Assembly: GCA_016926155.1 (NCBI GenBank)
Contig: JAFGPC010000217.1
Coordinates: 1-34,362, forward strand
DNA length: 34,362 bases
Reading direction: 5' to 3'
From: Sedimentisphaerales bacterium
GTDB taxonomy: Bacteria > Planctomycetota > Phycisphaerae > Sedimentisphaerales > Anaerohalosphaeraceae
Under the pieces are notes generated by a model that saw only the letters and a program-made list of their open reading frames with translations, did not search any database and was not told the DNA's origin. This document shows, one piece after another, positions 1 to 34,362 of the stretch (position 1 is its first letter; each line of letters starts with the position of its first letter). The translations under genes were made by a program, and so were the position numbers.

Positions 1-651
1 CGGTATGAGAAGGAAAGCCTCTCCAGTGGCTATGACTTTGTCCTGCTGGCCGAGACCACAGAAGAGGAAGCCAACAGCGCTCCCCAGGTCGGTCCGGTGC
101 TCCTGACGGAGATTATGTACCGTCCCGGCTCAACCAACGACGGCGGAGAGTATCTCGAACTGCATAATATCACGGATCAGCCGGTGTTCCTGCAGGAGCT
201 GGTGACCACCCAGCTCAGTGATGATCCGTTCGATTTGTCGTATGAGCTGGTGCCTTGGCAGTTTACTAACGGGATTGAGTATGTCTTCCCGGCCAATACA
301 ACCATCCCCGCCGGTGGGTATCTGATCGTGGCCGAGGATCCGACGGACTTTACGGCGTGGTACGGGGCGCTGGGGGTCACGGTATTGGGCCCGTTTGCCA
401 ATGATACCAATTTGAGTAATGGCGGTGAACGGGTGACGTTGTCGCGTCCGGGGGACCAGGAGTGGCAGAAGGAGCGGTATTACATCCGGGTGGATTCGGT
501 GGACTACAACGATACGGCTCCCTGGCCGGCGGCGGCCGACGGGACGGGCGCCAGCCTGCAGCATGCCCATCCGACCGCGACCGAGCCGACGCTGTTGTAC
601 GGCAATGACCCGGCCAACTGGACAGCCGATGATCCCCAGCCGGGACAGTAG
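1..651 (+). CDS. Lamin-tail-domain protein, C-terminal part (5' end outside window)
   Basis: The reading frame is open from the first base of the window, so the N-terminus is missing. The visible 216 residues contain a lamin tail domain (LTD): the opening LLTEIMYRP, then GGEYLELHN, an aromatic/Pro core (VFPANTTIPAGGYLIVAEDP) and a closing LSNGGERVTLSRPG. LTD modules are beta-sandwich domains common in large secreted planctomycete proteins, often next to CotH or other surface modules. Here the role is unknown, but an extracellular or cell-surface location is likely from family habit. The protein ends about 40 residues after the LTD, with no dockerin or anchor visible. It converges on the dockerin-like gene at 736-2448, with a shared terminator between them. 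The domain call is firm; the function of the whole protein is open. Confidence 0.8.
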   Translation, partial: RYEKESLSSGYDFVLLAETTEEEANSAPQVGPVLLTEIMYRPGSTNDGGEYLELHNITDQPVFLQELVTTQLSDDPFDLSYELVPWQFTNGIEYVFPANTTIPAGGYLIVAEDPTDFTAWYGALGVTVLGPFANDTNLSNGGERVTLSRPGDQEWQKERYYIRVDSVDYNDTAPWPAAADGTGASLQHAHPTATEPTLLYGNDPANWTADDPQPGQ

Positions 652-673
652 ACTCATAGTGCTGAAAACACAT

Positions 674-708
674 AAAAAAGGGCTCTCATTTTCGAGAGCC
701 CTTTTTTT
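674..708. terminator. Bidirectional rho-independent terminator
   Basis: The stem GGGCTCTC (680-687) pairs with GAGAGCCC (694-701) around a 6-base loop. It is flanked by an A-run before and a T-run after, so it can work on both strands. It sits between the convergent LTD gene and dockerin-like gene. Confidence 0.9.
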
Positions 709-735
709 ATTTATCTAGAATGATTTGTATTCGAT

Positions 736-2448
736 TTATGGAGTTACGCTCATTCCATTGTTTAACCAACCACGCGCCAAAACCAAAACATCTTCCATGT
801 TTACAACACAATCACCATTCAAATCGCCATACAGATCCAGTCCGGCACTATTGAAACATCTGGCCTGGTAAAGCCGAATATAATCTATGTTCACTTCGTC
901 CGGCTCCGATTGTTTTACGGTATCATCTCCACCGACTCCGATGATCATTACTGCAATCGCCGAAAGATCAACTCCTTCAAAATCAGCAAGATTGATGTCC
1001 CAATCATTCCATTCATCGGCACGGACGGCATAGTTCTGAGGAATCTCAACTTTAGCATCAACTCCTACCTGGTCCTGAAGGTACACAAACAGAGGTTGTT
1101 CCACATTCTCCTTGCGTCCATGAAACGCCAGGGTTAACGCCTGGATGCCATACGCGGTCCAGTCTTGAGGGCTGTCAAATACACGAGTGAACTCCTGGGT
1201 AAAAGGATCCGTGATGTTCTGGTATTTCAATCGCATGGACTTGTTTCCCTGAGATGCCATGTCTGTATCCAGATAGTTGGAACTGTTGGGATCCGGCGGA
1301 GCACCAACAAAGGAATTCGGGTCCCAAGCGCTCTGCAAAGCTTCATCATCGGCATACGATTCAAAATCATCCACGACAAGACAATCAATCGTCGAAAAAC
1401 TCCAGGTTTGTCCCGTCACAATCCGGCCTTCGGACCCGACTTGATCCACACGCCAATTATAGGTTTGACCGGCCTGTAAAATCCCCGGTGAATAATCTGT
1501 TGAATCCGGCGAGACCATCGTCATTGCGCCGATCGGACCAAACCATAACTGTCGTCCGGTCGCATGAGTCCCTTCAGTCCAATGGAGCGTCGGTTCCAAT
1601 CCTACCCCTTCGGCTCCATCAACAGGTACGGGCGATATGGCGGATGGGCCTACAGAAGTGGAATAAACATCATCAAATGTCGTGAAGTATCCAACCGGAT
1701 CAGCGTGCTCATTTTGTGCAAAAATGCCACTCATTCCATTCAGAAACGGGGCATCATATTCATCCGGATCTTCCCATGGATCATTCCCGGCCGTATCGAT
1801 CATGGGTCCCACCTGAGCCACGAGAGGACCACCCTTATATTCATACAATCGGCCGGTTACATATGTCGGATCTGATCCGAGGATATCCAGTTCCGCATAA
1901 TAACTCCTTCGATGAATGTATCCTGGAACCGCTGCCTGAAAACCCTGTCGCATGATATTCTGGTTCTGAATCACCTTCTCGATATTGATGGATAGATTTA
2001 CAGGTCCATCTTCCCAGTTAATATGCAAGATGTATGCATCTGCCAACAAGAGGACGACTCCTGGTGCGACTTGGACTTCTGTCGTAACAGCCCGGCCGGC
2101 CAGTCCGTGATAATTTATAGACGCCTCACCCGTGACATTCACAATTGCCCCTACGCATACATCCGTGAATACTTCTGGGTCACCAAAACCGATCCCGAAG
2201 GCCGAACCGCTCCCCGGGTCCATCACATCCGTATAGGGCATCGTTTCCTGCAACACAAGGTAATGATTGCCATCCGGTTCTTCCAGAATTTCATGCGTGA
2301 AAGTACCCTGCCAATTGGGGATGGCACCCCATTGCCAGCCGGTCAAATCCCCTTCAAAATCTTCCATCCAGTCGGCTTGTCCTGTTGAAAAGAGAAGGGA
2401 AATTACAGCCACTGAAAGGATCCATGTCTTACCACATCTCGTCACCAT
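736..2448 (-). CDS. Secreted protein with C-terminal dockerin-like EF-hand
   Basis: The 570-residue protein starts with a Sec signal peptide (basic MVTRCGK, hydrophobic ILSVAVISLLFS, likely cleavage near GQA-D). The middle (about 270-350) looks like a fibronectin-type beta-sandwich (PVDGAEGVGLEPTLHW ... YNWRVDQV). It is followed by a carbohydrate-binding-like jellyroll (about 355-530, starting VVDDFESY). The last 30 residues carry a single dockerin-like calcium loop, DLNGDCVVNMEDVLVLARG. Planctomycetes commonly end extracellular proteins with such half-dockerins. No catalytic domain is recognisable, so a binding or surface role is an inference. The start is set by GGAGGA at 2455-2460, seven bases before ATG. 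It has its own promoter near 2590-2622. Confidence 0.8.
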   Translation of the reverse strand: MVTRCGKTWILSVAVISLLFSTGQADWMEDFEGDLTGWQWGAIPNWQGTFTHEILEEPDGNHYLVLQETMPYTDVMDPGSGSAFGIGFGDPEVFTDVCVGAIVNVTGEASINYHGLAGRAVTTEVQVAPGVVLLLADAYILHINWEDGPVNLSINIEKVIQNQNIMRQGFQAAVPGYIHRRSYYAELDILGSDPTYVTGRLYEYKGGPLVAQVGPMIDTAGNDPWEDPDEYDAPFLNGMSGIFAQNEHADPVGYFTTFDDVYSTSVGPSAISPVPVDGAEGVGLEPTLHWTEGTHATGRQLWFGPIGAMTMVSPDSTDYSPGILQAGQTYNWRVDQVGSEGRIVTGQTWSFSTIDCLVVDDFESYADDEALQSAWDPNSFVGAPPDPNSSNYLDTDMASQGNKSMRLKYQNITDPFTQEFTRVFDSPQDWTAYGIQALTLAFHGRKENVEQPLFVYLQDQVGVDAKVEIPQNYAVRADEWNDWDINLADFEGVDLSAIAVMIIGVGGDDTVKQSEPDEVNIDYIRLYQARCFNSAGLDLYGDLNGDCVVNMEDVLVLARGWLNNGMSVTP

Positions 2449-2592
2449 CGTTCTTCCTCCAAAAAAATGGATAGTTCACACAGCGTAGCAGGCATCAAGC
2501 TGTACCAATTTGTATGGACTGGCAGAAGAACTCCGCTAGTAATCTCCAGATGTTCTCCTCTCTGACCGGTTTCCCTCCGTCAGTTCTATTCC

Positions 2593-2622
2593 ATATTACC
2601 TCTTTTAACACGGTTCCGTCAA
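2593..2622 (-). promoter_or_regulatory. Sigma-70-type promoter for the dockerin-like gene
   Basis: On the minus strand TTGACG (2617-2622) is followed after 18 bases by TAATAT (2593-2598). The predicted transcript start is near 2586, giving a leader of about 138 bases before the ATG at 2448. Confidence 0.55.
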
Positions 2623-2631
2623 GCGCCTTCT

Positions 2632-2654
2632 AAAAAAACGCTCCAACAGGACGT
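2632..2654 (-). terminator. Rho-independent terminator candidate after the six-gene sugar operon
   Basis: On the minus strand a short hairpin (ACG-TCC paired with GGA-CGT, one bulged base, loop TGTT; 638-654 in the last three digits) is followed by seven T. It lies seven bases beyond the cupin stop codon. The stem is short, so confidence is moderate. Confidence 0.5.
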
Positions 2655-2660
2655 GAAAAT

Positions 2661-3878
2661 TTACTCAAGAATCAAATCCGGATTGTCGGGACCAAAATGC
2701 TTGAGCATCACTATCGGATCGGTTTTTGATGGATTGGTGATTTTTACACCCTCTTTAGCGGCCTGCTCACTGACAAAGAATTCATCCTGCGTAAGCTGGC
2801 CGTATCGAATCATCGTTGGGGTATCGGTCTCCCAGACACCCATCGTTCCGTGTCCCTGCATCATGATCAATCCATAAGCCCCGGCATCCTTAATAGTCAC
2901 TGTTGCCCCGGGCAGGACGGTCAACTCCTTTGCACTAAAGGCTTTGGATTTGTAACAAATCCAGTTTTCGATATAACCTTGACCTTTCATCTCCTTGAGT
3001 GGTTTGACTGGTTTTGGCCGCATGAAGCGATTGTCCTTGAACTTCGGATCGACATTCAGGTCCCAGTCAATAACTTCCAGCAGCCAATCCACATCATCCA
3101 CACGATTGTCGGGTGTATCTTTCCAGAGCAGTTCGCTGGGCACGATCTGATCCCCGGTCAGCGACTGATACATGGAGAACACATCGGAGGCTTTCTGCGG
3201 TTCATAGGTGCACAGACTTCCGGGCGCGTGCAGCACTCCCGGCGGAACATCCCATCCGGTCCCGACTTCCAGACGGTATGCCTGGCTGATGTTGGTAATC
3301 TTGTTGTCGCCCTTGATAAAGTCTTCCAGGCACTTACGTACTTCCTCCTTCCTCGTTCCCGGTGTCAAACCGAAAAACGTATAGGGAAAATCTCCCCCGT
3401 AATTGTTCACCTGCGGGGGGAAATAGTAAGCTTCCGGCTTGCCTAACTGCCCTGTCAGTTTTGCGTGTTTATCCCGATGATGAATGTGATGCGGCAAAGC
3501 ACCTTTATTATCAAAAAATTTGGAGTACATCGGCCAGCGTTTATGTTCGTTCCATATTCGGTCTCCGATGATCTGGCCCTTGAGTTCTTCAATGGCATTC
3601 CGCAGCAGAACCTGCTCGGTTTTGCCTCCATCTTCGATCACGATAAAACTTAGCCCCTCATTGGGCCCGGTCAACGGACCATTGTCGGCTGGGGTTGTCG
3701 AGGAGAACCAGCGTTCATCGATCCCCCCTCTCTCTCCGCCGAGGGCATAATAATCATCCGGGTGAAGCTTGATGCGCCGTCCCGGTACACAAAACGACCG
3801 CGGCACCCAATTGGGGGCAAGGCGGACGATGCCTTTGCCCTGTTCCATCGCTTTGGCGGCTAACGCTTTATTTGACAT
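2661..3878 (-). CDS. Cupin-fold protein, mannose-6-phosphate-isomerase-like
   Basis: The 405-residue protein has no signal peptide, so it is cytoplasmic. A metal-binding cupin signature is visible: H130-H131-I-H133-H134 with E149 in the stretch KPEAYYFPPQ. A later conserved stretch (WDVPPGVLHAPGS, about 217-229) could supply the fourth ligand. This resembles class I phosphomannose isomerases, but the full ManA pattern is not clear, so an aldose/ketose isomerase or a sugar-binding cupin are both possible. It is the last gene of the six-gene minus-strand unit, 24 bases after the Gfo/Idh gene. The start has AAGGA about 8 bases upstream. Its place with an oxidoreductase and two TIM-barrel epimerase-type enzymes points to sugar or sugar-acid isomerisation. 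The substrate is unknown. Confidence 0.75.
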   Translation of the reverse strand: MSNKALAAKAMEQGKGIVRLAPNWVPRSFCVPGRRIKLHPDDYYALGGERGGIDERWFSSTTPADNGPLTGPNEGLSFIVIEDGGKTEQVLLRNAIEELKGQIIGDRIWNEHKRWPMYSKFFDNKGALPHHIHHRDKHAKLTGQLGKPEAYYFPPQVNNYGGDFPYTFFGLTPGTRKEEVRKCLEDFIKGDNKITNISQAYRLEVGTGWDVPPGVLHAPGSLCTYEPQKASDVFSMYQSLTGDQIVPSELLWKDTPDNRVDDVDWLLEVIDWDLNVDPKFKDNRFMRPKPVKPLKEMKGQGYIENWICYKSKAFSAKELTVLPGATVTIKDAGAYGLIMMQGHGTMGVWETDTPTMIRYGQLTQDEFFVSEQAAKEGVKITNPSKTDPIVMLKHFGPDNPDLILE

Positions 3879-3902
3879 GGTCTTTTTCCTTGTATGTAAA
3901 GG

Positions 3903-5042
3903 TCAGTATTTGACGGTTTCCCATTTCTTGTTGTTCGCCGAGGTCAGAACCGCATCGCACACCGATTGTGTTGCAAGCGCCTCCCGGAAAGTGGGTGAAG
4001 TGGGCTTGCCGGCCGCCATATTTTCCAGAAAATCGGCCACCTGATGGACGAACGTGTGTTCATAACCAATCTGCAATCCCGGAACCCACCACTTGTCCAT
4101 ATACGGCATATCGCCATCGGTTACGTGAACCGATCGCCATCCGCGAACAATGGAATCATCGCGATGGTCAAAGTAGCTGAGCCGGTGCAGATCATGCAGA
4201 TCCCAGGCGATGGAAGCATGCTCGCCATTGATCTCAAAGGTATACAGGGCCTTGTGCCCCCGGGCATAACGTGTCGATTCGAAATTCCCTAATGAACCAT
4301 TATCAAAATGACAGAAGAACGTGCAAGCGTCATCGATACCCACCGGCTCCAACTTACCGGTCTCCGCATGCCTTCGCTCCTTGATAAAGGTCTCCGTCAT
4401 GGCACATACGGAGGTAATGGGACCGTTATGCCACATGGCCGTATCGATACAGTGCGCCAGCAGATCGCCCGTCACACCGGAGCCTGCCGCCTTGACATCC
4501 AGCCGCCATGTTGCCATTCCTCCCTGCGGAACCTGCGAAGAGATCGTCCAGTCCTGCAGGAAATTGGCCCGATAGTGGAAGATCTTTCCCAGACGCCCTT
4601 CGTCGATGAGCTGCTTGGCTAAGGTCACAGCGGGCACACGGCGATAATTAAACGATACCAGATTGGGAACACCGGCCTTTTCCACGGCTTCGACCATCTT
4701 TTGGGCCTGGGTGGTATTTAACGCAAGGGGTTTCTCACAGCAGATCGCCTTGCCTGCTTTGGCCGCCGCTAGAGCAATTTCCGCGTGCAGATTGTTCGGC
4801 ACACAGATGTCTACCACATCAATCTTGTCATCCTCGATCACTTTATGCCAGTCGGTCGTGTAAGATTGATATCCCCAACGTTCAGCAAAGGCCTTGGCCT
4901 TGTCTTCCTCCAAACCGCAAGCCAGTTTCAACACCGGTTCATACGGTAAATCGAAAAAATGAGGCGCTTTACAATATGCATTGGAGTGTGTTCGGCCCAT
5001 GAAGCCGTAACCGATTATTCCGATATTCAGTTTTTTTGCCAT
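3903..5042 (-). CDS. Gfo/Idh/MocA-family NAD(P)-dependent oxidoreductase (cytoplasmic)
   Basis: The N-terminal Rossmann domain shows the dinucleotide motif GIIGYGFMG (residues 8-16). The family EKP motif follows (CCEKPLAL, near residue 105), and the C-terminal sugar-binding domain carries the G-D-x3-H signature in [10 protein letters not shown]. These enzymes oxidise or reduce a hydroxyl of sugars, inositols or glycosides using NAD(P). The start is placed at MAKKLN (5042) because GGAGG lies five bases upstream; an in-frame ATG 18 bases further up has no such site. It has no signal peptide, unlike the paralogue at 9091-10377. It lies 41 bases after the sugar isomerase-like gene and 24 before the cupin, in the same operon. 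The substrate cannot be told from sequence. Confidence 0.9.
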
Positions 5043-5083
5043 ACTTTCCTCCCTGATCACGGGTTTTGATTACTCATCAGGAA

Positions 5084-5980
5084 TTAACCGTATTTTTTAT
5101 TCAATTCATCAACTGCCTGCTTGCATTTGGCCGTCACCGGCCAGGCATCCGGCCAGAAGCATAGATCGATAGTCCACCAGTTATGGCCCATATCATTGCG
5201 GTTCAACTCCGGAATCAGTTCATCGAAATCGACTTTGCCTTCACCAAAAGGAGCGTGCGTACTGGTCTCGTCGTCGTGCAATGTACCATCTGAATCTATG
5301 ACATGAATGTGATTAATTTTACCCCGCAGTTTCCGAGCCAATTCCAGGACGCCTCCGGGCAATGTTTCCTTCTTACCGGGCTGGCGAGCGCCTTCGACAG
5401 CCACCATATAGCCATGACAGGCATCGAACATCACCCCAAAATTGTCGTGATTGACTTCGTCCAGAATGCGAAAGATATCCGATGGCTTGTTAAACGCAAA
5501 ACCGGGCTCGAATTCCCAAGTCAGACGTACACCTGCATCAGCCGCCTCGTCCGCACAAATTTTCCATGTATCGACGACGCGCTTACGAGCCGTTTCCGGA
5601 TCGATTTTATCAAAGATGGTCGGAGGCTGGACAGTGTCCACGCGTATCGCAGGAATATCCATGTCCTGACAGAATTGCAGGTTTTTGCGAAACTCGTCGA
5701 TATAGGGTGCGCTGTCGGCCGTATCAATCAAATGCTGGGACCATAGATTCGCCGCCAGCCCTGAAAAACCCAGACCTTTGGAAGCAAGCTGCTGCTTGCA
5801 GGCCTGCCGCTGCTCTTTGGTTGCCAGATCGTCTGGATTCGGATGGGGAGGAAATCCTCCCAGTTCCACACCGTCAAAACCCAAGTCGCTGAGTTTTTCG
5901 ATGACATCCTCCCATGCAACCGGATTATCGGCATAGGGGCCGATTGCATACGCCCAGCTTCCAATCGAAATCTTCTTCAT
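5084..5980 (-). CDS. Sugar phosphate isomerase/epimerase-type TIM barrel (AP endonuclease family 2 fold)
   Basis: The 298-residue protein belongs to the xylose-isomerase-like TIM-barrel superfamily that includes IolE, IolI, hydroxypyruvate isomerase and several epimerases. Candidate metal-site residues are E156 (or E158) in TWEFEPG, D186 in VMFDACHGY, and H224/H226 in NHIHVIDSDG. The last canonical Glu is not obvious: the corresponding strand reads WWTIDLCFW, so an Asp may replace it. That departs from the epimerase at 6066-6917 and suggests a different reaction, perhaps a dehydratase or lyase. It has no signal peptide. The start has GGAG seven bases upstream. It lies 85 bases from the preceding epimerase gene and 41 from the next oxidoreductase. 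Confidence 0.85.
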   Translation of the reverse strand: MKKISIGSWAYAIGPYADNPVAWEDVIEKLSDLGFDGVELGGFPPHPNPDDLATKEQRQACKQQLASKGLGFSGLAANLWSQHLIDTADSAPYIDEFRKNLQFCQDMDIPAIRVDTVQPPTIFDKIDPETARKRVVDTWKICADEAADAGVRLTWEFEPGFAFNKPSDIFRILDEVNHDNFGVMFDACHGYMVAVEGARQPGKKETLPGGVLELARKLRGKINHIHVIDSDGTLHDDETSTHAPFGEGKVDFDELIPELNRNDMGHNWWTIDLCFWPDAWPVTAKCKQAVDELNKKYG

Positions 5981-6065
5981 GATCTGTCTCCGTATCCTTT
6001 ATCATAATTCTTCATTGATTCGCAAATCGACATTCCTTTCCATTGCGGGGAAAACTAGAATTTCC

Positions 6066-6917
6066 TTATGCGGCCGCATCCCAACCTTCCCGGATTGTCT
6101 TATAGCCAACTTGATACACCTCCTCCGGACCAGCCGAAATATCGCGCCAAATCTTCGTCGTCGCCGCCAGGTCCGGCATGGTCCGCCCAAAGGCTTCAAT
6201 GGTCAGCCAGCCGTCATAGCCGCCCCGTCGTAAGACCCGGAATGTCTCGGCCAGGGGAATGTGGCCTCGTCCGGGCGTACCTCGATCATTCGAAGAGATG
6301 TGTACATGCCGCAGCATATCGATATTGTTCGTGATGCAGCCAACCGGATCTTTTTCTTCGATGTTGCCATGAAACGTATCATACATAACACCAAAGAAAG
6401 GATGGTCCACCCGACGGGCATGGGCGGTGATATCGTCTAAGGTATTCATGAAATAACACTCAAACCGGTTCAGGCTTTCAACCGCCAGTATAACCTTAGC
6501 TTGTTGTGCATAGTCCGCTACAATCCGATGTACCTCCATTGCCCGATCCTTCTCGGCCTGCGTCGGTCCGGTCCCGGTGAATACCCCCAAAGGTTGATAC
6601 AAAGGCCCGCAAAGCACTTCGGCATCTAATGCTGCACAGCAATCGATGACATGTTTGAGATAATCAACCGCCCCCTGACGATGGGTCTCTTCAGGACTGA
6701 TCGGATTATGCTCTTCGTCGGGGATCACGGTGACTACCGTACAGCCCATTCCCTGATCCTTGATTGCTTTTCCTACTCGCTTGTAGTGAGAAACCTCCCC
6801 GCCAAAGATGGGAATTTCCACGCCGTCATAACCGGTTTGACGAATCCTGGAAAAATACGGAAAATATTCCGCCGTTACATGCGGCGTCCACAACAGCAAG
6901 TTGATTCCGATCTTCAT
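6066..6917 (-). CDS. D-psicose/D-tagatose 3-epimerase-family enzyme
   Basis: The 283-residue TIM barrel shows the full catalytic set of ketose 3-epimerases: E147 (AVESLNRFE), D180 (VMYDTFH), H206 (HVHISSNDRG), R212 and E241 (TIEAFG). Spacings between the four metal ligands (33, 26 and 35 residues) equal those of Pseudomonas cichorii D-tagatose 3-epimerase (E152, D185, H211, E246). The family epimerises free ketohexoses at C3 using Mn2+ or Co2+; some relatives act on 3-keto acids or erythrulose-type sugars. It is cytoplasmic, with no signal peptide. It is third in the six-gene operon, 42 bases after the HEAT-repeat gene. The fold and catalytic site are firm; the exact substrate is an inference. 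Confidence 0.87.
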   Translation of the reverse strand: MKIGINLLLWTPHVTAEYFPYFSRIRQTGYDGVEIPIFGGEVSHYKRVGKAIKDQGMGCTVVTVIPDEEHNPISPEETHRQGAVDYLKHVIDCCAALDAEVLCGPLYQPLGVFTGTGPTQAEKDRAMEVHRIVADYAQQAKVILAVESLNRFECYFMNTLDDITAHARRVDHPFFGVMYDTFHGNIEEKDPVGCITNNIDMLRHVHISSNDRGTPGRGHIPLAETFRVLRRGGYDGWLTIEAFGRTMPDLAATTKIWRDISAGPEEVYQVGYKTIREGWDAAA

Positions 6918-6959
6918 ATTAGCCCCCTACCCTGGGTTCCATTTTCAACACCGGCGTTT

Positions 6960-9041
6960 CTACGTTCCGGCACGTTTCAAAATCGCTTCGGCTTGTTTAG
7001 CAAGTTCGCCACTCTGGACCACCGTAAGCACCTTTTGCATCACCGCTTTTACACGGGATTTATATTCGGCTTCCGTAAGCGCATCTGCAATCCTGACAGA
7101 TGCCAGAGCCGCCTCCTGCGCCACGGCGGCATTATCCAGAAAACCAGCCGCCATGTCCAGTGCTTCCATACAATTCAATGTACTTAAAACCGACAGGACT
7201 AACCTCTGATCCTGCAAGCGCGTCACATATTTTCGGACAGAGATCATCATGGTAACGGTATCAGAACAGCTTCGATCTGATGGAACCTGCAAGAGACGTA
7301 AATACCCCCGCAAAGCGAGGATGCGGGTTGTTTCTTCATCCGTCTTATCCATCAATTCGAATAATTTGGGTAAAGCAACAGGATCCGACCATTGGCTCAA
7401 CTCACGAATGGCGGTGTCACGAATTTCGACATCCGGATTCCAGCACAGCATCGTTAGAAACTCGAGGGCCTTTTCACTCCCAATCCCGCCCAGAACACGG
7501 AGGAGCGAAAGGCAGACAGGCTTCCGGGTCTCTTCAGGTAGATTCATGGCAACGGATGCGGTCTGAACGAGTTTGCTATTTTCCGATACATCCCCCTTTT
7601 TCGCAATGGCGATAATCATCCGTTCGGCTTCGGTCGCGGTTTCGGCATTGTAATTCCAGAGAAATACCTGAAGAATATCCTTGAGTTTATCCTCCTCGGC
7701 CAGACGGGCAAGAGCCTTATAGGCCGCTTTTTGAACGATTGCATTACCCTCTTCAGCCGCTTTCAGAATTGCATCCACCGCTTCTGTTGCCTGACGATCA
7801 CTGAGAATTTCGATCAGATCAGCTTTTGTCTGATTTTGTGCAGCCTGCATTTCGGTAAGAATTACGGAATTGATCGAATCACCCTTCAACTGTCGCAAGG
7901 AGACCAACGCCACTTGTCGATCCCCCTCTGTTCCCGATAGTGCTTTTATCAGAACCGGCACAGAAGAAACATCACCCACTTTCCCCAATGCGGTCAAGGC
8001 CGCCACACGAACACTGGAATCCGAACTTTCAGTCTTCTTTGCTATAGAGGTACGTACCAGCTTGGGTTCTCTTACAGTGAGAGCTTCAATCAGCAGAGCC
8101 TGATCTCCGGAAGAAAGACTTTCCAGCCCAGTCAGCATCTGCAGAGTAACCAGGCGACCGGGCATCAAATGCAATCCGGAAATTGCTGCAGCTCGTAAAC
8201 GAGCATTGTCTCCCCGAATAACTTGGATGATTTCCTCGGGAATGCTTTCCCCCCCGGACTGCAGCATTCCCATCACGCCTGCCTGGCGCACCCATATCGG
8301 TTCGTTCGGCGCCAACAGCTCTTTATATATCGCAACGGCCTCCTTTTTTTGCGATTGCAGGAGTAGTCGCTGGGCACATTGCAAATAGGATTGTGTGATT
8401 TGATCTTTGATATCGGCCTTCGCCTTGCCACGGGCTTCTTTGAGAAATTGCGCAGCAGGAATTGTACCGAGCTTGCCCAGGGCGACAACAGCAGCCTGCC
8501 CCAGCTTAGCATCCTTGCCACGCGCCAATTCTATCAAGAACGGAAAGTTATCCCGATTGCGGCGCTCCCCAAGCAGATTTATAATACGGATTTTATCTTC
8601 CGGATCGACCAGGGGCAATACATCCCGTAAGACTGCATCGGTTTGTGGGGATGGATTGCTGCGCAGGGCATAACAGGCCATTTCACACGTTTCAGGTCGC
8701 TTCAGCATGTCTCCCAGCACTGGTATGGATCGTTCGGATCCGATGATCCAAAGCTGATGACAGGCAAATCGTTTTGCCGAAAGGGTCGCCTGCTCAGATT
8801 GCAGCAGTTTCAAGAGTTGCTCTTCCATATACGCGATCATCTGGGGCTCGGTGCTTCCATATCGAATGATTCCTTCGATGGATCGTATTGTGGCAGGATC
8901 GTTTTGATATTCATAGTTATTGAGCTGTTCGACCAATCGATCCACATCCCCTTTGGAATAAGTCTGAGCCGCATGACATATTGTCAGGTTGAAAAATACT
9001 ATTCCAACTGTCAGAGTCAACGTTATATACCTTCGTCTCAT
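6960..9041 (-). CDS. Exported HEAT-repeat protein
   Basis: The 693-residue protein begins with a Sec signal peptide (MRRRY, then hydrophobic ITLTLTVGIVFFNLTI, cleavage near CHA-A). The rest is made of about 15 helical HEAT/PBS-like repeats, seen as recurring patterns such as VRVAALTALGKVGDVSSVPVLIKA and LGQAAVVALGKLGTIPAAQF. Such alpha-solenoids act as protein-binding scaffolds and have no catalytic role by themselves. It lies between an exported oxidoreductase and cytoplasmic epimerases within one transcription unit, so a scaffolding role for periplasmic sugar oxidation is possible but unproven. The start is supported by GAGGTG about seven bases upstream. It is 49 bases from the upstream gene and 42 from the downstream one. 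Confidence 0.85.
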   Translation of the reverse strand: MRRRYITLTLTVGIVFFNLTICHAAQTYSKGDVDRLVEQLNNYEYQNDPATIRSIEGIIRYGSTEPQMIAYMEEQLLKLLQSEQATLSAKRFACHQLWIIGSERSIPVLGDMLKRPETCEMACYALRSNPSPQTDAVLRDVLPLVDPEDKIRIINLLGERRNRDNFPFLIELARGKDAKLGQAAVVALGKLGTIPAAQFLKEARGKAKADIKDQITQSYLQCAQRLLLQSQKKEAVAIYKELLAPNEPIWVRQAGVMGMLQSGGESIPEEIIQVIRGDNARLRAAAISGLHLMPGRLVTLQMLTGLESLSSGDQALLIEALTVREPKLVRTSIAKKTESSDSSVRVAALTALGKVGDVSSVPVLIKALSGTEGDRQVALVSLRQLKGDSINSVILTEMQAAQNQTKADLIEILSDRQATEAVDAILKAAEEGNAIVQKAAYKALARLAEEDKLKDILQVFLWNYNAETATEAERMIIAIAKKGDVSENSKLVQTASVAMNLPEETRKPVCLSLLRVLGGIGSEKALEFLTMLCWNPDVEIRDTAIRELSQWSDPVALPKLFELMDKTDEETTRILALRGYLRLLQVPSDRSCSDTVTMMISVRKYVTRLQDQRLVLSVLSTLNCMEALDMAAGFLDNAAVAQEAALASVRIADALTEAEYKSRVKAVMQKVLTVVQSGELAKQAEAILKRAGT

Positions 9042-9090
9042 CTTCTCACCTCGATCTCGATGAATAGTGCTCTCCGAACTTCCAAGTGAC

Positions 9091-10377
9091 TTATAGATGC
9101 CACGGTGCCCGCATGGTTCGACTGATCATCCGATTGGCATGATCATTGTTCAGGAAGGTTTCCGTTTTCGGATCCCAAGTTAACTCCTGTCCGAGCCGAA
9201 TACAGATGTTGGCAATATGTCCGATCGAAGTCGCCCGATGCGACTTTTCCGGTGAGCAGATGGTTTCCTGGCGGGTTCGAATACATCGCAGGAAGTTGCC
9301 GATATGCCCTCCCGGATCAGCCCAGCTCCTGGCCGAAATTTCACGCAATTTCAAGACGCTTGCCGGTTCAGCCGTGATAACATTGGTTTCATCATCCACC
9401 TGAATCCATCCCTCATCCCCGATGAAGCGAATGAACCGCTCTCCAAACGCACCATATGAACGCAAAATCAACTTGCGGCCATCGGCGTAGGTGCAATTAA
9501 CCTGGGCCACACGCGGGATATCGGCGAAATTGCCCGGTACGAATTCGGCTGTGCCCTCGTAATAAATCGGTCCGGTATCATCGGTATCCAATCCCCATTG
9601 AGCAATATCCGTGTAATGACAACCCATGTTGATCAAGGTACCCCCACCGGTATCCCAGAACCAGTTCCAACCATTAAACCGTGCGGGAATATAGGGATGC
9701 CATGGGGTTGGCCCGAGCCACATATCGTAATCGACACCGGGCGGAACCGGATGCGGCGACTGGGGCCGGAGAACCGGATTTTCCCACATCTGGGCGACTA
9801 CTGTGTGAAACCTGCCGATACGTCCGCTTTGCGCAATCTCTACCTGAAAACGATAGGAATCCACGCTGCGCCGCTGGTGGCCACACTGATACACAGTGCC
9901 AAGCCGCTGCATCGTCTCGACCAGAGCCCGTCCCTCTTCGATGGTCATGGTCATCGGCTTTTCCGAATAGACATCCTTGCCTGCTTTAGCTGCAAGAATC
10001 GAAGCCAGTGCGTGCCAACGGTCGCCGGTAGCAATTAAAACAGCATCCAGATCTGGACGAGCCAATAACTCACGGAAATCCGTATAGGTCACACAATCCT
10101 CATTACTGTAATGCCTGTCCACCTGGGCCTTGCCAGCCGCCCGGCGTTCGGCGCGTGAATCGGAAACAGCAATACACCGAACTTCATCGAATTGCATGAA
10201 AAAAGGGATCACCGCTGCACATCGATTCCCATGTCCGATCGTCGCCACGGTAATCTTTTCGCTGGGAGAAACCGAACCTTCCCGTCCCAGAACCGAAGAA
10301 GGCACAAACAAAGGAAAGGAAGCTGCGAGGGCAGAGGCTTTCAAAAAGTGTCTTCGAGAAAGTGAACTGTGTTTCAT
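9091..10377 (-). CDS. Tat-exported Gfo/Idh/MocA-family oxidoreductase
   Basis: The 428-residue protein begins with a twin-arginine signal (SRRHFLKAS, then AALAASFPLFV-type hydrophobic stretch, cleavage near VLG-R), so it is predicted to be folded with cofactor in the cytoplasm and exported. The Rossmann motif is visible as ATIGHGNRC, the EKP motif as YSEKPMTM, and the substrate-domain signature as GTLINMGCHYTDIAQW. It ends in TMRAPWHL, typical of planctomycete members. Exported relatives include glucose-fructose oxidoreductase with tightly bound NADP. The start is placed at MKHSS (10377) because AAGGAG lies nine bases upstream; an ATT-like codon 33 bases further out is rejected. It is the promoter-proximal gene of the six-gene operon, with its own promoter at about 10554-10582. 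Confidence 0.88.
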   Translation of the reverse strand: MKHSSLSRRHFLKASALAASFPLFVPSSVLGREGSVSPSEKITVATIGHGNRCAAVIPFFMQFDEVRCIAVSDSRAERRAAGKAQVDRHYSNEDCVTYTDFRELLARPDLDAVLIATGDRWHALASILAAKAGKDVYSEKPMTMTIEEGRALVETMQRLGTVYQCGHQRRSVDSYRFQVEIAQSGRIGRFHTVVAQMWENPVLRPQSPHPVPPGVDYDMWLGPTPWHPYIPARFNGWNWFWDTGGGTLINMGCHYTDIAQWGLDTDDTGPIYYEGTAEFVPGNFADIPRVAQVNCTYADGRKLILRSYGAFGERFIRFIGDEGWIQVDDETNVITAEPASVLKLREISARSWADPGGHIGNFLRCIRTRQETICSPEKSHRATSIGHIANICIRLGQELTWDPKTETFLNNDHANRMISRTMRAPWHL

Positions 10378-10536
10378 ATTTCCAACTCCTTTTCGAGTTT
10401 TCCTTATCACTTAAAGGCGGAAATGAAAACAAACCGGCCTCCTCCATCTCATTTGAGAAAAGCCGGTTTCTAAAAGAACAGCTTATAAAAAAACACGTTT
10501 TCTCCTCCCCGCTAGTTACTCAATAAAAGCAGGCCA

Positions 10537-10550
10537 GAAAAACGTTTTTC
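10537..10550. promoter_or_regulatory. Perfect 14-base palindrome, likely operator of the sugar operon
   Basis: GAAAAACGTTTTTC is a perfect palindrome with a central CG, the arrangement typical of LacI-family operators. It begins four bases downstream of the -10 box on the minus strand and so covers the transcription start. No LacI-type gene lies in this window, so the regulator would be elsewhere. Confidence 0.5.
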
Positions 10551-10553
10551 CAG

Positions 10554-10582
10554 ACTCTAACACTCCTCCCTCCAATTGTCAA
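10554..10582 (-). promoter_or_regulatory. Sigma-70-type promoter of the six-gene sugar operon
   Basis: On the minus strand a perfect -35 TTGACA (10577-10582) is followed after 17 bases by TAGAGT (10554-10559). The predicted start is near 10547, inside the palindromic operator, leaving a leader of about 170 bases before the ATG at 10377. Confidence 0.7.
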
Positions 10583-10705
10583 GGATTATCCTCATGAACA
10601 GACGTGAAACCGTGCTTATAAAAGCAGAAAATTCAAAAGGATAAAGAGAGTCCAATTGGACATCATGTTACAAAAACAGTTGTCTGTGATGATTTCTGAA
10701 TGGTT

Positions 10706-11164
10706 CTATTCGTGTTCTTTGGTGCTGATCAATTCATAGACGGTTTCTGAATTGGCGGCTTTTTCGAGTTTGGCCTTGAATTCCTCATCCAGCATCAGCC
10801 GGCTGATCCGGGCCAGGGCCTGGATATGTGGGCCGGTTTGCGTATTGGGCGATACCAGCAGACAAATGATTTTAACCGGCTTATTGTCGATACTGTCATA
10901 TTCGATCGGTGTTCCGGCAATGCCCATAGCCATCACCAGTTCCCTGACTCCGGCACATTTACCGTGGGGAATAGCAATGCCTGAACCGATACCAGTGCTC
11001 CGGGTCGCCTCACGTGTTAGGACTGCTTCCAGAACCGCATTTTTATCCTGTAATGCACCACTGGCATCGAGCAGATCGATCAATTCCGTGATAACACCAT
11101 CTTTATCTGTAGCCTCCAAAGGGGCTTTTACACACGTTGGTTGCAGAATTTCCGTTAAAATCAT
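10706..11164 (-). CDS. ptsN: PTS EIIA (fructose/nitrogen-type), PtsN-like
   Basis: The 152-residue protein matches the EIIA-fructose/nitrogen domain over its whole length. The phosphorylated histidine is H67 in GIAIPHGKC, preceded by TREATRSTGIGSG, a strongly conserved run. The C-terminal part has the usual ALARISRLMLDEEF helix. PtsN-type proteins receive phosphate from NPr/HPr and regulate other proteins rather than transport sugar. No EIIB or EIIC gene is next to it, which supports a regulatory role. It is transcribed alone from a promoter at about 11214-11242. The ribosome-binding site is weak (GGCGGGA). The family call is firm; the symbol is assigned on domain and context only. Confidence 0.85.
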   Translation of the reverse strand: MILTEILQPTCVKAPLEATDKDGVITELIDLLDASGALQDKNAVLEAVLTREATRSTGIGSGIAIPHGKCAGVRELVMAMGIAGTPIEYDSIDNKPVKIICLLVSPNTQTGPHIQALARISRLMLDEEFKAKLEKAANSETVYELISTKEHE

Positions 11165-11213
11165 GGTTCCCGCCGTCGTTCAGGGCCAATTTCCATTTAC
11201 AGACAAAGCTAGT

Positions 11214-11242
11214 AAATTAGCATTTTGTTCTTGTGGTTGCAA
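11214..11242 (-). promoter_or_regulatory. Putative promoter of the PtsN-like gene
   Basis: On the minus strand TTGCAA (11237-11242) and TAATTT (11214-11219) are 17 bases apart. The predicted start lies about 43 bases upstream of the ATG. Confidence 0.45.
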
Positions 11243-11355
11243 TAGGATTTCAAAAGAAATCTGAGATGTATCAACCATGGATATCTAATCTAACCAAACC
11301 TATCCTATCCTCTGGAGATACATTCTTACCAATCTCATGAATTTTAAAATTCAAT

Positions 11356-11385
11356 AAAAAAAGCATGCAGCAAATTGCCACATGC
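11356..11385 (-). terminator. Rho-independent terminator after the B12-binding-like gene
   Basis: On the minus strand a 10-pair hairpin (GCATGTGGCA against its partner ending GCATGC, two G-U pairs, loop ATT; 11363-11385) is followed by seven T (11356-11362). It lies 30 bases after the stop codon. Confidence 0.85.
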
Positions 11386-11415
11386 CTTTCATACTGGACT
11401 GTCTACAGGGATAAC

Positions 11416-12168
11416 TCAACCGGTAACAGCCATTTCCTCCTGCGTTTGCTGATAAGACTCGGCACGCTGCCGTTCGATTTCAGCTCGTTTTCGCCGCTTA
11501 ATCGTTCGTTTGGGTTTGGGCAATTCTTCCTTACCTGTACCGGCCATTTGGACCGCTTCGGCACCTGTTGGGGCATACAGATCGGCCCCGATCTCTTCCC
11601 AAAGCCCTTCGGCCCGCTCAAAAACGCCTCCGGAAAGCATAATCCGCATATTAGGGAAGGCGTTAACATCACGAATCGAATCAATCAACTGCCGGATCTG
11701 AGGCGCATACTGTGCAGCGATTCCATATAAAAGCAGTACATCCGGTCGGAAGGAATGAACGTATTCCAAGATATCATCGTTATTAACACTACCTCCCAGA
11801 AATCGGGTATCCCAGCCGTCACTCTCGAACAGATCCGCAGTCATTTGTCCGCCTAATTCGGCATTTTCATCCGGAGCACTGCATATTACGATCCTTTGTT
11901 GACGGTTAGTTCGCCGCGGTAGTTTATTCTGTAACTGGTCTACAATCGTCCGGTTAATCCGACTGGCAAAGGATTCCTGTGCCGAGGTAATGCGATCTTC
12001 CTTGAATAACCGCTCAATTTCGAGCATGATCGGCCAGATGATATCCATATAGACCTGATTAGCCGGGACGCCGCTTTGAAGGGTTTCCTCAATGACAGCA
12101 CGGCAGGCAGTTCGATTACCATCTAACAGAGCCGTCAAATATCTTTCTAAAGTGTTCTCTTTAATCAT
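11416..12168 (-). CDS. B12-binding-like two-domain protein lacking the axial-ligand motif
   Basis: The 250-residue protein has a helical cap domain (about 1-85) and a Rossmann-like cobalamin-binding-type domain (about 90-215; RIVICSAPDENAELGG ... FLGGSVNNDDILEYV ... DVLLLYG ... MLSGGVF). This is the layout of CarH-like sensors and methyltransferase corrinoid proteins. In CarH the cap carries W-x9-E-H and the Rossmann domain E-x-H-x-x-G. Here the matching positions read F55-x9-E65-S66 and E101-N-A103-E-L-G, so the upper-face Trp and His and the lower axial His are all replaced. It may bind cobalamin base-on, bind something else, or act without cofactor. The tail (about 218-250) is basic, then Gln/Glu-rich. 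No MerR domain is present. The start at 12168 is chosen for GGAG five bases upstream; an in-frame upstream start is unsupported. Confidence 0.75.
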   Translation of the reverse strand: MIKENTLERYLTALLDGNRTACRAVIEETLQSGVPANQVYMDIIWPIMLEIERLFKEDRITSAQESFASRINRTIVDQLQNKLPRRTNRQQRIVICSAPDENAELGGQMTADLFESDGWDTRFLGGSVNNDDILEYVHSFRPDVLLLYGIAAQYAPQIRQLIDSIRDVNAFPNMRIMLSGGVFERAEGLWEEIGADLYAPTGAEAVQMAGTGKEELPKPKRTIKRRKRAEIERQRAESYQQTQEEMAVTG

Positions 12169-12561
12169 TTCTTCTCCATTGTATTCCATGTTACCATATA
12201 TCTTTGAATCCCACTTCAAAAATGTTAATATGGGTTATATGCAAAACATTGATAATAACCTATCGGAGGAGAGAAGAAAAAATCTTGAGTGAATATAGAG
12301 AAAATAATAACGCGATTTACTATTTTCCTAATTTATCTATTCGTCTCATATTAACGACTGTCTTTCTTTCTATAAGTCCTATAATGTAAGATCAGTTCAA
12401 CCATTTTACTCTATGTCTGATGAATAGACCTTATCTTGGGCGATGTTGCCCGGATATTACATGTTTAAGCCGCTTACCGTTTGCTTTTTGGTGAAATGAA
12501 GTCCTTGGCCGGACGATATTCTTGCAGATTGTCTCACCGTATCGTCTTATGGGATATCAAA
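12169..12561. other. AT-rich divergent intergenic region
   Basis: This stretch separates the B12-like gene (minus) from the MlaE gene (plus). It contains a plus-strand extended -10 promoter (separate entry). Directly at its predicted start is a 17-codon reading frame (12239-12292, MQNIDNNLSEERRKNLE) of unknown reality. A second isolated TATAAT lies at 12380-12385 without a good -35. The MlaE gene could extend into this region if an upstream start (12496 or 12481) is used. Confidence 0.5.
12204..12231 (+). promoter_or_regulatory. Extended -10 promoter facing the mlaE/mlaF pair
   Basis: TTGAAT (12204-12209) is followed after 16 bases by TAATAT (12226-12231) with the extended TG at 12223-12224. 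The 15-mer CAAAAATGTTAATAT around the -10 is repeated exactly at the kinase gene promoter near 21457. An ATG begins eight bases after the -10 box in both places. Confidence 0.5.
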
Positions 12562-13377
12562 ATGGCCATGATTGAACAAATTGGTGCTCATACCATGCAG
12601 GGTGTGGAAGACCTGGGGCGGTTTTCCCGATTCTGCTCACGAGGACTGATTTCCTCGTTCCGTACCCTGTTCAATCCCAGGGCGTACCCCCTGATTTGGG
12701 CCCAGATGAATGCCATCGGAGTTCGCAGTGTTCCGGTAATCATGATTACCGGCGCTTTCGTGGGAATGGTCCTGGCAATTCAGGCTTATGATCAGCTCGC
12801 GGGAATGGGGCTGGAAGAGCGACTGGGTGTCCTGATTAATATCGCTGTGGTCAAGGAGCTTGGTCCTGTGTTGGCGGCAGTGATGCTTGCCGGACGCGTG
12901 GGCGGAGCCCTGACAGCCGAGTTGGGGACTATGAATGTAACCGAACAGATCTCGGCTGTGGAGAGCATGGGTGTCGATCCGATCCGCTATCTGGTAGCAC
13001 CGCGGATGCTGGCCTGCCTGATCCTGACTCCCCTGCTAATCATCTACGCTGATTTCATGGGCATTGCCGGTGGGTATCTTGTCAGTGTTATTCAGCTTAA
13101 GATCAACAGTGCCGCGTATATTGACTACAGTGCTCAATCGGTCGAATTATGGGACATATTAACCGGCGCGATGAAGGGGATATTTTTCGGTGGAGCAATG
13201 GCAATCATCAGTTGTTACAAAGGCTTTACCTGCCGAGAAGGCGCCCAAGGCGTCGGACAGGCTTGTACGGAGGCTTTCGTTGGCAGTTTTGTCTGTATTC
13301 TGGCGATTAACTTTTTCTACGCTATCGTCATCAAGTCGGTTTATACGACGTTCTGGCCGATCAAGTCACTACTATGA
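12562..13377 (+). CDS. mlaE: MlaE-family ABC transporter permease
   Basis: This is an integral membrane protein of the MlaE/YrbE permease family, which with MlaF moves phospholipids or other lipids between membranes. The conserved core is visible: VIMITGAFVGMVLAIQAY, then LGPVLAAVMLAGRVGGALTAELGTMNVTEQISAVESMGVDPIRYLVAPR. About five membrane segments follow, ending before TTFWPIKSLL. The start is uncertain: ATG at 12562 fits the usual N-terminus (MAMIEQIG...), but ATG 12496 or TTG 12481 are in frame and would add up to 27 residues. None has a strong ribosome-binding site. The MlaF gene begins 13 bases after the stop. No MCE-domain (MlaD) gene follows, which is unusual for this family. Confidence 0.88.
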   Translation: MAMIEQIGAHTMQGVEDLGRFSRFCSRGLISSFRTLFNPRAYPLIWAQMNAIGVRSVPVIMITGAFVGMVLAIQAYDQLAGMGLEERLGVLINIAVVKELGPVLAAVMLAGRVGGALTAELGTMNVTEQISAVESMGVDPIRYLVAPRMLACLILTPLLIIYADFMGIAGGYLVSVIQLKINSAAYIDYSAQSVELWDILTGAMKGIFFGGAMAIISCYKGFTCREGAQGVGQACTEAFVGSFVCILAINFFYAIVIKSVYTTFWPIKSLL

Positions 13378-13389
13378 TGGAGCAAATGC

Positions 13390-14262
13390 GTGCATAAAGA
13401 CGTACACAAGGACGACGGTATCATCGTGGTGCAGAATGTAACCAAGCAGTACAGCGGAAGGACCGTGCTGGATAATGTGTCGCTGGCCGTCGAGCCGGGC
13501 AAGACCACCGTAATCATCGGCAAGAGCGGCTGCGGCAAGACGGTGATGATGAAGCACATGATCGTACTGGAGCGTCCGACCGAAGGGCAGGTCTTTTTCA
13601 AAGGTCAGAGGATCGATCATCAGCATGAGAGGGATCTGGCGGAGGTGCGGCGGCATTATGGATTCTGCTTTCAGATGGGGGCGCTGTTTGACAGCTTGAC
13701 AGTGTATGAGAATATCACCTTCCCGATCCAGCAAAAGCAGAAAATCACCGACTGGAATAAGATGGATGAGCTGGTTAAGCAAAAACTGGCGATGGTGGGG
13801 ATGGACGGATTTCAGTTTTACTTTCCGGCCAGTCTGTCCGGCGGACAGCAAAAGCGTGTGGCCCTGGCGCGGGCGATCGCACTGAATCCGGAGGTGATCC
13901 TGTATGATGAGCCAACGACGGGATTGGATCCGGTGCGGTCGGATATCATCAATGAGCTGATCCTAAAACTGCAGGAAGCACTGAAAGTAACCAGCGTCGT
14001 GGTAACACATGATATGAAGAGTGCATACAAGATTGCCGATCGGATTGTGATGTTCCACGAGGGGCGGATCCTGGCCGACGGCGATGCCGACTATATCCGC
14101 AACCATCCCAATCCGATCGTCCAGGAATTTATCAACGGGCAAGTGAGCGAATCGGAGCTGGCGCCGATTCGGATGGGCGGAACAAGGTTCGAAACGCAGT
14201 TTCACCCGGAAGATTTCAAGCCGTCTAATCCAAAGAAACAAGGGCAAGCTACCGGTTCATGA
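13390..14262 (+). CDS. mlaF: MlaF-family ABC transporter ATP-binding protein
   Basis: The 290-residue ATPase shows Walker A GKSGCGKT (44-51), signature LSGGQQKR (149-156), Walker B VILYDEP (169-175) and a switch His in VVVTHD. These match MlaF/Ttg2A-type lipid-transport ATPases, which energise the MlaE permease at the inner membrane. It starts with GTG; GGAG lies seven bases upstream, overlapping the end of the MlaE gene region, and an alternative ATG six bases up is out of frame. A C-terminal extension of about 35 residues follows the ABC fold, ending in PKKQGQATGS. It is cotranscribed with the permease. The missing MlaD/MCE partner must be elsewhere if the system is complete. Confidence 0.9.
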   Translation: MHKDVHKDDGIIVVQNVTKQYSGRTVLDNVSLAVEPGKTTVIIGKSGCGKTVMMKHMIVLERPTEGQVFFKGQRIDHQHERDLAEVRRHYGFCFQMGALFDSLTVYENITFPIQQKQKITDWNKMDELVKQKLAMVGMDGFQFYFPASLSGGQQKRVALARAIALNPEVILYDEPTTGLDPVRSDIINELILKLQEALKVTSVVVTHDMKSAYKIADRIVMFHEGRILADGDADYIRNHPNPIVQEFINGQVSESELAPIRMGGTRFETQFHPEDFKPSNPKKQGQATGS

Positions 14263-14355
14263 ATCCGTTGCGTTGAATAACTTCCCCTGATTATACCCGT
14301 TCATTTCAGAGTCATTCTAGCCATCTCTTGTATTCATAATGATATTTTCGAATGA

Positions 14356-14404
14356 TCTGTCATGACAGAAAATCCGTGACAGGAAGTGTCTTATTCTGTA
14401 CCCT
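14356..14404 (+). promoter_or_regulatory. Promoter region with two related palindromes upstream of GH130-SSS
   Basis: TCTGTCATGACAGA (14356-14369) is a perfect 14-base palindrome. GACAGGAAGTGTC (14378-14390) repeats the GACA/TGTC arms, with centres about 21.5 bases apart, two helical turns. A possible sigma-70 promoter overlaps: GTGACA (14376-14381), 17 bases, TACCCT (14399-14404). An alternative sigma-54-like pair, TTGGCA (14406-14411) with GG-N10-GC spacing to 14420-14421, is weaker. Confidence 0.45.
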
Positions 14405-14448
14405 CTTGGCAATGTATCGGCAGGATGTTTTTGTTGTAAGGAGCAGCT

Positions 14449-15465
14449 ATGCGGCTACAGCGATACGAAGGGAATCCGATCCTTTCGCCTAATGCAGCAA
14501 ACTCTTGGGAGGACCTGGCAGTGTTCAATCCCGCGGCTTGGTACGATCCCGATAAGGGACAGGTAATCCTGCTCTATCGGGCCGCCGAGTCGCACCCGGA
14601 ATACAAATGCTACTTCGGCCTGGCGGTGAGTAAGGATGGGATGCATTTTGAGCGGGTTTCCGATAAGCCGGTATTACCTCCCAGTGTCGATGGATTTGAT
14701 GCTTCAACGATCCAGGATCCGCGCATGGTCAAAATCGGCGACTGGTACTATATCACCTATGCAGCGCGTCACTTTCCATTCGGGCAATTCTGGATGCCGA
14801 CCGAACAGCGGTACCATTGGCCGGTCTGTCCACCGGAGTTTCCCAAGGCGATCCGCACGAACGCAACCAGTACGGGGCTTCTTTTGACGCAGGATTTCAA
14901 GACATGGATCCGGGCCGGACGGATTACCGATCCGATGCTGGATGATCGGGATGTGATCCTGTTTCCGGAAAAGGTCGGGGGCAAGTTCGTCATGCTGCAT
15001 CGCCCGCTGGAATGGTCCGGGCCAGCGTATGGGACCGAGCATCCGTGCATCTGGATTTCCTTCGCGGACGATCTGCTGGGATTCAAACAGAGCAAACTGT
15101 TGGCCAAGCGGGAATATTCCTGGGAGGCCGACAAGATCGGAGCCAATACGCCTCCGATCCGGACCGACCACGGTTGGCTCACTCTGTATCACGCGGTGGG
15201 GCCGGACAAGTTTTACCGACTTGGGGCTCTGCTGCTAGATTTAAAGCATCCGAGTATCGTCCGATATCGAACGCGGGATTGGATCATGCAGCCGGAAGCG
15301 GAGTATGAGATTGATGGATACTATCGCGGCTGCGTATTTCCGTGCGGCAAGGTGATTATCGGAGATACGCTGTTTGTGTATTACGGAGCAGCGGATAAAT
15401 ATGTGGGCATGGCGACGTGTGAACTGCAGGAGTTGGTGGATTATCTTCTGAAATGCCCGGTTTAG
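14449..15465 (+). CDS. GH130-family beta-mannoside phosphorylase or related enzyme
   Basis: The 338-residue protein has the five-bladed beta-propeller pattern of glycoside hydrolase family 130: start RYEGNPIL, then NPAAWYD, LLYRAAE, STIQDPRMVKIGDWYYITYAA (D90 the likely proton donor), ATSTGLLLTQDF, DRDVILFPEKVGGKFVMLHRP, and PPIRTDHGWLTLYHAV. Most GH130 members phosphorolyse beta-1,4- or beta-1,2-mannosides; the phosphate-binding Arg and His candidates (R in LLYRAAE and MLHRP, H in LYHAV) are present, which favours phosphorylase over hydrolase. It has no signal peptide, so it acts on sugars already imported. AGGAG lies six bases before the ATG. The symporter gene begins 16 bases downstream, so uptake and phosphorolysis are likely coupled. 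The exact glycoside is unknown. Confidence 0.88.
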   Translation: MRLQRYEGNPILSPNAANSWEDLAVFNPAAWYDPDKGQVILLYRAAESHPEYKCYFGLAVSKDGMHFERVSDKPVLPPSVDGFDASTIQDPRMVKIGDWYYITYAARHFPFGQFWMPTEQRYHWPVCPPEFPKAIRTNATSTGLLLTQDFKTWIRAGRITDPMLDDRDVILFPEKVGGKFVMLHRPLEWSGPAYGTEHPCIWISFADDLLGFKQSKLLAKREYSWEADKIGANTPPIRTDHGWLTLYHAVGPDKFYRLGALLLDLKHPSIVRYRTRDWIMQPEAEYEIDGYYRGCVFPCGKVIIGDTLFVYYGAADKYVGMATCELQELVDYLLKCPV

Positions 15466-15481
15466 ACAGAAAGGCGGATGG

Positions 15482-17326
15482 ATGGAACTGCATACAGTAG
15501 ATAAAGGAATTATCATCGGCTATATCGCCATCGTGATCCTGATGGGCTGGTTTTTGTCCAAACGGGCGTCACGGAATCTCGAGTCGTATTTTCTGGGGGG
15601 TAAGTCGTTGCCATGGTGGATCATCGGTATTTCGCACGGGGCCAGCGGCTTCGACATCACCGGGACAATGTGGTTCGTGATGATGCTTTTTACCTATGGT
15701 GTCAAGGCGGCCTGGATCCCGCTGATCTGGCCTCTCTTTGACCGGGTATTCCGGCAGGTCTATCTAGGCCCGTGGATCCGCCGCTCGAACGTATTGACCG
15801 GGGCCGAATGGATGCGAACGCGGTTTGGATATGGACTGGGCGGCGACCTGTCGCATATCAGCGTGGTGATTTACGCCCTGATCGCGACGGTGGGCTTTTT
15901 AAGCTACGCATTCCAGGGAATCGGCAAATTCGCAGAGGTATTCTTCCCGTGGAACCTGGAATGGGGGCCGTTCGCTTCCTCGGATGTATATGCGATCATC
16001 ATCCTGATCATTACTACTGCCTATCTGCTTCTGGGTGGATGGTATAGCGTGGTGCTGACGGATGTTGTGCAATTCGTGCTGCTGACGGTGGCATCGATTT
16101 TCATCGCCGCAGTAGCCATGTACAGAGTCTCACCGGACATGCTGAGCAAAGCTGTACCGGAGGGGTGGAACAACCTGTTTTTTGGATGGAAAATGGATCT
16201 GGACTGGTCGGGACTGATCGACCAGCTCAATCAGAAGATTGTGAAGGATGGGTACAGCCTGTTCGGTATTGTGATCATGATGATGTTCTTCAAGGGGCTT
16301 CTGGTCAGCATGGCCGGACCTACACCGGGCTATGGTATCCAGCATGTGCTCTCGACACGCAGCCCGAGAGAAGCAGCCCTGGAGAACTGGTGGATGTCGG
16401 TGGTGCAGCTTTTCCCCCGTTTTTTGATGATCACGGGGATCGCTATGCTGGGTCTGGTGTTTTTCAGTCCGAACGTGCAAGAGATTCTGGCGCGGGGAGA
16501 CAAAGTGGATTTCGAACAGATTCTGCCGCTCGTCATTCGCGACTTTGTTCCAGCCGGTTTGGTGGGTATCCTGATGGCAGGCCTGCTGGCGGCGTTTATG
16601 AGCACGTTCGATTCGACAGTGAATGCCGGGGCGGCGTATATCGTTAATGATATCTATAAGAGTTATATCCGCAAAGATGCTCCCGTTCGCCGGTATGTGT
16701 GGATGAGCTATCTCTGTTCGGTTCTGCTGGTCGTGGTGGCGATTATCGTAGGGATGAATGTCAAGAGCATTCACAGTATCACCAACTGGATCACCTTCGC
16801 TCTGTATGGCGGGTATGTCGCGCCGAATATTCTGAAATGGCACTGGTGGCGGTTCAACGGGTACGGGTTTGCGGCCGGGATGATCGGGGGCGTAATCGCA
16901 TCAATGATTCCTCTGGCGATCTGGCCGGACATGAACCGGATGTATATCCTGCCGTTCAGCCTTGCCGCCAGCACGATTGCATCGGTTACGGTTTGCCTGC
17001 TGACACCGCCGGAAGAGGATGCCATACTTTGCGACTTTTACCGAACGGTTCGACCCTGGGGAGTCTGGACGCCTGTACTGGAGCAATTGCGGCAAATCGC
17101 ACCCGGCATAGAAAAGAATAAGAATCTGCCGTGGGATGCATTCAATGTGGCCGTAGGAATTATCTGGCAAATCACGCTGATGGTGATCCCTATCTGTCTG
17201 GTCATTCGGGAATACCGCACGATGTGTGGAGCAATTATCGTACTGGTCGTAACCTCCGTGATTATGAAATTCACCTGGTACGATAATCTCGGGCCGGGCG
17301 AAATGTATGTTTCTGACGACTCTTGA
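15482..17326 (+). CDS. SSS-family sodium:solute symporter
   Basis: The 614-residue inner-membrane protein has 13 or more predicted membrane helices and the solute:sodium symporter (SLC5-like) fold. Near the N-terminus is the family run LESYFLGGKSLPWWIIGISHGASGFD. Later stretches such as GLLAAFMSTFDSTVNAGAAYIVNDIY match the conserved helix-8/9 region with Na+-binding Ser/Thr. It would import a sugar, glycoside or related organic solute with Na+. It lies 16 bases downstream of the GH130 gene in the same operon, so a mannose-containing disaccharide is the best guess for its cargo. The ribosome-binding site is AAGGCGG about six bases before ATG. A convergent GH172 gene follows. Confidence 0.9.
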   Translation: MELHTVDKGIIIGYIAIVILMGWFLSKRASRNLESYFLGGKSLPWWIIGISHGASGFDITGTMWFVMMLFTYGVKAAWIPLIWPLFDRVFRQVYLGPWIRRSNVLTGAEWMRTRFGYGLGGDLSHISVVIYALIATVGFLSYAFQGIGKFAEVFFPWNLEWGPFASSDVYAIIILIITTAYLLLGGWYSVVLTDVVQFVLLTVASIFIAAVAMYRVSPDMLSKAVPEGWNNLFFGWKMDLDWSGLIDQLNQKIVKDGYSLFGIVIMMMFFKGLLVSMAGPTPGYGIQHVLSTRSPREAALENWWMSVVQLFPRFLMITGIAMLGLVFFSPNVQEILARGDKVDFEQILPLVIRDFVPAGLVGILMAGLLAAFMSTFDSTVNAGAAYIVNDIYKSYIRKDAPVRRYVWMSYLCSVLLVVVAIIVGMNVKSIHSITNWITFALYGGYVAPNILKWHWWRFNGYGFAAGMIGGVIASMIPLAIWPDMNRMYILPFSLAASTIASVTVCLLTPPEEDAILCDFYRTVRPWGVWTPVLEQLRQIAPGIEKNKNLPWDAFNVAVGIIWQITLMVIPICLVIREYRTMCGAIIVLVVTSVIMKFTWYDNLGPGEMYVSDDS

Positions 17327-17371
17327 AAAAAAATCGTCTTATCTTCAAGAATCCCTATAAAGGACAAGACG
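17326..17371 (-). terminator. Rho-independent terminator after the GH172 gene
   Basis: On the minus strand CGTCTTGTC pairs with GATAAGACG (9 pairs, one G-U; 17335-17371), followed by A and eight T (17326-17333). The T-run overlaps the stop codon of the convergent symporter gene. The loop is long (19 bases). Confidence 0.6.
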
Positions 17372-17377
17372 TACGGC

Positions 17378-18997
17378 TTATCGATACAGGACAGGTTTCT
17401 CTTTCCAGTCCTTGTCTTTTTCGTGCGCATAATCGATAACGCGCGGACGTCGCTCACGAAGACGTACCGATTCGATACCCAGGTAATATCCCTGCGATAG
17501 AGCGTTTTTGCCGACACATTCCAGCCGGAGGGTATACTTGCCCGGATCCGGCCAGAAATCCAGCAGATGAGCTTCCCGCGAATCGACGTCCTTCGAATAC
17601 AAATCCACCGGTTGGCCTAATTTCACACCATTCAAGAAGGCCTGATAATTTCCAAAATCATAGCTGGTCGTAAGCACCAGAAGCAATCGTTTTGGTTCCT
17701 TTTTTTCGACTTCAAAAGGAATTTCCAGCCAGGCATCCGCCTGTTCGACGGGCTTATAGAGCAGTTGCGGCTGTTCGTATTGGTCCAATTTCTGCACAGC
17801 CGTATCCCCCTTGCCATGGCTCTTGGGATCGGTAATCGCATGGGCATAGATGATGCGATCCAGATTCGGAAGTGTTCGCTCTTTCGCGTGCGGGGCGCGT
17901 GCTTTGAATGTGGGCGTGCCGGTCTGATACCAGAACGCCACCGAAGAATAATCATCCTGTCGCTCGTTCCAGCTATTGCTCTTGTAATCCGGATTTTCAT
18001 CCGGGGATATCCATCCGAAATGCTCGATGGTCACACGAATGCTCTTGTTGAAGACGATGGGATCCTGGACATGCCAGCGATAGGCACACGTATGCCCTCC
18101 GACGATGCCCCACTGGTCGAAATAGGTCACTCCAAAGTACGGGGTGCTGGTCGTCTTGAGTCCCCAAGCCGAGAGAAAATAATCCTCCGTACCCGTGCCC
18201 CAAATAGAGGCGTCCTTTTCCCCATCGATATAGATCTTCTCATCCCCTTCGCCGAACCAGGAGGGACTGCGTGTGCGGACGCTCAGAACCATGCCGATAA
18301 AGTGGCCTTTACCCTGTGTGTCCAGGATCAGGTAATCAGTGCCTTGCGTAACAGGATATTCCTGTCGATACTGGGCGTAGAAATAAGGCGTATTCTTAGA
18401 TATCGAATCGGTCTTGATCCAGTCGATATTATAATACAGAAGGCTGATCGGTTTTTTGCTCTGATTGACGATCTCAATACGGGCATGCTTGCGAAACGGC
18501 ATGTGCCAGAAACAGTTGTAGGAATCGGCATCTTCGACGATGACCGGCAATGAAATCACTTCGCTTCGCTTACCGAAACCGCAGGCAAAAAAATCACCCA
18601 CAGGTGCCTCAACGGCGGGTTTGGATTCCTTGTCCCAGTACATCCGTAACAGCATTTCCTGATGATTGGCCGATCCATCCTTGGCCCAGGCCTGTGGCTC
18701 AGGACCCAGGAAGGTCAGCCAGATATGTGTGATGATGCCGGGTCCGGATCGATCCATGAGCACTTTCGTTTCACCGGGGGCGACATTCTTATTATCCCAG
18801 TTGCTGTCGGGATCGGGCTTGCCCATCGGATCGAACCGACCATCCGCTCCGAGTCGATGGGTGGAGCTTTCGCGCATGCTTCGACCCTGTATGGGACGAG
18901 CCAGATCGGCCAATGAAGAGGCAAGACAGGAAGCAGATCCCGTCATCAGCACTAAAAAAAGTAACCACGTTGTCATATATCCTGTTCTTGTTTTCAT
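17378..18997 (-). CDS. Exported GH172 (DUF2961) glycoside hydrolase family protein
   Basis: The 539-residue protein starts with a signal peptide (MKTRTGYMTTWLLFLVLMTGSASCLA; a Cys at 24 could also act as a lipobox, but weakly). The DUF2961 core is clear: SGPGIITHIWLTF, VGDFFACGFG, then WFGEGDEKIYIDGE and GTGTEDYF. In characterised GH172 alpha-D-fructofuranosidases the two catalytic Glu are 21 residues apart (E270, E291); here E250 and E271 show the same spacing, so the site is intact. A C-terminal jellyroll-like domain (about 420-530) follows. The family acts on fructofuranosyl and arabinofuranosyl linkages. It lies 30 bases after the DUF362 gene and is the last gene of that unit. Confidence 0.87.
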   Translation of the reverse strand: MKTRTGYMTTWLLFLVLMTGSASCLASSLADLARPIQGRSMRESSTHRLGADGRFDPMGKPDPDSNWDNKNVAPGETKVLMDRSGPGIITHIWLTFLGPEPQAWAKDGSANHQEMLLRMYWDKESKPAVEAPVGDFFACGFGKRSEVISLPVIVEDADSYNCFWHMPFRKHARIEIVNQSKKPISLLYYNIDWIKTDSISKNTPYFYAQYRQEYPVTQGTDYLILDTQGKGHFIGMVLSVRTRSPSWFGEGDEKIYIDGEKDASIWGTGTEDYFLSAWGLKTTSTPYFGVTYFDQWGIVGGHTCAYRWHVQDPIVFNKSIRVTIEHFGWISPDENPDYKSNSWNERQDDYSSVAFWYQTGTPTFKARAPHAKERTLPNLDRIIYAHAITDPKSHGKGDTAVQKLDQYEQPQLLYKPVEQADAWLEIPFEVEKKEPKRLLLVLTTSYDFGNYQAFLNGVKLGQPVDLYSKDVDSREAHLLDFWPDPGKYTLRLECVGKNALSQGYYLGIESVRLRERRPRVIDYAHEKDKDWKEKPVLYR

Positions 18998-19027
18998 ACT
19001 TTCCCCTTTCCTTTTTAAGGATCTCCC

Positions 19028-20011
19028 CTATATTTTGGATTGTCTCATACATCCTTTAAGCAAGTGTAGTGATTGTCTGGTTATGCTTTTACATACCCGG
19101 CCGAGTGAGAATTCCAGCAGAGTTTGCTGGGCAGGTTCAAAATCTCGACATTGAAATGATTCCAGTGGATCGCCCAACAAATCCACTTTTTCCATCGTTG
19201 TCGGTCCAAAACCAATCTCCCGGCACCGGCACAGAATCGGCAGATCCGTCGGATCAAAAGCAGCAATTTCACAACATACCAGTTCACAAGCCACCGGGTC
19301 CCTTCCCCCTATCAGGACGCCTAATGGTTTCGGCTTTCCTTTGATTGGTCCCATCCCTTCCATGGCTACTATACCATCAATAATAGTAAACATCGGTGAA
19401 AACAGACGATAAATTCCGATCAGCATAGAACAGAAGTCAGTATAGCTTTTTCCTTTGGCAAAGTGCCACCAGGCCTTTCGTTTACCCGGGACACATCCAA
19501 ACATGTTTTTGATGGCAAATGTGGCTCCAAGCTGCTGGTGAGCCTTGAACTTGGGAAGATTAATAATCGCATCGGCCTCCAGGGCCCTGCCGCTGACAGC
19601 AATGCGCATCCCATCGCAACCCGGCAGTTCCCGAACGATAGGCCTGTCTAAAGCGAAAAAAGGAATACCCAGCCGGCGCAATGGCCCGTCCAGTTGAAGA
19701 GCATGGATACAAGAACGCATGCTGCCCCATCCGGGCGAATCGGCGACAAAAGGCCTGGTGCCTAAATCGAGTAAAAGTCTGGCAACAGTTAGAATAACTG
19801 CCGGATGGGTCTGTACGGCAGATTCCGGTGGACGGGGCACGATCAGATTGGGTTTGATCAGAACCTGATCTCCTTTGTGAATCGGAACATCCTTTGTAAA
19901 TATGTACTCGAATTGTCTTTGGATGACAGCAGACAGGATGTTTTCGTCATATCCAGAGGCTCCTGTGAGTACAACAGTGGGTCGTGGACAGAATCCTACC
20001 CGTTCGGTCAT
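19028..20011 (-). CDS. DUF362-domain protein
   Basis: The 327-residue protein matches DUF362: N-terminal KGDQVLIKPNLIVPR, then HPAVILTVARLLLDLGTRPFVADSPGWG, DAIINLPKFKAHQQLGATFAIKNMFGCVPGKRK and a C-terminal DGIVAMEGMGPIKGKPKPLGVLIGG. Some family members carry a ferredoxin domain; no CxxCxxC cluster motif is visible here. The biochemical function is unknown. The start at 20011 is chosen because AAGGTGGG lies just upstream and because its ATG overlaps the stop TGA of the lipoprotein gene (ATGA), which implies translational coupling. A TTG start 18 bases further up is less likely. It lies between a lipoprotein and a GH172 gene. Confidence 0.85.
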   Translation of the reverse strand: MTERVGFCPRPTVVLTGASGYDENILSAVIQRQFEYIFTKDVPIHKGDQVLIKPNLIVPRPPESAVQTHPAVILTVARLLLDLGTRPFVADSPGWGSMRSCIHALQLDGPLRRLGIPFFALDRPIVRELPGCDGMRIAVSGRALEADAIINLPKFKAHQQLGATFAIKNMFGCVPGKRKAWWHFAKGKSYTDFCSMLIGIYRLFSPMFTIIDGIVAMEGMGPIKGKPKPLGVLIGGRDPVACELVCCEIAAFDPTDLPILCRCREIGFGPTTMEKVDLLGDPLESFQCRDFEPAQQTLLEFSLGRVCKSITRQSLHLLKGCMRQSKI

Positions 20012-20802
20012 CGTCCCACCTTCGAACAAAGGATCAGATAGAATCGGATCACATCTGCATCTCTCGGATTAGGAAAGAGAAGGTTGACCAATGACTCTGG
20101 TTGTTCATCGATCCGGTTTGGGGCCAGGACGAGAAACTGACCGCTGCCGATTTTTACCGACAAAGTTGTTGGCCCTAAGACCGTTTGTTTAACATCGACG
20201 GTGCGAGACAACCGGGCGGCTGTAATATCGGTGCGCCGTCGATGCACTGCCTGAATCGTTGTATCGGCGACACCCGGCATATCCGGAATCGGCCGACTTC
20301 GAATCGACCAGGCCACCTGACCGGGCTCCAGAGTGACTTCCTGGAACGATTGCCCGGCATCTTTATAAATTACTGTCTGCGATTCATACAATTGCCCGGA
20401 GGCCATATCCAGCCCCTTTTCATCAAGACAAACCAGGGTATTTACGTAGACCTGTCTTGGTTTGGCTTCATCCATTTTAACGGTAAATTTGTGCCAGTCA
20501 GTCGACTGGCCGAATCCCGCCGTCAAGCCGCTGTTTTCAAAGGCATGCAGACTGGCAAAATGTAACGGTTCGCTGTGCAATTTTTGAATTGCATCCTGCA
20601 ATACATCGATATGATCAGTGGAGATTTCCAGAGTGGCAATCTGAAAACTCACCTGTTTTGGAAATTCGACCGGATCGCCAGGTGCCAGATCCCCGATCTT
20701 CAGTCGTCTTGCAGGCCGGTTCTGCGATGTGGATTCCACCCGACCACATCCAGCAATTACAACACCGGTCATTAATAAACCTAGATATTTCATCAACTTC
20801 AT
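20008..20802 (-). CDS. Putative lipoprotein of unknown function
   Basis: The 264-residue protein begins MKLMKYLGLLMTGVVIAGC, a short lipoprotein signal with lipobox IAGC, so it is expected to be lipid-anchored at Cys19. The mature part is a beta-rich domain; visible stretches are SFQIATLEISTDHIDVLQDAIQKL, WHKFTVKMDEAK and VLGPTTLSVKIGSGQFLVLAPN. No known family is recognised. The last codons overlap the DUF362 start by ATGA. It starts 33 bases after the PilZ gene. An internal ATG at codon 4 is an alternative start; neither has a clear ribosome-binding site. Confidence 0.7.
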   Translation of the reverse strand: MKLMKYLGLLMTGVVIAGCGRVESTSQNRPARRLKIGDLAPGDPVEFPKQVSFQIATLEISTDHIDVLQDAIQKLHSEPLHFASLHAFENSGLTAGFGQSTDWHKFTVKMDEAKPRQVYVNTLVCLDEKGLDMASGQLYESQTVIYKDAGQSFQEVTLEPGQVAWSIRSRPIPDMPGVADTTIQAVHRRRTDITAARLSRTVDVKQTVLGPTTLSVKIGSGQFLVLAPNRIDEQPESLVNLLFPNPRDADVIRFYLILCSKVGR

Positions 20803-20835
20803 AAACAGAATTCTACATGAGTAGGAGTGGAAAGT

Positions 20836-21189
20836 CTACAATCGCAGGTGAGGAGATCGAGAAAACTCAACGGCAATCTGTTGCGTTTCCACATATTCAT
20901 CTGCTCGCCGGGACGACTCCATGGATTCGATACGGATGACCTGTCCTTGCGTTGAAAAACGGCCCCCATTTTTTAACAGGTCCCGGGCGGGTGGAATGGC
21001 GATTTCGATATTTAACATCTCCCCCTTAAAAAGTTTCATCCCGCTGATTTGCATGAGAGCCCCGCTTGGGCTAATATTCAGGGTATTGCCGGTATAGGGT
21101 CTCTCCGCCCCGGCGCCGACCTTTCGGCACAGTACCGCCAGACGCAAATTGAGCCGTCTGTGAGCCCTCCTGTCCGTTTCCTGGCTCAT
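20836..21189 (-). CDS. PilZ-domain (c-di-GMP-binding) protein
   Basis: The 117-residue protein has the two PilZ signatures: the N-terminal arginine motif in RRAHRRLNLRLAVLCR and the loop NISPSGALM (N/D-x-S-x-x-G). These bind cyclic di-GMP in the family. It is a stand-alone PilZ domain without a catalytic or DNA-binding partner domain. The start at 21189 (MSQETDRR) is supported by GGAG and AGGA upstream; a GTG 15 bases further up is less likely. It is the first gene of the PilZ-lipoprotein-DUF362-GH172 series, which would link c-di-GMP to envelope or sugar functions. That link is an inference from gene order. Confidence 0.85.
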   Translation of the reverse strand: MSQETDRRAHRRLNLRLAVLCRKVGAGAERPYTGNTLNISPSGALMQISGMKLFKGEMLNIEIAIPPARDLLKNGGRFSTQGQVIRIESMESSRRADEYVETQQIAVEFSRSPHLRL

Positions 21190-21442
21190 ATTCCTGCTCC
21201 CCACGAATTCAAATATAAGTACGCAAAACGCATACCATTCAGATTAATCATAAAGAGCACTGTGGATGAACCGATATAAACTACCCACCAAACAGACTTT
21301 ATAGGACGTTGGTTCTATCCCAAAAATCCTTTATAGGTCTATCTCATGAAGCGAATCGGCATCAATTGTTGCTGAATAACAACAAAGGTATGACTTTTAT
21401 TAAAGGATTCAAGTTTAATGTTTCTTTTTAGCAACATCCACA

Positions 21443-21471
21443 TTGCTATTTCCCAGCAAAAATGTTAATAT
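21443..21471 (+). promoter_or_regulatory. Extended -10 promoter of the NtrB-like kinase gene
   Basis: TTGCTA (21443-21448), 17 bases, TAATAT (21466-21471), with TG at 21463-21464. The ATG at 21479 begins eight bases after the -10, about at the predicted transcription start. The 15-mer around the -10 is identical to that at 12218-12231. Confidence 0.55.
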
Positions 21472-21478
21472 AGGAAGG

Positions 21479-22258
21479 ATGGAAATCGCGGACGAAAACA
21501 TGGTTCCTGACAAAAAGGAAACGGCAAATTCCTCAGAGTCAATCCATGAGGAACAAATCCAGCAACTGGTCGCTCTGGGGCGATTGGCTGGTACGGTTGC
21601 CCATGAACTGAATAATCCATTGGATGGCATCTTACGATACCTGAATCTGGCGATTCGTGTAATCGAACAGGGAGAGGCCAACAAGGCGCTGGACTATCTC
21701 CAACAAAGTCGGGACGGCCTGATGCGAATGGTTCGGATCACCCGTCAATTGTTAACTTATACTCGCAGTCTGAAGGCCAGTCCGGAAACCGCCACCCTCG
21801 ATGAAATTCTGAATCAGGCCCTCCGCATAATTCAGCCTATTGGTGGGGATATCGAAATCGTTCTTGATCGTCAACTGGATGGGACGGCCCGATATCCGGC
21901 GGCGGGTTTGACACAGGTCTTTATCAATCTCATTAAAAATGCCGTTGATGCCATGTCCGGTCGAGGCAGGCTTACCATTACGATACATGCCGACCAGGAC
22001 AATCTGACAGTCGCCTTTCGGGATTCCGGACCCGGTTTTGCCCCGGAGGATAGTGAAAAACTCTTTCAGCCCTTTTATACAACCAAGCCCGATGGGCATG
22101 GAACGGGACTGGGTTTGGCGATCTGTCGGGACCTGATAGAAAAGCTTAAAGGCCACATTATCGCAACCAATAATCCCGACGGCGGCAGCACGTTCACGGT
22201 TCAACTGCCGTATGTTAATACATCCGGTCAAGAACGAGGAGTCGTCGATCATGAGTAA
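21479..22258 (+). CDS. Soluble NtrB-like sensor histidine kinase
   Basis: The 259-residue protein has a dimerisation/phospho-acceptor helix with H42 in GTVAHELNNPLDG. A GHKL ATPase domain follows: N-box LINLIKNAVDAM, G1 RDSGPGF, and G2 GHGTGLGLAI. It lacks any membrane segment, PAS or GAF sensor domain: only about 25 residues precede the H-box helix. Thus it must sense through a partner or be cytoplasmic with an unusual input. Its stop overlaps the start of the response regulator by eight bases, so the two form a pair that phosphorylates the regulator. The start at ATG 21479 fits AGGAAGG just upstream; an upstream TTG at 21443 falls in the predicted -35 box, so it is rejected. It may be leaderless or start at 21500. 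Confidence 0.85.
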   Translation: MEIADENMVPDKKETANSSESIHEEQIQQLVALGRLAGTVAHELNNPLDGILRYLNLAIRVIEQGEANKALDYLQQSRDGLMRMVRITRQLLTYTRSLKASPETATLDEILNQALRIIQPIGGDIEIVLDRQLDGTARYPAAGLTQVFINLIKNAVDAMSGRGRLTITIHADQDNLTVAFRDSGPGFAPEDSEKLFQPFYTTKPDGHGTGLGLAICRDLIEKLKGHIIATNNPDGGSTFTVQLPYVNTSGQERGVVDHE

Positions 22259-23630
22259 AGCCAACATCCTTGTCGTCGATGATGACCGGATCATTCTGGA
22301 CTCATTGTGCGAATTTCTTCGGATGGAAGGATATTTCCCTGTCGGAGCGTCCACCTTCTCCCAGGCGGTCGATGCGATAGAGCGTCATTCATTCGCCCTG
22401 GTGATCTCGGATGTAAACCTGCCGGATACAGACGGATTTGCTCTGCTGCGCCGGATTCGTGATCGCCATCCGGAAACCGTCGTCATCTTGATCACAGGGT
22501 ATGGGACCATTGAAAGTGCGGTCGAAGCGATCAAACTCGGGGCGTATGATTATCTGACCAAGCCGATTGTGGACGATGACCTTCGTTTGGCGATCGGACG
22601 GGGATTGCAGCAGCAATTTCTGCTTACGGAAAATCGCGACCTTCGCAGCCGTCTCCAACAGAAATACAGTATGGAAAGTGTCCTGAGCCAGGATTATAAA
22701 ATGGCAAGGATCTTCGAGTTGATCGAAGCAGTAGCGGACAGCCAGACAACGATCCTGATGACCGGCCCTTCCGGTACGGGCAAGAGCATGCTGGCACGGG
22801 CGATCCATTTTCGCTCCAGCCGCAAGGAAAAACCGTTCGTGGAGGTCAGTTGCGGGGCCCTGCCGGAAAGCCTGCTGGAAAGCGAATTATTTGGACATGT
22901 CAAGGGTGCTTTCACCGGGGCTGTCCGGTCCAAGGAAGGGAAATTTCTGGCCGCGAACGGCGGGACGATTTTTCTGGATGAGATTTCCACGGCTAGTCCA
23001 GCCATGCAGGTCAAACTCCTACGGGTATTGCAGGATCGTCAGTTCGAACCTGTCGGCAGCAACAAGACGATTACTATTGATACGCGGGTGATCCTGGCCT
23101 CCAATGCCGACTTGATCAGGGCCGTCCGTGACGGTCAATTCCGTGAAGACCTGTATTATCGCATCAATGTGGTCAGTATTGATATACCCCCGCTGGCCGA
23201 GCGAATCGGGGATGTACCGTTGCTGGCCCGACACTTTATTCGGCATTTCTGTGATGTGCACCGGCGGCGAGGAACAGACCTGACGGAAGAAGCTCTGCTG
23301 TACCTGCAGCGTTACGACTGGCCGGGCAACGTACGTGAGCTGGAAAATGTGATGGAACGGGCGGTCCTGTTAAGCAAGGGACCTGCGATTGATCCTGAAG
23401 ACCTACCGTCCTATGTGCTTTCCAAAAGCGAGTCAAAAAAAACATCCTTTGACGGCATGTGTTTGAAAGAAGCCCTGGGCCAGGCTGAAAAACGCATCCT
23501 CCTGGCAGCACTGGAAACCCATCACTGGAACCGGCAGGACACCGCCAACGCCTTGCGAATCAACCGCACGACACTCTATAAAAAGATGAAACACCACGGC
23601 ATGGAAGACGGACCGGAGGGAATGGGATAA
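22251..23630 (+). CDS. NtrC-family sigma-54-dependent response regulator
   Basis: The 459-residue protein has three domains. The receiver (1-120) carries the acidic triad D10-D12, phospho-acceptor D54 (VISDVNLPD) and K104. The AAA+ domain (about 145-370) has Walker A GPSGTGKS, the sigma-54 contact loop GAFTGA, Walker B GTIFLDEI, and the sensor region RINVVSIDIPPLAERIGDVP. The C-terminal Fis-type HTH (about 410-455) contains RILLAALETHHWNRQDTAN. It activates sigma-54 promoters when phosphorylated, presumably by the adjacent kinase. The start at 22251 is supported by GAGGAG nine bases upstream. The target genes are not apparent; no strong TGGCAC/TTGC promoter was found nearby apart from a weak candidate before GH130. 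Confidence 0.92.
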   Translation: MSKANILVVDDDRIILDSLCEFLRMEGYFPVGASTFSQAVDAIERHSFALVISDVNLPDTDGFALLRRIRDRHPETVVILITGYGTIESAVEAIKLGAYDYLTKPIVDDDLRLAIGRGLQQQFLLTENRDLRSRLQQKYSMESVLSQDYKMARIFELIEAVADSQTTILMTGPSGTGKSMLARAIHFRSSRKEKPFVEVSCGALPESLLESELFGHVKGAFTGAVRSKEGKFLAANGGTIFLDEISTASPAMQVKLLRVLQDRQFEPVGSNKTITIDTRVILASNADLIRAVRDGQFREDLYYRINVVSIDIPPLAERIGDVPLLARHFIRHFCDVHRRRGTDLTEEALLYLQRYDWPGNVRELENVMERAVLLSKGPAIDPEDLPSYVLSKSESKKTSFDGMCLKEALGQAEKRILLAALETHHWNRQDTANALRINRTTLYKKMKHHGMEDGPEGMG

Positions 23631-23816
23631 TAGAAAAACTGCTTATATCCAAACGATTATTTATTGTATCAATTCGCTCAATTTGACCTATCATTAGTAT
23701 AAAATAAACTCCAAACAAATATATCACCCTCTCCTTACCGGTTTGAAAAATCATTATGTCCTTCCTACTAAACGAATTTGGACCATTTCTTTCCACTATT
23801 CCATAAACATTGGATT

Positions 23817-23825
23817 TGTTATAAT
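23817..23825 (+). promoter_or_regulatory. Extended -10 promoter element of the 23865 gene
   Basis: TG-T-TATAAT at 23817-23825 is a perfect extended -10. No good -35 is seen, as is usual for this class. The predicted start is near 23832, about 33 bases before the ATG. Confidence 0.5.
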
Positions 23826-23864
23826 GGATGTGTTTGAAAGTTCCAGTCAAGAGAAAGGAATACT

Positions 23865-25028
23865 ATGTTCAAGGTTCCGCAACCACACGGTATTACTATG
23901 TCGTTTCATCGAGTCTGGAAAGTGAGTCTATGGGGATTGACTCTACTTGCCATCGGGACAACGATGGCTTCTGAATCGAAGGTCGGTGATGCAAATATAA
24001 GAAAAGCAATTACCCTGCATGTTTCTAAGCTGGGCGACAACACCGACGGCAGTTCGTGGCAGAAGGCGTTTCGGAGGATCCAGGCAGCGCTCGATGTGGT
24101 ACCCGACAACCAGGGCGGACACAGGATCCTCGTGCGGCCCGATACCTACGTGGAAGCCAATCTCGCCCCGGCCCACAAAGGCGCAGCGGGCGCCTACAAC
24201 ACTCTGGTCGGTGATTTTGACGGTCGGCTTGGCTCAGGGGCCAAGGGCTGGGTCATAATTGATTCCGGCGATCCCGATAAGGGCTTCAAGAGCTGGGACT
24301 GGTGGGGCCCAATCCGCTCCTCGGACAAGCACTGGCCCCACGGCAACAACCAGGAGACGTTTTCCAGCATTATCTGGGATCGATGGAAGCTTCGCCATCT
24401 GTACGTAGCCGGCGGGGATGGGGGTTTTTTCTTCGACCTTACCGATAAGAGCGGGGAAGGTTTCACCGTCGTGATTGAGGATTGCGTGGGGACAGGCAGG
24501 GCATTCGGCGGCGGCGTAGCCTATCCGATTGTACGTCCGGATGAGCCGACAGTATTCCGGCGGTGCTACTTTCTGGCGCTGGACTGGGTGGGCGATACGG
24601 CGGCAGTTCTGGTGGGCGGCTGGGAGAAGACGATGCCCGAATATCCGCATGCGCTCTTTGAAGACTGCACGCTGGTTCATACCGATAACGCCGTCGCTAT
24701 ATCGTATGCCAGTCATTGTGCCCGGGCCCGGTTTAAGGATTGCCGGATGATCGTACTGAACTTCACCCAGCCGGAAATGGGAGGAAAATCAACCGGTATC
24801 ATCTGTACACAGGGCCATTCACCAACCGGGCGGCTACACGTGGATCTGGAGGATTGTATTCTGGCCGGATACAGCATTTTCACACCCGGTCCGGACTCCG
24901 AAGCGGTCAGCTACACCATAAAAGGTAAAGTACAGGCCTATGTTCAATTCAAACAGTCGGTACCCGATGGATTCGAACGCCTCGGACTTTGGCCGGTTGA
25001 GCTTTTTTCCCGAATGGCTCCTCCGTAA
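23865..25028 (+). CDS. Exported protein of parallel beta-helix type
   Basis: The 387-residue protein has an N-terminal signal (MFKVPQPHGITMSFHRVWK, hydrophobic VSLWGLTLLAIGTTMA, cleavage near MASES). After it comes a typical start of right-handed beta-helix proteins: LHVSKLGDNTDGSSWQKAFRRIQAALDVVPDN, then IVVEA/TYVEA-type strands and repeated short turns such as FRRCYFLALDW, ALFEDCTLVHTDNAV and ARFKDCRMIVLNF. Pectate-lyase-like and polysaccharide-binding proteins share this fold. No clear lyase or hydrolase catalytic motif is visible, so function is unknown. AAGGAA lies before the ATG. It stands alone behind its own promoter. An alternative start is ATG at codon 12. Confidence 0.7.
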   Translation: MFKVPQPHGITMSFHRVWKVSLWGLTLLAIGTTMASESKVGDANIRKAITLHVSKLGDNTDGSSWQKAFRRIQAALDVVPDNQGGHRILVRPDTYVEANLAPAHKGAAGAYNTLVGDFDGRLGSGAKGWVIIDSGDPDKGFKSWDWWGPIRSSDKHWPHGNNQETFSSIIWDRWKLRHLYVAGGDGGFFFDLTDKSGEGFTVVIEDCVGTGRAFGGGVAYPIVRPDEPTVFRRCYFLALDWVGDTAAVLVGGWEKTMPEYPHALFEDCTLVHTDNAVAISYASHCARARFKDCRMIVLNFTQPEMGGKSTGIICTQGHSPTGRLHVDLEDCILAGYSIFTPGPDSEAVSYTIKGKVQAYVQFKQSVPDGFERLGLWPVELFSRMAPP

Positions 25029-25070
25029 AACCCGGGAGAACCATTGAGCAAAAAAACTTGAACTTTTTAA

Positions 25071-25104
25071 TTGATGGCCCGTATACATAGAAGTACTATG
25101 TATA
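25071..25104 (+). promoter_or_regulatory. PadR promoter with inverted-repeat operator
   Basis: The inverted repeat TATACATAG (25082-25090) / CTATGTATA (25096-25104) has 9-base perfect arms and a 5-base spacer. It overlaps a promoter: TTGATG (25071-25076), 17 bases, TACTAT (25094-25099). PadR regulators bind ATAC/ATGT-type palindromes, so autoregulation is likely. Confidence 0.7.
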
Positions 25105-25133
25105 GAAGTTTTATGTATTACAGAGGAATTTGA

Positions 25134-25496
25134 ATGGAACTTTCGAAAGACTTGGTTGCGGCTTCGGCAACGCCGATTGTGCTGGCTATTCTGGCCCAGG
25201 GTGAGAATTATGGGTATGCCATTATCGATCAGGTGCGACGACTCAGTGAAGAGCAGATTCAATGGGCTGACGGCATGCTGTATCCGGTGCTGCATCGCCT
25301 GGAAAAGCACGGTCTGATCCGCTCCCGAATGGCTCATTCTAACGGCCGTAAACGGAAGTACTATCGGCTCACGACCTCGGGTTCCCATGCTTTGAAGCGA
25401 CATCGAGAGCAGTGGAGTATTGTGCATTCAACCTTGTCCAAATTGTGGAGGACAGCGTATGTTTTGTGTGGATCGCAGAATTGCCGAATGGCGTAA
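25134..25496 (+). CDS. PadR-family transcriptional regulator
   Basis: The 120-residue protein is a winged-helix PadR repressor: LAILAQGENYGYAIIDQVRRLSEEQIQWADGMLYPVLHRLEKHGLIRSRM is a textbook PadR fold, with the wing around RKYYRLTTSG. It has only a short C-terminal helix (S-PadR type). Such repressors often control their own operon and a neighbouring membrane protein gene. It overlaps the downstream membrane-protein gene by 38 bases, so the two are translated together. The inverted repeat directly upstream is its likely operator. The ligand is unknown. Confidence 0.9.
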   Translation: MELSKDLVAASATPIVLAILAQGENYGYAIIDQVRRLSEEQIQWADGMLYPVLHRLEKHGLIRSRMAHSNGRKRKYYRLTTSGSHALKRHREQWSIVHSTLSKLWRTAYVLCGSQNCRMA

Positions 25497-26142
25497 CGGG
25501 CTGGCCGAAACCGGCCGATTTACCGCGGCCAACCTGGACGAACTGGAAGCCCATCTTCGCGAAAAGATGGAGGAATTTCAGCACCTGCCTCTCAGCGACG
25601 AAGAGGCCTTTCTGGTGGCCAGTCACCGGTTGGGGGAGAAACAGGATCTTACGGCCGAGTACGGCAAGGTCAACAGCGGCCTTATCTGGTCGCATCGTTT
25701 CTTCTGGATGATCGTCGGCATACTGGCGTTCGCGGCCATGACCGCTCTGGCAGGCGCCGTATCAAGTGTTCTCGTAGCGATGGGAGCGTATACCGGTGTC
25801 AACCCCAAGCTGCTTGGATTCTTTGCTTCCGGGATCAAGGCCGTCGTAATTCTAGCCGGTCTGGGATTTGTATTGTGGGCGTGCCTTGCCGTTCGCTCGG
25901 GTTCGACCGCGGATCGTCTGACGCGTGGGGCGTTGATCGGATTGATCGCGTTTCTACCGGTCCTGTTCGCCACACGGATGCTCTCGCCCGCCCTAACGGC
26001 ACGAGTCATGGGCCCTTCTCAGTACGGCCAGATAGCTCTGGTTATGAGCTATATGTCCATTGGCCTGACGGTCCTATGCTATATCGCTATGATTGTGCTA
26101 ATGCTGTGGCTGCGCAAGCGAAGCACCGGTCTGACGGCCTGA
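25459..26142 (+). CDS. Membrane protein cotranscribed with PadR
   Basis: The 227-residue protein has a soluble N-terminal part of about 75 residues (FCVDRRIAEWRNGLAETGRFTAANLDELEAHLREKMEEF), typical of the cytoplasmic prefix found next to PadR-linked membrane proteins. About four hydrophobic segments follow: FFWMIVGILAFAAMTALA, AVVILAGLGFVLWACLAV, ALIGLIAFLPVLFA and GLTVLCYIAMIVLMLWL. The start at 25459 is supported by GGAGGA six bases upstream, inside the PadR gene. The function is unknown; PadR-membrane protein pairs often respond to membrane-active compounds. The ORF could be extended upstream in frame, but those codons have no ribosome-binding site. Confidence 0.8.
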   Translation: MFCVDRRIAEWRNGLAETGRFTAANLDELEAHLREKMEEFQHLPLSDEEAFLVASHRLGEKQDLTAEYGKVNSGLIWSHRFFWMIVGILAFAAMTALAGAVSSVLVAMGAYTGVNPKLLGFFASGIKAVVILAGLGFVLWACLAVRSGSTADRLTRGALIGLIAFLPVLFATRMLSPALTARVMGPSQYGQIALVMSYMSIGLTVLCYIAMIVLMLWLRKRSTGLTA

Positions 26143-26152
26143 TCCGATAATC

Positions 26153-26803
26153 TTATATTCCGGAAACACCCTGGAGTTTCAATTGCCGCCGGAGGACTTT
26201 CTTGGCGCGGGAAAAGTTGGCCCGTGCATTGATTTCCGTGCAGCCGAGCCGGTCGCTGATCTGGGCATAGGAAAGCTCTTCATAGCAGCGCATCGATACG
26301 ATGGCCCGGGGAAGTTTCTTAAGCTGCGTAACAGCCCTGCGAAGCTGCTCTTTCAACTCCCGCTTAAGTAAAGATCGTCCTGCATCGTTCGAGTCGTCAT
26401 GGAGCAGTCCATCCAGATGATGCGGCTCCATTCCGGAAAACCACACGGTCGTATGGCGGCTACGATCACGAAAGTGATTGCGGATCTGATTATGTGCAAT
26501 GCGATACAGCCACGGCCAGAAGACATCGACATCTCTCAGACGGGGCAGCGACTGCAGCATCCGCAGTAGGGTTTCCTGCAAGAGCTCCTCGGCCAGTTCC
26601 GGATCGGATAGATGCCGCATGAAAAAGGAACGAAGCCGCGGCTGCACGCAATGTGTCAGTTCTTCAACACACACGCGATCCCCCTGCTGAGCCTGAGTCA
26701 CCAGCATGGCAAGGGATTCGTCGGTCTCCCCGATTCGATGTTCCTCCCTGCACCTCTTACTCGTTTTGTTCTGTTTTTCCTGTGATCTGCATTGTGTAAC
26801 CAT
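26153..26803 (-). CDS. ECF-type RNA polymerase sigma factor
   Basis: The 216-residue protein shows sigma region 2 (PELAEELLQETLLRMLQSLPRLRDVDVFWPWLYRIAHNQIRNHFRD) and region 4 (LKKLPRAIVSMRCYEELSYAQISDRLGCTEINARANFSRAKKVLRRQL) with no region 3, the layout of ECF sigma factors. An N-terminal stretch of about 30 residues is extra. No anti-sigma gene is adjacent; the gene ends 10 bases from the convergent PadR-linked membrane protein gene. The start at 26803 has GGAG about eight bases upstream. Its regulon cannot be inferred. Confidence 0.88.
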   Translation of the reverse strand: MVTQCRSQEKQNKTSKRCREEHRIGETDESLAMLVTQAQQGDRVCVEELTHCVQPRLRSFFMRHLSDPELAEELLQETLLRMLQSLPRLRDVDVFWPWLYRIAHNQIRNHFRDRSRHTTVWFSGMEPHHLDGLLHDDSNDAGRSLLKRELKEQLRRAVTQLKKLPRAIVSMRCYEELSYAQISDRLGCTEINARANFSRAKKVLRRQLKLQGVSGI

Positions 26804-26941
26804 TCCTCAGTCTCCCTTCTTTGTCTGCTGCCGATCCAAGTCGCCTGTTCCTATTGTGCCAATGTTTGTGACCGTTTTGTTACGACCGGATGACGGTTTG
26901 CACCTTTTTGCTTCTGTCTCGACGGTTTCCGGTTTTCACGG

Positions 26942-26970
26942 TTGACCGCAGGCCTCGCTTGGAGTACATT
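26942..26970 (+). promoter_or_regulatory. Putative promoter upstream of the small HTH gene
   Basis: TTGACC (26942-26947), 17 bases, TACATT (26965-26970). The predicted leader is about 107 bases. The surrounding stretch 26804-27083 shows no other gene. Confidence 0.35.
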
Positions 26971-27083
26971 TTCGTCATCGCACCATCAGCGAACACGTTT
27001 CAGGGTATGCGGTTATTCAGCCGGGCAGTACATAATTACGCGACTGTTTTTCTGGCTCTATGTGGAAGGGAAAGGATGGGATT

Positions 27084-27563
27084 ATGCAGGATGAGTACCT
27101 GCTGGTTCAGGACTTGTTGAAAAAGCACAATCTCTCGGTTTCGGCGCTTGCGGACCGGGCGGGAATGGCCGATTCCACCATGTACGAATATACCGGGGGA
27201 AGAAGAAAAAATATTCCAGTCTGTGTCTGGCGGGCCCTGTTTGAATTAACCGAGGATGTACGGATTCTGGATCTGGTCGTCGGGAATGTGGAAGTATTTG
27301 TCACCCCCATGCCCAAGCCGACAGGCCAGGACTGTACCGAAGATACGCTGAAGCGATTGATTGAAAAGCGAAAAAAGGATATCGAGTGTGAGACGGCGAT
27401 TCTGGATATCCTGGCCGACGGCAAAATCGATAAAGAGGACTGGCGGGCGATTGAGCAATATCGTGACGCCCATCCCGATGCCCTGATGCTGGATGCGCAA
27501 ATTTACCAGACGATCATGGCCAAATATGAAGAATCTCTCCAAAAAGAGAAGAGCGGGCAATAA
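27084..27563 (+). CDS. Small helix-turn-helix protein
   Basis: The 159-residue protein begins with a phage-CII-like or XRE-like helix-turn-helix: LKKHNLSVSALADRAGMADSTMYEYTGGRRKNIPVCVWRALFELT. The C-terminal half is a helical domain (LKRLIEKRKKDIECETAILDILADGKIDKEDWRAIEQYRDAHPDALML) rich in charged residues. It is likely a DNA-binding regulator; the target is unknown. The start at 27084 has GGATGGG upstream; an in-frame ATG 24 bases earlier lacks such a site. The sulfatase-maturase gene begins about 44 to 125 bases downstream on the same strand, so it may control it. Confidence 0.7.
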   Translation: MQDEYLLVQDLLKKHNLSVSALADRAGMADSTMYEYTGGRRKNIPVCVWRALFELTEDVRILDLVVGNVEVFVTPMPKPTGQDCTEDTLKRLIEKRKKDIECETAILDILADGKIDKEDWRAIEQYRDAHPDALMLDAQIYQTIMAKYEESLQKEKSGQ

Positions 27564-27606
27564 ACTTTCTTTGTAGAGGTATTCTAAAGTCGACAATTGT
27601 TAGGCG

Positions 27607-29046
27607 TTGATCTTCAAGATAAATGTAAAAACAGATCGTTGTAGATACGGGGATACAATTTTTTCCTTGGTTCGTCACTTTCACATAATGGTCAAACCGA
27701 CAGGTCCAATATGTAACCTGGCCTGTACCTATTGCTATTACCTGAGCAAAAAGGAGTTCTATCACGACAGGTGTCACTGGAGAATGTCGGATGCCGTACT
27801 GGAGCGTTTTATACGACAGTATATCGCCCAACAGGATGTCCAGGAAATCAACTTTTCCTGGCAAGGAGGTGAGCCGACGCTTTTGGGCATCGATTTCTTT
27901 GAAAAAGCCGTTCATTTTCAAAAATTGTACTGCCCGCCCACCAAACGCGTTGTAAATGATCTGCAAACCAACGGTACTTTATTGGATGAAGATTGGTGTC
28001 GCTTTCTGCATGAAAATCGGTTTCTAGTCGGCATCAGTATCGACGGCCCCCAAAAACTCCATGATATTTATCGTGTCGACCGAAACGGACAAGGCACTTT
28101 TAACCAGGTAATTTCCGGGATCAGGAACCTGCAAAAACAGAGAGTGGAATTTAACACATTAACCGTGGTCAATAAAACCAATGCTCGATACCCTCTTGAT
28201 GTGTATCATTTTTTGAGAGATGAATTAGGTTCAAAGTATCTGCAGTTCATCCCCTGTGTCGAACCGGTCGATTTTAAAACCACTGCTCCAGGCAATCGGA
28301 CCGAGCCGGATTCTTACGAGCCCGCCCACGAAGCAAACCAACCTGAAAGTCCGAATTCAGTTGTAACCGAATGGTCCGTCCATCCGGAAGACTATGGGAC
28401 TTTTTTATGTACAATTTTTGATGAATGGCTCCAACACGATATCGGCACTGTATTTGTGCCCTTATTCGACAATGCCCTGGGACAGTGGCTGGGCCTGCCT
28501 TCTTCCACTTGTTATTTCTCTGAGATCTGCGGTAAAGCATTGGCCCTGGAGCATGATGGGAGTGTGTATGCATGCGATCATTATGTATATCCGGAGTATA
28601 AGAGGGGAAACATCCGCGAGAAGACATTAGCAGAGATGGTCTATTCGGAACAGCAGGCCTGTTTCGGTCTGGATAAGCAAGATCGACTTCCGGGCTATTG
28701 TAAAGATTGTAAAGTATTGTTCGCCTGCAACGGAGAGTGCCCCAAAAACAGACTCCTGCGTACACCGGACGGAGAACCGGGATTAAACTATCTTTGTAGT
28801 GGCCTTTGGAAGTTTTTTCACCATATTGATCCCTGGATGAAGCAAATGGCGGAAGAACTTCGGGCAGGCCGCCCTGCCGTCAATATCATGAGGAATCTGG
28901 AAAACAAAACCATTCCAGTGATATCGCCTCAATCTTTACATCGCCCATCAAGAAAACAAAATGTAGAATATCCTTGTGATAATGGGTATAAATCCAAGAA
29001 ATGTCATTATCCCAATAATCCCGCTTCAATCAGTGAGGAGAAATGA
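27607..29046 (+). CDS. Anaerobic sulfatase-maturating enzyme (radical SAM, SPASM)
   Basis: The protein installs formylglycine in sulfatases by oxidising the active-site Cys or Ser, without oxygen. The radical-SAM cluster motif is CNLACTYC after HIMVKPTGPI. The SPASM half shows C-x5-C-x14-C-D, then C-x2-C-x5-C-x3-C-x18-C, the pattern of anSME (two auxiliary 4Fe-4S clusters). The Asp directly after the third Cys (YACDHYVYP) matches the catalytic base. A C-terminal tail of about 70 residues, with two extra Cys, goes beyond the usual end. The true start may be TTG at 27667 (27 residues less), which fits family N-termini better; 27607 is the longest in-frame start. The sulfatase begins nine bases after the stop, so it is the likely substrate. 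Confidence 0.9.
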   Translation: MIFKINVKTDRCRYGDTIFSLVRHFHIMVKPTGPICNLACTYCYYLSKKEFYHDRCHWRMSDAVLERFIRQYIAQQDVQEINFSWQGGEPTLLGIDFFEKAVHFQKLYCPPTKRVVNDLQTNGTLLDEDWCRFLHENRFLVGISIDGPQKLHDIYRVDRNGQGTFNQVISGIRNLQKQRVEFNTLTVVNKTNARYPLDVYHFLRDELGSKYLQFIPCVEPVDFKTTAPGNRTEPDSYEPAHEANQPESPNSVVTEWSVHPEDYGTFLCTIFDEWLQHDIGTVFVPLFDNALGQWLGLPSSTCYFSEICGKALALEHDGSVYACDHYVYPEYKRGNIREKTLAEMVYSEQQACFGLDKQDRLPGYCKDCKVLFACNGECPKNRLLRTPDGEPGLNYLCSGLWKFFHHIDPWMKQMAEELRAGRPAVNIMRNLENKTIPVISPQSLHRPSRKQNVEYPCDNGYKSKKCHYPNNPASISEEK

Positions 29047-29055
29047 AGGTATTTT

Positions 29056-31800
29056 ATGGAGATGCTTAATCGGATCACCCATTCCAACTGGAATTTCAAA
29101 GCCGGGACACTGAGTTTATTGGCCGGCTCAACAAGCATAGGAGGCTCTGTATGCTTGTCTGCTGCCCCACCAACCGACAAACCACACAACATTATCCTTA
29201 TCGTTGCAGATGACCTGGGATGGAGGGATATCAACTGTCATTCCAATCCGGACTGTCCCGGAGAGACAGAGAGCCAAGCATCCACCAAATGCATTTGTCC
29301 GGATCAGACTTTTAAGTGGGATAATGCAAAGCACACAACCCCTAATTTGCGAAGGCTGGCTGACAAAGGGGTTCGTTTTTCCAATGCGTATGCCGCCTGT
29401 CCATTTTGTAAGGCTACACGGGCTTCCCTCTTAACAGGTAAGCATCCGATGCGATTGGGATTAACGGCACCCATGGCAGGACCGGGAATGAGTCTTTCGG
29501 AAACCACGATCGCCGAAGCATTGAAGGAACAGGACTCACGATACGCCTGCGGTGCATTCGGCAAGTGGCATGTCGCGGCCGTAGCGGCAGACATGGATTA
29601 CAATGGCCGCTCAAGTTCGACGAACAACAATTATTATAATTCCCAACTCTACCCGGAACATCAGGGCTTTGACAATCATGATCTAGCCGTAAACCCCAAT
29701 AACAACAAATGGATTAACTCGGAGAAACCGGACATTGTCGAGGCCGGGGATAACAACTATATAAACGGTTACGATCATGACTTTTATTTTGTGAATCAAG
29801 CAAGAGACTTCATAACCAGAACTGTCCAGGACCATCCTCATCCGTTTTTTGTATACCTCGAATTTCTTTCAGTGCATCAGTCATCTCAAACGGGGAAGGT
29901 TGGCCGCAAATACGTTAAAATGGTCTATGATGAATATGTGCACAAGCTGGACATCAATGTCGGACGTGTGCTCCGATTTCTCGATTCAAACAACCGTGAG
30001 GAAGGCGGTATCCAGCATGTAGACTGGGACAACACCTATGTTTTATTCTACTCCGATAACGGAGCAGCCATGAACAATGCGCCTCTTCGAGACGAGAAAT
30101 TAACTGTGTATGAAGGGGGCATTCGTGTACCGCTCATAGTCGCAGGACCCAATGTGGCAGAAAAGCAACATTGTAAAGAACCGATAAGCAGCATCGATTT
30201 TTTCCCGACTGTGCTTCAAATGGCTTTTACAGAAAGGTACGATCCCGAGCGAGACTACCTAATGGATGGGAAAAGTTTTCTACGATGTCTGGATAATGAC
30301 CAAGACAACGACAGAATTAAACGGGAACAAGGGGGAATCATTTTCTGCGAAGGATATGATTATTATTCCAATGGAGAGCATGAAAGCGGATTGGTCGCCC
30401 GGGAATATGAAGCTCGATTCGCCATCCGCGGAAACGGCATATACGATAACTATAAATTGCTGCGAAGCTGGGATAGAAAAACGAATGCCTTTTCCTATGA
30501 ACTATATGATCTTTTAACGGATCAGGGTGAAACGATTAATCTGTATAACAAACAAGTTCATCATCCAATCAGCGCCTATTTAAAAGAGAAGCTACAGGAC
30601 TGGTTTCGGCTCCATATTCGACCCTTTAATCCTTCGAAAATCGGCGATCCAAAAACATTTACCGGACACAATGACACCGGGTATTACGAGCATGAATACA
30701 GTGATGGAATGATTCGATTACACGCCATCCAAAACGCCGTTAATGATGCGGAAAATGGGGATACAATCATCTTACCGGCAGCTACATTGTATCCGGCGAT
30801 CAGCCCTTTTCATTCAGATTGGAGACGTTTCGGAAACCTTACAATTGACAAGTCGATCACATTAATCTCCAGAAATCCCTACGATCCCCTGATTACGGCG
30901 GCAACCATTCTGGACGGCAATCGACACGGACCGAACGACAAAGGAAAGGACATTCCTGACGGACAGACAATCAAGATTGTTCCAAATCGCAACAATCAAA
31001 AAATTGAGGTGCATCTTATCGGTTTAACTATCACAGGCGGACGATGTGTCGAAGTAAAGGATACTGCGTTAGACGGCATGGGAATTCATGGTAGTGGCGC
31101 CAATGCACAAAGTACAATTAAACAATGTCTAATAAATAACAATATGACCCTCTTTGGAAATGGAGGGGCCATTTACAATTTCCCCGGCACAATCGCGGAA
31201 TGTATCTTTTACGACAACCGAGCCGGAGGAAATGGCGGAGCACTGGCAGACATTCATGGGATTATTCGCGACAGCGCCATAATGCACAATGCTGCTGATG
31301 GAAATGGAGGCGCGATCGCCAACAGTAGCGCCCACCTCCTGAACTGCACGATCATGAACAACAGAACTCAAGGTCGTGGCGGAGCTCTTTGGTGGTCCAT
31401 AGCTACCTCTCCGACAATCCGTAATTGTATCTTTTGGAATAATGCTGAAATCCGCAAACCGGAAACATCACATACAGAACATTTTTTTGCCGGCCCGGCC
31501 AATCCGATCATTTCGTATTGTTGCATTCAAAACTCAATTTCCAATACCATTTATTATGCCGGCATTGGAAATCTTTTGAAGAATCCGACACTTGTTGATG
31601 GGGTGGGAATGAATTATCATTTGCTCCCCGGATCTCCATGTATCGATGCAGGCGATCCGGATTCAACACAAACAAATCGACTCGATATCGACCGACAACC
31701 CCGGATTATGGGCAAACATATCGATATAGGCGCGGATGAATGGGCTGAAGGATGTATATCTCAACCTCTACCCTATCAAAGAAGACCGTCTGACTTTTGA
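29056..31800 (+). CDS. Sulfatase fused to a C-terminal beta-helix domain
   Basis: Residues about 44-530 are a type I sulfatase: metal-binding D52-D53 (ADDLGW), formylglycine site C118-K-A-T-R122 followed by ASLLTGKHP, GKWH (about 174), YSDNGA (about 335) and GIRVPLIVAGP. The site is Cys-type with Ala instead of Pro, which anSME enzymes accept. A Cys-rich insert lies between GWRDIN and TPNLRRLA (C61, C67, C79, C81). Residues about 555-914 form a right-handed beta-helix with polymorphic repeats (GNGGAIYNF, GNGGALADI, GNGGAIANS, GRGGALWWS) and end in IDIGADEWAEG. The N-terminus has a weak signal-like stretch (LSLLAGSTSIGGSVCLSAA). The fusion suggests binding and desulfation of a sulfated polysaccharide. 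AAGG lies six bases before ATG. Confidence 0.88.
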   Translation: MEMLNRITHSNWNFKAGTLSLLAGSTSIGGSVCLSAAPPTDKPHNIILIVADDLGWRDINCHSNPDCPGETESQASTKCICPDQTFKWDNAKHTTPNLRRLADKGVRFSNAYAACPFCKATRASLLTGKHPMRLGLTAPMAGPGMSLSETTIAEALKEQDSRYACGAFGKWHVAAVAADMDYNGRSSSTNNNYYNSQLYPEHQGFDNHDLAVNPNNNKWINSEKPDIVEAGDNNYINGYDHDFYFVNQARDFITRTVQDHPHPFFVYLEFLSVHQSSQTGKVGRKYVKMVYDEYVHKLDINVGRVLRFLDSNNREEGGIQHVDWDNTYVLFYSDNGAAMNNAPLRDEKLTVYEGGIRVPLIVAGPNVAEKQHCKEPISSIDFFPTVLQMAFTERYDPERDYLMDGKSFLRCLDNDQDNDRIKREQGGIIFCEGYDYYSNGEHESGLVAREYEARFAIRGNGIYDNYKLLRSWDRKTNAFSYELYDLLTDQGETINLYNKQVHHPISAYLKEKLQDWFRLHIRPFNPSKIGDPKTFTGHNDTGYYEHEYSDGMIRLHAIQNAVNDAENGDTIILPAATLYPAISPFHSDWRRFGNLTIDKSITLISRNPYDPLITAATILDGNRHGPNDKGKDIPDGQTIKIVPNRNNQKIEVHLIGLTITGGRCVEVKDTALDGMGIHGSGANAQSTIKQCLINNNMTLFGNGGAIYNFPGTIAECIFYDNRAGGNGGALADIHGIIRDSAIMHNAADGNGGAIANSSAHLLNCTIMNNRTQGRGGALWWSIATSPTIRNCIFWNNAEIRKPETSHTEHFFAGPANPIISYCCIQNSISNTIYYAGIGNLLKNPTLVDGVGMNYHLLPGSPCIDAGDPDSTQTNRLDIDRQPRIMGKHIDIGADEWAEGCISQPLPYQRRPSDF

Positions 31801-31959
31801 ATTCCAAGTGTTATTCATCCCCGCGGTCAAGAATTATTGTTCGAATGTTTAATTCTAATACTTCAAACAACTTTCGCTTGAAAGGTCGATTTTGCCCGGA
31901 GGAGGAACGATTTTCAGCCTATTGGATTCAATCGTCTCGAATTTATCCTGCTGCATTTC

Positions 31960-32199
31960 CTAGGTCTGCATGGCAGGTGCTTTTCGTTCGTATTCCAGCA
32001 ATGCCTGAAAAAGCCGGTCAAAGTTCTTGTCGAAGACATCCGTGTTCTGCCGCAGGGTGTCAAACCATGAGTCCGCTTTGCTATTGTCGGCGGGAACGGG
32101 ATTAAGTGTATCACAATGACGACATACAACATTATGTCCGGTATACTCATAGGGAACATCAAATGTGTTTCCGCATTTGTAGCATTTTAATTGTCTCAT
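31960..32199 (-). CDS. Small zinc-ribbon protein
   Basis: The 79-residue protein has an N-terminal zinc ribbon: CYKCGNTF ... CRHCDTL (two CxxC pairs, C6/C9 and about C26/C29). The rest is a helical, acidic tail (WFDTLRQNTDVFDKNFDRLFQALLEYERKAP). Its function is unknown. The start at 32199 is chosen for AGGGGAAG just upstream; an ATG 18 bases further out is possible. It converges on the sulfatase gene across about 160 bases that hold a 7-base inverted repeat (AGAATTA/TAATTCT, 31830-31856) and nothing else recognisable. Confidence 0.7.
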   Translation of the reverse strand: MRQLKCYKCGNTFDVPYEYTGHNVVCRHCDTLNPVPADNSKADSWFDTLRQNTDVFDKNFDRLFQALLEYERKAPAMQT

Positions 32200-32518
32200 G
32201 GTTCTTCCCCTTTCCATCTGTCAATCCCTGTTGCGATATCAAATTTTCAACTTCATATGATTCGGACGGGATTCTTACCGCCTCTGTAATCCAAGACGTT
32301 TGACCAAAGCAGTTATTACAAAAAAAACAAAAAGTTGCGCAATCGTTACAAAGAGCCGCATAACAGGCTGAAATTTGGCTTTTTTAGACGCCTTTATAAG
32401 GATTGTGTGGATTGTGTTGTCCAGGTAACGAAATTTTTCACCAAGGGCAAAAAAACAATGCCATGAAGTTATGGGAGAAAGTACCGAAAAGACAAAGGGG
32501 AAAATACCGAAAAAAGAC

Positions 32519-32602
32519 TGCCCAGGACTGGATTCGAACCAGCACGAGGTAACCCTCACTAGCCCCTCAAGCTAGCGCGTCTGCCAATTCCGCCACCTGG
32601 GC
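32519..32602 (-). tRNA. tRNA-Leu (GAG)
   Basis: On the minus strand the acceptor stem GCCCAGG (32596-32602) pairs with CCTGGGC (32520-32526), with discriminator A at 32519. The anticodon stem CTAGC/GCTAG encloses loop TTGAGGG, anticodon GAG. A long variable arm (TGAGGGTTACCTCG) confirms the class II Leu type. The T-loop GGTTCGAATCC is canonical. The terminal CCA is not encoded. Confidence 0.97.
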
Positions 32603-32616
32603 AAGCCAAGTGGGGA

Positions 32617-32644
32617 ATTATATCGAGCCCCGAAAAGAAGGCAA
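32617..32644 (-). promoter_or_regulatory. Promoter of tRNA-Leu
   Basis: On the minus strand TTGCCT (32639-32644), 16 bases, perfect TATAAT (32617-32622). The predicted start lies about eight bases before the mature tRNA 5' end. Confidence 0.6.
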
Positions 32645-32732
32645 GTGCTTTCTTCTACAAGATATTAACGCATATATATTACATGTTTTGACAATAGGAA
32701 ATCCACCAAGAATTCAAATCCTATGATCTGCG

Positions 32733-32761
32733 TTGAGATTCCGGTTTGAAATCGATATAAT
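32733..32761 (+). promoter_or_regulatory. Sigma-70 promoter of the C45-type gene
   Basis: TTGAGA (32733-32738), 17 bases, perfect TATAAT (32756-32761). The predicted start is near 32768, giving a leader of about 55 bases. Confidence 0.7.
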
Positions 32762-32822
32762 TTAACTGTTGGATTCCTCTTATCAGTAATGTATTGCCGG
32801 AACGAAAATCAGGAGAAGCGAC

Positions 32823-33971
32823 GTGAGAAATAAGGCCTTTCATGCAATTCTTTTCTTCCTATCAAGCGTTCTTTTTTGGTCGGCTTGTTCAGCCGAACCT
32901 GTGCGGAAACAGATTGCCCAGGAGGGAAAGGGCTATCTGGAAACTGTGGATGGTTATCGTGTACTGCACCTGAAAGGAAGCCCGGAAGAAATGGGGTATC
33001 AGCATGGCATTCTGCTCAGGGATGCCATTCGTGAAAATGTTGGTTTTCTGCTCCGGGGAGACAAAGAAGAGGGATTGGAGTTTCAGGGCATCAAGCTTTC
33101 CCGCTCCATGATCGCGAATATGTTGACCCTGCGTTTTGAACAACAGGTTCCAAAACGTTTTGTCCAGGAAATGAAAGCCATGGCCAAAGGAGCAGGACTG
33201 ACGGACGTGCAGGTTATCGGCACAAACCTGATTCCGGAGCTGATGCATTGCAGCGGCTTCGCCCTGTTGTCCGAAGCTACTGCTGAGAAAAAACTGTATC
33301 ATGGACGAGTACTGGATTACGGTATTGACATGCGCCTGCAGGAGCATGCCGTATTAATTATCCAGGAACCCGAAGGAAAGATTCCCTTTGTGAATGTTTC
33401 GTATGCGGGCTTTATCGGCTCGGTCACCGGGATGAATGCAGCGCAGGTAAGCATAGGAGAAATGGGAGGCGGAGGCGTAGGGCAATGGGAAGGAATCCCG
33501 ATGAGTTTTCTGGTGCGAATGGTACTCGAGGATGCCGATTCATTGGAGGAAGCGATCAATGTCTTCCAAGACAATCCCCGTACCTGCGAATATTACTATG
33601 TTATCGCCGATGCCAAAGTGGATTCTGCGGTGGGTATGAAGGCGGTTCCTGAAAAGGTGGAGCTGGTCCTGCCGGGAACGTGGCACGAGCTCCTTCCCAT
33701 GCCGGTAAAGAATACAGTGCTGATGTCAGCCGGGGACCGATATCATAATCTGTCCCAATTGGTCGCCAAGGGATACGGAACCTTCACCCAAGAGACTGCG
33801 ATCCGCCTCATGGACGCCCCGGTCGCCATGAAATCAAATCTGCACGACGTTTTAATGGTGCCCCAGGATGGGATTCTATACGTCGCCAATGCAAGTAAAG
33901 ATGGCTCTCCGGCCTGGAAGCAAAAATACTATCGATTTGATCTTCATACGCTGATGAATGAAAAACCGTAA
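32823..33971 (+). CDS. C45-type autoproteolytic acyltransferase/hydrolase, exported
   Basis: The 382-residue protein resembles peptidase family C45 (acyl-coenzyme A:6-aminopenicillanic-acid acyltransferase type), Ntn hydrolases that cut themselves before a Cys nucleophile. The conserved pieces are GSPEEMGYQHG, the nucleophile region MHCSGFALL (C143), GRVLDYGID, and GSVTGMNAAQVSIGEM. It begins with a signal (MRNKAFHAILFFLSSVLFWSACSAEP); C22 could be a lipid-attachment site, though the lipobox is imperfect. Substrates of exported members are mostly unknown (amides, N-acyl compounds). It starts with GTG, with AGGAG seven bases upstream. Its stop codon coincides with the end of the antisense RHS fragment, so the last few residues may come from a recombination. 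Confidence 0.85.
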   Translation: MRNKAFHAILFFLSSVLFWSACSAEPVRKQIAQEGKGYLETVDGYRVLHLKGSPEEMGYQHGILLRDAIRENVGFLLRGDKEEGLEFQGIKLSRSMIANMLTLRFEQQVPKRFVQEMKAMAKGAGLTDVQVIGTNLIPELMHCSGFALLSEATAEKKLYHGRVLDYGIDMRLQEHAVLIIQEPEGKIPFVNVSYAGFIGSVTGMNAAQVSIGEMGGGGVGQWEGIPMSFLVRMVLEDADSLEEAINVFQDNPRTCEYYYVIADAKVDSAVGMKAVPEKVELVLPGTWHELLPMPVKNTVLMSAGDRYHNLSQLVAKGYGTFTQETAIRLMDAPVAMKSNLHDVLMVPQDGILYVANASKDGSPAWKQKYYRFDLHTLMNEKP

Positions 33972-34362
33972 TTTATTATCCACCGTTTCACTGGTTTCAT
34001 CACCAAATGCATTACCCCAGGCATCATAAGTATAGGTATTGACAACCATACCATCCGAATCGACCAATTGACGAACCGAACTCAGACGATCATTGAGACA
34101 ATAATAAGCCGGATTGCCCCAGTAATCATCCTGCTCGACGACCTTGCTCGCCCTGCCCAGGGCATCGTACTCCCACGAGATCGTATGATCCCCGCCGATG
34201 TTGTCGGCGCTGGTCCGGTTGTCGGTCACGGAGAGACGTTTACCGAAACCGTCCAGCGCATACTGGATATATCCGTCATCGGGATAGGTCACCTTCGTCA
34301 GCCGGCCGTAGTCATCATAGTCGTAGTCGATCCACTGCTTGGTGTCCGTGGCATCCCACACC
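33876..34362 (-). pseudogene. Truncated RHS-repeat protein fragment (continues beyond window)
   Basis: The minus-strand frame is open at the right edge and shows YD-type RHS repeats (YDYDDYGRLTKVTY, WEYDALGRASKVVEQ) and the RHS core signature (YYCLNDRLSSVRQLVDSDG, then YTYDAWGNAFGD). RHS proteins continue after the core with an Arg-Phe-x-Gly-Gln type stretch and a variable tail. Here recognisable sequence stops at DNKLRF (about 33966), after which the frame runs into the antisense strand of the C45 gene for about 30 codons. Core repeats also seem to be missing between VVEQDDY and WGNPAYY. It is therefore judged a 3'-truncated, internally deleted relic. The upstream part is outside the window. 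Confidence 0.7.

Follow-up and report, generated by a model that had tools for sequence, protein, structure and literature searches.

The gene order atsB-atsA of Klebsiella constitutes a long-known operon. It combines a sulfatase gene with the gene of its radical-SAM maturase, and the papers on it are cited in PMC3920027. In Bacteroides thetaiotaomicron, as given in part of PMC6388578, a single anSME serves several sulfatases. The cluster ligands of these maturases, in the list found in a portion of PMC5715301, comprise a CX3CX2C motif and eight Cys for two auxiliary clusters. The locus analysed here lies in a contig of a Sedimentisphaerales bacterium, examined over a stretch of 34,362 nucleotides (the window). 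It shares with atsB-atsA the pairing of an anSME gene with a sulfatase gene, as judged by gene order and a 9-nt spacing, but its modification site is of the Cys type and its sulfatase carries a beta-helix.

Gene order and the maturase

The two ORFs occupy positions 27607-29046 and 29056-31800 of the forward strand, and the intergenic gap from maturase to sulfatase (29047-29055, +), taken from the ORF coordinates, measures 9 nt, in agreement with a preliminary description of this DNA. That description also considered the adjacency notable, a view that found no support: apart from the atsB-atsA precedent, a sulfatase was found within 1.5 kb in 15 of the order's 29 further maturase loci (16/30 with the window). 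Outside the order, long-type maturases mostly lack such a neighbour (a sulfatase within 1.5 kb in 4/26 loci, L101-L126). The sulfatase profile used for both counts included sulfatases of some of the scanned loci, and the counts are therefore not independent of the motif search.

The upstream gene (27607-29046, +) is an ORF of 479 aa with a TTG start, whose product is assigned to the long type of anSME, with Radical_SAM and SPASM domains. It scored 508 bits against TIGR03942, above the curated cut-off of 349.45, and 487 bits against PRK13745 (cut-off 484), and its top PDB match was the anSME 4k36 (1.7e-66). Alignment with 4k36 placed the CX3CX2C motif at C36/40/43, and the SPASM region presented eight Cys (C302/308/323/365/368/374/378/397), the number given for two auxiliary clusters. 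The start is uncertain, since homology begins only at about residues 12-26; translation may in fact begin as many as about 27 codons further on.

The CX3CX2C motif and the eight SPASM-region Cys are common to the Clostridium perfringens anSME (PDB 4k36-4k39) and to the TIGR03942/PRK13745 maturases, whereas, compared with these, the window maturase is longer and ends in a C-terminal tail of the SEC-C type, decayed in this protein. Comparison with the tails of relatives located this degenerate motif at about residues 454-469 (28966-29013, +), in which Tyr takes the place of the first Cys of the pattern C-x-C-x8-C-[CH]; Pfam SEC-C gave no match in the window maturase up to E = 1, and the relatives in three genomes (G111, G128, G021) carry an intact motif above the Pfam cut-off. 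Judged by sequence, the Cys-containing tail is a decayed SEC-C motif that is intact in many relatives, and it loses the special character once attributed to it. The possibility that the tail Cys form a new metal site was dropped in favour of this explanation.

The sulfatase, its insertion and its beta-helix

The downstream gene (29056-31800, +) is an ORF of 914 aa with an ATG start, identified by domain and structure-database matches as an FGly-type sulfatase that runs on into a right-handed beta-helix. The Pfam Sulfatase domain (residues 45-390; 29188-30225, +) scored 140.5 bits against a cut-off of 25 and, together with the C-x-[AP]-x-R motif, places the protein among the S1 FGly sulfatases; SGSH_C and a choice-of-anchor Q domain were also found in the ORF. 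The C-x-A-x-R site noticed earlier is C-K-A-T-R, at C118-R122 (29407-29421, +), and C115 is also frequent within the same sulfatase group. Residues D52, D53, C118, R122, K129, K170, H274, D334, N335 and K348 are invariant across the three-member clade described below, the metal-binding and catalytic residues being assigned by motif position and not from a structure. The nearest solved sulfatases are the kappa-carrageenan S1_16 enzyme (9fo1, 2.2e-33) and a GalNAc-6-sulfatase (7stt), which have in common with the window protein the FGly motif, the metal-site DD, DNG and YEGGIRVP, whereas the window sulfatase adds a Cys-rich insertion after the DD pair and about 360 residues of beta-helix.

The insertion had been described as carrying four Cys close to the metal-binding Asp pair. 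It is indeed an insertion, and more than chance by its length, since the span from DD to TG covers 77 aa in the window sulfatase, whereas 52 of the 56 sulfatases listed have 49-53. Cys 61, 67, 79 and 81 are all present in the segment (residues 61-90; 29236-29325, +), but C61 is the family Cys of the DDLGxxDxxC type, so the insertion adds three Cys (C67, C79, C81) and not four. Among the other sulfatases of the same genome that gave a usable span no such insertion was found: of 45 ORFs, 35 had normal spacing, established in two motif passes or, for one of these ORFs, in the span comparison above, and the window ORF had the insertion. Nine lacked a usable span, and the values 96, 116 and 71 of one pass and 83 of the other, judged misanchored, were left out. 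A GWxx[DG]INC-like pattern gave seven matches in 161 genomes of the order, corresponding to three sulfatases and four unrelated frames, and a stricter pattern retrieved, from 392 genomes of the phylum, the window and one non-sulfatase frame only. On these pattern searches, the insertion marks a rare sulfatase/beta-helix clade (3/161 genomes of the order). The check on its conservation in the two relatives gave a divided answer, as the Cys pattern is shared by the window and G135, but the three extra Cys are absent from G111.

The C-terminal parallel beta-helix (about residues 555-914; 30718-31800, +) was delimited with AlphaFold and Foldseek. The model of residues 561-914 presented regular beta-helix strands, in line with the length of about 360 residues proposed at the outset, with a mean pLDDT of 62.5 and a pTM of 0.72 and with pLDDT of 83-86 at about residues 711-770; the full-length model (mean pLDDT 42.3), in which the sulfatase part was not resolved, was set aside. 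Foldseek returned beta-helix proteins as its top matches, none at E <= 0.001. Near the C-terminus, a choice-of-anchor Q domain (residues 849-895; 31600-31740, +) was recognised by NF041518 with 32.7 bits, above the cut-off of 25. Beta-helix/choice-of-anchor Q proteins of the same order share the N-cap and the repeats, but the junction with a sulfatase was encountered in no more than three of 397 genomes of the class: whole-length matches of the junction profile were obtained only in G111, G135 and the genome of the window, and the other matches listed covered chiefly the beta-helix part. A scan of genome contigs yielded eight loci, among them no homologue of the whole fusion: L020 matched in the sulfatase part, the other seven in the beta-helix. 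The viral contigs gave relatives of neither maturase nor sulfatase. No paper on a sulfatase-beta-helix fusion or on SEC-C-tailed anSMEs was found by title or opening of the abstract among open-licence full texts. Thus far, the fusion looks rare and the two-gene layout ordinary.

Relatives and genomic surroundings

The same bicistron, with a gap of 10 nt, was observed in G111, which belongs to another genus of the same family. Its contig of 9.75 kb matched only the maturase and the sulfatase of the 27 window proteins compared; the maturases are about 64% identical and the sulfatases 27-33%, in pieces, which indicates different rates of divergence for the two genes. The sulfatase ORF of G111 ends early within the helix. 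The protein search over the 161 order genomes with the window sulfatase, which scored eight candidates per genome, missed this homologue, and it was recovered through the adjoining maturase and then by pattern and junction-profile searches. In G135, the insertion Cys are present, the maturase is absent from the 10.6-kb contig, and the best match to the window maturase was no better than 2e-62; an insertion-bearing sulfatase therefore exists where a maturase of the window type was not found. In the maturase tree, the window, G111 and G133 formed one clade (SH-aLRT 95), apart from that of the other anSME of the genome, the G133 maturase being cut off where its contig ends. In the sulfatase tree, built on columns with at least 60% occupancy, the window, G111 and G135 formed one clade (SH-aLRT 97) within the CPVCSPTR group.

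In the genome of the window, 49 sulfatase matches pass the cut-off, beside two anSMEs and 12 matches to the FGE domain, and exclusivity of the pair cannot be claimed on these numbers. The second anSME lies on another contig (C13), where the 15 kb read on its surroundings showed no sulfatase with the motif. A setting for degradation of a sulfated polysaccharide, suggested earlier for the locus, was not borne out, as the window proteins scanned included neither a polysaccharide lyase nor a second sulfatase, and their only glycan enzyme is a GH130 located 12 kb away. Third-position GC was 0.463 and 0.457 in the two genes, versus a mean of 0.567.

Weighing the explanations

We consider it probable that the locus is an atsBA-like two-gene operon in which the anSME acts as the preferred local, non-exclusive supplier of an exported beta-helix sulfatase, and the best reading is that the bicistron serves a rare, fast-diverging sulfatase variant. 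Against this model weigh the second anSME and the FGE-domain matches of the genome, the scarcity of adjacent sulfatases for long-type maturases beyond the order, and the unequal divergence of the two genes. The specialised, co-evolved pair first proposed survives in part, in that G111 keeps the bicistron with no further common gene found, but the insertion Cys and the linked maturase separate in G111 and G135. A strictly dedicated pair, with a maturase that recognises only this sulfatase through the insertion or the beta-helix and nothing else maturing it, would also accommodate the low third-position GC of both genes and a maturase subtype different from that of the other anSME; it is nevertheless distinctly unlikely, given that separation, the failure to find this maturase in G135 despite its Cys-rich insertion, and the maturases of the same subtype located near a different sulfatase type in G128, G021 and G155. 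A looser version, in which maturase and sulfatase/beta-helix form a cassette inherited or transferred as a unit with its own activation, is unlikely but deserves a place: irrespective of what the general maturase of the host accepts, it could mature a surface sulfatase that diverges rapidly and bears an insertion at its active site, formed by a knuckle of three Cys (metal or disulfide) in the window and G135 and by another sequence in G111.

Adjacency devoid of any special link, with the C13 anSME or an FGE maturing this sulfatase and the window maturase serving the whole set, would suit two anSMEs for so many sulfatases, the FGE-domain matches, the lack of a motif-bearing sulfatase in the 15 kb around the C13 gene and the Bacteroides precedent; we regard it as improbable, since gene order and the 9-10 nt spacing are constant in two genera whose other neighbours differ. 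As for the beta-helix, PL6 alginate lyases and a lacto-N-biosidase are among its weak fold matches, as might be expected of a second catalytic domain (a polysaccharide lyase or glycosidase of this fold) in a two-step enzyme. This is very improbable, considering the absence of fold matches at the threshold above for a model of middling confidence, the sequence matches to PMP-type repeats and choice-of-anchor Q but to no lyase family, and the early end of the G111 ORF in the helix.

Under the preferred operon model, the two genes would be co-transcribed and the radical-SAM anSME made first; acting in the cytoplasm, it would turn C118 of the sulfatase into formylglycine before that protein folds. 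Export of the sulfatase would follow, and the enzyme would then hydrolyse a sulfate ester, presumably of a glycan. The Cys-rich insertion after the metal-binding Asp pair probably shapes or braces the rim of the active site, through disulfides or a bound metal, and the most likely role of the beta-helix is display or anchoring of the enzyme, or else substrate binding. Should maturase and sulfatase work as a unit, they would offer a natural test of substrate restriction in anaerobic maturases, which bears on sulfatase expression and formylglycine tagging. With an ordinary layout, the present value of the locus is descriptive, and insertion and beta-helix together supply a defined marker for a rare sulfatase subgroup. 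The beta-helix module itself abounds among the large proteins of the order.

Architecture of the sulfatase and its relatives

ORF reading bore out the arrangement given in the preliminary description, a maturase ORF (27607-29046, + strand) followed after 9 nt by a second ORF of 914 codons (29056-31800, + strand). Domain and motif searches likewise upheld the second product as a sulfatase, with C118 within CKATR and a C-terminal beta-helix, the latter closed by a choice-of-anchor Q domain. AlphaFold rendered residues 561-914 (8 rows) as beta-helix strands with a mean pLDDT of 62.5; the full-length model was poor (mean pLDDT 42.3), and the structural position of the Cys-rich insert was therefore deduced from motif order alone. 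The nearest characterised chain was a kappa-carrageenan sulfatase (S1_16, 2.2e-33), a likeness that implies no substrate assignment.

In a tree of 56 sulfatases, restricted to alignment columns with 60% or more of the rows occupied, the window protein grouped with homologues from two other genomes, G111 and G135 (SH-aLRT 97). The program warned that G111 and G135 were long branches that met, so the branching order within this clade is unsure. The clade is further supported by a junction profile that runs from the end of the sulfatase into the start of the beta-helix, built from these three proteins themselves: among the matches listed, whole-length ones (E 8e-45 or lower) came only from the window, G111 and G135 in a search of 397 class genomes. 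The next match listed stood at 1.3e-15, and the others listed spanned chiefly the beta-helix cap, which indicates that the beta-helix itself is a common module of the group. The novelty lies in the rare sulfatase/beta-helix architecture, the maturase-sulfatase layout being common.

The G135 protein (locus L090, G135:C321, 3699-6314) ended in a dockerin type I-like stretch. The G111 homologue (locus L083, G111:C188, 2678-5716) carried a laminin-G-type domain inside the sulfatase catalytic fold and a second such stretch further on; it stopped early in the helix, and none of the other frames showed a continuation.

The Cys-rich insert and the maturase tail

The insert (residues 61-90 with the preceding C61) had been described as a four-Cys element. 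In 52 of 56 sulfatases, which had been picked out of the fetched loci on their motifs, the stretch between the metal-binding Asp pair and the TG past the modification site measured 49-53 residues. It was longer in three, namely 70 (G135), 77 (window) and 79 (G111); the remaining value, 67, came from a wrongly anchored match. The insertion is therefore real, but its added Cys number three (C67, C79 and C81), since a counterpart of C61 lay at equal distance behind the Asp pair in many ordinary sulfatases and C115 was likewise common. The G135 sulfatase had three Cys in the same order, and that of G111 had an insertion of like length without them. In the window's own genome, 35 of 45 sulfatase-profile ORFs showed normal spacing and only the window ORF had the insert, as counted by two motif passes plus one ORF from the 56-sulfatase list, with 9 of the 45 not measurable.

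The first ORF was identified by two curated models as an anaerobic sulfatase maturase (anSME), its best solved relatives being 4k36/4k37 (1.7e-66). The radical-SAM CX3CX2C motif was retained, as were eight SPASM-region Cys; the ligands of the C. perfringens enzyme are described in PMC5715301. The long tail with extra Cys was also recovered, with the correction that C457 and C466 aligned with a SEC-C motif, above the Pfam cut-off in the maturases of G111, G128 and G021 and decayed in that of the window. The observation was thus confirmed with two corrections (Cys count and SEC-C tail), and its interpretation was partly supported.

Matches below 1e-100, which in effect meant this long type of maturase, occurred in 8 of 161 genomes of the order, and matches at 1e-90 or better in 27 of 392 genomes of the phylum (own genome counted in both). 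In the maturase tree, the window protein formed a clade with G111 and G133 (support 95), and the genome's second anSME (contig C13) fell elsewhere, among shorter enzymes whose own clade had full support. The very long branch of one locus, L125, probably reflects a bad reading frame.

Adjacency and exclusivity of the pair

The adjacency had been considered notable, a view that was not supported, as a sulfatase ORF lay in a flank of at most 1.5 kb in 16 of 30 order-level maturase loci (window counted). In the wider phylum search, this was the case within 1.5 kb in 4 of 26 loci. When longer contigs were read for the order's remaining long-type loci, seven in number, four had a sulfatase nearby: in G111 it was the same fusion as in the window, and those of G128, G021 and G155 were of another kind, about 800 aa long, placed one gene away in G128 and G155. 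The G133 and G055 loci were truncated by contig ends, and no sulfatase was found near that of G153. Such operons have long been known, as in the Klebsiella atsA/atsB operon paper cited in PMC3920027, and in B. thetaiotaomicron several sulfatases are served by a single anSME (PMC6388578).

Whether the two genes form a specialised, co-evolved pair received a divided answer. In G111 the same two genes were consecutive with a 10-nt gap, and, of the 27 window proteins compared, theirs alone had matches on its 9.75-kb contig. The pair also had the lowest third-position GC of 25 genes measured (0.463 and 0.457; other 23 genes, mean 0.567, s.d. 0.062, next lowest 0.464). Both observations count for the two genes belonging together. 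Against an exclusive pairing count the identity gap between window and G111 (maturases about 64%, sulfatases 27-33% in separate pieces), the lack of a linked maturase in G135 and the many sulfatases and maturation enzymes of the window genome. In G135, where the fusion with its Cys is present, no maturase was found on the 10.6-kb contig, and the best match in this genome, whose 88% completeness leaves the absence unproven, was 2e-62, a level usual for canonical maturases. The window genome held two anSMEs, 12 FGE-domain matches and 49 sulfatase matches above the cut-off, some of the last representing parts of one gene. Conservation of the bicistron was seen once, but maturase and insert Cys did not constitute a matched set.

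One contig of the same genome (L157, G000:C191:1500-18500) carried ten sulfatase ORFs in 17 kb and no anSME match.

Genomic surroundings

A sulfated-polysaccharide substrate had also been proposed, with fucoidan, ulvan, carrageenan and porphyran as candidates to test. In the Pfam scan, which covered 19 of the 27 window proteins listed by ORF length, no polysaccharide lyase or further sulfatase was seen, so this idea had no local backing except the sulfatase itself. The window also encoded GFO/IDH/MocA oxidoreductases, a GH130 protein, an SSF symporter, DUF2961 and DUF362 proteins, and, as regulators, a sigma-54-type response regulator and an ECF sigma factor. A Phage_CP76/CII-like regulator gene (27060-27563, + strand; Pfam) preceded the maturase ORF by 43 nt. 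Domain matches placed a C45-family autoproteolytic acyltransferase/hydrolase (32823-33971, + strand) downstream of the pair and an RHS/YD-repeat fragment (33876-34361, - strand) at the contig end, where it overlapped the end of that downstream gene on the opposite strand.
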